From NCBI GenBank assembly GCA_015491865.1, contig WFVD01000008.1, positions 62,001-126,000 of the forward strand: a stretch of 64,000 nucleotides of DNA, written 5' to 3'. The position numbers and the translations under genes were made by a program. The stretch comes from Gammaproteobacteria bacterium (GTDB taxonomy: Bacteria; Pseudomonadota; Gammaproteobacteria; SZUA-140). Below the pieces are notes generated by a model. The model saw nothing but the letters and a program-made list of their open reading frames with translations. It did no database searches and was not told where the DNA came from. Below are positions 1 to 64,000 of this stretch, piece by piece (within the stretch, counting starts at the first letter, position 1; each line of letters begins with the position of its first letter).

Positions 1-384
1 TGCGATAAAGTCGGTGACCTGAAAAAAGGTGGTTCCCGTTTTTCGTGCGAACAGCATCATGGCGACCAGAACCCCCAAAAGACCACCATGAAATGACATT
101 CCACCCTGCCAGACATAGAAAATAGAGATCGGATCTTCTAGACGGCTGGCAAGGTCATAAAAAAGGATGTAGCCAAGGCGGCCGCCAGCGACCACCCCGA
201 TGGCGCCGTAAAAGATAAGGTCACTAATCTGTTCCGGGGTGAATAGTGCGCCCGGTTTTCGCGCACGTAGAGAGCCAAGCCACCATGCGGAGGCAAAAGC
301 GAACAGGTACATCAGCCCGTACCAGTGAATTTTAACGAGGCCAAGGTCGAGGGCAACCGGGTCAATATCTGGGTGGATCAACAA
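1..384 (-). CDS. lgt: Prolipoprotein diacylglyceryl transferase, N-terminal part
   Basis: Inner-membrane enzyme that moves diacylglycerol from phosphatidylglycerol to the lipobox cysteine of prolipoproteins. The reverse strand reads 128 codons without a stop up to the window edge, so the 3' half is missing. The protein starts M-L-I-H-P-D-I-D-P-V and shows the family segments HWYGLMYLFAF, GGRLGYILFYD and GGMSFHGGLLGV, in the order and spacing of E. coli Lgt. The only in-frame starts after the upstream stop (394-396) are TTG codons at 384 and 381; 384 is chosen because a weak AAGG lies about 10 nt upstream. Identity is seen from conserved segments; the TTG start is inferred. Confidence 0.93.
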   Translation of the reverse strand, partial: MLIHPDIDPVALDLGLVKIHWYGLMYLFAFASAWWLGSLRARKPGALFTPEQISDLIFYGAIGVVAGGRLGYILFYDLASRLEDPISIFYVWQGGMSFHGGLLGVLVAMMLFARKTGTTFFQVTDFIA

Positions 385-704
385 GTGGTAAACTACCTTA
401 TATCATTGATTTTTAGCGTTATACTCTATTTTAAAGAGGCGATAAAAATAATTTTCAACCAGAAAAGGGGTTGATGAAAACAGTATAACGGGAGATCTTC
501 TCTTGGCAAAGGTAACATTATGGGCTATCGCTTTATTTTCCCGGCAGAAAAAAGGATAATAGCGGGCTCGAAACGATCCTTGCGCCAGATCCAACGCGCT
601 GTTTCCTGAAGAATTCCTGCTAATGTGGCCAGGCAAGTGGCAAAAGCCATCGTCGGTTATGATCGGCAAAACAGTTTTATTTTTAAAGTGAAGAGGAAAA
701 CCGT
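385..704. other. Divergent intergenic region lgt/fbp
   Basis: About 320 bases separate the divergent lgt and fbp starts. It must hold both promoters, but I see no convincing -35/-10 pair, operator or RNA fold. A minus-strand open frame at 403-669 starts with TTG, lacks a ribosome site and resembles nothing. The GAGGAAAA sequence just before 705 is the fbp ribosome-binding site. Confidence 0.5.
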
Positions 705-1709
705 ATGCATATTGGTGAGACTATTACGCAGTTCATTATTGAAGAGCAGCGCCGTGTTGGTGGAAATGGTGATTTTACCGCGTTACTCAATGACGTTTTT
801 ACTTCATGTAAGGCGATCTCTGGCGCGGTAAACAAGGGTGACCTGATCGGCGTACTGGGTAGTGCAGAGAGTGAAAACATTCAGGGTGAAACCCAGAAGA
901 AACTCGATATCATCTCAAATGATATGATGATCAACGCCAATATCTGGGGCGGGCATCTTGCGGCGATGGCCTCAGAAGAGATGGATGATATTTATGAGAT
1001 TCCAGACCAGTACCCGCGTGGTAAATACCTGCTGGTCTTTGATCCTCTGGACGGTTCATCAAACATCGACGTCAATATCTCTGTTGGTACTATCTTCTCC
1101 ATCCTGCGCTGTCCCGATGGCGTTGAAAAGCCAACCGCTGAAGATTTTATGCAGCCAGGCACCGAGCAGGTCTGTGCCGGTTATGCACTCTATGGCCCAT
1201 CAACCATGATGGTGATGACCACAGGCCACGGTGTAAACGCCTTTACTCTGGATCAGAATGTTGGTGAATTCATCCTGACTCAGAAAGATATGAAGATTCC
1301 AGAAGATACAGCAGAATTTTCAATCAACGCCTCTAACCAGCGTTTCTGGGAGCCACCTGTGCAGCGTTATGTTGCTGAGTGCCTGGCCGGTAAAGATGGC
1401 GAAGCGCGAGACAAAAACTTTAACATGCGCTGGGTGGCGTCAATGGTAGCCGAGGTGCACCGCATCCTGACACGTGGCGGAATCTTTCTCTATCCAAAAG
1501 ATAACAAAGATCCAGCAATGGCCGGAAAGCTGCGTCTGATGTACGAAGCCAATCCTATGTCGATGATAGTTGAGCAGGCTGGTGGCGTTTCATCTACCGG
1601 TCGTGAGCGCATCATGGAGATCCAGCCAACAGGTCTGCATCAGCGTGTGCCGGTAATTCTGGGTTCAAAGAATGAAGTTGAGCGTGTTATCTCTTACCAC
1701 AAAGGGTAA
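705..1709 (+). CDS. fbp: Fructose-1,6-bisphosphatase, class I
   Basis: Hydrolyses fructose 1,6-bisphosphate to fructose 6-phosphate in gluconeogenesis, and in the Calvin cycle of autotrophs. The 334-residue length is normal for class I enzymes. Visible family motifs are the metal-binding E91-E92 region, D-P-L-D-G-S-S-N at 113-120 and the signature [11 protein letters not shown] at 275-285, followed by E-Q-A-G-G. The ATG at 705 has a good GAGGAAAA ribosome site. The gene stands alone: divergent lgt lies upstream, an intrinsic terminator follows and the next gene is on the other strand. Whether it serves gluconeogenesis or CO2 fixation cannot be told here, since no RuBisCO or phosphoribulokinase gene is in the window. 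Confidence 0.96.
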
Positions 1710-1739
1710 CTACCACAGGAAAGAATCAGTATGAAAGAG

Positions 1740-1765
1740 ATCCCCGCAGTCGCGGGGATTTTTTT
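1740..1765 (+). terminator. Intrinsic terminator of fbp
   Basis: An 8-bp GC-rich stem (ATCCCCGC / GCGGGGAT, loop AGT-C) at 1740-1758 is followed by a run of seven T. It sits 30 bases after the fbp stop and ends before the convergent yajQ gene. Confidence 0.9.
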
Positions 1766-1805
1766 AGCTGGCGAACGGGGTGCTTAAGAGCGGATTGCTG
1801 CAGCC

Positions 1806-2294
1806 TTAGTCGCGGAAATTCTCATACTGCAGCGGCAGGTCGAGATCAGACTCACGGAAAAGCGCAATTGCCTGCTGCAGGTCGTCACGCTTCTTTCCGG
1901 TAATGCGCACTTTATCGCCTTGAATTGCCGCCTGCACCTTAAGCCTGGACTCCTTCGTGATCTTCACCAGCTTTTTGGCAAACAGAGCATCGATACCCTG
2001 CTGTAGGTTGATTGCCTGATGAACCTCTTTTCCCTGAGTGATAGCATTTTCTGTTTTAAGGGAGGAGAGGTCAACACCGCGTTTTGAGAGTTTGTTGTGG
2101 AGGATGCTGGTCATCTGCTGTAGCTGAAAAGTACTCTCCGCATGCATCATGATGGCCGACTCTTTTTCCTTCAACTCAAAACGGGCACTGCTCCCCTTGA
2201 AGTCAAAACGGGTACCAACTTCACGGTTGGCCTGATCAATCGCATTGTTGACCTCATGCAGATCAACTTCTGATACAACATCAAATGATGGCAT
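1806..2294 (-). CDS. yajQ: YajQ family nucleotide-binding protein
   Basis: A 162-residue cytoplasmic protein that matches the YajQ/UPF0234 family along its whole length: M-P-S-F-D-V-V-S-E-V-D at the start, R-F-D-F-K-G-S in the first ferredoxin-like half, and K-V-R-I-T-G-K-K-R-D-D-L-Q near the end. Members bind cyclic di-GMP in Xanthomonas and Pseudomonas, and nucleotides or RNA elsewhere; the ligand here is not known. It lies 34 bases downstream of the histone-fold doublet gene on the same strand, so the two are probably co-transcribed. Confidence 0.93.
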   Translation of the reverse strand: MPSFDVVSEVDLHEVNNAIDQANREVGTRFDFKGSSARFELKEKESAIMMHAESTFQLQQMTSILHNKLSKRGVDLSSLKTENAITQGKEVHQAINLQQGIDALFAKKLVKITKESRLKVQAAIQGDKVRITGKKRDDLQQAIALFRESDLDLPLQYENFRD

Positions 2295-2328
2295 CTGATC
2301 GCTTCCTGTTCAGTTGGTGTAACCTGCC

Positions 2329-2709
2329 TTAAGGCAGGTCACGATCCATCACCGTCTTGCGGCGATCTTTCTGCGCATTGGCAATGGCTTCATCACAAAG
2401 TTTTGCAACGATACCAGAGAGGGCTGGAACAACATTACCCGCGGTGCTCATACCGTCTGATTTCTCTTTGATGTAAGCCTTAAGCTTGGAGGTGACAACC
2501 AGTGGGTCGTGCGAGCCGGTATCGCTGTTGAAATCGCGATCCATCACCGTTTTGCGGCGATCTTTGATCGTGTTTTCAATGGCGGTATCACAGCGGGCAC
2601 GGATCAGATCTGAAAGCGCAGGGGCGAAATTGCCAGCAGTGCTCATGCCATCAGATTTTTCTTTAATGTAGCCTTTGATTTTAGAGATTACCACCAATGT
2701 TTCACTCAT
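2329..2709 (-). CDS. Tandem (doublet) bacterial histone-fold protein
   Basis: A 126-residue protein built from two copies of one unit, residues 5-60 and 70-125, repeated with a 65-residue (195-base) period. Each copy has a short helix (S-K-[IL]-K-x-Y-I-K-E-K), a loop (S-D-G-M-S-T-A-G-N), a long helix and the ending D-R-R-K-T-V-M-D-R-D. That ending closely resembles the R-K-T-[IV]-K-A-E-D-I segment of archaeal histones, and the preceding helices match in order and length; helix 3 is almost absent. The start ATG at 2709 has a GGAG ribosome site; a longer frame upstream has none. Histone-like DNA or protein binding is inferred from the pattern. The gene appears to lead an operon with yajQ. Confidence 0.75.
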   Translation of the reverse strand: MSETLVVISKIKGYIKEKSDGMSTAGNFAPALSDLIRARCDTAIENTIKDRRKTVMDRDFNSDTGSHDPLVVTSKLKAYIKEKSDGMSTAGNVVPALSGIVAKLCDEAIANAQKDRRKTVMDRDLP

Positions 2710-2912
2710 ATTTACTTCTCCAAAAAGTATTAAATAGTTGACGGCCTGTATCAGATAATGCCGATGGCCCTCGATTGTACGCCATTCAGAAATTAAATCA
2801 CATCGCAAAACAGGTGGAAATTAGCGCTATTTTAAAGGTATGAAGAGTCTCAGCGATGGTGAATAGAAGCAGAAAGCTTTGGATCGTCGTCCGCCGGCTA
2901 GAGGAGGTGGGA

Positions 2913-2930
2913 ATGAAAAAGGTGCTCTGA
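2913..2930 (+). CDS. Possible five-residue leader ORF
   Basis: The sequence AGGAGGTG at 2902-2909 is a near-perfect anti-16S match, four bases before an ATG that opens only five codons (M-K-K-V-L, stop 2928-2930). A 10-bp inverted repeat follows 8 bases later and the next gene begins at 3093. This is the layout of a translated leader or attenuator, but a chance match cannot be excluded. Confidence 0.25.
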   Translation: MKKVL

Positions 2931-2937
2931 CCACATT

Positions 2938-2978
2938 ATCAGGGAAGGATTGGTTGAGATGCTTTATACTTCCCTGAT
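2938..2978. repeat. 10-bp inverted repeat
   Basis: ATCAGGGAAG (2938-2947) is exactly complementary to CTTCCCTGAT (2969-2978), with 21 bases between. It could form a long-loop hairpin in the leader of the 3093 gene or be a paired operator. No T-run follows. Confidence 0.55.
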
Positions 2979-3092
2979 GATTGCGCGCTCTACTTTCTGT
3001 AGCAGAAAATAAAGAACGGCGACTCGCTAGCGCCTGTTCCACTCCCCTCATCAATAAACATTCATGGTTTTCGATAAAAGAGATTAGTGATA

Positions 3093-3404
3093 ATGGCTAA
3101 AACAGATAAATATGTAGGTATTTACAACGAAGTGAATGGTGGCATGACAACCATCGGCAAGCTGATTCGAGATGCCTGGGTTTTCGGAATCATCCCTGAA
3201 ACAGAGAGTTGTGAGGGGTGGAACTATAATCGTGTTAATGAGCTGATGCAGCAGGTGGATGCAGAGTGGGATAAATACGGTTGCATGGTTGGAGAGCTGC
3301 CTAATGAGTTAAGAGCGCGGCATGAGCGTATCCATGGTGCTGCTATTGCTAAAGCCAGAACCGCAGGCTGGAGTGGTGAATTTGAAACGGATGATGAGCA
3401 GTAA
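3093..3404 (+). CDS. Conserved hypothetical protein (103 aa)
   Basis: A small soluble acidic protein with no signal peptide and no membrane segment. It starts A-K-T-D-K-Y-V-G-I-Y-N-E-V-N-G-G-M-T, continues I-G-K-L-I-R-D-A-W-V-F-G-I-I-P-E, and ends with a charged helix and D-D-E tail. The pattern resembles uncharacterised proteins I associate with gammaproteobacteria, but I cannot name a family. The ATG at 3093 is preferred over the in-frame GTG at 3087; the ribosome site (AGAGA) is weak. The gene stands alone, with the histone-fold gene divergent upstream and the lipoprotein gene convergent downstream. Function unknown. Confidence 0.75.
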   Translation: MAKTDKYVGIYNEVNGGMTTIGKLIRDAWVFGIIPETESCEGWNYNRVNELMQQVDAEWDKYGCMVGELPNELRARHERIHGAAIAKARTAGWSGEFETDDEQ

Positions 3405-3459
3405 ATAGTTGAAACAGGCTGGGGTGGCAGGGGATAGGCCAGATAGTGTTTGTACGTAA

Positions 3460-4410
3460 TTAATAGATGGTTTTGCTTGCGATAGATGAAAAATCACTTT
3501 CGACCATAAATTGATCATAGACCGTCATAGCAAAAAAATGAGTCCCTGTTGCCAGGCCGTCTATTTTATATTCGTTCACAGTCGGATCAGCAATATCAAC
3601 GAGAAGGCTTAAATTAGTGGCATCTCTGCCAGAGTATATTTTAAAGCCTGCCAGCTCGCTTAAGGTGATCACCGAGTTATCAACACGCGTTGAGGGGGGA
3701 ACCCAGGATAATGTCGCGCTTGTTGAGGTGACGGTAATGTTAAAACTCGCCAGGGAGGCCTCACTCACCCCGTCGTTCACGAATAGCTGAATATCACTGT
3801 AGGTTCCAACATCAGATTCGGCAGGGGTGCCAGATAAACGTCCGGTAGCTGAGTCAAAGGTCAGCCATGAGGGCCTGTTCAGAACCGAAAATAGCAGGGA
3901 ATTACGGCCATTATTAGTGGCGACTGGAGTGAATGAATAGGCACGGTTTTCTTGGGCGATGAGTGGAGGACTCCCAGAGATTTGCAGTGGCAAGAGGCTC
4001 TTTTCCTCTACCGTGATAGAGAATGGTGGTAACGAGGAGACGTGCACCCCGTCGGATACCGTTACCAATATATCGCTGAACAGCCCTACGTCACTGGAAG
4101 CAGGGGTGCCACTTAACTCGCCAGTGGCAGGGTTGAAGCTTAGCCAGAGGGGTTTATTGGTGATTTGGAATGTGAGATTAGCATTTTCTGGATCTGAGCT
4201 TTCAGGCATAAACTGGTAGCTGCTGCCCGTTGTAATGATGGCGGAAGGAACGCCATTAATTAATGGCGCCAAGTTGCTGTTATCTTTTGTAAGGCTTTTA
4301 GTAATAGTGTCGTTATGATTACCCTGTGTACTGCTGCTACCCCCGCCCCCACAGGCAGTTAACAGCACCAGCAGAGAGGTGTACGCTATCGATAATTTTA
4401 GATTTCTCAT
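3460..4410 (-). CDS. Lipoprotein with two putative Ig (He_PIG-like) domains and a fibronectin-III-like domain
   Basis: A 316-residue exported lipoprotein: signal peptide 1-19, lipobox L-L-T-A-C with lipidated C20, then a glycine/serine linker. Two homologous beta-sandwich units follow. Each carries a P-A-T-G-x-L-S-G-T-P or S-A-T-G-R-L-S-G-T-P motif followed by S-D-V-G-x-[FY]-S-D-I and a [SN]-D-G turn, typical of putative Ig/cadherin-like domains. The C-terminal ~80 residues resemble a fibronectin type III domain (L-S-W-V-P-P-S-T-R ... G-F-K-I-Y). The start at 4410 is chosen because the signal peptide begins there; the longer frame to 4533 has no signal character. Residue 21 is glycine rather than Asp, so outer-membrane placement is expected. 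An adhesion or surface-binding role is inferred only. Confidence 0.85.
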   Translation of the reverse strand: MRNLKLSIAYTSLLVLLTACGGGGSSSTQGNHNDTITKSLTKDNSNLAPLINGVPSAIITTGSSYQFMPESSDPENANLTFQITNKPLWLSFNPATGELSGTPASSDVGLFSDILVTVSDGVHVSSLPPFSITVEEKSLLPLQISGSPPLIAQENRAYSFTPVATNNGRNSLLFSVLNRPSWLTFDSATGRLSGTPAESDVGTYSDIQLFVNDGVSEASLASFNITVTSTSATLSWVPPSTRVDNSVITLSELAGFKIYSGRDATNLSLLVDIADPTVNEYKIDGLATGTHFFAMTVYDQFMVESDFSSIASKTIY

Positions 4411-4566
4411 AACATCCTTGTTTTGATATGTTTGATGGCTTAATGAGATTATCGTGCAAAGGTCTCTATCGGTATAAAGTTTATAGGGTCTTTTTTCGTA
4501 GCAGAAAATAACACGTAAGGCATGTGAATTCATAGCCTGAAATCAGAAATGAGAGGTATGTCACAA

Positions 4567-5895
4567 TTATTTTTGATTATGGTCATTTAACTGACTGGCG
4601 TGGGGCAGATGCACCTCCTCAACTTGTCCGGCATTAAGGTCATGAAATGTTTCAATTGAGATATTATTTTCAGATTTAGCGATAATGGTGGTGATCGCGG
4701 CATCACCGGTAACATTAACAGCGGTGCGCATCATATCAAGCAGGCGATCAACTCCCATGATCAATGCGATTCCCTCTACAGGTAGACCGACCTGGTTCAA
4801 TACCATTGCGAGCATAATCAAACCAACACCGGGCACTCCGGCGGTTCCGATGGAAGCGAGCACCGCCATGCCGATTACGGTCAGGTACCCCATCAACCCA
4901 AGGTCGATGCCGTAGACATTCGCGATAAAGACCGTTGCGACACCCTGCATAATGGCGGTGCCGTCCATATTAATGGTGGCACCAAAGGGCACCACAAAGG
5001 AGGCAGTCGAGTTATCAACCCCAAGACGTTTTTCGACACTGCGCAGCGTTACCGGGATCGTCGCATTTGAGCTTGAGGTGCTGAAGGCGAAGATCTGGGC
5101 GGTGCGCATCTTGCGTAAAAAGATGAGTGGATCGAGTTTTGAAAAGAGTTTAAAGATCACCATCAAGGTCCCGCCTGCATGCAGTAGCAGTACAATTGCG
5201 ACCACGGCAAAATAACTGATCATCGGCAGAATCAGACCTAGCCCCTGTAGTGAAAAAGTTTTTGCCATCAAAGCAAACACACCGTAAGGGGCGATATGCA
5301 TCACCACCGTGACCACCTGCATCATCACCTCATTAAGCCGTTCGGCCGCTTCAGCAATTGGGCGAGCCTTTTCACCGACCATCAAAATAGAGACAGCAAA
5401 TAGAATGGTAAAAAAGATAATCTGCAGCATATTGCCACTGGCGTAAGCGGCGACAGGATTGCTTGGCACAAGGTCGATAAAGACCTGTGTGATCGGCGGT
5501 GCTGCTGGAGCCGTAAAGTTACTGGTGGCGCTATTGCTCAGTTCAAAGCCCTGGCCTGGGCCGACAAGTGAGGCCACCGCGATCGCAAGGGAGATCGCAA
5601 GTGCGGTAGTTAACAGAAACAGTAAAAAAGCCTTTAGTCCGACACGCCCGAGTTTATTGATATCCCCAAGCCCGCAAACACCACAGATAAGCGAAAAGGT
5701 GACTAATGGAACAACCAGCATCTTCAGCAGGTTGATGAAGATTGCACCAGCAACATGAAACAGGCCATTAACAAAATAGTCCTGTACAAAAGCGACATCA
5801 CTGGCGAGCGCATTAATCAGGCTACCGAGGATTAACCCGGCACACATCCAGATGAGTATCTTCGTTGTCATGTTCTGTTTTGCCTGCATGGTCAC
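4567..5895 (-). CDS. Dicarboxylate/amino acid:cation symporter (SDF/DAACS family)
   Basis: A 442-residue inner-membrane transporter with about eight helices plus re-entrant loops. Family motifs are in order: serine-rich hairpin 1 (F-S-T-S-S-S-N-A-T-I-P-V-T), N-M-D-G-T in TM7, hairpin 2 (V-P-G-V-G-L-I-M-L), and D-R-x-L-D-M-M-R-T-A-V-N-V-T-G-D in TM8. The TM8 arginine binds the side-chain carboxylate of aspartate/glutamate in GltPh, so glutamate or aspartate is a likely substrate; C4-dicarboxylates remain possible. It follows the LVIVD gene by 49 bases on the same strand and may be co-transcribed. The coupling ion (Na+ or H+) cannot be read. Confidence 0.92.
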   Translation of the reverse strand: MTMQAKQNMTTKILIWMCAGLILGSLINALASDVAFVQDYFVNGLFHVAGAIFINLLKMLVVPLVTFSLICGVCGLGDINKLGRVGLKAFLLFLLTTALAISLAIAVASLVGPGQGFELSNSATSNFTAPAAPPITQVFIDLVPSNPVAAYASGNMLQIIFFTILFAVSILMVGEKARPIAEAAERLNEVMMQVVTVVMHIAPYGVFALMAKTFSLQGLGLILPMISYFAVVAIVLLLHAGGTLMVIFKLFSKLDPLIFLRKMRTAQIFAFSTSSSNATIPVTLRSVEKRLGVDNSTASFVVPFGATINMDGTAIMQGVATVFIANVYGIDLGLMGYLTVIGMAVLASIGTAGVPGVGLIMLAMVLNQVGLPVEGIALIMGVDRLLDMMRTAVNVTGDAAITTIIAKSENNISIETFHDLNAGQVEEVHLPHASQLNDHNQK

Positions 5896-5944
5896 TCCAC
5901 TGTTGCCGCGTTTACTGGATTAGACTTGGTCAAAAAGTAAGGGG

Positions 5945-8900
5945 TTACGGTGTCTCATTGTGCTTCTGTTTCATCGCCTTTTGCAGGTTCTCTAACATCA
6001 GGCCGGGTTTACCAAACGGCTTCATTTCAAGCTTGATCGCGTTATATAAGGTTACGCTTCTGTTTTCATCATCGGTGACTAGCAGATGATAACCCCCCAG
6101 CGGCATCGTACTGGGCAGTGTTGTTGTCAGCACTCGTTTTTCCGCATCGATAACCAGAGTGCTCTCCGGCAACGGCTGAAGTGCAATGATATTAGTGCTG
6201 CCCGAAAAATAGAGTACGCCCCTGTGGATATTGAAGCGGTCAATCTCACCGTTGGTGTGGTAGCGGCCCAGCAGCTTCCACTGTGGCGCTTCGCTGATAT
6301 CGTATTGATAAACATAGTGCCCATCGACCGCTGCATAGAGTGTTGCGCCATCAATCTGAAAGTCACTGACGCTCATTGATATGGGGATCTGCCCCACAAC
6401 ACGTGGGGTTGCCGGTGCCGAAATATCCACCATTAAAATGCCATCACCAGGGCGGTGAAGATAGAGCGTAGTGCCCTCTTTACGCAGCAGTCCTGCGAGA
6501 CCCGAAAGCTTGAATGAATACAATCTTTTAAGTTTAGCGGGGTCATCACTGTCGATAATCTCAAGGCGCTGCTCATCGCTGGTGAGATAGATGGTATTGC
6601 CCTCATTCCAGAGAGCGATCAGTGGCACGTGGTAAGTGGTGCGCAGGAGCGGCGCCTGCGGTTTTGCCACATCAATAACGGTAACAGCACTGCCTTGTTC
6701 GGCGATATAAAGTTGGTCATCTGCGACGCGAATGATATCGGCGCGATGGCCAAGTTTGATCTGTTTTAACAGCTCTGCCTGAAACGGGTTGGTGATATCG
6801 ATAATAGAAATATATTGATTCTCCTGCGCAACATAGGCGTAGTGACCATCGATGGCAAGGTTGAGTGCGGCGCTTCCAAGATTGACCCCGGTAAACCAGG
6901 TTGGGTTGAGCGGGTTATTGATATCAAAGATCTGTAGCCCATCAATGCCGCTGGCGGTAAAGAGATAGTTATCGCGCGCGATGGCCTGCTGAACCGGGTC
7001 GTTACCCAGATAGCGGCCTAACAGCGCTGGGCGGCTGGGGTTACTGATATTAAGCACGGCAAGTCCGCCCCACCAGTCAAAAATATAGGCGTGTTCATCT
7101 TTAAGGCGCAATCCCCATGCGGCACCCTCTGTGTCGTAACTACCAACGATATGAGGCTGTGCCGGGTCACGAATGTCGATCACCTGGAGACCCGCTAGCC
7201 AGTCGGCAATATAGAGGTGGTTGTCCTTGCGCACGATTCCACGTGCATTACCCGGCGTTGCGACATGACTAATAGCCGTTGGGTTGGTGGGGTCGCTGAT
7301 ATCGACAATATAAACCCCATTGTCAAAAAAGGTGACGAAGGCGTAGTCACCATCAACCACCACATCTTCAGCGGCGCCACCGGGGGTGAATTCTCCGATC
7401 TGTTTCGGGGCCGTTGGGTCTCGGGTATCAAAGATCAGCAGCCCCGTTTCATCATCGGCAATAAATGTCAGTTCGCCACGCACCTGAATTCCCCACGCTT
7501 TACCGGCGGTGTTTGTGCTGCTGAGCAGGGTTGGTGCGCTGGGATTACTGATATCGATAATCTGAAAGCCACCGCGGTGGCTGGCCAGGTAGAGTCGGTT
7601 ACCTTGCAGTTGTGGAATATAGGCGAGCCCCGCAGTCTGTAATGTTGAGACAGGTTTGGGTTGATTGGGATCACTGACATCGACAATCAAAAGCCCGTGA
7701 TCATCATCGGCCACATAGGCATAGTCATCGCGTACAACGATACCCTTAGGGGAGCCCGCTGTTTTAAGGCTTGACAGTAACTGTGGTTGATGAGGCTCCG
7801 TGATATCGTAAAGATGAATACCGGAGAACCAGTCCGCCACGTAGAGAATATTGTCGCGAATAAAACCGCGTCGCTGGCCGCCGAAGTTAACCCCCTGGCC
7901 AAAGTCCAGCCCCTCATTACTAATCTGTGGCGGCGGGGTAGAGAAATCATATTCAAGTAGTTCATCAACAGAAATAGCAAACAGCCGCTTGCCCTGTTGT
8001 GTGAAGCTTATTAGCTGGCGCTCACTCTGTTCTGGATCACTATAGGTTGCAATGATTGATGGCATGTTCGGCATGCCGGCATCAAGCAGTGCGAGGTGGT
8101 TTTCATCATTCAGCACCATCACCCTTTTGCCCACAACATCAACACGAGTCACGTTGCCCGTTTTCTGGTGACTGCCGAGCCAGTCAAAGCGGTCTGGAGT
8201 GGCGATGTCAAACAGTGTTACTCCGGCTGTTGTGGTGGCAACATAAAGCACACCTTCACTCTGTTTAAGGCTGACGGCCGCATCGCTGGTAACGTATCGG
8301 CTGCGCGTGGTGATAGCCGTTGGCTCACTGCTATCAAGCACCGTGATACCGCTATCACCCATCGCAAGATAAATGCGTGACTCGCTAATAGTGAGATCAT
8401 AGCCCTCACCTTCAAGAGCAGTGGTTGATAGTAGCTGTGGATTGTTGGTTTTACTGGTATCGAGCGCCAGCAGGGTGTTGTTGGCGAGCAGAATAGCAGC
8501 AAAGCCGCTGGCCAGCACATCGAGGGCGATGATCGCATCGGTCGTTGTATAGCGACCGATCACCGCAGGTGAGGCTGGGTGCTGAATGTCAACAATCGAT
8601 AGCTGCATATCACCAGTAACATAGAGGCGGTTATTAATGGCGCGCAGCTGTTTTGCTGTGTGTGGTAGCTGCAGACGTGCGACTACGGTTGGTGCGATCG
8701 ATTCAGCAACATCAACCACGACTACCCCACCATTTGTGGTAGCAATAAAGGCGTGGTTGTTGGCTAGCGCCAGGTCAAACGCCAGCTCATTCTGGAGGGG
8801 CAGGCGCTGTTTAAGGTAGGGGCCGCCCGGTATCAGTAGCGCGTTTTTTACTCTGCTGAGCCTGTCGCTGGCAGAGTCGAGATCGACCTCGATGATACGC

Positions 8901-9034
8901 TGCTTACCCGCATAAAGGGTGACATTTTCAATGGGGGCGCTGCCCGCAGGCACAGCAGTTGTGAACAGCCATAGCGCGATGCAGACAGAGAAGAAACGAG
9001 CCATTTTAAAGGGTGCTTTGGTTAACGTGGTCAT
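5945..9034 (-). CDS. Secreted LVIVD-repeat beta-propeller protein (1029 aa)
   Basis: A large exported protein. After a signal peptide ending near G-S-A (about residue 32), nearly the whole chain is LVIVD-type blades of roughly 40-45 residues, recognisable by repeated G-L-x-[IV]-x-D-[IV]-x-x-P-x-x-P motifs, for example G-L-L-I-V-D-V-S-D-P-N-Q-P and G-V-Y-I-V-D-I-S-D-P-T-N-P. I estimate well over a dozen blades, enough for two or more propellers. No enzymatic motif is visible. A second possible start is ATG 9004, directly before the hydrophobic segment; neither start has a Shine-Dalgarno. It lies between hemL (83 bases upstream) and the symporter gene. LVIVD proteins are generally extracytoplasmic and uncharacterised. 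Confidence 0.9.
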   Translation of the reverse strand: MTTLTKAPFKMARFFSVCIALWLFTTAVPAGSAPIENVTLYAGKQRIIEVDLDSASDRLSRVKNALLIPGGPYLKQRLPLQNELAFDLALANNHAFIATTNGGVVVVDVAESIAPTVVARLQLPHTAKQLRAINNRLYVTGDMQLSIVDIQHPASPAVIGRYTTTDAIIALDVLASGFAAILLANNTLLALDTSKTNNPQLLSTTALEGEGYDLTISESRIYLAMGDSGITVLDSSEPTAITTRSRYVTSDAAVSLKQSEGVLYVATTTAGVTLFDIATPDRFDWLGSHQKTGNVTRVDVVGKRVMVLNDENHLALLDAGMPNMPSIIATYSDPEQSERQLISFTQQGKRLFAISVDELLEYDFSTPPPQISNEGLDFGQGVNFGGQRRGFIRDNILYVADWFSGIHLYDITEPHQPQLLSSLKTAGSPKGIVVRDDYAYVADDDHGLLIVDVSDPNQPKPVSTLQTAGLAYIPQLQGNRLYLASHRGGFQIIDISNPSAPTLLSSTNTAGKAWGIQVRGELTFIADDETGLLIFDTRDPTAPKQIGEFTPGGAAEDVVVDGDYAFVTFFDNGVYIVDISDPTNPTAISHVATPGNARGIVRKDNHLYIADWLAGLQVIDIRDPAQPHIVGSYDTEGAAWGLRLKDEHAYIFDWWGGLAVLNISNPSRPALLGRYLGNDPVQQAIARDNYLFTASGIDGLQIFDINNPLNPTWFTGVNLGSAALNLAIDGHYAYVAQENQYISIIDITNPFQAELLKQIKLGHRADIIRVADDQLYIAEQGSAVTVIDVAKPQAPLLRTTYHVPLIALWNEGNTIYLTSDEQRLEIIDSDDPAKLKRLYSFKLSGLAGLLRKEGTTLYLHRPGDGILMVDISAPATPRVVGQIPISMSVSDFQIDGATLYAAVDGHYVYQYDISEAPQWKLLGRYHTNGEIDRFNIHRGVLYFSGSTNIIALQPLPESTLVIDAEKRVLTTTLPSTMPLGGYHLLVTDDENRSVTLYNAIKLEMKPFGKPGLMLENLQKAMKQKHNETP

Positions 9035-9117
9035 GGCATAGGGGGTTCATACTCGATACCACCCAGGCTTGGGGTTGTGCGTTGTCGCCTCACGTCACCA
9101 GGCCGGGGTGGTCGCAG

Positions 9118-10398
9118 TTAAAGTTTTGACAAAACGTTTTCAGCTGAGACCAGTGTGCTCTTGATATCACGGTGTCCATGTGCCGCCGAGACAAAGCCCG
9201 CCTCGTATGCAGAAGGGGCAAGGTAGACACCATCTTCCAGCATCGCATGGAAGAACTTCTTAAAACGTTCAATGTCACATTCGGTCACCTGCTTAAAGGT
9301 GGTGACCTTCGCCTCAGTGGTAAAGAAAAGACCAAACATACCGCCGACAGTGTTGGCCGTCATCGGGATGTCGAACGCCTTGGCACGTGCCAGCATCCCT
9401 TCAACCAGATGTTCAGTGCTAGAGACGATCCCTTCGAAGACGCCCGGCTTTTCAAGTTCAGTCAATGTTGCCAGCCCCGCCGCCATTGCGATCGGGTTAC
9501 CCGACAGGGTGCCTGCCTGGTAGACCGGTCCGAGTGGCGCGAGCTGTTCCATAATGTCACGCCTGCCACCGAAGGCGCCGACGGCGAGGCCGCCGCCAAT
9601 CACCTTGCCAAGGGTGGTCATGTCGGGCTTTACCCCGTAGTGCTGCTGCGCACCACCGAGGGAGACACGAAAGCCGGTCATCACCTCATCAAAGATTAGA
9701 ACAGTGCCGTGTTGATCACACACTTCACGCAGCCCTTCAAGGAAACCCGGCACAGGGGGAATGCAGTTCATGTTGCCCGCTACAGGTTCAACAATGATGC
9801 AGGCGACCTGATCACCAATCTCAGCAAAGGTTGCCTTTACCTGCTCGATGTCATTAAAGGTGAGGGTGACGGTGTGTTCCGCGAGTGATGCCGGTACGCC
9901 CGGAGAGGTTGGCACGCCCAGCGTTAAGGCGCCGGAACCGGCCTTCACTAATAAGGAGTCGGAGTGGCCGTGGTAGCACCCCTCAAATTTAACGATCTTG
10001 TCGCGACCTGTGAAACCGCGTGCGAGACGAATCGCACTCATCGTCGCTTCAGTGCCGGAGCTGACCATTCGTACCATCTCGATCGAGGGGACCAGCTCGC
10101 ACACCTTTTCAGCCATGACGGTCTCGATGCGGGTGGGGGCACCAAATCCGAGGCTGTTATCAACCGCCTCTTTGACGGCGCGAGTCACAGCCGGGTGGGC
10201 ATGGCCAAGAATCATCGGCCCCCATGAGGCGACATAGTCGATATATTTGTTGTTATCTTCATCGAAGGTGTAGGGGCCTTCACCGCGCTTTAAAAACAGG
10301 GGTTCTCCACCGACGCCATTAAAGGCGCGTACCGGTGAGTTAACACCGCCTGGAATATGTTTTCTGGCTTCCGCATAAAGGTCGTGTGATCGAGTCAT
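9118..10398 (-). CDS. hemL: Glutamate-1-semialdehyde 2,1-aminomutase
   Basis: PLP enzyme that converts glutamate-1-semialdehyde to 5-aminolevulinate in the C5 pathway of tetrapyrrole synthesis. Its 426 residues match the usual length. Visible are [11 protein letters not shown] near the N-terminus, [15 protein letters not shown] at 113-127, the PLP-contact segment [11 protein letters not shown] and the Schiff-base K265 in [10 protein letters not shown]. The start has a GGAAAG ribosome site. It lies 32 bases after thiE in a thiD-thiE-hemL run, an arrangement also found in Pseudomonas. Haem made this way would supply the cytochromes encoded nearby. Confidence 0.97.
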
Positions 10399-10430
10399 CG
10401 CTGCTTTCCTTAAATTTTTCTATCGTACTT

Positions 10431-11087
10431 CTATTTAAATAGTTGTGCGTATTGTCGTGCCGCCACACGGATCTCTCGCTGTGCAAAAACCCCATTGATC
10501 GCAGCCAGCATGTCGGCCCCCGCTTCAACCAGAGCTTTGCCATTCATCGGGGTGATACCGCCAATTGCCACGATCGGGATTTTGAGCGCGGCTCTTGCCT
10601 GCCGTAGCAGTGCCGGGTCTGCTACGACCGCCTGTGGTTTGGTGCTGGATGCAAAAAAGCGCCCGAAGGCGACATAGTCTGCGCCAGTTTGCTGAGCGGT
10701 TGTCGCTAAACCGAACGAATTGTAACAGGAGGTGCCGATGATTGCCCGCTCTCCCAGCAGTTTCCGCGCCGCCTGCAGGGGCATATCCTCCTGCCCGAGG
10801 TGAACACCATCGGCACCGATGGCGGCCGCAAGCGCGGGATCATCGTTAATAATCAGAGGAATGGCGCGTTCACGGCAACATTCAAGCAGTGCCTGCGCCT
10901 GCTGTTGCTGTTGAGTGGGTGAAAGGTTTTTCTGGCGATACTGAATGATGCGCGCACCACCCTCGATCGCTGCTATCACCTGGTCGCATAGTGCTGCGGG
11001 GGTTAACCCGGCGGTCGCATGGGTGATGGCATAGAGGCCGTAAAGGTTGTGGTGGCGGTTGCGTTTATCTACCGCTGAACTGCTCAT
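10431..11087 (-). CDS. thiE: Thiamine-phosphate synthase
   Basis: Joins HMP-pyrophosphate and the thiazole phosphate to form thiamine monophosphate. The 218-residue TIM barrel shows Y-G-L-Y-A-I-T, G-A-R-I-I-Q-Y-R-Q-K (phosphate contact), I-N-D-D, D-G-V-H-L-G-Q-E-D, I-G-T-S-C-Y-N, D-Y-V-A-F-G-R-F-F and I-V-A-I-G-G-I. Its start overlaps the thiD stop by four bases (11084-11087), so translation is coupled. No TPP riboswitch was seen ahead of thiD. Confidence 0.96.
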   Translation of the reverse strand: MSSSAVDKRNRHHNLYGLYAITHATAGLTPAALCDQVIAAIEGGARIIQYRQKNLSPTQQQQQAQALLECCRERAIPLIINDDPALAAAIGADGVHLGQEDMPLQAARKLLGERAIIGTSCYNSFGLATTAQQTGADYVAFGRFFASSTKPQAVVADPALLRQARAALKIPIVAIGGITPMNGKALVEAGADMLAAINGVFAQREIRVAARQYAQLFK

Positions 11088-11935
11088 ACCTCTTCGGTTT
11101 GATCCCGTTTTTCATCTTCGTCGTCCGCTGCTTCGGTCTCATCGCGCGCCCAGAAGAGGCGGTTAGGGAGGTGCTGCCCCATGCCGAGGCGATAAGCAGC
11201 GCGCAGTGATTCCCAGGTATATTCCTGAGCCTCATGGACGGCGCTGAAAGGCTCCATCCCCTGGGCGAGCAGCCCTGCGATGGCCGATGCGAGGGTGCAG
11301 CCGGAGCCGTGGTAGCTGTTGGGTAGCCGGTCCCAGCTGAAAGAGTCCAGTTTACGACGATTGCCATAGAGGGTGTTGGTCACGTTGGTGGTTGCCTCAT
11401 GGGTACCGGTTATCAGCACATAGTCGCACCCTTTCTCGAGTAGTTCCTGTGCGCATGCGTCCAGTGAATCGGCTTCTTGAGCGAGCAGGCGCGCTTCGAT
11501 GCTGTTTGGGGTCAGGATCGTTGTTTGTGGCAACAGGAGAGTGGTGATGGCGTCGATCATCTCTTCATCCGCGATCTCGTTGCCACCGCCGGCAATCAGC
11601 ACCGGGTCGAGGATGACGGGGATACCAGGGTAGTCAATGAGGACAGTGTGTACCGCTTCGATCACTTCAACGCTGCCCAGCATGCCGATTTTGAAGGCAG
11701 CAATCGGCATATCTTCCAGCACGGCGCGCGCCTGCTGTACCAGCAGGCTGGCATCAATGGGCACGTAGCCCTGAATATCCTGGGTGTCCTGAATGGTTAG
11801 TGAGGTGATGACCGGCGCCGCGTGGCAACCCATGCTGGCGAGCGCTTCGATATCCGCCTGAATTCCAGCGCCACCAGTAGGGTCATTGCCGGAGAACGCC
11901 ATCACGGCTGGAAAAGCTTGTTTTGGAGCCATCAC
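11084..11935 (-). CDS. thiD: Hydroxymethylpyrimidine/phosphomethylpyrimidine kinase
   Basis: Phosphorylates HMP and HMP-phosphate for thiamine synthesis (ribokinase fold). Motifs are A-F-S-G-N-D-P-T-G-G-A-G-I-Q-A-D-I at the N-terminus, T-S-L-T-I-Q-D-T, L-T-P-N-S-I-E-A, and the ATP/catalytic loop G-S-G-C-T-L-A-S-A-I-A near the end. At 283 residues it is slightly longer than E. coli ThiD owing to an acidic, low-complexity C-terminal tail (D-E-T-E-A-A-D-D-E-D-E-K). It is the first gene of the thiD-thiE-hemL run. Confidence 0.95.
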   Translation of the reverse strand: MMAPKQAFPAVMAFSGNDPTGGAGIQADIEALASMGCHAAPVITSLTIQDTQDIQGYVPIDASLLVQQARAVLEDMPIAAFKIGMLGSVEVIEAVHTVLIDYPGIPVILDPVLIAGGGNEIADEEMIDAITTLLLPQTTILTPNSIEARLLAQEADSLDACAQELLEKGCDYVLITGTHEATTNVTNTLYGNRRKLDSFSWDRLPNSYHGSGCTLASAIAGLLAQGMEPFSAVHEAQEYTWESLRAAYRLGMGQHLPNRLFWARDETEAADDEDEKRDQTEEV

Positions 11936-12059
11936 GGTTACCTTGTTGCTAGTGGTTGTTTTTATGAGTGAATCTACGAGGAATCTATCTTAGCATCAAA
12001 TAAAGAGGGGATGGGGCAGTGAGAAACGTTGAGTGTTTTGAGCGTAAAGCGAAGACGAA

Positions 12060-12088
12060 AAAAAGCCAGTCATTAAGACTGGCTTTTT
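12060..12088 (-). terminator. Terminator of the cytochrome c gene
   Basis: AAAAAGCCAGTC (12060-12071) pairs exactly with GACTGGCTTTTT (12077-12088) around a five-base loop. The minus strand reads into a T-run after the stem, 22 bases beyond the cytochrome c stop. The symmetry would allow termination on the plus strand too. Confidence 0.85.
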
Positions 12089-12110
12089 CACTTCAATTTC
12101 TTAATCTGGC

Positions 12111-12434
12111 TTACAGGGTAAGAATGAAGTCAACCAGTGTTTCGATGTTTGCATCAGAAACACGTGGTGAGTATGGAGGCATTGGAACGCCACCGGTAAC
12201 GTCATTCCAGTTACCTTTACCGCCTTTTTTAACTTTAGCAATCAGTGCCGCTTTATCGCCAGCGCCGTATTTCGCACCAACATCTTTCCAAGAAGGGCCA
12301 ACCACTTTCTTTTCAATGCTGTGACATGCCAGACAGCCACTCTTTTTAGCAAGATCTAGTGGATCTGCAAGTGCCTGGCTTGATCCCAGGACTAAAAGGG
12401 CCGCGGCAGGAACGCTTAACCAACGTGCTTTCAT
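12111..12434 (-). CDS. Periplasmic mono-haem class I cytochrome c (c551/c8-like)
   Basis: A 107-residue exported electron carrier. A signal peptide ends at A-L-A-D (about residue 24), the haem c motif C-L-A-C-H lies at 34-38, and the expected axial methionine lies in V-P-M-P-P-Y at about 89-91. Mature size (~83 residues) and the G-P-S-W-K-D-V segment fit the c551/c8 group that feeds nitrite reductases, cytochrome c peroxidases or terminal oxidases. ATG 12434 has a GGAG site seven bases upstream and is preferred to the frame start at 12452. It is divergent from the di-haem/FGE-like gene and shares the regulatory interval with the TGTGA-N6-TCACA site. The redox partner is unknown. Confidence 0.93.
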   Translation of the reverse strand: MKARWLSVPAAALLVLGSSQALADPLDLAKKSGCLACHSIEKKVVGPSWKDVGAKYGAGDKAALIAKVKKGGKGNWNDVTGGVPMPPYSPRVSDANIETLVDFILTL

Positions 12435-12569
12435 ACTTTTCTCCTCATTCAAGGGTATTTAATGGATAAAACAGTCACAGATTCTCCCCTCTGAAAACCT
12501 GTAACACCCCCCCTATATGTGAATTTCTCTCTACAAAAAATTCCAAAAAAGGGTGGACGAAGCAATCGT

Positions 12570-12583
12570 CTCACCATGGTGAG
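12570..12583. promoter_or_regulatory. 14-bp perfect palindrome, possible operator
   Basis: CTCACCATGGTGAG is a perfect 14-base palindrome about 135 bases upstream of the cytochrome c start. CCATGG recurs at about 12604. I do not recognise the binding protein. Confidence 0.3.
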
Positions 12584-12673
12584 TATTACCAGCGGTCTTT
12601 TATGCCATGGTCAATTACGGGTGTCAAGTTTGGTTCAGCGAGCGTTCAGTTATGCTGTAGTTAAAAATTCCTG

Positions 12674-12695
12674 ATTTGTGAGATTTGTCACAAAT
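12674..12695. promoter_or_regulatory. CRP/Vfr-type binding site
   Basis: Arms ATTTGTGA and TCACAAAT are perfect 8-base complements six bases apart and contain exactly TGTGA-N6-TCACA, the consensus core of CRP-family sites. It lies about 240 bases from the cytochrome c start and 213 bases from the FGE-like gene, so the target promoter is not clear. The FNR core TTGAT is not matched. Confidence 0.6.
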
Positions 12696-12907
12696 AACGT
12701 GGTAAAACCCCTTTTCATACTCTGATTTTCTGCTGCCATAACGGGCGACGCCCCTGATTTCGAATGATCTTGAATTTTTGCTGAATAGGCGATCTAATGA
12801 CAATCGAAAATACCGATGATATTCATCGGTTATATCTGTATTAATTGTGTGGTTTTATATCTGTTTTCTAATGTGGAATTGGGTGGCTGTGTTGAGGAGA
12901 AGGAGAG

Positions 12908-13978
12908 ATGTGGGAGCGAAACCGTCTTGAGAGTTGGCTAACTACTCGCCAGGCAGAAGCGGCGAGCTTTACATGGACCGCGATGGCGATATTGTTGCTT
13001 GTGTCGCAATGTGTGAATGCTGACGATAGCAGGGCTGCAATGCAGGAGTGCGAAAGTTGCCATACATCAGCTGGCCACCCGCATATTAAACGAGCGACAC
13101 TAAAGGGGTGCATCGCTTGCCATGCGGCCAACAATGGGGGGCGAGAGATGACAAACGGCGGGCTTCGCTCCCCACACCCTGAGATAGAGGAAGCCGCCGT
13201 AGAAAAAACAGGAGAGTACGCACCGGGGATGTCGCTGCCAATGACCTATGAAGGGACGCGCATCGGCAGCGCACCCAACGAAATGGTGCTTATCCCGGCC
13301 GGTGAATTCACCATGGGCTCAGGTCAGCGGCTGCCAGATGAAGGGCCGGAGCACCGGGTGTTTCTGACAGATTACTGGCTGGATCGTTATGAAGTCACCA
13401 ATCTGCAATATAAACAGTTTATTGATGCAACGGGGCGGAAGTCACCCCTCCATTATGAGAACAGGACATTTCCGCCCGGCCTGGCGGACCACCCTGTGGT
13501 TTATGTCAGCTGGTATGACGCCAATGATTATTGTGAATGGGCGGGTAAACGCCTGCCGACCGGCGAGGAGTGGGAAAAGGGCGCGCGAGGGGGGGATGCG
13601 AGAACTTATCCATGGGGGGATGAGTTCGACATAACACGCGCCAATATGCCCCAGCGCTGGCAGACGCTAAAAGAGCAGGGGAGTACAACACCGGTTGGAG
13701 CCTTTAAAGAGGGGGTCAGTCCGTATGGTCTGTACGATATGTCAGGCAATGTCTGGGAGTGGACATCATCGTGGTACGAGCCATATCCCGGCAATAAAAA
13801 ACCGACAGAGAATTACGGAAAAACCTATAAAACCCTGAAAGGGGGGTCGTGGTGGAACTGCAGTTTTTACAAATGTGGCGCATCGGCACCTGCATTTAAT
13901 CGATCGTTCTTTCTGCGTACAACGAGAAACAAAAGTTTTGGTTTCCGCTGCGCTAAAGATCCTGGAGGTGAAACATGA
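12908..13978 (+). CDS. Di-haem c / formylglycine-generating-enzyme-like fusion protein
   Basis: A 356-residue exported protein. A hydrophobic segment at about 21-36 ends at V-N-A, serving as signal peptide or anchor. Two haem c motifs follow: C48-E-S-C-H52 and C68-I-A-C-H72. Residues 124-350 form an FGE/SUMF1-type domain (M-V-L-I-P-A-G-E-F-T-M-G-S, D-R-Y-E-V-T-N-x-Q-Y, P-V-V-Y-V-S-W-Y-D-A, R-L-P-T-G-E-E-W-E-K, S-G-N-V-W-E-W, G-F-R-C-A). C318 and C323 form a C-x4-C pair just after G-G-S-W, where true FGEs carry their copper-binding cysteines, but shifted by one residue. No sulfatase gene is visible, so sulfatase maturation is not implied; a periplasmic redox role is inferred. Its stop overlaps the next start by four bases. 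Confidence 0.85.
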   Translation: MWERNRLESWLTTRQAEAASFTWTAMAILLLVSQCVNADDSRAAMQECESCHTSAGHPHIKRATLKGCIACHAANNGGREMTNGGLRSPHPEIEEAAVEKTGEYAPGMSLPMTYEGTRIGSAPNEMVLIPAGEFTMGSGQRLPDEGPEHRVFLTDYWLDRYEVTNLQYKQFIDATGRKSPLHYENRTFPPGLADHPVVYVSWYDANDYCEWAGKRLPTGEEWEKGARGGDARTYPWGDEFDITRANMPQRWQTLKEQGSTTPVGAFKEGVSPYGLYDMSGNVWEWTSSWYEPYPGNKKPTENYGKTYKTLKGGSWWNCSFYKCGASAPAFNRSFFLRTTRNKSFGFRCAKDPGGET

Positions 13979-14955
13979 AACGACAGGCGATGACTATTTT
14001 GTTCTGCATGATGGCTGGATTGATGGGTAGCGCGATAGGCGAGAGCGGGTTAAAGGGTTCAGCCGTCGATATCGACAGAGGGATGAAACTGATACCTGCA
14101 GGCGAATTTATAATGGGGAGTAACAAGGCTGATGTGAAAAACGCATCGGGCGAATATGGCAATAGCAAACCGTGGTATCTGGATGAACACCCGGAACATC
14201 GTGAATTTGTAGGCAGTTTCTATGTCGATGAGCATGAAGTCACAAATGGTCAGTACCGGGCGTTTGTGGCGGAAGGGAAATATGCACCACCGCAATACTG
14301 GGTTAACAACGGGTATCTGTTAAGTATGCGCCGGAATAAGGTAGAAAAGGTACCAGTAGAAAAATTAAGAACCCTGGTTGCCAAAGTCTTCAGGCTTGAT
14401 ATTGATACGCGCAGCATGACAAAGCCAGAGCTGCTGGCGGCAATAGATAAACGCCTCGCCTATATGGACGAGTTACCGGTGGTTTATGTGAGCTGGTATG
14501 ATGCAAAGTCTTATTGTGAATGGAAGGGAAAGCGGCTGCCGACAGAAGCGGAGTGGGAGAAAGCGATTCGCGGCACAGGCGGGCTTGAGTTTGCCTGGGG
14601 TAATCAATGGGTGTATGGGCAGAGTAATACGGGCGAAGAGCTATGGGATGATGGCGTAGCACCGGTGGGGTCCTACCCGGGTGATGTATCGCCATACGGT
14701 GTGTTCGATATGAGTGGTAACGTCTCTGAGTGGACGGCAGACTGGTATCAGCCATATGCAGGTTCAGATTATAGTAGTGATGATTTTGGTGAAACCTTTA
14801 AGGTGGTGAAGGGGGCCGCCTGGGGCGGTGAAGGTCATTATGCGCTGAAGTTATTTCAGCGCGGTGCCTATCGATTTAACCTCAGGCCGACATCACGCCA
14901 TGAAGACCTCGGCTTTCGCTGTGCCGCGGATGTGAAAATGGTATCAGCAGACTAA
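13975..14955 (+). CDS. Exported FGE/SUMF1-like protein without catalytic cysteines
   Basis: A 326-residue protein with an N-terminal signal peptide (about 1-22) and one FGE-like domain from residue 36 (M-K-L-I-P-A-G-E-F-I-M-G-S) through V-V-Y-V-S-W-Y-D-A, R-L-P-T-E-A-E-W-E-K and S-G-N-V-S-E-W to G-F-R-C-A. Where an FGE has G-G-S followed by its cysteine pair, this protein has K-G-A-A-W-G-G-E and no cysteine, so FGE chemistry is not expected. About 50 extra residues rich in Lys/Arg/Leu are inserted in the first half (about 99-150). It is translationally coupled to the upstream di-haem fusion (ATGA overlap), which suggests that the two proteins act together. Confidence 0.88.
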   Translation: MKRQAMTILFCMMAGLMGSAIGESGLKGSAVDIDRGMKLIPAGEFIMGSNKADVKNASGEYGNSKPWYLDEHPEHREFVGSFYVDEHEVTNGQYRAFVAEGKYAPPQYWVNNGYLLSMRRNKVEKVPVEKLRTLVAKVFRLDIDTRSMTKPELLAAIDKRLAYMDELPVVYVSWYDAKSYCEWKGKRLPTEAEWEKAIRGTGGLEFAWGNQWVYGQSNTGEELWDDGVAPVGSYPGDVSPYGVFDMSGNVSEWTADWYQPYAGSDYSSDDFGETFKVVKGAAWGGEGHYALKLFQRGAYRFNLRPTSRHEDLGFRCAADVKMVSAD

Positions 14956-15039
14956 AGGGTATGACGGCGGCGCATTTCACCGCTGTTCACGTCCATTAAT
15001 TGAATTCAGGACGAACTGCCCCTAAGATGGCGGCTCCAT

Positions 15040-15045
15040 TATAAT
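15040..15045 (+). promoter_or_regulatory. Possible -10 element of the Kelch gene
   Basis: A perfect TATAAT lies 17 bases before the Kelch ATG, which would give a very short leader. No good -35 is seen at the right distance and the ribosome site is weak, so read-through from the FGE-like genes (106-base gap) is equally possible. Confidence 0.25.
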
Positions 15046-15061
15046 AGATACGGATGCCGCA

Positions 15062-16399
15062 ATGACGCGCCAATACAGCACTATTTTTCTGCTTGCACTA
15101 CTCCTGACGGGCTATATTAAACAGACACTGGCAGAAGAAACCGTGTGGATTGCTGGCTGGCAACAGACGAGCGAAATGAATACGGCTCGCGCAGGTGCTG
15201 TCGTGTTACAGGTGAATGGTGTTATCTACGCTATCGGTGGGGTCGATGGGCGTAATTTTCTGAGCACCTCCGAGTTTAGCCAGATAAGGGCGGACGGCTC
15301 GCTTGGCCCGTGGCAGCGCAGCGCAATCCTGAATGATGCCCGTGGTTTTTTTGATGCCGTTGAACACAACGGTTATATCTATGTGGCAGGGGGCGGCAAG
15401 GGTGACAACGGCAAGGTGTTGTTACGCAGTGTTGAGCGCTCCCGCATCTCAGCGAATGGCGAACTTGAAGGGTGGATAACAGAACGGCACGGGCTTAAGT
15501 ATCCACGTCGTTGTGTAAAGCTGTTTATTGCGAATAACCGCATTTATGCCCTGGGTGGATTTGGTGGGGCGCTGCTTGATTCGGTTGAGAGTGCGCCCAT
15601 CAACGACGATGGCAGCCTTGGCCCGTGGCGTGTAGAGGCAAACCCACTCACCATGACACGCTACATTAACAGCGTTAAATCACTGAATGGTTTTACATAT
15701 GTGATCGGTGGTCATGCGGAGCGCGAAGGTGTCGGTTTAACGGAGGTTGAGTTTACCCGGCCAACGATCGGTGGTGATCTCGTGTGGCAAAACACAGCAG
15801 CGATGCAGCTGCCACGTTACGCACTCTCATCGGTTGCCCACGGTCATCAGCTTTACGCCATTGGTGGACTGAATGGTGCCGTTTACAGCGATAAAATTGA
15901 ACTGGCACAGCAGTTAAGCGGTGGTGAATTAACACCGTGGCGTTACACCACTCCCCTGTCATCGGTACGGGCAAACTTTGGTAGCGTGGTCTATAACGAC
16001 CGTATCTATATTATTGGTGGCACCAACCGTGATGGCTATTATAAAAGCGTTGAATATGCGAGCCTGAATAAGCGGGGTGATATCGGCTTCTGGGGTTCAC
16101 CGCAGCAATTAGACCATTACCAGCAGCAGCAACAGGCGAGATTACTGAAGCCAAAACGGGCACTCCCCAATAGCGGTGTGGTGGCAGAGGTGATTCAGAC
16201 CAAAGCCTATAGCTATATTCGAGTCACAAAAGGGGCTACTGAGCAGTGGCTTGCCGGTTCACGGAGTGACTACAGGGAGGGTGATCGGGTCGAATATAGC
16301 CGTGGGACCACCATGATGAATTTTCATAGCTCGACGCTCAAGCGAACATTCCCGTCTATTATCTTTGTTGAACACCTTCGTCTGGGTGATGAACATTGA
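15062..16399 (+). CDS. Secreted Kelch-repeat propeller with C-terminal NrfJ-like domain
   Basis: A 445-residue exported protein with a signal peptide ending near T-L-A (about residue 24). Residues ~30-350 are six or so Kelch blades of about 50 residues, each with [IV]-Y-[AV]-[IL]-G-G followed by a V-E or K-E strand and G-x-L-G-P-W or G-E-L-x-x-W. After a glutamine-rich linker (Q-Q-Q-Q-Q), residues ~371-445 match the small domain known from NrfJ-type proteins: G-x-V-x-E-V, Y-x-Y-I-x-V, G-D-x-V-E-Y, M-N-F-x-S-x-T-L-x-R-T-F and I-x-F-V-E-H-L. That domain usually occurs beside c-type cytochromes, which fits the haem-binding neighbours. Function unknown; a periplasmic binding or scaffold role is inferred. 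Confidence 0.85.
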   Translation: MTRQYSTIFLLALLLTGYIKQTLAEETVWIAGWQQTSEMNTARAGAVVLQVNGVIYAIGGVDGRNFLSTSEFSQIRADGSLGPWQRSAILNDARGFFDAVEHNGYIYVAGGGKGDNGKVLLRSVERSRISANGELEGWITERHGLKYPRRCVKLFIANNRIYALGGFGGALLDSVESAPINDDGSLGPWRVEANPLTMTRYINSVKSLNGFTYVIGGHAEREGVGLTEVEFTRPTIGGDLVWQNTAAMQLPRYALSSVAHGHQLYAIGGLNGAVYSDKIELAQQLSGGELTPWRYTTPLSSVRANFGSVVYNDRIYIIGGTNRDGYYKSVEYASLNKRGDIGFWGSPQQLDHYQQQQQARLLKPKRALPNSGVVAEVIQTKAYSYIRVTKGATEQWLAGSRSDYREGDRVEYSRGTTMMNFHSSTLKRTFPSIIFVEHLRLGDEH

Positions 16400-16420
16400 G
16401 CGTGGCAGCTAATAGGTGAC

Positions 16421-17698
16421 CTATGAGTGTGAACGGCGCGGTGGGCGACGCCGTCGCTGGTTGCTGTCCGGCTTTTGACTGCGATGTGGCCTGGGCTTTT
16501 TTTTGGGATAGAGCGGCGGTTCAGGGGTCATTAATAATTCGGCGGTGACGCGTTCGGTGGGAATCTTGTTGCCGACATACGCCTCTATGTCCGGCAGCGC
16601 AAAGGCGTAGTCTTCGCAGGCAAAACTGATCGCGACACCACTGGTGCCGGCGCGTGCTGTACGCCCAATGCGGTGCACATAGTCTTCGGAATCCTGAGGT
16701 AAATCATAATTGAAGATGTGGCTAACCGCCGGGATATGCAGACCACGAGCCGCCACATCAGTCGCGACAAGGATCGGCAGCTCACCCTCCTGAAAACGTT
16801 TGAGCAGGCTAATGCGTTTCTTCTGTGGCACATCGCCGGAGAGCGTACCGGCATTAAAACCGTTACCAGTGAGAAAGGCGTTGACCTTATTACCAGCATC
16901 TTTTGTGTTCACAAAAATGATCGAGCGCATCGGCTCGATCCGTTTTAACAGCCCGAGCAGCAGAGGGATCTTTTCGTCGTTAGAGGTGTAGTAGATACTC
17001 TGTTCGACTTTGTCTGCGGTCACCTTTTCAGTTTCAATCTTGATCAGTGCTGGATTGTTCATATGCTCATAGGCAAGCTCTGTCACACGGAACGACAAAG
17101 TGGCGGAGAAGAGCAGGTTGAGCCTTTTTGCCGGGTCAGGCATGCGCCGTAATAGAAAACGGATATCCTTGATAAAGCCGAGGTCAAACATTCGGTCTGC
17201 TTCATCCAGCACCATCACCTCAATCGATTTGAGGTTAAAGATATTCTGCTTGAAAAAGTCGATGGTTCGCCCTGGTGTACCGATCAGAATATCGAGCCCA
17301 TCACGCAGCATCTCTTTTTGCGCATCGTAACCGGCACCGCCGTAGACGACCCCAATTTTCAGTCCAGTTGCCTCGCCGAGGGCGAGTGAATCTTTATGAA
17401 TCTGTAGCGCCAGCTCACGTGTGGGCGCCAGCACCAGCGCGCGAGGGTTGCTACCCGTCGCTGCTTTATCTATCTCGCTGGTGAGCAGGCGGTTCATCAG
17501 CGCAATTAAAAAAGCCGCTGTTTTGCCGGTACCCGTCTGCGCTTGTCCGGCAATGTCGGAACCTGCCAGTGCCAGCGGCAGCGTCTCCGCCTGAATCGGT
17601 GTGCACAGACTAAAGCCTGTTTTTTCAATGCCCTGCGAGAGTTCCGCAGGAAGATTCAGAGATGAAAAATGGGTGCTGGATAGATGATTGTCGCTCAT
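16421..17698 (-). CDS. rhlB: ATP-dependent DEAD-box RNA helicase RhlB
   Basis: A 425-residue helicase that unwinds structured RNA and in E. coli works with the RNase E degradosome. All DEAD-box motifs are present: Q-motif (F-S-L-C-T-P-I-Q), [36 protein letters not shown] and [10 protein letters not shown]. The C-terminal tail is rich in Arg/Lys/Pro. The start at 17698 begins the family-like M-S-D-N-H; a longer frame to 17752 is possible. The divergent position next to trxA-rho is the classical rhlB location, which decides this paralogue over other DEAD-box members. Confidence 0.92.
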
Positions 17699-17745
17699 AT
17701 CCGAAAATAATAGCAGATTCGGTGATATCTTTATGGATTTTATTA

Positions 17746-17769
17746 TTGACACAATGTTTGTGTATTGTG
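17746..17769. promoter_or_regulatory. -35-like box and inverted repeat in the rhlB/trxA divergent region
   Basis: A perfect TTGACA (17746-17751) faces trxA but has no clear -10 at 16-18 bases. It overlaps an inverted repeat CACAAT-N8-ATTGTG (17750-17769), a possible operator shared by the divergent genes. Confidence 0.35.
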
Positions 17770-17864
17770 ATTAGATTGTTAATAATCACGCTTAGCCATA
17801 GATCCTGCTACAGGGATGAGATGGATTTTGGTCAATTGATAACTGTAATCTGGAGGCATAGAGG

Positions 17865-18191
17865 GTGAGTGACAATATTAGCGCTGTAACAGACGCCACA
17901 TTTGAAGACGATGTACTTAAGTCGGATCTGCCGGTACTGGTCGATTTCTGGGCAGAGTGGTGTGGGCCATGCAAAATGATCGCACCGATTCTGGAAGAGA
18001 TTGCGGTAGAGTATGATGGCAAGATTCGGATTGCTAAACTTAATATTGATGACAATCCAGCGACACCGCCTCGTTACGGTATTCGCGGCATTCCTACCCT
18101 GATGCTTTTCAAGGCGGGCAATGTTGAGGCCACTAAAGTTGGCGCCGTTTCGAAATCACAGCTCTCCGCATTCCTCGATAGCAATAACTAA
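17865..18191 (+). CDS. trxA: Thioredoxin 1
   Basis: A 108-residue cytosolic dithiol reductant with the active site W-C-G-P-C in [14 protein letters not shown], the buried Asp in the preceding strand and the cis-proline I-P-T. The start is GTG 17865, with GGAGG eight bases upstream; no ATG fits. It stands between rhlB (divergent) and rho, as in E. coli. A hairpin after the stop separates it from rho. Confidence 0.97.
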
Positions 18192-18224
18192 TAATATTTT
18201 CCATTAAAGTATTTCAGGGGCTGG

Positions 18225-18250
18225 ACGTTACCACGAAAGAGTGGTAGCGT
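18225..18250 (+). terminator. Hairpin between trxA and rho
   Basis: ACGTTACCAC (18225-18234) pairs with GTGGTAGCGT (18241-18250), with one G-T pair and a six-base loop. Only a short, broken T-run follows, so it may be a weak terminator or an RNA-stability element. The ~150 bases between it and rho form the rho leader, where other bacteria show Rho autoregulation. Confidence 0.6.
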
Positions 18251-18398
18251 TTACTTCTATTCTAAAAATAACAAAGACCGACGCCTTTACTGGCCACCTT
18301 CCCTGTCATACAACCATATTTTGATGTCTCAGGGGTGGAATCCATTCTTATATTTTGTCCACTTCGTTTTTCAATAATAACTGTCCTAAAAATTTCAT

Positions 18399-19655
18399 AT
18401 GAATCTTACAGAACTGAAACAAAAGTCCGCTGCTGAGCTGCTAGAGCTCGCCCGTTCTATGGGTATCGAAAACATGGCGCGTTCGCGTCGACAAGACCTG
18501 ATCTTCGCAATCCTTAAGTCTCACGCCAAAAAAGGTGAAGATATCCACAGTGAGGGTGTACTGGAGATCTTGCAGGATGGCTTCGGATTTTTACGATCAG
18601 CAGACAGCTCCTACCTGGCGGGTCCGGATGATATCTATGTCTCCCCGAGCCAGATTCGCCGTTTTGGGCTGCGTACCGGCGATACCGTGACCGGAAAGAT
18701 TCGTCCACCGAAAGAGGGCGAGCGTTATTTTGCGTTATTGAAAGTTAATGAGATTAATTTTGAATCACCAGAAGTAGCCAAGAGCAAGGTGCTATTTGAA
18801 AACCTGACGCCTCTGTTTGCCAACGAACGGCTGAACCTTGAGCTGGGGAATGGCAGTACAGAAGACCTCACCGCACGCATCATCGAACTGGTTTCACCGA
18901 TCGGTAAGGGGCAGCGTGGTTTGATTGTCTCGCCGCCCAAAGCGGGTAAGACGATGATGTTGCAGAGTATCGCGCATTCGATTACCGAACTGAACCCAGA
19001 GTGTTACATGATTGTCTTGTTGATCGATGAGCGCCCGGAAGAGGTGACGGAGATGGCGCGTTCAGTGAAAGGCGAGGTGATCTCCAGCACCTTCGATGAG
19101 CCGGCAACACGGCACGTGCAGGTGGCCGAGATGGTGATCGAAAAGGCGAAGCGCCTGGTTGAACATAAACGTGATGTGGTGATTCTCCTCGATTCGATCA
19201 CCCGCCTCGGTCGCGCCTATAACACTGTCGTGCCCTCATCCGGCAAGGTGCTGACCGGTGGTGTCGATGCCAATGCACTGCAACGACCGAAACGCTTTTT
19301 TGGTGCGGCGCGTAATGTCGAAGAGGGGGGGAGTCTGACCATCCTGGCAACCGCGTTGATCGATACCGGCTCACGCATGGATGACGTGATCTACGAAGAG
19401 TTTAAGGGTACCGGCAATATGGAGCTGCACCTTGAGCGTCGCATCGCAGAGAAGCGTATCTACCCGGCCATCAATCTGAATCGATCCGGCACCCGTCGTG
19501 AAGAGCTGTTAACCAAGCCCGATGAGCTGCAAAAAATGTGGATTCTGCGCAAGCTGCTCCACCCGATGGATGAGCTGGCGGCCATGGAGTTTCTGCTGGA
19601 CAAGCTCAAGGCGACCAAGACCAACGCCGAGTTTTTTGATTCAATGAAGCGCTAA
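18399..19655 (+). CDS. rho: Transcription termination factor Rho
   Basis: A hexameric RNA-dependent ATPase that ends transcription at Rho-dependent sites. The 418 residues match E. coli Rho (419) in length and layout: N-terminal M-N-L-T-E-L-K helices, the RNA-binding cold-shock-like fold with D-G-F-G-F-L-R, Walker A (S-P-P-K-A-G-K-T-M), Walker B ([10 protein letters not shown]) and the C-terminal G-T-G-N-M-E-L-H-L and E-F-F-D-S-M-K-R ends. No insertion or truncation. Confidence 0.98.
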
Positions 19656-19730
19656 GGAAAATTAGCCAATAAGCGATCACTTGATTAATCAATGAGTTAG
19701 CCTGTTTTTCGGTTGGGAAAATTATATTAA

Positions 19731-19760
19731 CTTGCTGATCAGCAAGGATTTACATACAAT
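19731..19760 (+). promoter_or_regulatory. Sigma-70-type promoter of rpmE overlapping a 16-bp palindrome
   Basis: TTGCTG (19732-19737) and TACAAT (19755-19760) are 17 bases apart. The -35 lies inside the perfect palindrome CTTGCTGATCAGCAAG (19731-19746), a plausible repressor site. A second 12-base palindrome, TTGATTAATCAA, is at 19681-19692. The operator role is inferred. Confidence 0.5.
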
Positions 19761-19834
19761 ACGCGGCCAGAGTTTATGCGGTGCCTGGAGTGGGTTCAGG
19801 TGGCGGCATATGAAAATTTGTGAGGTTGAACAGA

Positions 19835-20041
19835 ATGAAATCGGATATCCATCCAGCTTATGATGAAATTGACGTTGCCTGTAGCTGCGGTAACACTTTT
19901 AAGACACGTTCTACTGCGGGCAAAGCGCTGCGTTTGGATGTATGTTCGATGTGTCACCCTTTCTATACCGGTAAGCAGAAGATCCTGGATACCGCTGGCC
20001 GTGTCGATAAGTTTAGACAGAAATACGGCAAAAAAAGCTGA
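19835..20041 (+). CDS. rpmE: 50S ribosomal protein L31
   Basis: A 68-residue L31 of the zinc-binding (C+) type: M-K-S-D-I-H-P at the start, cysteines in V-A-C-S-C-G-N and [12 protein letters not shown] forming the zinc ribbon, and the basic end [13 protein letters not shown] 19835 has GAGG nine bases upstream; an upstream GTG at 19820 is not needed. An intrinsic terminator follows at 20078, but inside the next reading frame. Confidence 0.96.
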
Positions 20042-20060
20042 TTTGAACAGGCCGCCAACA

Positions 20061-20873
20061 ATGGCTGCCGGCTCACTAAAAAGGGTGCCTGATTCAGGCG
20101 CCCTTTTTTCGTTTGGAGCGCTGCTACTCTTTGTCTCAATGGCATTTTCATCGGCCAGCAGCGCCGAAGAGTGTGTTGCAGAGAGTATCGACGACTACCG
20201 CAAGGTTAACTATGTGCATGATGGCGATACCGTCCATCTTGCCGGTGGTCAGAAAGTTCGCCTGATCGGTATCAACACACCAGAGTTAGCGCGGGATAGC
20301 GTACCAGCAGAACCTTTTGGTGTGGCGGCGCGTGATGCGCTGCGGCAGCTGTTGAAAGGCCAGTCGCGTATAGCGATTCAATATGGACGCGAGAGAGAAG
20401 ATCATCATGGGCGCACACTGGCGCATCTCTATCTTGAAGATGGGCGGAACATTCAGCAGTGGCTGCTTGAAAAGGGGTATGCGGTGGCGATTGCGATCCC
20501 GCCCAATTTGTACCACGCCGACTGTTATCAACGGATCGAACGTCTTGCACGTACCAAACGAGCGGGTTTATGGCGTCAAGGGGGGCCATCAACAGTTGAT
20601 GCCGCAGCGTTACGGCGTGGTGGTGAGCCGGGTTTCCGTATGATTAAAGGGGAGGTCTCGGGTGTGAAGCGCACCAGGAGGTGGGTCTGGCTGGCGCTGG
20701 CGGAAAATGTATCCCTGAGAATCTCCCGTGATGATGAGCGCTATTTTGATGCAGGGCTGTTGAAGTCGTTGAGACAAAAAAGAGTTGTGGCGCGCGGCTG
20801 GTTGACGCAGCGGAAGGGGCGCTGGTCGATGCGTATCCGCCATCCGAGTGCTCTGGAAGTTGAGGTTGATTGA
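20061..20873 (+). CDS. Exported staphylococcal-nuclease-like (SNase) protein
   Basis: A ~270-residue secreted or periplasmic thermonuclease homologue. The hydrophobic segment A-L-F-S-F-G-A-L-L-L-F-V-S-M-A-F and the A-S-S-A site form a signal peptide. The SNase domain (about 45-175) has Y-V-H-D-G-D-T-V, V-R-L-I-G-I-N-T-P-E (catalytic Arg and Glu region), D-H-H-G-R-T-L-A-H-L-Y and the W-L-L-E-K-G-Y-A helix; ~95 further basic residues follow. Phosphodiester cleavage is expected from these residues. The start is uncertain: ATG 20061 and TTG 20043 are in frame, without a good ribosome site. The rpmE terminator lies within codons 6-17, so expression may need read-through or an internal promoter and later start. 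Confidence 0.8.
   Translation: MAAGSLKRVPDSGALFSFGALLLFVSMAFSSASSAEECVAESIDDYRKVNYVHDGDTVHLAGGQKVRLIGINTPELARDSVPAEPFGVAARDALRQLLKGQSRIAIQYGREREDHHGRTLAHLYLEDGRNIQQWLLEKGYAVAIAIPPNLYHADCYQRIERLARTKRAGLWRQGGPSTVDAAALRRGGEPGFRMIKGEVSGVKRTRRWVWLALAENVSLRISRDDERYFDAGLLKSLRQKRVVARGWLTQRKGRWSMRIRHPSALEVEVD
20078..20109 (+). terminator. Intrinsic terminator of rpmE, inside the SNase frame
   Basis: A 15-bp stem, including A-T pairs and one G-T pair (20078-20091 with 20095-20108, loop ATT), ends in six T. It starts 37 bases after the rpmE stop and lies within codons 6-17 of the nuclease frame. Confidence 0.85.
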
Positions 20874-21037
20874 TAACGTTAGCACGCTTTTCGGTGGAAT
20901 TGACGGCAATATATGGCATGCGCAAGTTTTTTGAAAGGCGTAATATCTGGATGAAATTTGCAGCCACCTGGGCAATGACCGATAATCGCCCACCTGCGAT
21001 ACGAAATCGATACTATATATAAGGTGTGAGTGGTGGT

Positions 21038-22303
21038 ATGACTGAAGAGAAAAAACAAGCGGCCCTGAATTACCATGCGCAACCGGAGCCGGGCAAGATC
21101 TGTATCTCGATCACCAAATCCTGTTTGACACAAGATGATCTGGGGCTGGCCTACACCCCGGGTGTGGCAGAGCCAGTACGCGCCATCGCCAAAGACCCTG
21201 AAGCGGCCTACAAATATACCGCCAAGGGGAATCTGGTTGCGGTCATTACCGACGGCAGTGCGGTGCTTGGGCTGGGCAATGTCGGTAGTTTGGCGAGTAA
21301 GCCGGTGATGGAGGGTAAAGGGGTTCTGTTCAAAAAATTTGCAGATATCGATGTCTTTGATATCGAAGTGGTCTCAAAAAATCCCGACGATTTCATCAAC
21401 ACCGTGGCCAATATCGCACCGACATTTGGTGGTATTAATCTGGAAGATATCGCCGCACCGCACTGTTTTGAGATTGAGAAACGCCTCAGCGACCTACTCG
21501 ATATCCCCGTTTTTCATGATGACCAGCACGGCACGGCGGTGATTGCAGCAGCGGGTCTGATCAATGCGCTGGAGCTTCAGGGCAAGCGCCTGGCGCAGGC
21601 GAAGATTGTCTGCCTTGGCGCGGGTGCGGCGGCAATTGCGTCGATGCGTTTACTGGTGGCGCTGGGCGCGAAAAAAGAGAACCTGCGAATGCTGGATCGT
21701 CGCGGGGTGATTTACCATGGTCGAGAGGGGCTTAATGAGTTTAAAGAAGCGTTTGCGGTCGAGACCGAAGATCGTACGCTTTCAGATGCAATGATGGATG
21801 CCGATGTGTTCATCGGTGTCTCAGGCCCTGACCTGGTTAGCCCGGAACACATCGCGATGATGGCAGACAACCCCATTGTGTTTGCACTCTCAAATCCCGA
21901 CCCGGAGATCTATCCCGCCGTTGCCAACGCGGTGCGCGACGATCTGATTATGGCGACGGGGCGTAGTGATTTCCCAAACCAGGTCAACAATGTACTGGGT
22001 TTTCCGTTTATTTTTCGCGGCGCGCTGGATGTGCGTGCCAGTGCGATCAATGAGCAGATGATGATCGCTGCCGTATATGCTCTGGCGGATCTGGCGCGCG
22101 AGCCGGTCCCGCAGGAGGTGTTGAGTGCCTATAAACTAGATGAACTGAGCTTTGGGCGTCATTACATCATTCCGACACCGCTCGATCCGCGTCTGATTGA
22201 CCGGGTGCCTGCGGCGGTCGCCTACGCAGCGGTAGAGTCAGGCGTTGCGAATATGGATTACCCTGAATTTTACCCCCGCATTGAGCTTCGCTGTTACGGA
22301 TAA
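21038..22303 (+). CDS. Malic enzyme (MaeB-like, without phosphotransacetylase domain)
   Basis: Oxidatively decarboxylates malate to pyruvate with NAD(P)+. The 421 residues cover only the malic enzyme part: L-A-Y-T-P-G-V-A-E-P-V, I-T-D-G-S-A-V-L-G-L-G-N-V-G, the metal/catalytic F-H-D-D-Q-H-G-T-A-V, and the Rossmann G-A-G-A-A-A-I-A. E. coli MaeB has an added phosphotransacetylase-like domain that is absent here. ATG 21038 is preferred over GTG 21026, which has only one base between AAGG and the start. Malate dehydrogenase and citrate synthase follow on the same strand, making a small C4/TCA group. Confidence 0.93.
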   Translation: MTEEKKQAALNYHAQPEPGKICISITKSCLTQDDLGLAYTPGVAEPVRAIAKDPEAAYKYTAKGNLVAVITDGSAVLGLGNVGSLASKPVMEGKGVLFKKFADIDVFDIEVVSKNPDDFINTVANIAPTFGGINLEDIAAPHCFEIEKRLSDLLDIPVFHDDQHGTAVIAAAGLINALELQGKRLAQAKIVCLGAGAAAIASMRLLVALGAKKENLRMLDRRGVIYHGREGLNEFKEAFAVETEDRTLSDAMMDADVFIGVSGPDLVSPEHIAMMADNPIVFALSNPDPEIYPAVANAVRDDLIMATGRSDFPNQVNNVLGFPFIFRGALDVRASAINEQMMIAAVYALADLAREPVPQEVLSAYKLDELSFGRHYIIPTPLDPRLIDRVPAAVAYAAVESGVANMDYPEFYPRIELRCYG

Positions 22304-22448
22304 ACTTATTTGATAAGCAGGGCTATCTATATAATCGGATTCAATTTATTGTTGGGATGGCCGATTCATCCCAGTGAACACAATCGTTATGAATGGAATT
22401 AGGTTCTCAATAAACGGTATATAAGAGCAAAAGCGCTAAGGAGCTAGC

Positions 22449-23372
22449 ATGAAAAAGATTTCGATTATTGGTGCGGGGCGAGTTGGTGAATCGACCGCGC
22501 AGATTCTGGCCTATCGCGATAACGCCCATGAAGTGGTGCTGACCGATATTCGTGACGGAGTTGCCAGGGGGACTGCGCTGGATCTACAGGAGTCTGCACC
22601 ACTATTTGGTTTTGATACCCGAGTGACGGGCGACGAAAGCAATGTGGCGATCGCCGATTCAGACATCGTTGTGATCACCGCCGGTCTGCCACGTAAACCG
22701 GGCATGTCTCGCTCCGATGTACTGGAGGCAAACCTCGCCGTGATTCGTCCGATTGCCGATGATGTCATGAAATATGCCCCGAATGCGATGGTAATTCTGG
22801 TGACAAACCCGGTTGATGTGATGTCATACGCCTTCTGGAAAGCGACCGGCTGGGATCGCAGCCGAGTCTTTGGGCTTTCAGGGGTTCTGGATGCGGCGCG
22901 CATGGCGAGCTTTATTGCAATGGAGACCGGCTACTCAAATCTGGATGTCTCCGCAATGGTACTCGGTGGCCATGGTGATTCAATGGTGCCGATGATTAGC
23001 TACACCACCATCAGTGGGATCCCGGTGAGTCATTTTATGGATGCAGCGACGATCGAACGCATTGTTGACCGCACCCGAAATGGCGGCGCTGAAATTCTTG
23101 CGCTGAAAAAAACCAGTAGCGCCAATGACTCACCTGCAGCAGCAGTCGCAACAATGATTGACGCTGTTTGCAATGACCGCAAACGTATCCTGCCGTGTGT
23201 TGCAATGCTGGAGGGTGAGTATGGCCAGCAAGATATCGCACTGGGGGTGCCGGTTGTCCTTGGTTCAGGCGGGGTGGAAAAGGTGATTGAGTTACCGCTG
23301 AGTGAAGAAGAGGCGAGACTATTTAAACAGTCATCAGAGCAGGTGACAAAAGATATTGAATTGATGTCCTGA
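22449..23372 (+). CDS. mdh: Malate dehydrogenase (LDH-like type)
   Basis: NAD-dependent interconversion of malate and oxaloacetate. The 307-residue protein has the N-terminal dinucleotide loop I-G-A-G-R-V-G-E-S and the specificity loop L-P-R-K-P-G-M-S-R, whose arginine marks malate rather than lactate use. V-T-N-P-V-D-V-M, the L-S-G-V-L-D-A-A-R loop and the catalytic histidine in G-G-H-G-D-S-M-V-P are also present. It belongs to the LDH-like MDH group rather than the E. coli type. AAGGAG lies seven bases before ATG. Citrate synthase follows after about 30 bases, probably in one operon. Confidence 0.96.
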
Positions 23373-23401
23373 GTGAGAGTGATGAGAGGGAGATGAATCA
23401 G

Positions 23402-24697
23402 ATGGATAACAACACCTTTACAATTACGGATAATGCAACGGGTAAAAGTATCGAGCTGCCAGCATTAAAAGATAAGCAGGGGATCCCCGCGATTGATATC
23501 ACCACCCTCTATCGAGATCACGGCTACCTGACTTTTGATCCTGGCTTTCAATCGACCGCCAGCTGTCGTAGCGGTATTACCTTTATCGATGGTGATAAAG
23601 GGATCTTGCGCTACCGCGGCTACCCGATTGAACAGCTAGCCGCCAAAAGTAGTTTTCTGGAGGTTTCACACCTGTTAATGAATGGCGAGTTGCCGAGCAA
23701 AGCAGAGTTAGATGATTTTGTTAGTATGATTAGCCGTCATACGATGTTGAAAGAGAGTCTGCGCACTTTTTACAAAGGCTTCTATCACGATGCACACCCG
23801 ATGGCGAGCATGGTGGGAGTGGTCGGTTCACTCTCTGCGTTTTACCACGATTCGACCGATGTACATGATCCGCGTCATCGTGAGATTGCAGCACACCGCA
23901 TGTTGGCAAAAATGCCGACAATAGCCGCCGCCTGTTATAAATATTCGATCGGTGAACCGTTCATTTATCCAAAGAATAACCTGAGTTATTGCGGTAATCT
24001 ACTACACATGATGTTCTCGGTACCGAGTGAAGAGTATGTGGTTGACCCGCTCGCTGAAAAGGCATTGGATATGATTTTTATTCTGCATGCTGACCATGAG
24101 CAGAATGCGAGTACCGCGACAGTGCGTCTCTCGGGTAGCTCCGGTTCAAACCCATTTGCCTGCATCTCATCGGGCATTACCGCGCTGTGGGGGCCAGCCC
24201 ATGGTGGCGCCAATGAAGCGGTACTTTATATGTTGAATGAAATTGGTGATGCCTCCAATATCCCGAGATATATTGCGAAGGCAAAAGATAAAGATGATCC
24301 GTTTCGTTTGATGGGGTTTGGTCATCGCGTCTATAAAAACTATGATCCTCGCGCAACGATTATCCGCCAGATGTGTTACGAGGTGCTGGAAAAATTTGGT
24401 GACCCGAACGACCCACTGTTTGAACTGGCGATGGGGCTGGAAGATATTGCACTAAAAGATGATTATTTTATTGAGAAGAAGCTCTACCCGAATGTCGATT
24501 TCTACTCCGGTATTATCTATAAAGCGCTGGGTATTCCAACCAACATGTTTACCGTGATGTTTGCGGTTGCGCGTACCGTCGGCTGGGTATCACAGTGGAT
24601 GGAGATGATTAGTGAGCCGGGACAGCGTATTGGTCGCCCACGCCAGATGTACATGGGTGAGGATGTGCGAGATTATGTTGAAGTTAGCAAACGCTAA
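23402..24697 (+). CDS. gltA: Citrate synthase, type II
   Basis: Condenses oxaloacetate and acetyl-CoA to citrate. The 431 residues contain [20 protein letters not shown] and [14 protein letters not shown] (catalytic histidines), V-D-F-Y-S-G (catalytic Asp) and the C-terminal R-P-R-Q-M-Y-M-G. The length and N-terminal domain with D-P-G-F-x-S-T-A-S-C match the hexameric Gram-negative enzymes. Two in-frame ATGs occur, at 23393 and 23402; the GAGGGAG site is better spaced for 23402. The end is convergent with the next gene, with a shared palindromic terminator. Confidence 0.97.
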
Positions 24698-24712
24698 GCA
24701 ACCTTATAAAAT

Positions 24713-24732
24713 ACTACTTCTGCAGAAGTAGT
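24713..24732. terminator. Palindromic terminator between convergent gltA and 24714 gene
   Basis: A perfect 20-base palindrome (8-bp stem ACTACTTC/GAAGTAGT around TGCA) sits 15 bases after the gltA stop and includes the last codons of the convergent gene. Flanking A/T-rich sequence on both sides would allow bidirectional termination; the T-run is short. Confidence 0.6.
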
Positions 24733-25319
24733 TTCTGAACGTCACTTAGTGAAGCCCGCTGAATGGGTCTGCCATCCAGCGGGCTTTTTGGTGGCTGGCG
24801 TATCCCTTTCTCTGGGAAGATGGTGAGCTCTACATTGGCCTGCTTATCTTCAATCAGGTAGAGCGGATAACGTTTCACTTCACCGTTGTTAAAGCGATAT
24901 TCGCGTTCACTCAGATTAAAAGGAATGTGGCGATCGATAAGCAGCCAGTCGAGTGTCTGGCTCTCATCGGTGAAAAGGTGCAGCTGGACAGGTGAGTGCC
25001 GGTCCGCACTGCCACGCAGCACCGGACCGACCAGCCGCGGTGAAAAACTGTGTAGCAAACTCATAATATCGACGGCGCTCTTTCTCAGGGCGTTAAGCTC
25101 GGCGGTTTGCTGCTGCGGCCTAAAGATCGCCTGGTACTCTTTTAGTGCCCGTTCTATTTCAATATTACGCGGCATCGGCTGTTCGCTGCTAACGCCGATC
25201 CGCTGCGCCGCCTTTCGTTTGGCAAGGAGGAAGTCGGAGAGCCCTTCTTCGCTCATGATACGGGCCGCCTCAACGGCTAGTCGTTGTCGCATGCGCTGCG
25301 AATGTTCTGCTGGAGCCAT
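24714..25319 (-). CDS. Conserved protein with nucleotidyltransferase-like segment
   Basis: A 201-residue soluble protein. Its first ~100 residues are helical and basic (R-M-R-Q-R-L-A-V-E-A-A-R, L-L-A-K-R-K-A-A-Q-R-I-G-V). The middle L-V-G-P-V-L-R-G-S-A-D-R-H-S-P-V-Q-L-H-L-F recalls the G-S..ADxxSDxDL-type strand-turn of nucleotidyltransferases, but the acidic pair expected of an active enzyme is replaced (H-S-P-V-Q-L). No clear ribosome site precedes ATG 25319. It follows mrcA by 12 bases, so it is probably in an operon with it. Catalytic activity is doubtful; function unknown. Confidence 0.7.
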   Translation of the reverse strand: MAPAEHSQRMRQRLAVEAARIMSEEGLSDFLLAKRKAAQRIGVSSEQPMPRNIEIERALKEYQAIFRPQQQTAELNALRKSAVDIMSLLHSFSPRLVGPVLRGSADRHSPVQLHLFTDESQTLDWLLIDRHIPFNLSEREYRFNNGEVKRYPLYLIEDKQANVELTIFPEKGIRQPPKSPLDGRPIQRASLSDVQKLLLQK

Positions 25320-25331
25320 GGTTTCAGTCGC

Positions 25332-27794
25332 TTAAAAAAGTTGCTCGGGTGGCGCATCCACAACGGGTGTTTCGGGGCTATCAGCCGCGGGAGCTGGACG
25401 TTCTATTTTTGGCTTACTGTGGCGCGTAGGGACATACTCACTTCTGAAGGTTTCAAAGATCGCATTGGATTGATTGCTGTCAGCCAGCAGGCCGTTGTCG
25501 GGATCAATCTTAACGGTTACCAGTCCAGCGGGTCGTTGCAGCAGTTTTTCTGGCGTGCCCTTTAGCGCTTCACGCATGTAGTAGATCCACATTGGCAGCG
25601 CTGCGCGGCCACCAGTTTCACGGTTGCCCAGTGAGCGCACCTGGTCAAAGCCTACCCATGCGATGGTCGCCACATCGGCGTTGTAACCGGAGAACCATGC
25701 ATCTTGCTGATCGTTAGTTGTGCCTGTTTTTCCGGCAAGGTCATTGCGCTTTAGCTGGAGCGCACGGCGGCCAGTACCACGTTTGATGACATCACGTAGC
25801 ATCGAGGTCATCAGGTAGATATTCTCTTCTGATACGACACGTTTTGCGATATTAAGAGGGCGCTTAAATCCGCTCTCTTCATCGCCGCCTCCCATAATAA
25901 GAGCATCAATCTCATCTGCCGGGATGATGCAATCTTTACGACAGACAGTGGCAGGGTTAGCCTCAAATAGCACCCTGTCGTCAGCATCGACAATTTGTTT
26001 GATGAAAAAGGGGGTTACGCGATAGCCACCATTGGCAAGCGTTGCGTAGCCCGTAGAGAGCTGTAGTGGGGTAACGGCACCACTGCCGAGCGCCAATGAA
26101 AGATCCCTGGGAAGGGTGTCAGCATCAAAACCGAAACGGCTGACATACTCCAGTGCATAAGGGATGCCGATAGAGCGCATCAGGCGGATGGAAACAAGGT
26201 TCCGTGATTTAATCAGCGCCTTGCGTAGCCTGGTTGGGCCGAAGAATTTGCCACTGTAGTTCTCTGGTCGCCATGCACTCTCAAGTCCGGGGTCGTCAAA
26301 GACAACCGGCGCGTCGTTGATGATGCTGGCCGCGGTAAACCCCCTCTCAAGTGCTGCGGAGTAGATAAACGGTTTGAAGTTGGAACCGGGCTGGCGTGTC
26401 GCCTGCGTCACACGGTTGAAATTGCTGCGATGAAAATCGTAACCACCCGTGAGGGCGATGATATGGCCATCACGCGCGGAGATTGATACTAAAGCGCCTT
26501 CTGCCTGTGGGGGTTGCGACAGACGCCAGCCATGTTTCTCGTCGGGCTGAATATAGATTAGATCACCCTCTTTGAGCACATCGGCAGCACGGTTGAGTCT
26601 GGGGCCACGCCTGTTTTCGTCCAGGTATTTGCGTGCCCACGAAAGGCCGCCCCACGGAATATGGACGATACGGTTATCGTCAGAATCAGGCAGCACCGTC
26701 ACCGCATCCTCTTCAACGGCCAGCACAGCCGCTGTTGTCAGATAGCCAACATTGGGGATGCCCCGGAACAGCTGCTGCCATGATTCAATCCCCGTCAGAC
26801 TGGAAAAATCGACATGGCCAGCCGTACCGCGATAACCATGGCGGGCATCATAATCGAGCAGTGCCCGACGCAGCGCATTGTTTGCTGCCACCTGCAGGCG
26901 AGAGTCGATCGTAGTGATGACATTGAAACCGCCGGTATAGGTCTGCTCATCACCATACTGCTTCACCATATGTGCACGCACCATCTCGGCAATATGGGGG
27001 GCGTTTACCTCAATCGAGAGGCCGTGGAGTCTGGCGCTATCAGGCGCATTTTTCGCCTTAATATAGGTGTCACTATCGATATGGTTAAGTGCGTACATTC
27101 GGCCAAGCACATAGTTACGTCGGGTGACCGCTCGTTTTGAGTTAGTAATTGGATTGAAACGAGACGGCGCTTTCGGTAGCCCGGCAATCATCGCCATTTC
27201 AGAGATCGTCAACTGATCGATGGTTTTGCCATAGTAGACCTGAGCGGCAGCACCGATACCGTAAGAACGGTGGCCAAGATAGATCTTATTAAGGTATAGC
27301 TCCAGAATCTCCTCTTTGGTTAACTCATGTTCAATCTTGAAGGCAAGAAAGATCTCATTTACTTTTCGGAGATAGGTTTTTTCGCTACTCAAAAAGAAAT
27401 TACGCGCCACCTGCATGGTGATAGTGCTACCACCCTGCGACTTTTTACCCGTGAGGGCGAGGTTAATAACAGCACGTAAAATGCCCTGATAATCGACACC
27501 GGGATGTTCAAAGTAGCGGTTATCTTCCGCAGAAAGAATGGCATCGATCATTGGTTGCGGTATTTCATCAAACTTTAGTGGTGAGCGCTTCATCTCACCA
27601 AACTCTGAAATCAATTTTTTATCGGCAGTATAAACGCGCAGCGGCACCTGGAGTTTCACCTCTTTTAGCGTCTCTATCGAAGGGAGGTTAGGCGAGAGGT
27701 AGAAATAGACGCCAGCAACCGTAATGACGCCTAAAATAAATAGCGCCGAGAAGGTGATCAGGAGGGATTTAAACAGTTTTTTAAGAAATTTCAT
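25332..27794 (-). CDS. mrcA: Penicillin-binding protein 1A (bifunctional peptidoglycan synthase)
   Basis: An inner-membrane enzyme that polymerises and cross-links peptidoglycan. The 820 residues hold a cytoplasmic tail and TM helix (about 8-30), then the glycosyltransferase domain with E-D-N-R-Y-F-E-H-P-G-V-D and G-G-S-T-I-T-M-Q-V-A-R-N. An OB-like insert typical of PBP1A follows. The transpeptidase carries the active-site S-N-F-K (in R-Q-P-G-S-N-F-K-P-F), S-R-N and K-T-G-T-T. A proline-rich tail ends the protein. Placement divergent from pilMNOPQ is the standard gammaproteobacterial order. Confidence 0.97.
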   Translation of the reverse strand: MKFLKKLFKSLLITFSALFILGVITVAGVYFYLSPNLPSIETLKEVKLQVPLRVYTADKKLISEFGEMKRSPLKFDEIPQPMIDAILSAEDNRYFEHPGVDYQGILRAVINLALTGKKSQGGSTITMQVARNFFLSSEKTYLRKVNEIFLAFKIEHELTKEEILELYLNKIYLGHRSYGIGAAAQVYYGKTIDQLTISEMAMIAGLPKAPSRFNPITNSKRAVTRRNYVLGRMYALNHIDSDTYIKAKNAPDSARLHGLSIEVNAPHIAEMVRAHMVKQYGDEQTYTGGFNVITTIDSRLQVAANNALRRALLDYDARHGYRGTAGHVDFSSLTGIESWQQLFRGIPNVGYLTTAAVLAVEEDAVTVLPDSDDNRIVHIPWGGLSWARKYLDENRRGPRLNRAADVLKEGDLIYIQPDEKHGWRLSQPPQAEGALVSISARDGHIIALTGGYDFHRSNFNRVTQATRQPGSNFKPFIYSAALERGFTAASIINDAPVVFDDPGLESAWRPENYSGKFFGPTRLRKALIKSRNLVSIRLMRSIGIPYALEYVSRFGFDADTLPRDLSLALGSGAVTPLQLSTGYATLANGGYRVTPFFIKQIVDADDRVLFEANPATVCRKDCIIPADEIDALIMGGGDEESGFKRPLNIAKRVVSEENIYLMTSMLRDVIKRGTGRRALQLKRNDLAGKTGTTNDQQDAWFSGYNADVATIAWVGFDQVRSLGNRETGGRAALPMWIYYMREALKGTPEKLLQRPAGLVTVKIDPDNGLLADSNQSNAIFETFRSEYVPTRHSKPKIERPAPAADSPETPVVDAPPEQLF

Positions 27795-27985
27795 TATTTG
27801 GGGTCAGGTAAAATATAGATCATAAATTTATCTTAATAATTATTATAAAACTTTTTGCGATAGTGGACGATAACATCTGTGACGTTAGGAAATAAAAATT
27901 GTCTTTTAATCACCTGGTACCTATAGTTGAAAATGAGATTAGGATCACAGAGCGGCAGGTTGTCTTTACTGTTAATGAGCTATAA

Positions 27986-29631
<1,646 letters not shown>

Positions 29632-29637
29632 GGGCGT

Positions 29638-30255
29638 ATGGCTATCGATTTAAACATTGATTTCTCTGAGCTGAGCAAGATCGACCCCAATGATGTCTCC
29701 AGGTGGCCGATGGCGCTAAAGGCGATCGTGATAGTCCTTCTGTCGGGCGGGGTGCTATTTGCAGGGTACTGGTTTGATACCCAGGACCAGATAGCTGCCC
29801 TGGAGGTGGAAGAGAAGAAAGAGCAGGAGCTGAAGGATATCTTTAAGATCAAGCAAGGAAAGGCTGCAAACCTGGAGGCGTACAAGGCTCAGATGGCTGA
29901 GATGAAAATATCGTTTGGTGCAATGCTAAGACAGTTACCGAGTAAAACAGAAGTGGCAGAAGTATTGGTAGATGTTTCGCAAACAGGGATAAAGAATGGC
30001 CTGGAGTTTGATCTATTTAAACCGGAAAGTGAAGTGCCGGCAGAATTTTACGCTGAACTACCGATTCGGATAAGGGTGTCGGGTAACTACCATGAGTTTG
30101 GGACTTTTGTTAGTGATCTTGCAGAATTACCACGAATTGTAACCCTGCATGATTTTTCCATAAAGCCTAACAAAAAGGCTAAAAAGCCTGGTGATGGTTT
30201 CCTGATAATGGAAGCAAAAGCTAAGACCTATCGTTATATTGAGGAAGAAGAGTAG
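29638..30255 (+). CDS. pilO: Type IV pilus assembly protein PilO
   Basis: A 205-residue partner of PilN: a short cytoplasmic part, one TM helix (about 25-45), a charged coiled coil (E-V-E-E-K-K-E-Q-E-L-K) and a periplasmic domain containing L-R-Q-L-P-S-K-T-E-V-A and Y-H-E-F-G-T-F-V-S-D-L-A-E-L-P-R-I-V-T-L. It begins six bases after pilN with GGAGTATAGGGG upstream. Confidence 0.95.
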   Translation: MAIDLNIDFSELSKIDPNDVSRWPMALKAIVIVLLSGGVLFAGYWFDTQDQIAALEVEEKKEQELKDIFKIKQGKAANLEAYKAQMAEMKISFGAMLRQLPSKTEVAEVLVDVSQTGIKNGLEFDLFKPESEVPAEFYAELPIRIRVSGNYHEFGTFVSDLAELPRIVTLHDFSIKPNKKAKKPGDGFLIMEAKAKTYRYIEEEE

Positions 30256-30256
30256 C

Positions 30257-30871
30257 ATGCTGAAGAGACAGCTCAATACGAAAGGAAATGGCCAGGCTTT
30301 AGGCAATAGCTCAAGGCGTAAAGCGATAAAAACTTATCGCACTGGACTATATCTAAGCGCTCTTTTAATGCTGTCTGCTTGTGGTAATGATGGTATTAGT
30401 GATCTTAAGGGTTATGTCGCAAAAATTAAGGCGGAAACCCCTGGGAAAGTTGAACCTCTTCCAGAGTTAAAGCCCTTTGAGAAATACACCTACTCTGCTT
30501 ACCTGGAAGAGTTAAAGGACCCCTTTGTTACCTGGGAAACGATAAATCCAAAAATTGATCATTCAAAAAGATCGGGTGGTACTGCCGGTGGTGTTCTACC
30601 TGATGGCTCGCGCCAGCGAGAGACGCTTGAGTCCTACCCACTCGAAACATTAACGATGATGGGAACCCTTGAGTATGAAAATGAGAACTGGGGGTTGATT
30701 AAGGCCCCGGACGGGATTGTATATAGAGTAAAAAGAGGGAACTACATTGGACAAAACCACGGAAAAGTTTCCATGGTAGACAGCGATAGCATTTCGCTGG
30801 TAGAGATTGTTTCTGATGGGCTCGGTGGGTGGAAAAATAGACCTGCAGGGTTATCCCTGAATAATGAATGA
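30257..30871 (+). CDS. pilP: Type IV pilus lipoprotein PilP
   Basis: A 204-residue lipoprotein that connects PilN/PilO to the secretin. A long basic N-terminus (about 28 residues) precedes the hydrophobic segment and lipobox L-S-A-C. The C-terminal domain has L-E-T-L-T-M-M-G-T-L, G-I-V-Y-R-V-K-R-G-N-Y-I-G-Q-N-H-G-K-V, typical of PilP. ATG 30257 begins one base after the pilO stop. The N-region is longer than in most PilP proteins. Confidence 0.94.
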   Translation: MLKRQLNTKGNGQALGNSSRRKAIKTYRTGLYLSALLMLSACGNDGISDLKGYVAKIKAETPGKVEPLPELKPFEKYTYSAYLEELKDPFVTWETINPKIDHSKRSGGTAGGVLPDGSRQRETLESYPLETLTMMGTLEYENENWGLIKAPDGIVYRVKRGNYIGQNHGKVSMVDSDSISLVEIVSDGLGGWKNRPAGLSLNNE

Positions 30872-30893
30872 TATGGATTGGGAGAGTTGGAAG

Positions 30894-33038
30894 ATGATGA
30901 CCCAGAGCTTAAGTCGTTTCATAGGTAGCAAAATAGACTGTTTGCGTCAAACGCAACTGGGAATGGTCTGTCTGCTCCTGCTGTTGATCGTCTCTATTCC
31001 AACGGTCTCAGCGGAAAGTTCGAGTGATGCAGCTCAGGTCGTTGAAGATATCGGTTTTGTCTCACTGCCTGGAGACAGGGTGCAGATTCGGCTTTCACTC
31101 TCTGGTGTTGATGAGGTGGCACCTCCACTAAGCTTTACCATTGACAATCCCGCCCGTATCGCGCTGGATTTTCCAGATACGACTAGCAATGTCGCAAGAA
31201 AATTACCGATAGGGATGGGCATTGCGCGCAGTGTTAATGTCGTGGAGGCGAAAGGCCGTACGCGTGTTGTGCTGAATCTGGTGAGAATGGTTCAGTACGA
31301 GACCCGTATCGATGGCAGCGACTATTACATTATTCTGGGAAGCGATGCCGTCAAAGGCGTCTCTCCGTCAGAATTGAGTGGTGATGAATCAGCAGAGAAA
31401 GGTAAGGTAATTCATCAGGTCGTTAAAGCGCGTCATGAAATAAAAAATATCGATTTCAGGCGCGGTAAAAAGGGAGAGGGCCATATTGTAGTAACCCTTT
31501 CAGATTCAGCTACGCCGGTAAACATAACAGAAGAGAGTGGCAATGTAATATTAGATTTTCTGGATGCAACCCTACCAGAAGAGTTTATTCGTCGCCTCGA
31601 TGTGGTTGACTTTGCAACCCCCGTTACCACGATCGATAGTTTTATGGAAAAGCGTAATGCCAGACTGATTGTAAAGGCAGAGGGTGATTATGAGCAGCTC
31701 GCCTATCAGGCAGATAAGACGTTTACGCTTGAGATTGCACCGTTAACAGCAGCGGAAAAAGAGGAGATTAAACGGGATAAGTTTGGTTATAGCGGCGAGC
31801 GACTCTCACTTAATTTTCAGGATATTGAAATTCGGGCAGTGCTACAGTTGATCGCCGATTTTACCGGCATCAACATGGTAACAAGCGATACCGTTCAGGG
31901 CAGCGTTACGTTACGCCTGCAGAATGTTCCATGGGATCAGGCGCTAGACCTGATTCTGAAGACAAAAGGGCTTGCCAAGCGTAAGCAGGGGAATGTGATG
32001 CTGATCGCCCCAAGTGAGGAGATTGCCGCACGTGAAAAGCAGGAGTTTGAATCTCAGAAACAGGTTGACGAGCTGGCGCCACTCTTTTCTGAAGTGATCC
32101 AAATCAACTATGCGAAGGCGATAGAGATAGCTGAGATCTTATCATCAGCAGAAAACTCAATGTTATCGAGTCGAGGTCGAGTATCGGTGGATGGACGAAC
32201 CAATAACTTGCTGATTCGTGACACGCCAGAAAAACTTGAAGATGTACGCCGGTTGATCGACGAGCTTGATATCCCTGTTCGCCAGGTGTTGATTGAGTCT
32301 CGTATTGTCGTAGCAAGCGATGACTTTAGGCGGGATATTGGCGCGCGCTTCGGTGCGTCAGGCCTTAAGAACCGCGGCTCAAATGAACAGATCACATCAG
32401 GCTCTCTCAATGGAACGACCCAGATTGGTAACGGTGATGTGTGGGAAATGAATGATCGCCTGAATATCAATCTCCCGGTGATTGGTGATGCCGGCTCATT
32501 TGGTTTCGCGGTACTAAATCCTAACTTTTTGATTGAAATGGAGCTTTCGGCGATGCAGGCGGAGGGGAAGGGCGAAATTGTTTCCAGCCCGCGGGTGATC
32601 ACGGCCAACCAGTCGACCGGTGTCATCGAGCAGGGTGTCGAGGTGCCCTATCAACAGGCAGCATCAAGTGGTGCTACGACCGTAACCTTTAAAAAGGCGG
32701 TGTTAAGTCTTGAGGTGACCCCACAGATCACGCCGGATGATCGGATTATTATGGATCTGATTGTTAAAAAAGATAATGTGGGCGATGTTGTCTCAGGTGT
32801 CCCAAGCATTGAAACCCGAGAGGTTCAGACACAGGTACTGGTTGAAAATGGTGAAACCGTTGTCCTGGGTGGGATCTATGAGCAGTTAACGCGAGAAGTG
32901 AATGAAAAAGTCCCTTTCTTTGGTGATATCCCGGTTGTTGGTGCGTTGTTCCGCAGAACCCTGAAAGAAGATGATAAGGATGAGTTGTTGATCTTTGTCA
33001 CACCGAAGGTGCTCAAAGAGTCCCTCGGGGCGCGTTAA
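30894..33038 (+). CDS. pilQ: Type IV pilus outer-membrane secretin PilQ
   Basis: Forms the outer-membrane pore through which the pilus passes. About 714 residues: signal peptide ending at V-S-A; two AMIN-like peptidoglycan-binding domains (I-A-L-D-F-P-D-T and V-I-L-D-F-L-D-A mark the first strands); a secretin N0/STN domain (L-N-F-Q-D-I-E-I-R-A-V-L); an N1 domain; and the C-terminal secretin with V-P-Y-Q-Q-A and the V-L-G-G-I-Y-E end signature. An ATG at 30864 lies in frame inside pilP, but 30894 has a GGGAGAG site seven bases upstream and directly begins the signal peptide, so I prefer it. Confidence 0.95.
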   Translation: MMTQSLSRFIGSKIDCLRQTQLGMVCLLLLLIVSIPTVSAESSSDAAQVVEDIGFVSLPGDRVQIRLSLSGVDEVAPPLSFTIDNPARIALDFPDTTSNVARKLPIGMGIARSVNVVEAKGRTRVVLNLVRMVQYETRIDGSDYYIILGSDAVKGVSPSELSGDESAEKGKVIHQVVKARHEIKNIDFRRGKKGEGHIVVTLSDSATPVNITEESGNVILDFLDATLPEEFIRRLDVVDFATPVTTIDSFMEKRNARLIVKAEGDYEQLAYQADKTFTLEIAPLTAAEKEEIKRDKFGYSGERLSLNFQDIEIRAVLQLIADFTGINMVTSDTVQGSVTLRLQNVPWDQALDLILKTKGLAKRKQGNVMLIAPSEEIAAREKQEFESQKQVDELAPLFSEVIQINYAKAIEIAEILSSAENSMLSSRGRVSVDGRTNNLLIRDTPEKLEDVRRLIDELDIPVRQVLIESRIVVASDDFRRDIGARFGASGLKNRGSNEQITSGSLNGTTQIGNGDVWEMNDRLNINLPVIGDAGSFGFAVLNPNFLIEMELSAMQAEGKGEIVSSPRVITANQSTGVIEQGVEVPYQQAASSGATTVTFKKAVLSLEVTPQITPDDRIIMDLIVKKDNVGDVVSGVPSIETREVQTQVLVENGETVVLGGIYEQLTREVNEKVPFFGDIPVVGALFRRTLKEDDKDELLIFVTPKVLKESLGAR

Positions 33039-33071
33039 AAAATAGCAAGCGCAGGCGCCAGGGTTTTAGAG

Positions 33072-33095
33072 AGCCGGGCAATGCCCGGCTTTTTT
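33072..33095 (+). terminator. Intrinsic terminator of pilMNOPQ
   Basis: AGCCGGGC/GCCCGGCT stem (33072-33090, loop AAT) followed by six T, 33 bases after the pilQ stop. Confidence 0.93.
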
Positions 33096-33154
33096 GTTAT
33101 CAATTATGATAACTACTTGATTTATTGTCCAAAGACTGGCATATCTCCCCCTGT

Positions 33155-33682
33155 ATGGAGATGTTAAAAAATATATTTTTGGTTGGCCCGATGGGGTCAG
33201 GGAAAACGACTATCGGGCGTCAGTTGGCAAAGGTGCTGAATCGAGAGTTTGTTGATAGTGATCATGAGATATCTCGCCGGACTGGTGCCGACATCCCGTG
33301 GATCTTTGATATTGAAGGTGAGGCGGGGTTTCGCGAGCGGGAGCGAACGGTGATTGATGATTTAACCCAGCGGCAGGGGATCGTCCTGGCAACGGGTGGC
33401 GGAGCGGTACTCAACAGCGACAATCGTCGCTGGCTGGTTTCACGTGGTTTGACCGTTTACCTCTCGGCTTCGATCGACCAGCTCTTTATACGCACGGCCA
33501 AAGATCGCAATCGCCCGTTGTTGCAGACCGATGACCCGCGCGCGCAACTTGAAGCGTTGATGTTAGTTCGAGACCCGCTCTACCGAGAAGTGGCCGATCT
33601 GGTGGTCGATACCGACGATAGCAGTGTGCGCGCAACGGTGCAGCATGTGGTCGATGCGATCACGCAGTTAGCGAGTAGTTAA
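33155..33682 (+). CDS. aroK: Shikimate kinase
   Basis: Phosphorylates shikimate at the 3-hydroxyl in aromatic amino-acid synthesis. About 175 residues with Walker [10 protein letters not shown], the shikimate-binding D-S-D and R-x-x-G-x-D-I region, G-E-x-G-F-R-E-R-E and T-G-G-G-A-V, and the lid R-N-R-P-L-L. The start is ATG 33155 or 33161; upstream TTG 33125 is unlikely. It is followed by aroB after 56 bases, the standard aroK-aroB pair. Confidence 0.96.
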
Positions 33683-33738
33683 TCTCAGCATGACGTATAT
33701 AATGGAGCCAACCAACTTAAGGGGCCTCTGGTTTATTA

Positions 33739-34824
33739 ATGAAAACATTTGATGTTGATCTGGGTGAGCGAAGTTACCCTATCTTTATAGGTGACCAGCT
33801 GCTCTCTCAGCCAGCGCTACTGGCGCCCTATATCACGGGGCCGCAGGTAGTGGTCGTTAGTAACGAAACCGTTGCCCCGCTCTATCTCGATAAAGTAGTG
33901 GCCGCGCTCACAGGCTTTAACCTTGAGAAGGTTATTTTGCCGGATGGCGAGCAGTACAAGACACTGGAGTATCTCAATGTTATTTTTAATCAGCTGCTTG
34001 AGTCGCGCTGTGCCCGCGATGTGACATTGATTGCACTGGGGGGCGGGGTGGTGGGTGATATGACCGGTTTTGCCGCAGCGGCCTATCAGCGAGGGGTAAA
34101 CTTTATCCAGATCCCAACCACGCTGCTTGCACAGGTCGATTCCTCCGTCGGTGGCAAGACTGGTGTCAACCATCCGCTCGGTAAAAATATGATTGGCGCC
34201 TTTCATCAACCGCAGGCTGTGCTGGCGGATACCGCTGTGTTATCCACGCTTGATGATCGTCAACTGAGCGCCGGTATTGCAGAGATCATCAAATATGGGC
34301 TGATTTGTGACGCCCCCTTTTTCGACTGGCTGGAAGCCAACATAGGTCGCCTGCTTGCTCGTGAAGGTGATGCGCTGGTCTATGCAATAGAACGATCATG
34401 CCGTAACAAGGCAGCGATCGTCGCGCAGGATGAAAAAGAGAGCGGCGTGCGCGCGCTGCTAAATCTGGGGCACACCTTTGGCCACGCCATCGAGGCCGGT
34501 ATGGGGTACGGAACATGGCTGCATGGCGAGGCGGTGGCGGTGGGTATCTGTCTCGCGGCCGACCTGTCACGACGTCACGGCTGGCTTGATGATGCGAGTG
34601 TGGCACGGATTGTTGCGCTGACACAATCGGCAAACCTCCCCACGCAGGCTCCCGCAGCGCTGACGTTCGCAAAGTTTAATGAGCTGATGGCGGTCGATAA
34701 AAAAGTGAAGGCGGGCAAGCTACGCCTGATTCTTTTAAAGGGGATTGGTGAAGCGGTCGTATCCGGTGATTTTGATGTCGATCTGATGGCCGCCAGTATC
34801 GCAGCGTATCGGGAGTCAGCGTGA
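33739..34824 (+). CDS. aroB: 3-dehydroquinate synthase
   Basis: Converts DAHP to 3-dehydroquinate using NAD+ and a metal ion. The 361 residues show [39 protein letters not shown], the metal ligand region E-I-I-K-Y-G and [12 protein letters not shown] and H-G-E-A-V. It ends two bases before the dGTPase-like gene. Confidence 0.97.
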
Positions 34825-34825
34825 C

Positions 34826-35980
34826 GTGAACGCCACTCTCGCCCCTTATGCCGCAACTGCTGAGAACTCTCGTGGCCGTCGGCATCGAGAAGCGGCACCG
34901 AACTACCGTACAGAGTATCAGCGAGACCGCGATCGCATTGTTCACTCGGCGGCCTTTCGTCGTCTTGAATACAAGACACAGGTGTTTGTAAACCATGAAG
35001 GGGATATGTTTCGTACTCGCCTTACCCACTCTGTTGAGGTGGCACAGATCGCTCGCTCAATCTGTCGCATCTTAAATCTAAATGAAGATCTGGTAGAGGC
35101 GATCGCACTGGCGCATGACCTGGGCCACACCCCTTTTGGACATGCAGGACAAGATGCCCTTAATCGTTGCATGAAAGAGTATGGTGGTTTTGAACACAAC
35201 CTGCAGTCGTTACGCGTTGTCGATGAACTTGAAGAGCGCTATGCCGAATTTAGCGGGCTTAACCTCACCTATGAATCACGTGAAGGGATTTTAAAACACT
35301 GCTCACCTTATCGCGCAAAAGAGCTGGGTGAACTGGGCGAGCGCTTTATTAAGCAGCAGCAGCCGAGCCTTGAGGCTCAACTCGCCAATGTGGCGGATGA
35401 GATCGCCTACAACAACCATGACATGGATGACGGCATGCGCTCCGGCTTGATAACGCTTGAGCAGTTGTGCGAGATGTCACTGTTTGGCGAGCAGTATGAG
35501 TTTGTTATTGGCCACTACAAAAACCTGAGCGAACGGCGCACGATACATGAAGTGGTGCGGCGCATGATCAACGCCCAGGTGACGGACCTCATCGACACCA
35601 GCCTGGCGAACATAAAAAAAGCAGCGCCAACGAGCCTGGATGATATTCGCCAACAGAAGCAGCCCTTAATCGGTTTTAGTGACGAGATGTACGCCTATAA
35701 TCGGGAGCTAAAACGTTTTTTGCGCAAGGACCTCTATCAACATTACCGGGTACGGCGCATGAGTACCAAGGCGGATCGCATCATCAAATCACTGTTTGAT
35801 ATTTTTATCGAAGACCAGCGCCTGCTACCGCCCGATTATGATGGCAAAGTTTCCCTGATGGAAGCACGAGAAGGTAAGCCGGGCAGGGCGCGAGTCGTGG
35901 CTGATTATATTGCAGGCATGACAGACCGCTACGCAATTGGGGAATTTGAGCGGCTGTTTAACCCGTCACAACTGACCTGA
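34826..35980 (+). CDS. dGTPase-like HD-domain deoxynucleoside triphosphohydrolase
   Basis: A 384-residue HD hydrolase expected to remove triphosphate from dNTPs. The HD residues are in [10 protein letters not shown] and [15 protein letters not shown], with the distal Asp in [13 protein letters not shown]. It matches the shorter 'dGTPase-like type 2' group rather than E. coli Dgt (505 residues). The start is GTG, one base after the aroB stop, so translation is coupled. The gene commonly sits between aroB and damX in this lineage. Confidence 0.92.
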
Positions 35981-35993
35981 GTCGAAAGGGGCG

Positions 35994-36245
35994 ATGCGTA
36001 TCTACATGCAGACCGCGATGGATAACAATGCACCGATGCGCTACTGCCAGCTGATTTTACAACAGGACCTGCTGGGAGGCTGGACATTGATAAAAGAGCG
36101 TGGCACACAGGGGGCAAAAGGGCGGCTGCAGCGAGAGCACCATGACAGTTATGAAGCGGCAGAGAACGCCCTGATGTGCACACGAGATCTGTTGATAGAT
36201 AAAGGGTACCAGGTCGTCTTTATGCGCGGCGAGGCGGGCTCTTAA
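35994..36245 (+). CDS. Small WGR-domain-like protein
   Basis: An 83-residue protein whose core M-R-Y-C-Q-L-I-L-Q-Q-D-L-L-G-G-W-T-L-I-K-E-R-G-T-Q-G-A-K-G and the following helix resemble a WGR domain, with the central Trp-Gly-Arg relaxed to W-T-L...E-R-G. WGR domains occur in PARPs and in small bacterial proteins and may bind nucleic acids or proteins. ATG 35994 is taken; ATG 36006 or 36018 would also be possible. The stop overlaps the start of the following DamX-like gene (TAATG), showing tight coupling. Confidence 0.75.
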   Translation: MRIYMQTAMDNNAPMRYCQLILQQDLLGGWTLIKERGTQGAKGRLQREHHDSYEAAENALMCTRDLLIDKGYQVVFMRGEAGS

Positions 36246-38266
36246 TGACAGAGCCGCGTGTCGATAGCCGTGCTGCGACAGCCGAGGGTGATCTCGGGCC
36301 GCAAGGTTTGAGGCAGGACCCCTCTGCCGCAGAGAGACCGGCACCCTTTTTCTATCCGGGCGCAACACGTGAGCAGCGCCTTAACCTGCTGCTGCACCTT
36401 GTACCGCTGGGCGAGGTGTTACTGATTACCGGTGTAGCGGGGGTTGGCAAAACAGCGCTGCTTGAGCAGTTCCTTGCCCGGAGGCGTGAGTCATGGCGGC
36501 TCTGCCGGCTCGATGCAAGTGGTGGTATCGATTCAAACCAGCTGTTGCAGCAGCTGGTGCAGGCCTTTGCACCGGAGGCGCAGGGCGAGCTGGATCGTAC
36601 CGCGATGGAGCGGCTGCTGATTTCACAGCTGCAACTGCTGCACAGGAGCGCACAGCAACCGATGCTGTTGATCGACAATGCAGAGCAGCTCTCAGAGTCT
36701 GGTTTGCGGGCGTTAAGTAAGCTTATTACGGATGAAGCGGCGGAAGAGAAGCGTTTCGGTGTGGTGTTATTCAGTGAACCGGCGATTGCAGAGAAGCTTG
36801 GCGACCCGGCGTTACAGCGGTTGCGTAGACGGATTAAACACACTTTTGAGTTGCCGCTGCTAAGTGAAGAAGAGACGCAGCAATATCTTGAGCAGCAGAT
36901 GCAGGCTGCCGGTCTTCAGGGGAAAAGCCCCTTTACTGCGGCGGTTAACCGGGCGATCTTTCGCGCATCAAAAGGGTTGCCGCTCAAGATTAATGAGCTG
37001 GCGCAGGCGGTGTTGCAGAATAAACGTCATGCCGCCATCCCCGCTCCGGCCATCAATGTTCCAGATAAAGCGGCTGTTGCGCCAGTAAAAAGGAAAAAAA
37101 GGAGGTTCTCATTCTCATTTATCTGGCCATTTCTGGTGGCGGGGGTGCTGGCCAGCGTGCTGCTCTTTCAGGATGAGATCAACGCGCTGTTTAATCCGCC
37201 TGTTGATGCGCCGCCTGCTGCCGTGGTGGAAAATGAAGTCGTCCCGCCACCAGTCGTCGATATCGAGGTGCCAGCGCCTGTCGAGGAGATAGTGGTCGAG
37301 CAGGCGGTTGAGCAGGTAGCTGCACCACCCGAGGATGAGGTGATTGCAGCAACGGCTGTTTCAGATGGCGACAGCGCAGTGCCTGCCAATAAAGCGACTG
37401 CTGAGCCAGTATCAGTACCAGCCCCTGTCGATCCGGTTGAGCCGTCAGCCGCGGAGAGCGCCGCGATTGAGCCGCCCGCCACAACGTTACCGGTTGCGCC
37501 CCTGGCGACTGAGGATGCAGCACAGGCTGTTGCCAACGCGCCGCAGATAGAGGTGCAAGCAACAGAAGCGCCACCCGATGCTACACCTCTGGCACCACCT
37601 GAAGCAGTAGAAGAGAGCTGGGTGATGGCGCAGCCTTCGCAAGCCTATACGCTACAGATCGTAGCGCAGGCGGAGCCAGAGAAGCGGGAGGCCTTCATCA
37701 GCCGTTTTGGTCTGGATAACGAGGTTGAACGGTTTAGTACGAATAAACAGGGGCAGCGCTGGTATGTGGCGGTGATCGGTCTCTATGACTCCCGTAGAGC
37801 AGCGCTTGAGGCGAGTCGTCAGTTACCAGCGGGGGTGGTGCCGTGGGTGCGCAGCTTTGCATCGATTAAAAAAGAGTTATGGCGAGCGCAGTCGGCCGTT
37901 GGCGAAACAGAAAGCAGCACCGTTTTGCCTGAGGTGACAGCGGCCGCTTCACCCGCAATGACAGATGATGAGCGCTGGGTGATGGCGCGCCCGGCGGACC
38001 ATTTTGCACTGCAGCTGGCCGCATTTAAAAAACCGGCCAGGATGGCTGCGTTTATTGAGGCCCACCCCTTGGCCGGTTCAGCAAAACAGGTGCGGTTAAT
38101 CAACCAGGGAGAGCCCTGGATTGTGGCGCTCTATGGCGATGTGGCCGATCGGCGTGCTGGGCTTCAACTGGCTGATCGTCTTGAACAGGAGATGGGAGTT
38201 CGGCAGCCCTGGGTGCGCTCATACGGCTCACTACAGCGGGCGATGAGAAAATATCAGCAACAATAG
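36245..38266 (+). CDS. DamX-like protein: AAA ATPase, TM segment and two SPOR domains
   Basis: A 673-residue inner-membrane protein. The cytoplasmic part is an ExeA/AAA-like ATPase with Walker A G-V-A-G-V-G-K-T (63-70) and Walker B M-L-L-I-D-N-A-E. A single TM helix lies near 290-308, then a long proline/alanine/valine-rich periplasmic linker (~315-455). Two SPOR domains follow, about 457-545 and 577-665, each opening W-V-M-A-[QR]-P and ending P-W-V-R-S-[FY]. SPOR domains bind denuded septal peptidoglycan, so a role in cell division is expected. E. coli DamX has one SPOR domain; here it is duplicated. Confidence 0.9.
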   Translation: MTEPRVDSRAATAEGDLGPQGLRQDPSAAERPAPFFYPGATREQRLNLLLHLVPLGEVLLITGVAGVGKTALLEQFLARRRESWRLCRLDASGGIDSNQLLQQLVQAFAPEAQGELDRTAMERLLISQLQLLHRSAQQPMLLIDNAEQLSESGLRALSKLITDEAAEEKRFGVVLFSEPAIAEKLGDPALQRLRRRIKHTFELPLLSEEETQQYLEQQMQAAGLQGKSPFTAAVNRAIFRASKGLPLKINELAQAVLQNKRHAAIPAPAINVPDKAAVAPVKRKKRRFSFSFIWPFLVAGVLASVLLFQDEINALFNPPVDAPPAAVVENEVVPPPVVDIEVPAPVEEIVVEQAVEQVAAPPEDEVIAATAVSDGDSAVPANKATAEPVSVPAPVDPVEPSAAESAAIEPPATTLPVAPLATEDAAQAVANAPQIEVQATEAPPDATPLAPPEAVEESWVMAQPSQAYTLQIVAQAEPEKREAFISRFGLDNEVERFSTNKQGQRWYVAVIGLYDSRRAALEASRQLPAGVVPWVRSFASIKKELWRAQSAVGETESSTVLPEVTAAASPAMTDDERWVMARPADHFALQLAAFKKPARMAAFIEAHPLAGSAKQVRLINQGEPWIVALYGDVADRRAGLQLADRLEQEMGVRQPWVRSYGSLQRAMRKYQQQ

Positions 38267-38367
38267 TCACCAAATGAGCAGGGAGATAACCCCGCTATCG
38301 GATAAAATCCTATTTATTTTCAGTGGGTTGTGTGGTTTTTGCGGGCTTTTCAGATAATATGCTGATA

Positions 38368-38396
38368 TTGAATGGCAGCGCTCAGGCGGGTATACT
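38368..38396 (+). promoter_or_regulatory. Sigma-70-type promoter of gltBD
   Basis: TTGAAT (38368-38373) and TATACT (38391-38396) are exactly 17 bases apart on the plus strand. Transcription would start near 38403. Confidence 0.5.
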
Positions 38397-38498
38397 TCGG
38401 CGTCCTGCTCTGTGTGGCTTGTCCACACCTCTGTGCACGGCCACATTTGGCCTCGTTTGCACAAACAACAATCAGACAGGATAGACAGAGAATCCCCC

Positions 38499-38537
38499 GC
38501 CCTCTCTTCAGGGCGCTTTGGGGTGCCTGAAGAGGGC
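38499..38537 (+). promoter_or_regulatory. Hairpin in the gltB leader
   Basis: GCCCTCTCTTCAGG (38499-38512) pairs with CCTGAAGAGGGC (38526-38537) except for a two-base bulge, with a 13-base loop. No T-run follows, so this looks like a leader structure rather than a terminator. Confidence 0.45.
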
Positions 38538-38636
38538 GTTGAAACTCTTCGGCATCTGCTGCTTTAAGGGTGTCCGTGCATTTTGAGAGAGATGTGCGTC
38601 GTACATTTCGGAAATATTTTTGAGAGGAACAAACTA

Positions 38637-41600
38637 TTGTCCCGTCAAACACGACCTTCTAAGCAAGGTTTATACGATCCTGCCCACGAGCATGATGCCT
38701 GTGGTGTCGGTTTTGTTGCCAATATTAAAGGTATCAAAAGCCATACTATCGTCCGCCAGGGGCTTACGATTCTTGAGAACCTTGAACATCGCGGAGCGGT
38801 GGGCGCAGACCCGCTGGCCGGTGATGGTGCAGGGCTGCTGCTGCAGATACCAGATCAATTCTTTCGCGCAGTGTGCGCCACCGATGGCATTACACTGCCC
38901 GCAGTAGGGGCCTACGGCGTGGGGATGCTCTTTCTGCCGCAAAGTCAGACAGACCGCCGGGCGTGTGAGCTGCTGATTGAAAGCACCGTTGAAGAAGAGG
39001 GGCAGGCCGTTTTAGGGTGGCGCGATGTGCCGACCGACAACAGCGGCCTGGGCGAGAGCGTGAAGGCGGTCGAACCCGTTGTTCGTCAGATATTTATTGG
39101 GCGTGGTGATAACTGTGCCGATACAGACGCCTTTGAACGCAAGCTGTTTGTGATCCGTAAACTGGTTGAAAATGCCATTGCCACCTCGGGGATGGAAGAG
39201 AGTGGTCAGTTTTATATCCCCTCCTTTTCTGCGCGTACCATTAACTACAAAGGGATGCTGCTCTCCAACCAGGTCGATGCTTATTTCAGTGACCTGAACG
39301 ATGAGCGTGTCACCTCCGCACTGGCCCTGGTGCATCAACGTTTTTCGACCAACACCTTCCCGTCGTGGGATCTGGCGCATCCCTTTCGGATGATTGCACA
39401 TAACGGCGAGATCAACACCGTACGCGGCAATATCAACTGGATGGCTGCGCGTCGCCATGCGATGGCATCAAACCTGCTGGGCGATGACCTCGAAAAATTG
39501 TGGCCACTGATCGCCGAAGGGCAGTCAGATTCTGCCTGTTTCGATAATGCGCTGGAGCTTCTGGTTGCCGGTGGTTACTCAATGGCGCATGCGATGATGA
39601 TGCTGATTCCCGAAGCGTGGGCCGGCAACCCGCTGATGGATGAAAAGCGTCGCGCCTTTTATGAATACCACGCCGCGCTGATGGAGCCGTGGGATGGCCC
39701 CGCCGCTGTTGCCTTCACCGATGGCAAACAGATTGGCGCCACACTGGATCGCAACGGCCTGCGTCCCGCGCGTTATGTGATCACCGAAGATGACACCGTG
39801 ATGATGGCCTCAGAGATGGGCGTACTGGAGTTCGCTAACGAAAAGATCATCAAAAAATGGCGGCTGCAGCCGGGCAAGATGTTTATGATCGACCTGGAGC
39901 AGGGGCGCATCATCGACGATGCAGAGTTAAAAGAGGCACTTGCCAGTTCGCACGACTACCAGGCGTGGCTGGACAAGACGCAGATCCACTTGAAAACGCT
40001 GCCTCGCGGGGATATGCAGGCCGGTTTTGATGCCGACACACTGCTCGACCGCCAGCAGGCGTTCGGGTTCTCTCAGGAAGATATCAAAACCATCATGACC
40101 CCGATGGCGCTTACCGGTCAGGAAGGGACCGGTTCGATGGGAACCGACACCCCGGTGGCGGTGTTATCGAGCCGGGCGAAGCCGCTGTTTAACTATTTCA
40201 AACAGAACTTTGCACAGGTGACCAACCCACCGATCGATCCGATTCGTGAAGAGTCGGTAATGTCGCTGGTGTCACTGATCGGACCGCGTCCAAACCTGCT
40301 GGGTCGCGATGAAGCGGGGAGCCACATGCGCCTTGAAGTGTCGCAACCGGTGTTGACCAACGACGATCTCGACCGCATCCGCCACATTAAAGACCATACC
40401 GATGGCGCCTTTAGTACCTGCACCCTGAGTATCTGTTATCCAGCCGACCTTGGTGCTGACGGCATGGAGAAGGCGATTGATGATCTTTGTGCCAGGGCAG
40501 AACAAGAGGTTCAGGCGGGTTACAACATTGTGATTCTGTCGGATCGTGATGTCGATGCAGAGCATGTTGCGATTCCCGCAGCGCTCGCAACCTCCGCCGT
40601 CCATCAGCACCTGGTGCGTAGCGGTCTGCGTACTGAAGCCGGGCTTGTGGTTGAGACCGGGGCCGCGCGTGAGAATCACCACTTTGCTGTACTGGCAGGT
40701 TATGGTGCGGAGGCGGTGAACCCCTATCTCGCCTTTGAAACACTCCATTCGATGAAAGATACCCTGCCAGAGCAGCTCGATGATGCGGAGCTACAGAAGC
40801 GCTACATCAAGGCGATTGGCAAAGGGTTGCTGAAGATCATGTCGAAGATGGGCATCTCCACCTATCAATCTTATTGCGGCGCACAGATCTTCGATGCGGT
40901 GGGTCTTTCAACTGTATTTGTGGACCGCTACTTCAGCGGCACCGTCACCACCATCGAGGGCGTCGGCCTGCCAGAGATTGCGCAGGAGGCGGTTAGCTGG
41001 CATCGCGATGCTTATGGCGATGCGCCGATCTATCGCAATATGCTGGATGTGGGTGGGGACTACGCGCTGCGAGTACGCGGCGAAGATCACGTCTGGACAT
41101 CGGAGACCATCTCCAAACTGCAACATGCGACACGCGCCAACGATGCAACCACCTATGCCGAATACGCAAAACTGATTAATGAAAGCAGCGAGCGGCTGCT
41201 CACATTGCGCGGCCTGTTTAAGTTCAGGCCTGACAATGCGCCGGTGCCACTCGAGGAGGTCGAAGAGGCCAAAGAGATTGTCAAACGTTTTGTCACCGGT
41301 GCGATGTCATTCGGTTCGATCTCGCATGAAGCGCATTCAACCCTGGCGATTGCGATGAACCGTATTGGCGGCAAGTCGAATACCGGCGAAGGTGGTGAAG
41401 AGCGTGAACGTTTTAAACCGCTACCCAATGGCGACTCGATGCGCTCTGCGATCAAGCAGGTGGCATCGGGTCGTTTTGGCGTCACCGTTGAATACCTGGT
41501 GAATGCCGACGAGATTCAGATCAAGATGGCACAGGGAGCGAAGCCGGGCGAAGGAGGTCAGCTGCCGGGCCATAAAGTGAATCAGGTGATCGCACGTGTG

Positions 41601-43295
41601 CGTCACTCAACCCCGGGCGTGGGTCTGATCTCCCCGCCACCGCATCACGATATCTATTCGATTGAAGATCTGGCACAGCTGATTCATGACCTGAAAAATG
41701 TCAATCCAGAAGCGCGCATCAGCGTCAAACTGGTTTCAGAAGTAGGTGTGGGTACTGTTGCCGCGGGTGTCTCAAAAGCGCACGCCGATCACGTCACCAT
41801 CTCTGGTTTCGATGGCGGTACCGGCGCAAGCCCGCTAACCTCGATCAAACATGCCGGCTCACCGTGGGAGATCGGTCTCGCCGAGACTCACCAGACACTG
41901 GTGATGAACAGACTGCGCGGACGAATCTCAGTGCAGGTTGATGGTGGCATGCGTACCGGGCGCGATGTAGTGATTGGTGCGCTGCTGGGTGCCGATGAGT
42001 TTGGTTTTGCCACCGCGCCGCTGATTGTTGAAGGGTGTCTGATGATGCGTAAATGTCACCTCAACACATGCCCGGTTGGTGTAGCAACCCAAGACCCCGA
42101 GCTGCGCAAGCGTTTTACCGGTAAACCGGATCATGTGGTGAACTACTTTTTTATGGTTGCCGAAGAGATTCGTCAGCTCATGGCTGAACTCGGTTTCCGT
42201 AAGTTTAATGAGATGATTGGCCGCTCTGACTGCCTCGACATGAGCCGTGCGATCAACCACTGGAAGGCGAAGGGGTTAGACTTCACCCGCCTCCTTTACC
42301 AGCCGGAGGTGGGCCCAGATGTTGCGATCTATAACTGTGAAAAACAGGAGCACGGCCTGGAGCATGCACTTGATAACCGGCTGATTGCTGAAGCGGCACC
42401 CGCACTGGAACGCGGTGAAGCGGTGACGATTGAAACGCCGATCACCAATGTGAATCGTACTTTCGGTGCGATGTTGTCGGGGCGTGTTGCCGAACGCTAC
42501 GGTCTTGAAGGTCTACCGGAAGATACCATCTCGATAAAGGCGCGCGGTATCGCCGGGCAGAGTTTTGGTTCATTTGTCGCACATGGTGTCACCATTGAGC
42601 TGATCGGTGAAGCGAATGACTATGTCGGTAAAGGGCTATCGGGTGGACGGCTGATTGTCTATCCACCTAAAGAGTGCCCCATCGTGCCAGAAGAAAATAT
42701 CATCGTCGGTAACACCGTACTTTACGGTGCGATTTCGGGTGAGGCCTATTTTCGCGGTGTCGGTGGCGAGCGCTTCGCAGTTCGCAACTCGGGCGCCACC
42801 ACGGTTATTGAAGGTGTCGGTGACCACGGCTGTGAATACATGACCGGTGGCGTAGTGGTGGTGCTGGGTCAGACTGGGCGTAACTTCGCCGCTGGCATGA
42901 GTGGCGGTATCGCTTATGTGCTCGATGAGGCTGGTGACTTTAAGCAGCGCTGTAACATGGCGATGGTAGAGCTGGAGCCGATACCGGCAGAAGATGATTC
43001 ACTTGAACGCCTTGAGCAGCAGGGTGGTGAGCTGGAGACACACGGCAGCGTCGATATCCAGAGCGACATGACACGTTATGATGCGCTACGTCTGAAACAC
43101 CTGATAGAGCGACACATGCACTACACCGATAGTGGCCGCGCGCGTGAGATCCTCGACAACTGGGATGCATGGCTACCGAAGTTTGTGAAGGTCATGCCGG
43201 TTGATTATCGCCGTGCACTACAGGAGATGCAGGCCGCCCAGGAGAGATCGGCAGGGGAAAAGAGGCAAAGTCACGCCGCAGGAGGGCAGCACTGA
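38637..43295 (+). CDS. gltB: Glutamate synthase (NADPH), large subunit
   Basis: Transfers the glutamine amide nitrogen to 2-oxoglutarate. About 1552 residues: class II amidotransferase domain whose nucleophilic cysteine follows a short propeptide ([11 protein letters not shown]), central domain, FMN-binding synthase domain ([14 protein letters not shown]), [3Fe-4S] cysteines in [13 protein letters not shown], and C-terminal GXGXG beta-helix. I choose TTG 38637 because AGAGGA lies eight bases upstream and the start gives the usual short propeptide; ATG 38592 is in frame but lacks a spaced ribosome site. The stop overlaps the gltD start by one base. Confidence 0.95.
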
Positions 43296-44722
43296 TGGGT
43301 AAGCCAACAGGATTTCTCGAGATCCCGCGCAAGGATCGAACCTATAAACCAGTCGCAGAGCGGATCAGACATTTTAATGAGTTTGTGGTCGCACTGAGCG
43401 AGGAAGAGCTCAATGCACAGAGTGCTCGCTGCATGGATTGTGGCGTGCCGTTTTGTCACGAAGGGTGCCCGGTCAACAACATTATCCCCGAATGGAATGA
43501 TCTTGTTTATAAAAATGACTGGCGCAACGCGATTGATCTGTTGCACTCTACCAATAATTTTCCGGAGTTCACTGGACGCATCTGCCCGGCACCATGCGAG
43601 GCGGCCTGTACATTGAATCTTGAAGATATCCCGGTCACGATCAAAACCATCGAATGTTCGATTGTTGATCGCGCATGGCAGGAGGGGTGGATCAAACCAG
43701 AAATAGCGAGTAACAGGACAGGCAGAAAAGTGGCCGTGATTGGCGCTGGTCCTGCCGGAATGGCAGCGGCGCAGCAGCTGGTACGTGCGGGGCATGCGGT
43801 TGAAGTTTACGAGAAACAGGATCGTGTGGGCGGCCTGCTACGTTACGGCATCCCCGATTTTAAGTTTGAAAAATCGCACATTGACCGCCGTCTCGAACAG
43901 ATGGCGGCAGAGGGGGTTGTGTTTCATCTGAATGCCCATGTCGGTGTTGATGTGGATATCCAGCAGCTGCAACAGAATTTTGATGCGGTGTTGCTGGCGG
44001 GTGGTAGCGAGCAGCCACGTGATCTGCCTGTTCCTGGCCGTGAGCTTGATGGGGTTCATTTCGCAATGGATTTTCTACGCCAGCAAAATAGACGTGTTGC
44101 CGGTGACGAGATTCCGGCCAGCGAAGTGATCAGCGCAACCGGTAAACATGTGGTGGTGATCGGTGGTGGTGATACCGGTTCTGACTGTATCGGCACCTCG
44201 ATTCGTCAGGGCGCAGCATCGGTCACGCAGCTGGAGATCATGCCGAAACCGCCAGAGAAAGAGGACAAAGGGTTAACCTGGCCCGAGTGGCCCAACAAGA
44301 TGCGCACCTCAAGCTCGCAGGAAGAGGGTGCCGAACGCCAATGGTCGGTTGCAACCAGATCGATAGAAGGCGAAGCAGGTAAAGTAAAAACCTTGCATGC
44401 AGTTAGCGTCGAGTGGGGAGCGAACGGCCCGCAGGCGATAGAAGGGAGTGAGTTTTCACTGCAGGCGGACTTAGTGCTGTTGGCGATGGGTTTTGTTCAC
44501 CCGGTACGTGACGGAATGCTGGAGGCGCTCGGCGCTGAGCTGGATGAACGTGGCAATGTACAGGCCAATACCGACGACTATAAAACTTCCGTAGAGAAGG
44601 TGTTTGCTGCTGGTGATATGCGTCGCGGTCAGTCGTTAGTGGTGTGGGCGATCCGTGAAGGGCGTCAGGCAGCACGCGCCGTAGATGAGTTTTTGATGGG
44701 GTGTTCTGATCTACCGCGTTAA
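43295..44722 (+). CDS. gltD: Glutamate synthase (NADPH), small subunit
   Basis: Supplies electrons from NADPH through FAD and two [4Fe-4S] clusters to GltB. The 475 residues show cluster cysteines in [14 protein letters not shown] and [10 protein letters not shown], the FAD loop [10 protein letters not shown] and the NADPH loop [17 protein letters not shown] lies eight bases before ATG 43295, which overlaps the gltB stop. Confidence 0.97.
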
Positions 44723-44791
44723 AGCAACGAGCGATCATGAGAGAGTGCCCTCTGGGTAAAGAGACAACAACTAAAAGTTTAAGGCTGACCG

Positions 44792-45856
44792 ATGACCGAA
44801 TTAAAGAATGATCGTTTTCTACGCGCCCTGCTAAAAGAGCCGGTGGATGTAACGCCTGTCTGGATGATGCGGCAGGCGGGACGTTATCTACCTGAGTACC
44901 GCGCCACGCGTGAACAGGCTGGCAGCTTTATGGATCTATGCAAAAATGCAGAGCTGGCCTGTGAAGTAACACTGCAACCACTGGAGCGTTATCCGCTGGA
45001 TGCCGCGATTCTCTTTTCAGATATTCTGACCATCCCGGATGCGATGGGACTTGGCTTGCGCTTTACCGCCGGTGAAGGTCCCACCTTCGACAATCCTGTT
45101 CGCACAGAAGCCGATGTAAACAAACTCTTTGTACCGGAGCCAGAAGGTGAGCTGCAGTATGTGATGAACGCTGTGCGTACCATCCGGAAAGCGCTGAACG
45201 GCCGTGTACCGTTGATCGGTTTTTCCGGTAGCCCGTGGACATTAGCGACTTATATGGTAGAAGGCGGCGGCACCAAAGATTACGCAAAAGTTAAAGGGAT
45301 GATGTTTGATCGCCCAGATCTGATGCACAAACTGCTCGATACCACCGCGCAGTCAGTCACCTCTTATCTCAATGCACAGATCGAAGCGGGCGCACAGGCC
45401 GTCCAGATCTTTGACACCTGGGGTGGCGCACTGACCCCGCGTGACTACAAAGAGTTTTCACTGCGTTATATGCAGCAGATTGTGGATGGCCTGACCCGTG
45501 AAAAAGATGGCCGTAAGGTGCCTGTCATTCTATTTACCAAAGGTGGCGGGCAGTGGCTGGAGGCGATGGCTGATACCGGTTGTGATGCCCTCGGCCTGGA
45601 CTGGACCACCGACATTGGTGCCGCACGCAAGCGTGTCGGCGATAAAGTTGCGCTACAGGGGAACATGGACCCAAGCGCACTTTATGCAAGCCCGGCGCGT
45701 ATTCGTGAAGAGGTCGCAACCATCCTGAAAAGCTTTGGCAGTGGTGAAGGGCATGTCTTCAACCTTGGGCACGGTATCCATCAGCATGTTGATCCCGCTC
45801 ATGCCGGCGCATTTATCAGCGCTGTACATGAGTTGAGCGCACAGTATCACCAATAG
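44792..45856 (+). CDS. hemE: Uroporphyrinogen decarboxylase
   Basis: Decarboxylates uroporphyrinogen III to coproporphyrinogen III in haem synthesis. The 354 residues include [15 protein letters not shown] (substrate-binding Arg), [10 protein letters not shown] (essential Asp), [22 protein letters not shown] and L-G-H-G-I. It follows gltD by 69 bases on the same strand, a common order in this group of bacteria. Confidence 0.97.
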
Positions 45857-45902
45857 CTGCTACCCGTTATAAGAGCAGCCAACCTGTAAGTGAGTTAGTC
45901 GT

Positions 45903-46817
45903 ATGAAAGATGTCGATGATCTAAGTATGTTCGCCCCTTCCGGCCCCCCCCCCATTCCGGAAGAGTTTGAAAAGCTGCGCCATATGGAAGCGTTCTCTGA
46001 GGCGATGTTTAATCGCATCGTCAGTATTCAGGAGAAAGACCATCCCGCGTGGGATACAACAAAACCGTTTGTAGATCGTATCAAGGGTGTTCCACTGCAT
46101 GCGTTGATTTTCAGCAACCCGGACCGAGATCCGGCTAAGTTTGCCGCCACCATTGCACCGTTCTATCCGCTACGTGGTGAGATGCAGCAGATCGCCCACT
46201 GCATAAAACAGGTTGCAGAAGAGCCAGTCGTCTGTGACCTGCATGCCGGCAACGGTTTTGTTGGCAGCCTGCTGGCCCATGAAGGGGTGAAGGTGGTGGG
46301 TACGCGAGACCCGGCCGCCAAGCCCAATCAGATTGCAGATTTCTATGATGCCGAGAGATACACCATGAAAGAGATGGCGGTAGATGCCATCGACTTTAAA
46401 TTTGATGTTGCCTTCTCTGCCTGGATGCCGGGTGGAAAGAATCTCACCCCTGAGATTTTAAAACACAAACCCAAGTTGATCATCTTTATCCATACCGACC
46501 ACGCCGATGAAAAAAATGAGGTGCCACAGACTGGTACACCCGAAGCGTTTACCGCTCTGCCAGAAAACTATGCATTGATCGCGGGCTGGTCAATCACCCG
46601 CCCTCAGGATTGCCTTAAAGAGGTCTGGGAAGAGTTAACCCCAAGTATCGAAGAGGTGCGCCATGTGAAGATCTACGCCGATACCCCGTGGCATGAGATT
46701 GACCTCGGTGAAGGGTTGGTGCCACAGGAACCCTACGACTGGGAAAAAGAGCTCGATATGGTGTTGACCGGCCTGAGTGCCAAAGAACACCTGCGTAGTC
46801 AGGGGTTTCCCGTTTGA
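45903..46817 (+). CDS. Conserved methyltransferase-fold-like protein
   Basis: A 304-residue soluble protein. The segment P-V-V-C-D-L-H-A-G-N-G-F-V-G-S-L-L-A-H-E-G-V-K-V-V-G at ~109-134 has the shape of an S-adenosylmethionine-binding motif I (D-x-H-A-G-N-G) and first strand pair. The later strands D-V-A-F-S-A-W-M-P-G-G and L-I-I-F-I-H-T-D-H fit a Rossmann-like core. No catalytic motif names a substrate, so methyl transfer is a guess. The AAGTGAG site precedes ATG. Codons 15-17 lie in a C10 tract that could slip and switch the gene off. Confidence 0.72.
   Translation: MKDVDDLSMFAPSGPPPIPEEFEKLRHMEAFSEAMFNRIVSIQEKDHPAWDTTKPFVDRIKGVPLHALIFSNPDRDPAKFAATIAPFYPLRGEMQQIAHCIKQVAEEPVVCDLHAGNGFVGSLLAHEGVKVVGTRDPAAKPNQIADFYDAERYTMKEMAVDAIDFKFDVAFSAWMPGGKNLTPEILKHKPKLIIFIHTDHADEKNEVPQTGTPEAFTALPENYALIAGWSITRPQDCLKEVWEELTPSIEEVRHVKIYADTPWHEIDLGEGLVPQEPYDWEKELDMVLTGLSAKEHLRSQGFPV
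45944..45953. repeat. C10 homopolymer inside the 5' end of a CDS
   Basis: Ten consecutive C span codons 14-17 (Gly-Pro-Pro-Pro) of the methyltransferase-like gene. Tracts of this length in the first codons are typical slipped-strand phase-variation sites, and are also common sequencing-error points. Confidence 0.7.
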
Positions 46818-47024
46818 GCGACCGCTCCTGGCGCTATTGTGTAAAGGGTTCACGCTAACTGTAATTTTTCTTTACAGCATGCCGAAAGCTGGCCTGTCTG
46901 AAAAAGTTAACCCATTGATTTAAAATGATATTCTGTTTTTGGAATAGTTCGTGCATCTTTAGTTTATGTCGGCGGTTTTTTTAGCCTGCCTTATTTAAAT
47001 CAATGTGGTGAAGAGAGACAAAGA

Positions 47025-47612
47025 ATGAAGAATTTCAGTAAAGCGCTGGTCACAGTCATCGCCTTTTTTGGCATCTGCAGCGTGGCGAATGCAGTGCCGT
47101 TCTATGACAAAGTCGATTTCTCTGGAAGTGGCACAAGAGATGGTGAAGATTTCCTAAGGGTGACGGAGGTATATAAATATGAGCAGACGATATTCTTTGA
47201 TCCCCTCGCCGCATCAATAGATAACGCCACTTTGAGAATCAAACATATAGGAAATAATATTGGCGCAGCTGACAATGAGCTCTGGTTGATACGGGGTAAG
47301 GAGGCTGGTGCGGGTGATCGCTGGTCAAAGATTGGTGATCTTTCCAACTCAACCAATGCGACCGGCTGGATTATTGACACATTCATACTCGGCTCTTACC
47401 TGTTTGATGAATCGGGTGCAGGCTCCTGGACATTGAAGATCAAAGCGCGCGAGCCGGGGCGCGACAGAGAACGATTAAGACTGGGGTGGAGTGAGCTGTC
47501 AGGAAATTACACGGCCGTTTCTGCATCGGCACCAGCGACACTTGTTCTACTGGCCACCGGCCTGATCGGATTAGGCTTCATTCGCCACCGCCGTACCGGA
47601 AACAGTCTCTAA
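47025..47612 (+). CDS. Exported protein with PEP-CTERM-like C-terminal sorting signal
   Basis: A 195-residue protein with a signal peptide cleaved near V-A-N-A (residue 24) and a tripartite C-terminus: A-S-A-P-A-T, hydrophobic helix L-V-L-L-A-T-G-L-I-G-L-G-F, basic end I-R-H-R-R. This is the layout of exosortase (EpsH/XrtA) substrates, but the usual P-E-P motif is replaced by A-P-A. The middle is a beta-rich domain with no recognised family. AGAGAG precedes ATG. It would be an envelope or matrix protein processed at its C-terminus; no exosortase gene is in this window. Its 3' end overlaps the convergent acyltransferase gene. Confidence 0.78.
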   Translation: MKNFSKALVTVIAFFGICSVANAVPFYDKVDFSGSGTRDGEDFLRVTEVYKYEQTIFFDPLAASIDNATLRIKHIGNNIGAADNELWLIRGKEAGAGDRWSKIGDLSNSTNATGWIIDTFILGSYLFDESGAGSWTLKIKAREPGRDRERLRLGWSELSGNYTAVSASAPATLVLLATGLIGLGFIRHRRTGNSL

Positions 47613-48487
47613 TAAAACTCCGCTTCACCTTCGGGGCGGGTCGCAAACCGTTTATAGTTCCACTGATACTGGGCAGGAATTGTGCGTACGGCCTCTTCTA
47701 CCATCTGGTTAATCGCAGTGACCGAGCGCTGGGTGTCGGCACTGCTCACCTCTGCCGGGGCAGGCAGAAAGTGAAGATGAAAGCCGGCGCTATCGGGTAG
47801 TCGTTCTGCATAGGTAAGCAGCACCGTCGCACCACTTTTTAGCGCAAGACGTGAGAGCAGCGTCATGGTGTTTGCCTGAATGCCAAAGAAGGGGGCAAAG
47901 CTTCCGCTATTGGCACGAGGGTCCTGGTCAGGCAAAACCCCGATCACCTCATTTTTGGCAAGCACCTGATAAAGTGTCCGTATCCCTCGCCCATCGGTGG
48001 GCGCCAGCTTCTGCTGATAACGCTGTCGTCCTTGAAGGATGATGTTATCAAGCGCTTTCATCCGCGGTGGACGGTAGAGATTGGTCATCGGGTAACGGGG
48101 AGCGCAGTAGACGCCGATCATCTCCCAGTTGCCCAGGTGTGGGGCGACGAGGATAACACCTTTACCGCGGGTAAGGGCGGCCTTGAGGAGCTCCTCTCCC
48201 GTTACCTGTTGAATCAGCGCAGTCACCGCTTCTTTATTGCCAAGCCAGATCTTGCAGCTCTCAAATAATGTCTTGCTGCCCTCAATCAATGCCTGCTCTG
48301 TTAACTGCTGCTGCTCATCAGCGGAGAGCAGGGGAAAGCAGCGTGCGATGTTAAGCCGCGTCACAAGGCGATGTTTATTGTCACTGCGCGCGTAATAGCT
48401 GCCTGTCCAGCTAGCAATGCGATGGAGCCAGCGCAACGGCAGGTGGGGAAGCAGGTGAATCAGGGCTTTGATGAGTTGTTCACGCAT
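47609..48487 (-). CDS. Lipid A acyltransferase (LpxL/LpxM family)
   Basis: Inner-membrane acyltransferase that adds secondary acyl chains to lipid A. The 292 residues show an N-terminal membrane-associated helix, the catalytic H-x4-E motif in A-P-H-L-G-N-W-E, the R-P-P-R segment, G-R-G-I-R and G-V-L-P-D-Q-D-P-R (acceptor-binding), and the final Q-W-N-Y-K-R-F. LpxL and LpxM cannot be told apart by eye, so no symbol is given. Four bases at the end overlap the convergent PEP-CTERM-like gene, and no terminator fits between them. Confidence 0.92.
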   Translation of the reverse strand: MREQLIKALIHLLPHLPLRWLHRIASWTGSYYARSDNKHRLVTRLNIARCFPLLSADEQQQLTEQALIEGSKTLFESCKIWLGNKEAVTALIQQVTGEELLKAALTRGKGVILVAPHLGNWEMIGVYCAPRYPMTNLYRPPRMKALDNIILQGRQRYQQKLAPTDGRGIRTLYQVLAKNEVIGVLPDQDPRANSGSFAPFFGIQANTMTLLSRLALKSGATVLLTYAERLPDSAGFHLHFLPAPAEVSSADTQRSVTAINQMVEEAVRTIPAQYQWNYKRFATRPEGEAEFY

Positions 48488-48570
48488 GATGTTGTCCGAA
48501 TCGATAAAACTGGTTTGACTATAAAGAAGATTTTAACAGGTATTGGGATGGTGGGCGGGATGAAGAGGGG

Positions 48571-48602
48571 AAAGAAAACCCCCGGTCAGAAAGAGCGGGG
48601 GT
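48571..48602 (-). terminator. Terminator of the OmpA-like lipoprotein gene
   Basis: ACCCCCG (48578-48584) pairs with CGGGGGT (48596-48602). On the minus strand the stem runs into T-T-T-T-C-T-T-T, 24 bases after the lipoprotein stop at 48626. Confidence 0.8.
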
Positions 48603-48625
48603 GATTAATAGGAGGTGAACGGAAG

Positions 48626-49354
48626 CTACTGGCGACTTAACATCAGCAGATCTCGATAGCGCAATTCGACACGGCGGTTCTCACCCCAGTGGCGGGCGCT
48701 GGTCATCGGTACGTTATCACCCACGCCTGCGACGCGAAGCTGAGTGTCAGGTACGCCGGCACCGCTTAAAACATCGGCAATGTTTTGTGCGCGGCGTTCG
48801 CTGAGGTACTGGTTGTACTGTTTATTACCGCGGTTATCCGCATGACCGCTGACCACCATTACGAGATCCGGGTTGGCAAGCAGATAACTGGCATGTTGAA
48901 GCAGAATCTCTTTATCACTATCGTTCGGTTCAGTTTTGTTAAAGCCAAAGAAAAAATCGCTTTTGTCCGGCATGGCTGGAGCGTTCTTCTCCAGCTCAAT
49001 CTGTTCATCAATAAGCAGTGGTTCAGCTGATTTCCCATTGGTATTGGGTTCATCAAGTGCGACTCCCTCTTCAATAATTAATACGGTCATCTCTGTTGCC
49101 TCGCTGGTTGTTGTTGAAACTTCTGTCGCCGCCCTGTTCTGTTGTAGAAGCTGATGCTGATACCCCTCCATATTATGAATTGCGAGTTTTACGGCACTAT
49201 TGATTGCGTTCTCTTCCTGTTGACTTGCTAATGAGCCATGCTCAATCTCACCGGAGATGGTGTGGCTTACCGGTTTTGAATCCGTATTGACACAGCCGAC
49301 CGTAAAGAGAAGTGGGAGTGTTGAAACTGTGATAAAGCGAATCGTTCTGTTCAT
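48626..49354 (-). CDS. OmpA-family peptidoglycan-associated lipoprotein
   Basis: A 242-residue lipoprotein: signal peptide with lipobox F-T-V-G-C (C21), an unstructured Glu/Thr/Ser-rich spacer (~25-125), then an OmpA C-terminal domain with F-F-F-G-F-N, V-V-S-G-H-A-D-N-R-G, Y-N-Q-Y-L-S-E-R-R-A-Q-N-I and the end G-E-N-R-R-V-E-L-R. These residues bind diaminopimelate of peptidoglycan in Pal/OmpA. Asn follows the cysteine, so an outer-membrane lipoprotein is expected. GAGGAACC precedes ATG. It lies downstream of a PdsS/PdsR-like pair; OmpA proteins (PdsO) accompany that system, but the match to PdsO itself is not certain. Confidence 0.9.
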   Translation of the reverse strand: MNRTIRFITVSTLPLLFTVGCVNTDSKPVSHTISGEIEHGSLASQQEENAINSAVKLAIHNMEGYQHQLLQQNRAATEVSTTTSEATEMTVLIIEEGVALDEPNTNGKSAEPLLIDEQIELEKNAPAMPDKSDFFFGFNKTEPNDSDKEILLQHASYLLANPDLVMVVSGHADNRGNKQYNQYLSERRAQNIADVLSGAGVPDTQLRVAGVGDNVPMTSARHWGENRRVELRYRDLLMLSRQ

Positions 49355-49430
49355 GATGTGGTTCCTCTGTTTTATTGTGTAATTACCCAGGCCTGAGAGC
49401 GATTAAACAGAAGTAAAGTGGTATGAGTGT

Positions 49431-49483
49431 GGCGAGGTGGTGATCAATTCAGGCGCAATTGTGGCGAAAGGTGACACCTCGCC
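49431..49483. repeat. 9-bp inverted repeat between HK and OmpA-like genes
   Basis: GGCGAGGTG (49431-49439) is complementary to CACCTCGCC (49475-49483), 35 bases apart; two further bases pair with one mismatch. It lies between the OmpA-like start and the end of the histidine kinase gene and could be a leader structure or paired operator. Confidence 0.45.
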
Positions 49484-49505
49484 GCGTAGCTCTGTGGTTG
49501 AAAGG

Positions 49506-51623
49506 TTAGCCTGCTTTAAAGAGGGGAAGCGTGAGTGTAAAAGAGACCCCTTCAGGGTGGTGAGTGTTACTAACCTCAATCTTCGCGTGATGAAAGGCGC
49601 TAATCAACCTGACAATATAGAGCCCAAGCCCCAGGTGAGGCTGGCTGGTTTTACGTTGACGTACCGAGACCATGGAATCAAACAGGCTATCACGCATCTC
49701 ATCAGGCAGGGTTGGCCCGTTGTTGTGAACCGATAAGGTCAGGTTTAGTTCAGCGCTTGCGAGCGTAACAGTGATCGGTGTTCCTGCTGTCGCGTAGTCA
49801 GTGGCGTTATCAATAAGCTTATCTAACAGCTGCGCGAGTAGTTCGGGCGAGCCTGATATGGTGCGCTCGTGGCTCACCCTGCAGCAGATAAAATTGAATG
49901 GCTGCTGTTGGTAAGCCAGGCGGTAGCCTTCGACGCACGCCTCGACAACCCTGGCGGGATGATAGACTTTGCGCACCTCATGCAGGATAGTCTGTTCAAG
50001 GTGTGTGGCTTCACTCATCCGTGTGAGAATATGATTTAGGCGTGTCGCCCCTTCATTGGCGCGTTTAATATAGGTGACGCTTTCGGGGTCGAGTCGGGTT
50101 TGATCGAGATTGTCGAGCGATGAGCGGACAATGGTGATGGGTGTTCTAAGTTCATGACTCAGCTTCCCCGACATCGTTTCAAGATAGCGGTTGTATTGCG
50201 AAAGGCGTTCCAGCATGGCTGAAAAGCTTCGCCCAAGATCGCCAATCTCATCGCTCGATTGAGTCAGAATGGTCGTCGTCCGCACTCTGCCATCATCTGC
50301 GATGGTGGCATCGACCTCATTACGCAGACGATGAATACGCAGTGAAAGTCGGGTGGCAAATGTAAGTAACACACCTACTGTGAGCAGAAAAGTGAGGATT
50401 GCCATGTTAGCCATCGCCTCAATGACCTTATTCTGTAGCAATAAAATACTATGACTTGTCTCTTCAAGGACAATCGCGCCAACGATGTTGTCATTGAGAT
50501 AAATGGGGTGGGCAGCGACCGTAATATTAATGTTTTCATTTTCTGTAGTGCGCCAGTAGCTGGTCGCAGTGCCACTGAGTGCAGCGGTAATGGCAGGATT
50601 ATCCAGGCGGGAGGCGGATGATAGCCGGTCTGTAAAGCGATCATCAGGTTGCGTCAGGAGAAGGCGATAAAAGAGCTTAACCAGCACGGTAAGAAAGGAG
50701 GGCTTCTCTTCACCAGCAGCGTCGGCAGGTAGATTGCCTGGGCCAATTAAGTGACCACTCATGCCGATGACTCGCTGGTTGTTATCGATGACCCAGATAC
50801 GGTTGTGTGGCGTTCTTAATCGCGCTAATAACGATGCCATCTGCGGGCTGGGAATGACGATAGTGCCTGCTCCAGTGGCCTGTTCGGTGTTGGCGCTGGC
50901 GACTATGTTTCTGATCTCACCGCTGGTGGCATCATCAACATCAGCAACAGCGATGGCGAATCGCTGGCCAATCATCGTTAATGGCATGCGCAGTTCAACG
51001 GTGTACCCCCCGCTACTGAACTGCCATTCACCTTTGATACGCGGCTCCGGTTTAAGTGAAAAGGGGGCACCATTTTTTTGTTGTGCTGGCGCTGAGTAGG
51101 CGCTGATCCGGCCGGGTGAAATGGCAGAAATCTGATAACGCCTGAAATCTCCATCACCATTCAGCATACTGATGCGCAGATGATCCGCACGGTCAGGGCG
51201 AAGGCTTTTAGGTGAACGGTAGATAACGCGATCATCTTTTACCTGAAGCACAATATAGAGATAACCGTCGCGGTGCCCGATACGCTGTAAAACATGCAGA
51301 TCACCACTGGTGGCGCCCAGTGGCTGCTCTCGATCCTGGTAATGGCGCCAGTCATCGATATAGCCGTCGAGCTGGATCGGTGCTGGTAAAGGGCGGACAT
51401 AAAGGTGCGACTGAGCATCAGAAGGGCTGGTCAGCGCGGCGCGCCCCTTGAGCAGCGCTCGCTGACCACTCACCACGGCAGCCATGATCGAGACGCGATC
51501 GAGCAATTTCTCTTCGTGGGCGGTACGAAGGTACTGCTCAAGATTCTGGATATATTGCGCGCCAAGCCAGGGAATGATGAGCAGCGTGAGAGAGGCTAGC
51601 AGTAGCTTGGTGCGGATACCCAT
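49506..51623 (-). CDS. Sensor histidine kinase, dedicated-sortase-system (PdsS) type
   Basis: A 705-residue membrane kinase. TM1 lies at ~5-24, followed by a periplasmic region of nearly 380 residues that opens with a carbohydrate-binding-like segment (L-Y-V-R-P-L-P-A-P-I-Q-L-D-G-Y-I-D-D-W). TM2 lies at ~408-430, then a HAMP linker, HisKA with H490 in K-L-S-H-E-L-R-T-P and an HATPase domain (L-I-D-N-A, G-L-G-L-Y-I-V). The N-terminal half and the partner resemble PdsS of the proteobacterial dedicated sortase system; this is from memory of the family, not a search. Its start overlaps the response regulator stop by one base (TAATG). Confidence 0.85.
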   Translation of the reverse strand: MGIRTKLLLASLTLLIIPWLGAQYIQNLEQYLRTAHEEKLLDRVSIMAAVVSGQRALLKGRAALTSPSDAQSHLYVRPLPAPIQLDGYIDDWRHYQDREQPLGATSGDLHVLQRIGHRDGYLYIVLQVKDDRVIYRSPKSLRPDRADHLRISMLNGDGDFRRYQISAISPGRISAYSAPAQQKNGAPFSLKPEPRIKGEWQFSSGGYTVELRMPLTMIGQRFAIAVADVDDATSGEIRNIVASANTEQATGAGTIVIPSPQMASLLARLRTPHNRIWVIDNNQRVIGMSGHLIGPGNLPADAAGEEKPSFLTVLVKLFYRLLLTQPDDRFTDRLSSASRLDNPAITAALSGTATSYWRTTENENINITVAAHPIYLNDNIVGAIVLEETSHSILLLQNKVIEAMANMAILTFLLTVGVLLTFATRLSLRIHRLRNEVDATIADDGRVRTTTILTQSSDEIGDLGRSFSAMLERLSQYNRYLETMSGKLSHELRTPITIVRSSLDNLDQTRLDPESVTYIKRANEGATRLNHILTRMSEATHLEQTILHEVRKVYHPARVVEACVEGYRLAYQQQPFNFICCRVSHERTISGSPELLAQLLDKLIDNATDYATAGTPITVTLASAELNLTLSVHNNGPTLPDEMRDSLFDSMVSVRQRKTSQPHLGLGLYIVRLISAFHHAKIEVSNTHHPEGVSFTLTLPLFKAG

Positions 51624-52324
51624 TAGCGGGTTGCTGTTTCGAGCCAGCGATAGCCCATGCCGTAGACACTATCGATGGCAGAAAAACCACTGTCGATCTC
51701 GATAAACTTTTTCCGCATCCGTTTTATATGGGAGGTGATGGTGGTGTCATCCACCACGATATGGGCATCCTGCATCAACTGCTCACGACTCTTCACATGG
51801 CCGGGGTGTCTGGCAAGGCTGTGGATTAACCAGAATTCAGTCAGGCTGAGTGCTAACGCCTCGCCTCGCCAGCTGACACGATAGCGATTCATGTCGAGCA
51901 GCAGTTCGCCGCGTCTAATTTCAGATGTTTCAGCCTGTGGCTGGCGAAGTGCCTCCATACGGCGAAAGAGAGCGGTGACGCGGGCGCACAGATTAACCAG
52001 GCTAATGTCCTTGGTCAGGTAGTCATCAGCACCGAGGCGCAGCCCTGAGACGATATCGAGGTCACTATCGCGTGCGGTAAGAAAAATGATCGGCAACGTA
52101 ACAGATTGCTGGCGCAGCAGACGGCACAACTCAAAGCCCCCCTCTATTTCATCGTCAAGGCTGATGTCGAGCAGCGCCAGATCAGGTAGCTGCAGCGAAA
52201 AATAGGCCTCTGCCTCCTGACGGCTGGCAAAGCTGGTGACATCATAGCCGTGCCTGCTGAGGGCCTCGACATAGTTTTGTCGGATCGCCTCTTCATCTTC
52301 AACGAGGACAATTTTTTTACTCAT
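51623..52324 (-). CDS. OmpR-type response regulator, dedicated-sortase-system (PdsR) type
   Basis: A 233-residue regulator: receiver domain with E-D-E at 9-11, phospho-acceptor D53 in A-L-L-D-I-S, T-A-R-D and K-D-I-S, then a winged-helix DNA-binding domain (F-W-L-I-H-S-L-A-R-H-P-G-H-V-K-S-R, T-S-H-I-K-R-M-R-K-K-F). The segments D-D-E-I-E-G-G-F-E-L-C-R and Y-G-M-G-Y-R-W resemble PdsR. ATG 52324 is chosen because the receiver starts there; the frame runs to 52363. It is the first gene of the pair and may regulate itself through the GTGAC-N3-GTCAC element upstream. Confidence 0.88.
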   Translation of the reverse strand: MSKKIVLVEDEEAIRQNYVEALSRHGYDVTSFASRQEAEAYFSLQLPDLALLDISLDDEIEGGFELCRLLRQQSVTLPIIFLTARDSDLDIVSGLRLGADDYLTKDISLVNLCARVTALFRRMEALRQPQAETSEIRRGELLLDMNRYRVSWRGEALALSLTEFWLIHSLARHPGHVKSREQLMQDAHIVVDDTTITSHIKRMRKKFIEIDSGFSAIDSVYGMGYRWLETATR

Positions 52325-52382
52325 GCTGATGCTCGGTTGTTTACGCGGAGGATAAGCTAGCACAACAGAGGCGGGATGTGAG

Positions 52383-52395
52383 GTGACTGCGTCAC
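52383..52395. promoter_or_regulatory. Inverted repeat upstream of the response regulator
   Basis: GTGAC-TGC-GTCAC is a perfect 5-3-5 inverted repeat 59 bases upstream of the response regulator start. It is a candidate operator for self-control; the binding protein is not known. Confidence 0.3.
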
Positions 52396-52463
52396 ATTGC
52401 CATTATTCGCCATAATTGTCTCTCTAAACAGTGGCATGATGAGTTGTAATCGTACCGCGGGCG

Positions 52464-52479
52464 GCGCCCATAAGGGCGC
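52464..52479. other. GC-rich hairpin between regulator and ppa
   Basis: GCGCCC-ATAA-GGGCGC forms a perfect 6-bp stem in the divergent interval before ppa. No T-run follows, so it is unlikely to be a simple terminator. Confidence 0.35.
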
Positions 52480-52569
52480 AGGCGGTGGTGTTGGACGGAT
52501 CAATCGATAGCGACCGGTGTGTCAGCGCCCTGTGGTGATTTCAGCTCACCCGTAATTATTTGATTGCGG

Positions 52570-52575
52570 TATAAT
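52570..52575 (+). promoter_or_regulatory. -10 element of ppa
   Basis: A perfect TATAAT 31 bases before the ppa start; transcription would begin near 52582. I find no good -35 at 16-18 bases. Confidence 0.45.
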
Positions 52576-52606
52576 GTGTCCCTTTTTGCATGTGGAGAGA
52601 ATCGCA

Positions 52607-53158
52607 ATGAATCTGGATAGGGTATCGACTGGCGGCAAGAACGTCCCTGATGAGATCAATGTCATCATTGAAATACCGTCTCACAGTGATCCGGTCAAAT
52701 ATGAGGTCGATAAAGAGACCGGCGCAATGTTTGTTGATCGTTTCATGAGCACTGCGATGTACTACCCATGTAACTACGGGTACATCCCACATACGCTCTC
52801 TGATGACGGTGATCCGACAGACGTACTGGTGGTGACCCCTGTGCCGCTGATCAGCGGTTCGGTGATCAAATGTCGTCCAGTTGGCATATTAAAAATGACT
52901 GATGAAGCGGGTAGCGATGCCAAACTGCTGGCCGTTCCGCTAACCAGGCTATGTGACCTCTACAAAAACGTTGAAGGCCCGGATGATATGCCCCCACAGC
53001 TGCTGGCGCAGATCGCCCATTTCTTTGAACACTACAAAGATCTGGAAAGCAACAAATGGGTCAAGCTTGAAGGGTGGGGGGGGCTGGATGAAGCGAAGGA
53101 AGAGATTCTCTCCAGTGCGAGGCGTTACGAAGCGTCGCCCGTTAAGCCCTGCTTCTAG
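52607..53158 (+). CDS. ppa: Inorganic pyrophosphatase, family I
   Basis: Hydrolyses pyrophosphate to drive biosynthesis. The 183 residues include [14 protein letters not shown], the [10 protein letters not shown] segment, the metal site D-G-D-P-T-D-V-L-V and the [12 protein letters not shown] loop. ATG 52607 has GGAGAG upstream and begins the family N-terminus; the longer frame is an upstream extension. A strong hairpin follows the stop. Confidence 0.96.
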
Positions 53159-53167
53159 GCGGTTAAA

Positions 53168-53204
53168 TAACCCGATTCACTCTGCTGCGGCGTGAATCGG
53201 GTTA
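53168..53204. terminator. Bidirectional terminator between ppa and dksA-like gene
   Basis: A perfect 13-bp stem (TAACCCGATTCAC, 53168-53180, with 53192-53204) starts 10 bases after the ppa stop and includes the stop codon of the convergent gene. The minus strand has a T-rich end; the plus strand does not. Confidence 0.75.
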
Positions 53205-53588
53205 CTGACTATTGGCACCGTAGGTTTTTTCGCGCAGTGACTGGCAGGCAATACAGCGGGACGCTGCTGGCTGTTTGAGTAGACGCGCCCATTGAATCGC
53301 CTCACCGCAATTGCTGCATTCGCCGTAATGGCCGGTATTGAGGCGCTGATAGGCGATGTTGACCTGCTTTAATGCGATGAGATGTTGATTGATCAGCGCA
53401 TTGTTGAGATCGCGCAGCAGGTCGGCAACGGACTCCTCGCCCGCGTCGTGTACGGAGTCCGCCAGATTGAGCGTGTTGCCGTCATCGCTATTGCGTAACT
53501 CTGCTTTAATTTCTGCCTGTAACGCCTGCTCCAGCGCGGCTAGCTGTTCTCTGGCCTGGGTTAGCTGGGTTGGATTCAGGTGGCTCAT
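53202..53588 (-). CDS. DksA/TraR-family zinc-finger protein
   Basis: A 128-residue protein with an N-terminal coiled coil (Q-A-R-E-Q-L-A-A-L-E-Q-A-L-Q), an acidic tip (N-L-A-D-S-V-H-D-A-G-E-E-S) and a C4 zinc ribbon (C-S-N-C-G and C-I-A-C-Q). Family members insert the coiled coil into the RNA polymerase secondary channel. The tip aspartates recall the D-x-x-D-x-A motif of DksA but with different spacing, so DksA-like activity is uncertain. Start 53588 has GGAGG six bases upstream; the ATG just before it (53591) is also possible. It is not the main dksA, which is usually longer. Confidence 0.88.
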   Translation of the reverse strand: MSHLNPTQLTQAREQLAALEQALQAEIKAELRNSDDGNTLNLADSVHDAGEESVADLLRDLNNALINQHLIALKQVNIAYQRLNTGHYGECSNCGEAIQWARLLKQPAASRCIACQSLREKTYGANSQ

Positions 53589-53683
53589 CATATTCCTCCG
53601 TTCTATATGACTGACTGACAAGTCGTATCAATCTTTATAGCCCGTGATGCAGCTGATTGAGAACGCCCCTAATCTGAGGCCCC

Positions 53684-54121
53684 TTAATTGAAAGCGAGTA
53701 CCGCAAAACTGATCACTAAAAAAGTGAGAAAAGGGCCGATTAGCATGAAGCGCCTGGTCTTTTTCATCGCCGCCGCCCCCTCTTCGCTCTCGCTTCGTTT
53801 CGCCTTGATGGCGAAAACCTTCATCATCACCGTGTAAAAGAGGATCGCCACCACCATCGCCATCTTCATCCAGAAGGCCCAGTTGAGGGTGCGGGTCTCG
53901 ATGCCCGACTGCGCCAGTAGAAAGTAGCCGCTGGCGAGTAGCAGTATCAAACCAAGCAGCCCCACGCCCGATATGGCGGCACCTGCACCCAGCATGATCT
54001 TTTTTGCGGCTTCCGGCTCTTTCAGGCGGCGCGCGTGCAGCGCCAGCCCGAGCATATAGAAAGAGGTGCCGCCTCCCATTGCCAGGCCAAGAAAGTGAAG
54101 AATCAGGATAAAGTCATACAT
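53684..54121 (-). CDS. Four-helix integral membrane protein, DUF2269/CopD-like
   Basis: A 145-residue inner-membrane protein with about four TM segments: Y-D-F-I-L-I-L-H-F-L-G-L-A-M-G-G-G, a G-A-G-A-A-I-S-G-V-G-L-L-G-L-I-L-L helix, W-M-K-M-A-M-V-V-A-I-L-F-Y, and the last F-L-T-F-L-V-I-S-F-A-V-L. The first helix holds a histidine and a glycine run as in CopD/DUF2269-type proteins, but I cannot fix the family. M at 54121 begins the first helix and is preferred over 54139. No partner gene is on this strand nearby. Confidence 0.75.
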   Translation of the reverse strand: MYDFILILHFLGLAMGGGTSFYMLGLALHARRLKEPEAAKKIMLGAGAAISGVGLLGLILLLASGYFLLAQSGIETRTLNWAFWMKMAMVVAILFYTVMMKVFAIKAKRSESEEGAAAMKKTRRFMLIGPFLTFLVISFAVLAFN

Positions 54122-54305
54122 GCGACTATTGTGACACAACTTCTCTGTCAGGTAGAGAACGCTATATTAATCTGACTGTTTGCTCGTATTTATATCTACT
54201 GCGTCTGCAGGGTGGCTGTTTAGAGGTAAACAGATTACTATCACCGGGCTGGTTGATGGTCACTTCAACCTTACCCGCCAATGCGCATTGATTGAGGATA
54301 GTAGA

Positions 54306-54509
54306 GTGGAACAACAAACGATGGCTCTGTTTGATTTACCGTATCAGTGGATATTTCCAGTGATCTTTATCGCGATGACCGCGATTATTGCGATCTGTTT
54401 TATGAAATATGTGATTCTGGCAGACGATAAAGATGACGATGAGGGCGAAGAGCAGGCGAGCACATCGATCCAGGTGAGCGAAAAAAGTGAAGAGAAAGAG
54501 TTAAAATGA
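54306..54509 (+). CDS. Small single-TM protein with acidic tail
   Basis: A 67-residue protein: a short N-terminus (V-E-Q-Q-T-M-A-L-F-D-L-P-Y-Q-W), one TM helix (I-F-P-V-I-F-I-A-M-T-A-I-I-A-I-C-F-M), and a highly acidic Glu/Asp/Ser tail. GTG 54306 has GAGGA seven bases upstream. The open frame extends back to 54180, but that part shows no signal or ribosome site. ATG 54321 is an alternative. It is divergent from the four-helix membrane protein. Function unknown. Confidence 0.55.
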   Translation: MEQQTMALFDLPYQWIFPVIFIAMTAIIAICFMKYVILADDKDDDEGEEQASTSIQVSEKSEEKELK

Positions 54510-54836
54510 GATCGTGAGCAGTGGTGATTGCAGCGAGATTGCCTCTTTCCTATCCCCGCCTATCAGGGCGGCATCTCAATGCTAGATAAACCGTTGTTAT
54601 GAGATTGCTTCGTCGCTTGACGACGCGTTATGACGATCAGTCAGGGGCTCCTTAATTCAGAGGTCGCTTAATCTTTTAGTGATTGGGGTATGTTAAGGCT
54701 TCGTGTTAAGTCATTTTTACCAGGGCTGTTAATATCCGCTGAAAAACCTTAAAAAAAGGTTGCCATTGAGAATGAGAATAATTATCATTAATTTGCCTTA
54801 AAGGCGTTGTGTATATTTTATTCTGGTGGGAACTCT
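54510..54836. other. Upstream region of the iron transporter genes
   Basis: A 327-base region with no gene. It carries a short hairpin (CCGCC-TATCAG-GGCGG near 54558-54573) and, at its end, a promoter with a Fur box (54760-54788). Confidence 0.6.
54760..54788 (+). promoter_or_regulatory. Fur-regulated promoter of the ferric transporter
   Basis: TGAGAAT-A-ATTATCA (54773-54787) is a 7-1-7 Fur box with one mismatch between arms. It lies over the spacer and -10 of a promoter made of TTGCCA (54760-54765) and TATCAT (54783-54788), 17 bases apart. Iron-bound Fur would block polymerase here, so the transporter is expected to be induced by iron starvation. Confidence 0.75.
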
Positions 54837-55847
54837 ATGATGAAACCGTTTAAGAATCTGGGTTTAATGTTGCTGGTTGCGCTAATGGCGATGCCGGTTG
54901 TGCAGGCGGCAGATGATGAATTGATCGTTTACTCCGGGCGCAGTGATAAATTTGTGAAGCCGGTCATTAAAGCGTTCACTGACGAGACCGGTATTAAGGT
55001 CCTGTTGCACAGTGCGAAGTCCACCGCGCTGCTGAATAAACTGAAAGTGGAGGGTGAGCGTACTCAAGCAGACCTTTATCTGAGTAATGATGCTGGCAAT
55101 CTGCAACTGGGTAGTGATATGGGGCTGTTTCAGCCGCTACCAGCATCAGTGACCGATGTGATCGAGCCGAAGCTTCGCGCTACAGACGGCAGCTGGGTTG
55201 GGCTATCGGCGCGCGCGCGCGTGCTGGTTGCCAACACCGGAGTGGATACTCACTTTGTTACATCCGTATTTGATCTTGCCGATCCGCGCTTAAAAGATCG
55301 CATCGCAGTGACCCATAGTGGCAACGGAAGCTTTATTGCCGGGGTGACTGTCTACATGGAGGCGGCAGGTATCGAAAAGACCCGCAACTGGTTAAAGGGT
55401 GTGAAGGAGAATGCTGGTGGCCGCACCTTTGATAAACATAGCAAGGTGGTGAAGGCCGTTGCGAGTGGCAAGCGTTCGATAGGGCTTGTGAACCACTATT
55501 ACATCTACCGTCACCTTGATAAGAAGCCAGATGCACCGATCAAGATTATCGTGCCCGACCAGGGAGAGGGTGAGATGGGCGTTGCCTGGAATGTGGCAGG
55601 AATCGCAATGAGTAAATATTCAACACGCAAGTCCGCAGCGGAGAAGTTTGTCGAGTATCTGGTCTCTAAAAAAGGGCAGCGGTTGTTTGCGGAGGTGAAC
55701 CGAGAGTATCCTGCACGCAAAGGTGTTGCAGCGTCAGCAGAGATTCCGCCACTGGAGAGCATTAAAGTGGCACCGGTAGCGATGAGTGAGCTAGGCAAAC
55801 AGCGTAATGCAACGATCGACCTGCTTGAGGCGGTTGGTATGCCTTAG
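54837..55847 (+). CDS. Ferric iron ABC transporter, periplasmic binding protein (FbpA-like)
   Basis: A 336-residue exported binding protein with a signal peptide ending at V-Q-A-A-D, the N-terminal L-I-V-Y-S-G-R-S-D-K-F strand and N-H-Y-Y-I-Y-R, where paired tyrosines coordinate Fe3+ in FbpA/FutA proteins. The chain matches bacterial transferrin-type iron-binding proteins in length. ATG 54837 (or 54840) follows a G-G-T-G-G-G-A-A site. It lies directly downstream of the Fur-box promoter and is followed by the permease gene. Ferric iron as the substrate is inferred from both. Confidence 0.92.
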   Translation: MMKPFKNLGLMLLVALMAMPVVQAADDELIVYSGRSDKFVKPVIKAFTDETGIKVLLHSAKSTALLNKLKVEGERTQADLYLSNDAGNLQLGSDMGLFQPLPASVTDVIEPKLRATDGSWVGLSARARVLVANTGVDTHFVTSVFDLADPRLKDRIAVTHSGNGSFIAGVTVYMEAAGIEKTRNWLKGVKENAGGRTFDKHSKVVKAVASGKRSIGLVNHYYIYRHLDKKPDAPIKIIVPDQGEGEMGVAWNVAGIAMSKYSTRKSAAEKFVEYLVSKKGQRLFAEVNREYPARKGVAASAEIPPLESIKVAPVAMSELGKQRNATIDLLEAVGMP

Positions 55848-55873
55848 CGCCACCGCAGGATGATGGTAGAACG

Positions 55874-57445
55874 GTGGTGATCAAACAGTTCTCTCTTCTT
55901 TCTGGAGTAACAGGGGTAGTCGTCTTAATAGCGGCTATCCCTTTGCTCTTTGTGCTCTATAGCAGCTTCCAGCTTTCGAGTGAACGCTGGATCGGTTTAT
56001 GGAGTACGCGCTTGCCAGATCTTCTCGCCAATACGCTCTGGCTGGGGGTTGTGGTGGCGATCGGTTGCCTGCTGCTGGGAGTCTCATCGGCGTGGCTGAT
56101 TGCACGTCGCCAGTTTGCCGGACGCACCCTCGCACTCTGGTTAATGGTGCTGCCGCTGGCCATCCCCACCTACGTGTTTGCCTATATTTACACCTCGTTA
56201 CTTGCAGATGATGGCTGGCTTGGGATGGCGTGGGTAGCACTGTTTGGCGAGTGGCTGGCCATTCCCGATATCTATACCGGCTGGGGCGCGGCCTTTATAC
56301 TTTCTCTGGCCGGTTTTTCATATGTGTTTTTGCTGGCACGTGTCTCGTTGATGGAGGCTAGCCCGAGCATGGAAGAGGCGGCGAGAATGCAGGGGGCAAC
56401 CCCTTTTGAGGTGTTCCGGCGGGTGCAGCTGCCGTTGTTACGGCCTGCGCTGGCGGCCGCACTGGCGGTGGTGGTGTTGCATGTGCTGTCTGATTTTGGT
56501 GCTGTTAGCATGTTGCAGTATCAGACCTTCACGCTGAGCATCTATACTCAGATGGAGGGGCGAATGGATCATCAGGCGGCAGCGGGGCTGAGTCTGGTAC
56601 TGGTGATGATGAGCCTGACTTTTCTTGTGCTCGAGCGCTTCTTTCGTAATCGGCAGCGCTATTTCAGTAGTAGTCGTGCGCGGCGATTTCAGGCAAGAAA
56701 GGCGAGTGGGCACGAACTGGTGCTGATCTGGTCGTGCCTCGGGCTGATCGCACTGTTTGCCTTTATTCTGCCACTCATCTGGGTGGTGCACTGGAGCTGG
56801 CAGGCGTGGAGTGAGGAGCTGATCGGCGCAGCGTTCTGGGGCTACACCCGCAATTCACTCCTGCTCGCCTTTATTGCCGCGAGCGCCACGGTCATTGTTG
56901 CGCTGCCGGTTGCGCTCTATCACACACGTATCCGCTCATGGTTAAGTAGCTGCTACCTTCATCTATCCAGTGTCGGCTTTGTGCTGCCGGGGCCGGTGGT
57001 GGCGCTCGGGGTGATCACCTTTGTCCTGACCCAGTTGCCGCTGTTATATGGCGGTATGGTGGTGTTGCTGATGGCGCTGGTAGTTCGTTTTTTGCCGCTG
57101 GCGGTGCAGTCGCAGGAGGCGGCTCTGCAGCAGCTGACGCCATCCATTGAACAGGCGGGACGAATACTGGGTGCGGGGCCGCTGGAGAATTTATGGCGGG
57201 TGACGCTCCCGATGGTTCGCGGCGGCATGGTTACCGCCTGGGTACTGGTTTTTATTGATGTGTTAAAGGAGTTACCCGCAACGCTGATTTTGCGGCCAAT
57301 CGGTTACGACACGCTACCAGTTCGTATCTGGATTGAGTCGAGTGAGGAGATGCTGGAGCTGGCGGCCCCGGCTGCATTGATGTTGATTCTTGCGACGTTG
57401 CCTGCATTATGGATCATGATGCGGGCGGAGCGTTCGCGCTGCTAG
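55874..57445 (+). CDS. Ferric iron ABC transporter permease (FbpB-like)
   Basis: A 523-residue inner-membrane protein with two fused transport domains and about twelve TM helices. Two EAA loops are visible, M-E-E-A-A-R-M-Q-G-A-T-P-F-E-V-F and I-E-Q-A-G-R-I-L-G-A-G-P-L-E-N-L-W, as in FbpB/SfuB. The start is GTG 55874 with no strong ribosome site, 26 bases after the binding-protein gene. The ATP-binding subunit usually encoded next is absent here; gcvT follows instead, so the ATPase must come from elsewhere. Confidence 0.92.
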   Translation: MVIKQFSLLSGVTGVVVLIAAIPLLFVLYSSFQLSSERWIGLWSTRLPDLLANTLWLGVVVAIGCLLLGVSSAWLIARRQFAGRTLALWLMVLPLAIPTYVFAYIYTSLLADDGWLGMAWVALFGEWLAIPDIYTGWGAAFILSLAGFSYVFLLARVSLMEASPSMEEAARMQGATPFEVFRRVQLPLLRPALAAALAVVVLHVLSDFGAVSMLQYQTFTLSIYTQMEGRMDHQAAAGLSLVLVMMSLTFLVLERFFRNRQRYFSSSRARRFQARKASGHELVLIWSCLGLIALFAFILPLIWVVHWSWQAWSEELIGAAFWGYTRNSLLLAFIAASATVIVALPVALYHTRIRSWLSSCYLHLSSVGFVLPGPVVALGVITFVLTQLPLLYGGMVVLLMALVVRFLPLAVQSQEAALQQLTPSIEQAGRILGAGPLENLWRVTLPMVRGGMVTAWVLVFIDVLKELPATLILRPIGYDTLPVRIWIESSEEMLELAAPAALMLILATLPALWIMMRAERSRC

Positions 57446-57590
57446 TACAAGCCCTTGTTATGTAAAAAATCTCTTGGTATTCAATGGTATAACAGTTATA
57501 TTGGGCGCGATTCTAATTGCGACGATACTTTTCTGGGATCGCCCTGATCTGTAGAAACAGCCTCTGTCGCATAAAACTGAAGGAGGCAGG

Positions 57591-57656
57591 ATGCCGCTAG
57601 AGAGGTGCATGATGCGCAATTTTAAACGTGGTAAAACTGGCACATAGCTGCCAGTT
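57591..57656 (+). promoter_or_regulatory. Candidate leader peptide and hairpin ahead of gcvT
   Basis: A strong AGGAGG (57581-57586) precedes an 18-codon frame at 57591-57647 (starting M-P-L-E-R-C-M-M-R-N). AACTGGCA (57635-57642) pairs exactly with TGCCAGTT (57649-57656), so the leader stop lies in the hairpin loop. Upstream GCCTC (57560-57564) could pair with GAGGC (57583-57587) and hide the ribosome site. The layout suggests translation-coupled control of gcvT, 32 bases on, but there is no proof of translation. Confidence 0.3.
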
Positions 57657-57687
57657 CGCAATGATTGCTTAGTGATGGAGAAAAGAG

Positions 57688-58776
57688 ATGGGTGCGAAAA
57701 CAGCGCTTTATCAGGAGCATCTGAGTCTGGGTGCAAAGATTGTCGATTTTGCCGGCTGGGATATGCCGCTGCACTACGGTTCTCAGGTTGAAGAGCATTA
57801 TAAGGTGCGTGGTGAAGCGGGCATGTTTGATGTGTCACACATGACCTTTGTCGATCTGAATGGGGCGCGTGTGCGTGAATTCCTGCGCTATCTTCTGGCC
57901 AATAATGTTGACCGACTGCAGACATACGGCCGGGCGCTCTATACCTGTATGCTCAATGAACAGGGGGGCGTGGTGGATGATCTGATCGTCTATTTTCTGG
58001 ATGAAGAGCGTTTCCGCCTGGTCGTCAACGCGGGCACCCATGATAAAGATATGGCGTGGATAGAGCGACACGCCACCGCCTATGATGTCACCGTAAATGA
58101 GATTACCGACGTGGCACTGCTCGCCATTCAGGGGCCTGATGCACGTCACAAGGTGCATCATCTACTCAGTGATGTGCAGCGAGAAAAGGCGCAGGCGCTA
58201 GTGCCCTTCAATGCTGTTGAAACAGAAGGTTTTTTTATCTCCCGCACCGGTTATACGGGTGAAGACGGCTATGAAGTGATGATTCCGCGGGATCAGGTGG
58301 TCGATTTCTGGCGTCGATTGCACAAAGCAGGTGTTCACCCGGTTGGGCTAGGTGCGCGCGATACACTGCGTTTAGAGGCCGGAATGGACCTTTATAGCGC
58401 CGAAATGGACGAAGAGACCTCGCCTTTAGAGGCCGGCCTGAAATGGACCGTGGCATGGGAGCCGCTGGATCGTGATTTTATTGGGCGCAAAGCACTCGAA
58501 CCACAGTATAATGCTACCCCCGCCAGAAAACTGGTGGGATTAATCCTGGATGATCGCGGCGTCTTACGCAGCCATCAGCGAGTGATTCTGGATGGTGAGG
58601 TCATTGGTAAAGTGACCAGTGGCAGCTTTTCACCGACACTGGGAAAGGCGATCGCATTTGCGCGCGTCCCTTTTGATGTTGGAGAACGGGTACTGGTCGA
58701 GATGCGTGGCAAACAGCTGCCCGCACGCGTCGTCAAACCGCCATTTGTTCGTCACGGAAAGGCCTGTTTTGAGTAA
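57688..58776 (+). CDS. gcvT: Aminomethyltransferase (glycine cleavage T protein)
   Basis: Transfers the methylene group of the H-protein-bound intermediate to tetrahydrofolate and releases ammonia. The 362 residues include L-G-A-K-I-V-D-F-A-G-W-D-M-P, F-D-V-S-H-M, V-D-D-L-I-V-Y, A-I-Q-G-P-D-A, G-Y-T-G-E-D-G-Y-E and G-A-R-D-T-L-R-L-E-A-G-M-D-L-Y, the last holding the catalytic Asp. It is the first of the gcvT-gcvH-gcvPA-gcvPB cluster. Confidence 0.97.
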   Translation: MGAKTALYQEHLSLGAKIVDFAGWDMPLHYGSQVEEHYKVRGEAGMFDVSHMTFVDLNGARVREFLRYLLANNVDRLQTYGRALYTCMLNEQGGVVDDLIVYFLDEERFRLVVNAGTHDKDMAWIERHATAYDVTVNEITDVALLAIQGPDARHKVHHLLSDVQREKAQALVPFNAVETEGFFISRTGYTGEDGYEVMIPRDQVVDFWRRLHKAGVHPVGLGARDTLRLEAGMDLYSAEMDEETSPLEAGLKWTVAWEPLDRDFIGRKALEPQYNATPARKLVGLILDDRGVLRSHQRVILDGEVIGKVTSGSFSPTLGKAIAFARVPFDVGERVLVEMRGKQLPARVVKPPFVRHGKACFE

Positions 58777-58818
58777 CGTTTTTGTTGAAGAAAACAATAT
58801 TATTTTTTAGGAGCGACC

Positions 58819-59208
58819 ATGAGCAATGCCCCTTCTCATTTGAGATACACCAGGTCTCATGAATGGATCGAGACGATCAGTGATGGCACCTACCGCATCG
58901 GTATCAGTGACCACGCCCAGGATCTGCTGGGAGACATGGTATTTATAGAGCTACCAGAGGTTGGTTCCACGGTAAGCGCCTCTGACGAGTGCGCCGTTGT
59001 AGAGTCAGTCAAGGCGGCTTCCGATGTCTATAGTCCCCTCAGTGGTGAAATCATCGAAATAAATGAGGCGCTGGAAGATAGCCCCGACCTGGTCAACCGC
59101 GACCCGTATGGTGATGGCTGGCTCTTTACCGTTAAGGCGAGCGATAGCAGTGAACTGGATGAGTTGATGTCAGCGGATGAGTATGTAGTGCTGACTAACG
59201 AAGAGTAG
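58819..59208 (+). CDS. gcvH: Glycine cleavage H protein
   Basis: A 129-residue lipoyl carrier that shuttles the aminomethyl group between P, T and L proteins. The lipoylated lysine lies in V-E-S-V-K-A-A-S-D, followed by the turn P-L-S-G-E-I and [13 protein letters not shown] precedes ATG, 42 bases after gcvT. Confidence 0.97.
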
Positions 59209-59262
59209 GCCTGTCGAGTCTACAACCGTTCATTGGCCCATTGCTGGAAGAACCGACCGCGC

Positions 59263-59295
59263 TGGCACTCTCGTTAGAGTGCCACGCCTGTTTTT
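59263..59295 (+). promoter_or_regulatory. Hairpin between gcvH and gcvPA
   Basis: TGGCACTCT (59263-59271) pairs perfectly with AGAGTGCCA (59276-59284) around CGTT; five T occur seven bases later. It may be a weak terminator or an RNA-processing/stability element that lowers or separates gcvPAB expression. Confidence 0.55.
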
Positions 59296-59320
59296 AACGT
59301 ACCGCTATTAAATTTAAGTT

Positions 59321-60697
59321 ATGCCTTTTATTCCCCATACAGAAACAGATGTGCAGCAGATGTTAACGTCGATTGGCGTGAGCGATATTGCGGACCTGTT
59401 TGATGAGATCCCTGCCGAACTGCGTATCGGCTCATTAGATAAAATACCCACCGGCCTGAATGAGATGGCGATGTCGCGCCTGATGCATGAGCGCGCAGCC
59501 GGCCCGCAGCCGCTCTGTTTTATCGGTGCGGGCGCCTATGAGCACCACATTCCTGCCGCGATCTGGGAGATTGTGACGCGCGGTGAATTCTATTCCGCCT
59601 ACACCCCGTATCAGGCCGAGGCGAGCCAGGGAACCTTGCAGTTGATCTACGAATACCAGACGATGATGGCCCACCTGACCGGTATGGAGGCCTCTAACGC
59701 ATCCCTTTATGATGGTGCATCGGGGCTGGCAGAGGCGGTGTTGATGGCCGTGCGCGCCAATCGCAAGTCAAAATCAAAACGGATCCTGATGCCTGCAACG
59801 GTCAATCCCGCCTACCGTCGTGTTGCGCAGACCATCGTTGAAAATCAGGGCATCACACTGGAGGTGGTTGATTATCAGCCGGGGTCAGGCGCTATCGACA
59901 CGGCATCACTGCCTGCTGAACCGGGTGATGTTGCCGCACTTGTTATTCCGCAGCCTAATTTCTTCGGTGTGCTGGAAGAGGTGAATGGCCTAACAGACTG
60001 GGCGCATGCGCACGGCATGCTGGTGATTGCGGTGGTCAACCCCACTTCACTGGCGCTGCTGACGCCACCGGGTGAATGGGGTGAACAGGGGGCCGATATT
60101 GTCTGCGGTGAAGGGCAGCCACTTGGTGTGCCGCTGGCAGGTGGCGGCCCCTATTTTGGGTTTATGTGCTGTAACCTTAAACATGTGCGACAGATGCCGG
60201 GGCGCATCGTCGGGCGCACGGTGGATGCCGACGGCAAGCCCGGTTTCGCGCTGACGCTACAGGCGCGTGAGCAGCATATTCGACGCTCCAAGGCGACCTC
60301 AAACATCTGCACCAACCAAGGGCTGGTAGTTGCCGCCGCCACGATTTATATGACCCTGCTGGGGGCGCAAGGCTTACATAAGGTGGCGCTCAAATCGCAC
60401 CAGAACAGGCAGGCGCTGTGCGAACAGCTGCAGATGATCGACGGGGTGACAAGCGCATTTGCATCGGCCAGCTTTCATGAGTTTGTGATTCAGTTTGATG
60501 GCGTCTCGGCAGATGAGGTGCTGGATCGATTGCTGGCCGAGGGGATACTGGGCGGTTTTAATTTAAGCGCAGACTATCCCGCATTGGGCGAGGCGATTCT
60601 GGTGTGTGCTACAGAGACCAAAACAGAGGCCGATATCAGCGCCTACCAAAGCGCTTTGAGCAGGGTGATGGAGACGCTCAAGGGGAGCGCGGCGTGA
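59321..60697 (+). CDS. gcvPA: Glycine dehydrogenase (decarboxylating) subunit 1
   Basis: N-terminal half of the PLP-dependent P protein, which decarboxylates glycine and passes the aminomethyl group to GcvH. The 458 residues match subunit 1 of split enzymes: [49 protein letters not shown] and G-G-G-P-Y-F-G-F-M. It carries no catalytic lysine, which is in subunit 2. Its stop overlaps the GTG start of gcvPB. Confidence 0.95.
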
Positions 60698-62202
60698 GTA
60701 ACGAGATGACGCGTAATACGATTGATTCCCCGCAGGATGGCGTGATCTTTGAGAAGTCACACCGAGGGCGTAGCAACAGCTGCCAGGCACCACAGCTTAA
60801 TGCCACAGAGACAGCAGTACCGCTGTCGATACCGGCATCGCTGCTGCGAAAGAGCGCACCGCTACTGCCAGAAGTTTCTGAGATGCAGGCGGTGCGCCAC
60901 TTCACCCGTCTGTCGCAGAAGAACTTTTCGATCGACACCCATTTTTACCCGCTCGGCTCCTGCACCATGAAATACAACCCGCGCGCCTGCAATAGATTGG
61001 CGATGCTGCCTGGCTTTCTTAACTACCACCCGCTTGCTCCTGTTGAAACAGGGCAGGGTTTTATGGCCTGCCTGTATGAGTTGCAGGAGATTCTGAAAGA
61101 GGTGACCGGCATGAAAGCGGTCTCACTCACGCCGATGGCGGGCGCGCAGGGTGAATTTGCCGGCATGGCGATGATCCGCGCCTATCATGATGCGCGTGGC
61201 GACACGGCGCGTTGTGAAGTGATCTGCCCCGATGCCGCGCACGGCACTAACCCTGCGACGGCCGTGATGTGTGGCTATAAAGTAAAAGAGATACCGACCA
61301 GAGCCGATGGCGATATCGATATCGAAGCGCTGAAGGAGGCGATTGGTCCGCAGACGGCCGGGATTATGTTGACCAACCCCTCGACCGTTGGCGTGTTTGA
61401 ACGCCGCATCACCGAGATCGCAAAAATAGTTCACGATGCCGGTGGTCTGCTCTATTACGACGGCGCTAATCTAAACGCGATTCTGGGTAAGGTGCGGCCG
61501 GGCGATATGGGTTTTGATGTGATCCACATGAATCTGCATAAAACATTCTCAACCCCGCACGGCGGCGGCGGGCCGGGTGCCGGGCCGGTCGGTGTGAGTG
61601 AGCGTTTAATGCCGTTTCTGCCGGTGCCAATGGTCGATTCCAGCGGTGATCACTATCGATGGCTGACAAGGAAAGATCGCCCGCAAAGCATCGGGCAGCT
61701 ATCAGCCTTTGCCGGCAATGCCGGTGTCCTGATGCGCGCCTACATCTATGCACGCCTGCTGGGGCGGGAGGGGATGCCACGCATCGCTGAATACTCGGTT
61801 CTAAACGCCAACTACATGATGGTGGAGCTACAGAAGCGGGGCTTCGATCTCGCCTTTCCATCGCGCCGCGCAACCCATGAGTTTATTGTCACCCTGAAAC
61901 GGCAGGCGAAGAGGCTCGATGTAACCGCAATGGACTTTGCAAAGCGTCTGCTCGATTACGGTTATCATGCACCCACCACCTACTTTCCACTGCTGGTGCC
62001 GGAGTGTTTTCTGATCGAGCCGACAGAGACAGAAGACAAAGAGACCCTGGATGGCTTTATCGACGCGATGGCAAAGATTCAGCACGAAGCAGAGACGCGG
62101 GCCAAGATGGTCAGGGCCGCACCTTACACTTTGCCATCACGCCGGTTGGACGATGTGCGTGCGGCGCGTGAGCTAGACATTGTATGGAACAGTAAAGAAT
62201 AG
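60694..62202 (+). CDS. gcvPB: Glycine dehydrogenase (decarboxylating) subunit 2
   Basis: C-terminal, PLP-binding half of the split P protein. The cofactor lysine lies in [17 protein letters not shown]. Other motifs are [20 protein letters not shown] and [13 protein letters not shown] 60694 overlaps the gcvPA stop and has AGGGGAG six bases upstream, so I choose it over the longer frame inside gcvPA; the product is about 502 residues. Two-subunit P protein occurs in some Gram-negatives and in Gram-positives, rather than the single-chain E. coli form. Confidence 0.95.
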
Positions 62203-62248
62203 CTTTGCCAGCTTTTCTGGTAACTGAATTAATAAATAAGGGGATGTT

Positions 62249-63181
62249 ATGTCAGCACTGATCTGTGGTTCTTACGCTTACGACACCATTATGGTGTTTC
62301 ATGACAAATTCAAAAACCATATTCTGCCCGACAAAGTGCACATGTTGAATGTCTCTTTTCTGGTGCCAGATATGCGCCGTGAGTTTGGTGGCTGTGCCGG
62401 TAACATCGCCTATAACCTGAAACTACTGGGCGGTGATCCGCTACCGATGGCAACCGTTGGCAATGACTTTGCCCCTTATGCGGAGTGGATGGACAAGTGC
62501 GGCATTAGTCGTGAACACATCAAAGTGATTAACGATAGCTATACTGGCCAGGCCTTTATCACGACGGATCTTGATGACAATCAGATTACTGCGTTTCACC
62601 CCGGCGCGATGAGCATGTCACATGAAAACCATGTGGCCGATGCGCCGGGTGCAACAATCGGCATCGTTTCACCGGATGGGCGCGATGGCATGATTGAACA
62701 TGCGAAAGAGTTTGCAGAGGCGGGCGTGCCGTTCATCTTTGATCCAGGCCAGGGGATGCCGATGTTTGATGGCGAAGATCTGTTGCGTTTCGTTGAACAG
62801 GCGAGCTGGGTAACGGTGAATGATTATGAGATGGAGATGTTGCAGCAGCGTACCGGTCAATCACCGCACGAAATCGCTGAGCGTGTTGATGCCCTGATCG
62901 TGACACTGGGTGGTGATGGCTCGCACATCTATACTAACAACAAGCGCATCGAGATCCCTTCAATCAAGACCGCCCAGCTTGCCGATCCAACGGGTTGTGG
63001 CGACGCCTACCGCGCCGGTCTTTTATACGGCTTAATGAATAAGATGGACTGGGAGACAACCGGCCGCCTTGCCTCACTAGCCGGAGGGATCAAGATCGAA
63101 CATCACGGCACGCAGCAACACAGCTACAGCCGTGAAGCGTTCTTTTCGCGCTTTGAGAAAGAGTTTGACCGCACTATTTAG
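62249..63181 (+). CDS. PfkB-family carbohydrate/nucleoside kinase
   Basis: A 310-residue kinase of the ribokinase superfamily. The N-terminus has G-S-Y-A-Y-D-T-I-M and G-G-C-A-G-N-I-A-Y-N-L (substrate loop). The middle G-I-V-S-P-D-G-R-D-G-M and V-N-D-Y-E-M-E-M follow the fold, and the catalytic ATP loop is D-P-T-G-C-G-D-A-Y-R-A-G. Adenosine kinase-like enzymes share this organisation, so adenosine or ribose is a reasonable substrate guess. It follows gcvPB by 46 bases with AAGGGG before ATG and may belong to the gcv operon. Confidence 0.88.
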   Translation: MSALICGSYAYDTIMVFHDKFKNHILPDKVHMLNVSFLVPDMRREFGGCAGNIAYNLKLLGGDPLPMATVGNDFAPYAEWMDKCGISREHIKVINDSYTGQAFITTDLDDNQITAFHPGAMSMSHENHVADAPGATIGIVSPDGRDGMIEHAKEFAEAGVPFIFDPGQGMPMFDGEDLLRFVEQASWVTVNDYEMEMLQQRTGQSPHEIAERVDALIVTLGGDGSHIYTNNKRIEIPSIKTAQLADPTGCGDAYRAGLLYGLMNKMDWETTGRLASLAGGIKIEHHGTQQHSYSREAFFSRFEKEFDRTI

Positions 63182-63272
63182 GGGTTAAAGTAATATCGCC
63201 ACCATCTGGGTGGCCTGCTCACGCTGCAGTCGATCTGCATGGCGAATATCAATCTGTCGAGATGATGTTCTT

Positions 63273-63989
63273 TTACCCTTTTTTCTTTACTACTACATTC
63301 TTAAGAGGCGAAAGGTTGATCTCGTCCAGCACAACGCTGCTTCGTGCATTGATGATAAGTGCAATCGCATCTGCGATATCTTCTGGCAGCAGATAATTGT
63401 CATCATCACCGCCATGGGTAAAATTGAGTTCATCAAAGAATTCGCTCTTTACCATGCCTGGGTTGATGATGCTGACAGAGACGCCACTCTTGCTACACTC
63501 ATCGCGCAGCGCCTGCGCAAGCCCGCGCACTGCAAATTTACTGGCGCAATAGAGGCTTCCCTGACGGCTACCTCGAAGGGCCGCCTCTGAGCCGATGAAA
63601 ATAAGAGTACCACTTTGTTGCCGTTTTAAGATCGGCAGGAAAGCACGTGCGAGATAGGCTTGGCTAACAAAATTAAGATCGATCAGCGAGCGAATCTGCT
63701 CATATGAAAACTCCTCCAGTGAGCCAAATTGACCGCGCCCCGCACAGCAGATGACGGCATCAATGTCGTTGTGCTCTTTTGCCACCGCCTGTAACTGCTG
63801 CGGCAATGTATCGACCTCTTCAAGATCTAAAGTGATGGGCGTAAAGCGGCTATCGCTGCATGGGAACCGGCTGAAGCTGCGCGCGATGCCGATTATGTGA
63901 TGCCCTTCATTTAACAGCTTCTGGCAGGTGGCGCGACCAATGCCAGCACTTGCACCGGTGATGAGGATTTTGCGAGAGTTTGTGTTCAT
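63273..63989 (-). CDS. Short-chain dehydrogenase/reductase
   Basis: A 238-residue classical SDR: cofactor loop T-G-A-S-A-G-I-G, C-A-G-R-G (N-A-G variant), catalytic serine in F-I-G-S-E-A-A and Y-C-A-S-K active-site Tyr/Lys. Arg at A-R-S-F after the second strand suggests NADPH. The closest shape is YdfG/cyclohexanol-like short SDRs; the substrate is not known. It is convergent with the PfkB-family kinase, and a weak hairpin (63198-63214) lies between them. Confidence 0.88.
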   Translation of the reverse strand: MNTNSRKILITGASAGIGRATCQKLLNEGHHIIGIARSFSRFPCSDSRFTPITLDLEEVDTLPQQLQAVAKEHNDIDAVICCAGRGQFGSLEEFSYEQIRSLIDLNFVSQAYLARAFLPILKRQQSGTLIFIGSEAALRGSRQGSLYCASKFAVRGLAQALRDECSKSGVSVSIINPGMVKSEFFDELNFTHGGDDDNYLLPEDIADAIALIINARSSVVLDEINLSPLKNVVVKKKG

Positions 63990-64000
63990 CGTTTTATCGC

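Follow-up and report, generated by a model that had tools for sequence, protein, structure and literature searches.

A dihaem FGE-fold protein and its dedicated partner form a co-inherited gene pair that may assist extracellular electron uptake

Canonical formylglycine-generating enzyme (FGE, or SUMF1; PF03781) has a pair of Cu(I) cysteines, which are Cys336 and Cys341 in the human protein and C281 and C286 in one aligned FGE. The enzyme needs an external two-electron reductant in each turnover, the in vivo identity of which is unknown (PMC12123546). SUMF2 (pFGE), a paralogue of SUMF1, lacks the catalytic cysteines, and the sulfoxide and selenoxide synthases EgtB, OvoA, and SenA contain a C-terminal domain of the FGE type. 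In Tenderiales and Gallionella, an undecahaem complex named Uet is associated with extracellular electron uptake. These are the nearest known counterparts of the locus analyzed here. It lies at positions 12111 to 16399 of a 64,000-nucleotide stretch of gammaproteobacterial DNA, here called the window, from a genome of 2.54 Mb that is 99.99% complete (G000, the source genome). From left to right, it comprises a monohaem cytochrome c gene on the minus strand, a divergent interval of 455 bases, and, on the plus strand, the genes for a dihaem-FGE fusion protein (H), a second FGE-fold protein (F), and a Kelch-NrfJ protein. All four open reading frames proposed by the first-pass annotation were confirmed, as were its two haem c proteins and its two FGE-like folds. 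Each of the four products begins with a hydrophobic signal-like segment, in line with the predicted export of all of them.

The H gene (12908 to 13978, plus strand) encodes a signal segment, a dihaem c domain with two CxxCH motifs, and an FGE-fold domain (PF03781, 5.7e-63). The haem c motifs are CESCH (C48-H52; 13049 to 13063, plus strand) and CIACH (C68-H72; 13109 to 13123, plus strand), both of which are invariant alignment columns. In the family, the two motifs are usually 19 to 21 residues apart, and mostly one to three extra histidines, possible distal ligands judging from the sequence, lie close to them. The FGE domain has a cysteine pair in its catalytic loop, C318-x4-C323 in GGSWWNCSFYKCGASAP (13859 to 13876, plus strand), which is invariant in 23 of 23 aligned homologues; in that alignment the surrounding loop is among the most conserved parts of H. 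Both CxxCH motifs and the CxxxxC pair are present in 78/78 H proteins, as is the motif GGSW-W/F-x-C-S-F/Y-Y-x-C-G-x-S-A/S-P. Loss of the CxxCH motifs in orthologues had been named in advance as a finding that would speak against the original proposal, and the motifs were kept in every orthologue.

H has in common with aerobic FGE the overall fold, a Cx4C pair located in the loop that follows GGS, and the GNVWEW and GFRC motifs. However, only H has an N-terminal dihaem c domain and a co-inherited partner; it has no CNRYR or NTPDSS signature and no accompanying sulfatase, its cysteines are shifted one residue away from GGS relative to those of FGE, and its loop is two residues longer. In a MAFFT and hhalign profile alignment, the pair of H was not superposed on that of canonical FGEs. 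The AlphaFold model of H, built from 23 sequences, has an FGE fold (Z scores of 12 to 14.6 against ToxD, EgtB, CalU17, and FGE), with an unreliable C318/C323 loop (pLDDT under 50). The lack of superposition, the missing signatures, and the low loop confidence all count against the enzymatic explanation that we set out below. From the sequence, it is plausible that the cysteine pair of H is equivalent to the Cu(I) cysteines of FGE, and an FGE-like thiolate metal site in H is a real possibility that we rate at somewhat below even.

F is encoded immediately downstream (13975 to 14955, plus strand; PF03781, 1.9e-55), its start overlapping the end of the H gene in an ATGA at 13975 to 13978, as the first-pass annotation had pointed out. 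F is an exported FGE-fold protein with no CxxCH motif, and the CxxxxC pair of the loop was found in 0/72 F proteins. In full-length F members, a motif of the [GS]xGHY type replaces the cysteine-pair site; in F of the window, the GHY motif (14833 to 14841, plus strand) is at the catalytic-loop position and is invariant in the F alignment (A2). The F model matches FGE and SUMF2 folds, 1y4j being among the best matches. The cysteine-less F beside the cysteine-bearing H is thus reminiscent of SUMF2 beside SUMF1, but F is a bacterial, exported protein with a helical insert and a GHY motif of its own, and its pairing with H is seen in gene order and co-divergence.

The two genes were followed through 80 loci obtained by scanning 84,980 species. 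F comes directly after H in 72/78 two-haem H genes, and the exceptions are a contig end (L112), a tandem H (L114), and four loci in which no F was seen beside H (L072, L095, L104, and L113). These four H genes are an observation that runs against the best explanation given below. The pairwise distance matrices of H and F were correlated (r = 0.73; maximum of 0.10 in 1,000 permutations), as is expected of partners moving together. We consider it very probable that H and F are partners, and their description as a near-obligate, co-inherited gene pair is well supported. The records with H are from Gallionella, Nitrosomonadales, a "Candidatus Tenderia," Chromatiales, and Thiotrichaceae and from biocathode, hydrothermal, and groundwater metagenome-assembled genomes. 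In the genus and family, every genome (20/20) contains a match, which is a fragment in the least complete of them, and a 329-genome sample of the phylum beyond the class gave one partial, FGE-only match to H. The source genome itself has eight FGE-domain proteins, six of which make up three H-F pairs. One further FGE-domain protein, also without the CxxxxC pair, is located in a COX1/FixO-like oxidase cluster.

The monohaem class I cytochrome c next to H (12111 to 12452, minus strand; Pfam Cytochrom_C, 1.2e-8) has one CxxCH motif, and its start is likelier to be the ATG at 12434 than the TTG at 12452. A cytochrome of this kind adjoins H in 10/80 loci from several families; in two of them (L065 and L081), it stays with H while other genes part it from thiD. 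The divergent interval contains a perfect palindrome of the CRP/FNR family type, TGTGAGATTTGTCACA (TGTGA-N6-TCACA; 12677 to 12692, plus strand), which was found at the same place in 6/6 congeners with zero or one mismatch in the half-sites and a divergent spacer. Within the genus, the shared regulatory interval suggested earlier is therefore real. No CRP-type site was identified upstream of the two remaining H-F pairs in the source genome or in the short stretch before its Uet-like cluster.

The fourth gene (15062 to 16399, plus strand) encodes an exported Kelch propeller (Kelch_1, 2.8e-26) with a C-terminal domain (16163 to 16396, plus strand) that we take to be NrfJ-like. This domain of ~75 residues forms a conserved block in the alignment (A3) and also occurs as stand-alone proteins of ~128 to 141 amino acids in six genomes (G012, G015, G040, G052, G229, and G329). 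It is thus a separate conserved domain. No model in Pfam or NCBIfam matched it, and the name NrfJ-like is provisional. The sole cysteine conserved in the family is Cys151 (15512 to 15514, plus strand), in a PRRC-x-K motif; it is present in 22/22 Kelch-NrfJ proteins. Kelch-only paralogues mostly have PRRA instead of PRRC and no cysteine.

We searched 369 genomes, sampled evenly across the class, for H, the Kelch protein, and the pentahaem and undecahaem cytochromes. H was found in 28 genomes and Kelch in 26, with both in 24 (4 with H only, 2 with Kelch only, and 339 with neither), over 10 families; part of the Kelch matches are a Kelch-only paralogue or a lone C-terminal domain. When only full-length Kelch-NrfJ proteins were counted, the overlap was 20/28 H genomes and 20/22 Kelch genomes. 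At the threshold used, G229 and G329 have a Kelch-NrfJ protein without H, and both proteins bear the cysteine, which speaks against Cys151 as a substrate of H and, more generally, against our best explanation. The four genomes with H but no Kelch are a further point against that explanation.

Kelch adjoins the H-F pair solely inside the genus. In three families (f53, f65, and f101), Kelch-NrfJ is encoded within a multihaem cytochrome cluster that ends at argC and includes a monohaem cytochrome, regulator-type propellers, pentahaem doubled-CXXCH cytochromes, an NHL lipoprotein, and multihaem class I cytochromes; in f65 and f101, the ccm genes (ccmFGHI) lie upstream of it. The first-pass annotation had proposed a single system of four genes whose families would co-occur. 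The co-occurrence holds for Kelch and H across genomes, and the H-F pair is adjacent nearly everywhere, but Kelch is not a neighbor outside the genus. Since Kelch is adjacent in the genus only and the cytochrome in 10/80 loci, the locus is not one four-gene operon, and an operon conserved as a unit is ruled out beyond the genus. The actual unit is the H-F pair, with Kelch as a dispersed partner, within a guild of electron-uptake genes.

The undecahaem cytochrome UetJ was present in 40/369 genomes, including 27/28 H genomes (1 with H only, 13 with UetJ only, and 328 with neither), and the pentahaem cytochrome in 32/369, including 25/28 H genomes (3 with H only, 7 with the pentahaem cytochrome only, and 334 with neither). 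Fisher P values for H against Kelch, UetJ, and the pentahaem cytochrome were ~1e-29 to 1e-31, uncorrected for phylogeny; as the sampled genomes are related, these values overstate independence. In the source genome, a Uet-like cluster (G000:C22:5147-16304) is located on a different contig from the H-F pair, and its gene order is PPIase, a 598-amino-acid putative porin, two trihaem cytochromes, a 442-amino-acid protein, a third trihaem cytochrome, two NHL proteins, and an 11-haem cytochrome. This composition matches that of the Uet complex of cathode-oxidizing Tenderiales (PMC10734462). The same contig carries a relative of the multihaem cytochrome cluster that ends at argC, with propeller, NHL, pentahaem, and class I cytochrome genes and argC. 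Among the loci seen, the H-F pair was never inside a Uet or pentahaem cluster, which counts against our best explanation, and the literature searched lists neither H-F nor Kelch-NrfJ as a Uet subunit. On the basis of genome distribution, H-F likely belongs with the electron-uptake guild.

The best explanation, offered as a tentative one, is that H-F is an electron-uptake accessory in which H is a haem-wired FGE-like redox enzyme with a thiolate-metal site of the Cu(I) type and F is a noncatalytic partner. The earlier view of an exported redox system is supported in this general form. The pair would make up a two-subunit envelope redox module of the extracellular electron uptake (Uet-type) gene set. 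H would be the catalytic subunit, and its cysteine pair may, by analogy with FGE, be a site for a thiophilic metal, Cu(I) being the likeliest. Its haems would carry electrons between the periplasmic cytochrome pool, of which the neighboring monohaem cytochrome may be a member in this genus, and the metal site, and the dihaem domain would be a built-in reductant for FGE-type O2/cysteine chemistry. F, as SUMF2 to SUMF1, would select or hold the substrate, possibly a component of the uptake apparatus that is itself exported. Speculatively, the best candidate is Cys151 of Kelch-NrfJ, since a single invariant cysteine makes an exported protein a natural target when it co-occurs with an enzyme resembling FGE. 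The fully specified version, in which H with F helps to mature the uptake machinery by oxidizing Cys151 to an aldehyde or a similar residue while the dihaem domain supplies the electrons, is a long shot.

The main rival, which we rate only slightly below the best explanation, is that H-F is a nonenzymatic scaffold of the uptake apparatus in which the FGE folds serve protein-protein binding, as in PorK/GldK, the haems relay electrons, and the CxxxxC pair is structural or forms a disulfide. Profile and fold comparisons did give matches to PorK/GldK and variable-protein lectin folds as well, both proteins are exported, and H is without part of the FGE catalytic signature. However, the C318/C323 loop is highly conserved in H, whereas F, with the same fold, is entirely without this cysteine pair, and an active site therefore fits better than a structural disulfide.

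Two further alternatives have a low probability. H-F could act outside the uptake route, helping to mature or assemble c-type cytochromes or a terminal oxidase, and the location of Kelch-NrfJ beside ccmFGHI in other families and of another FGE-domain protein of the source genome in an oxidase cluster would be in keeping with this. However, across the 80 loci, ccm and oxidase genes do not recur next to H-F; the recurrent neighbors, named by eye from their sequences, gave no indication of function and were mostly housekeeping genes (tilS, aspS, accA, nadA, and hemL-thiE-thiD). Just as improbable, in our judgment, is that the same chemolithotrophic lineages carry H-F, Kelch, and Uet as independent genes with no functional link. 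Such co-inheritance could account for the lack of linkage between Kelch and H-F beyond the genus, and the sampled genomes are phylogenetically clustered, but H and Kelch occur together in ten families scattered patchily across the class. Their association also persists within the 40 UetJ genomes (24 with both, 3 with H only, 0 with Kelch only, and 13 with neither; P = 5e-8, uncorrected for phylogeny).

That H is a genuine FGE activating sulfatases, as the fold and the CxxxxC pair might suggest, is very improbable: no PF00884 sulfatase was detected in the 99.99% complete source genome or in the H-carrying genomes G014, G017, and G018, which refutes the idea for the source genome unless it has a sulfatase of an unrecognized family. 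The absence of sulfatases, noted earlier for the locus, thus extends to the entire source genome, and it bears out the view that the FGE domains serve something else; sulfatase activation by H or F is ruled out there. The canonical signature RGGSYLCHxSYCNRYR...NTPDSS was found in six plasmid FGEs and is absent from H and F, and apart from these plasmid FGEs, which were added for comparison, the loci collected contain no canonical FGE. Because both the canonical signature and a sulfatase context were looked for and found lacking, H-F is not classed as FGE. Membership of H in the EgtB, SenA, and OvoA families was likewise rejected (117, 102, and 47 bits versus curated cutoffs of 360, 420, and 400); the match of H and F to these enzymes is limited to the FGE part, and H, unlike them, carries haem c. 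Scores for PvdO/GldK were also far under the cutoffs.

We found no named pathway for this gene set, in agreement with the first-pass annotation, and no literature joining FGE, cytochrome, and CXXCH. The dihaem-FGE fusion and the H-F pair were undescribed in the publications searched; a 2022 Tenderiales paper outside this search could already list the genes. Papers on Tenderia and Gallionellaceae contained no mention of formylglycine or sulfatase. What is new here is that haems are fused to an FGE-fold protein that has a partner of its own. As the pair is nearly confined to bacteria with electron-uptake genes, it may be an unrecognized helper of the extracellular electron-uptake lifestyle on minerals and electrodes. 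H-F and Kelch-NrfJ, which accompany UetJ, are possible markers and components of it, and they open to testing what electroautotrophy and mineral oxidation require beyond the porin-cytochrome conduit. The supply of electrons to FGE-type copper chemistry likewise becomes a testable matter, as H fuses a haem domain to such a fold. If the proposed role is true, a haem-wired copper enzyme of the FGE type would be of a kind not described before.

An exported LVIVD-repeat protein of 1029 amino acids is encoded beside hemL on the minus strand of the window (5945 to 9034), and other genomes have homologues at the same locus, one of which (at L076) shows 33% identity. The source genome also has a solitary F-type lipoprotein gene, that is, one for an FGE-fold partner, with no H gene (dihaem-FGE fusion) adjoining it (L004, G000:C26:76000-93000; locus positions 8395 to 9513, minus strand); its neighbours are a mutY-like gene and the gene of a small conserved protein. 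A gene cluster for a cbb3-related haem-copper oxidase resembling COX1/FixO (L005, G000:C26:149000-165000; locus positions 2170 to 8994) includes an FGE-fold protein of a third kind, with neither haem nor the cysteine pair, and matches of comparable size and identity were found in most genomes of the family. A Kelch-only paralogue of Kelch-NrfJ, with neither the C-terminal domain nor any cysteine (L177, G000:C6:47206-48231), was found in many of the same genomes.

The Uet-like cluster of the source genome (L212, G000:C22:5147-16304), at which nothing in the window hints, comprises a PPIase, a putative porin, three trihaem cytochromes, two NHL proteins, and an undecahaem cytochrome. The genes that follow it look like ResB/CcsA-like cytochrome c biogenesis genes.

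A second conserved cytochrome cluster (L211, G000:C22:42000-61900; also L163 to L166, L172, L174, and L213 to L219) contains propellers, a PAS-GGDEF-EAL protein bearing a CxxCH motif, an NHL lipoprotein and a pentahaem cytochrome whose genes overlap, two class I multi-haem cytochromes, and argC, and is often accompanied by ccm genes. Among the sampled genomes, the pentahaem cytochrome occurred only in those positive for UetJ, the undecahaem cytochrome of the electron uptake complex (32 of 32).
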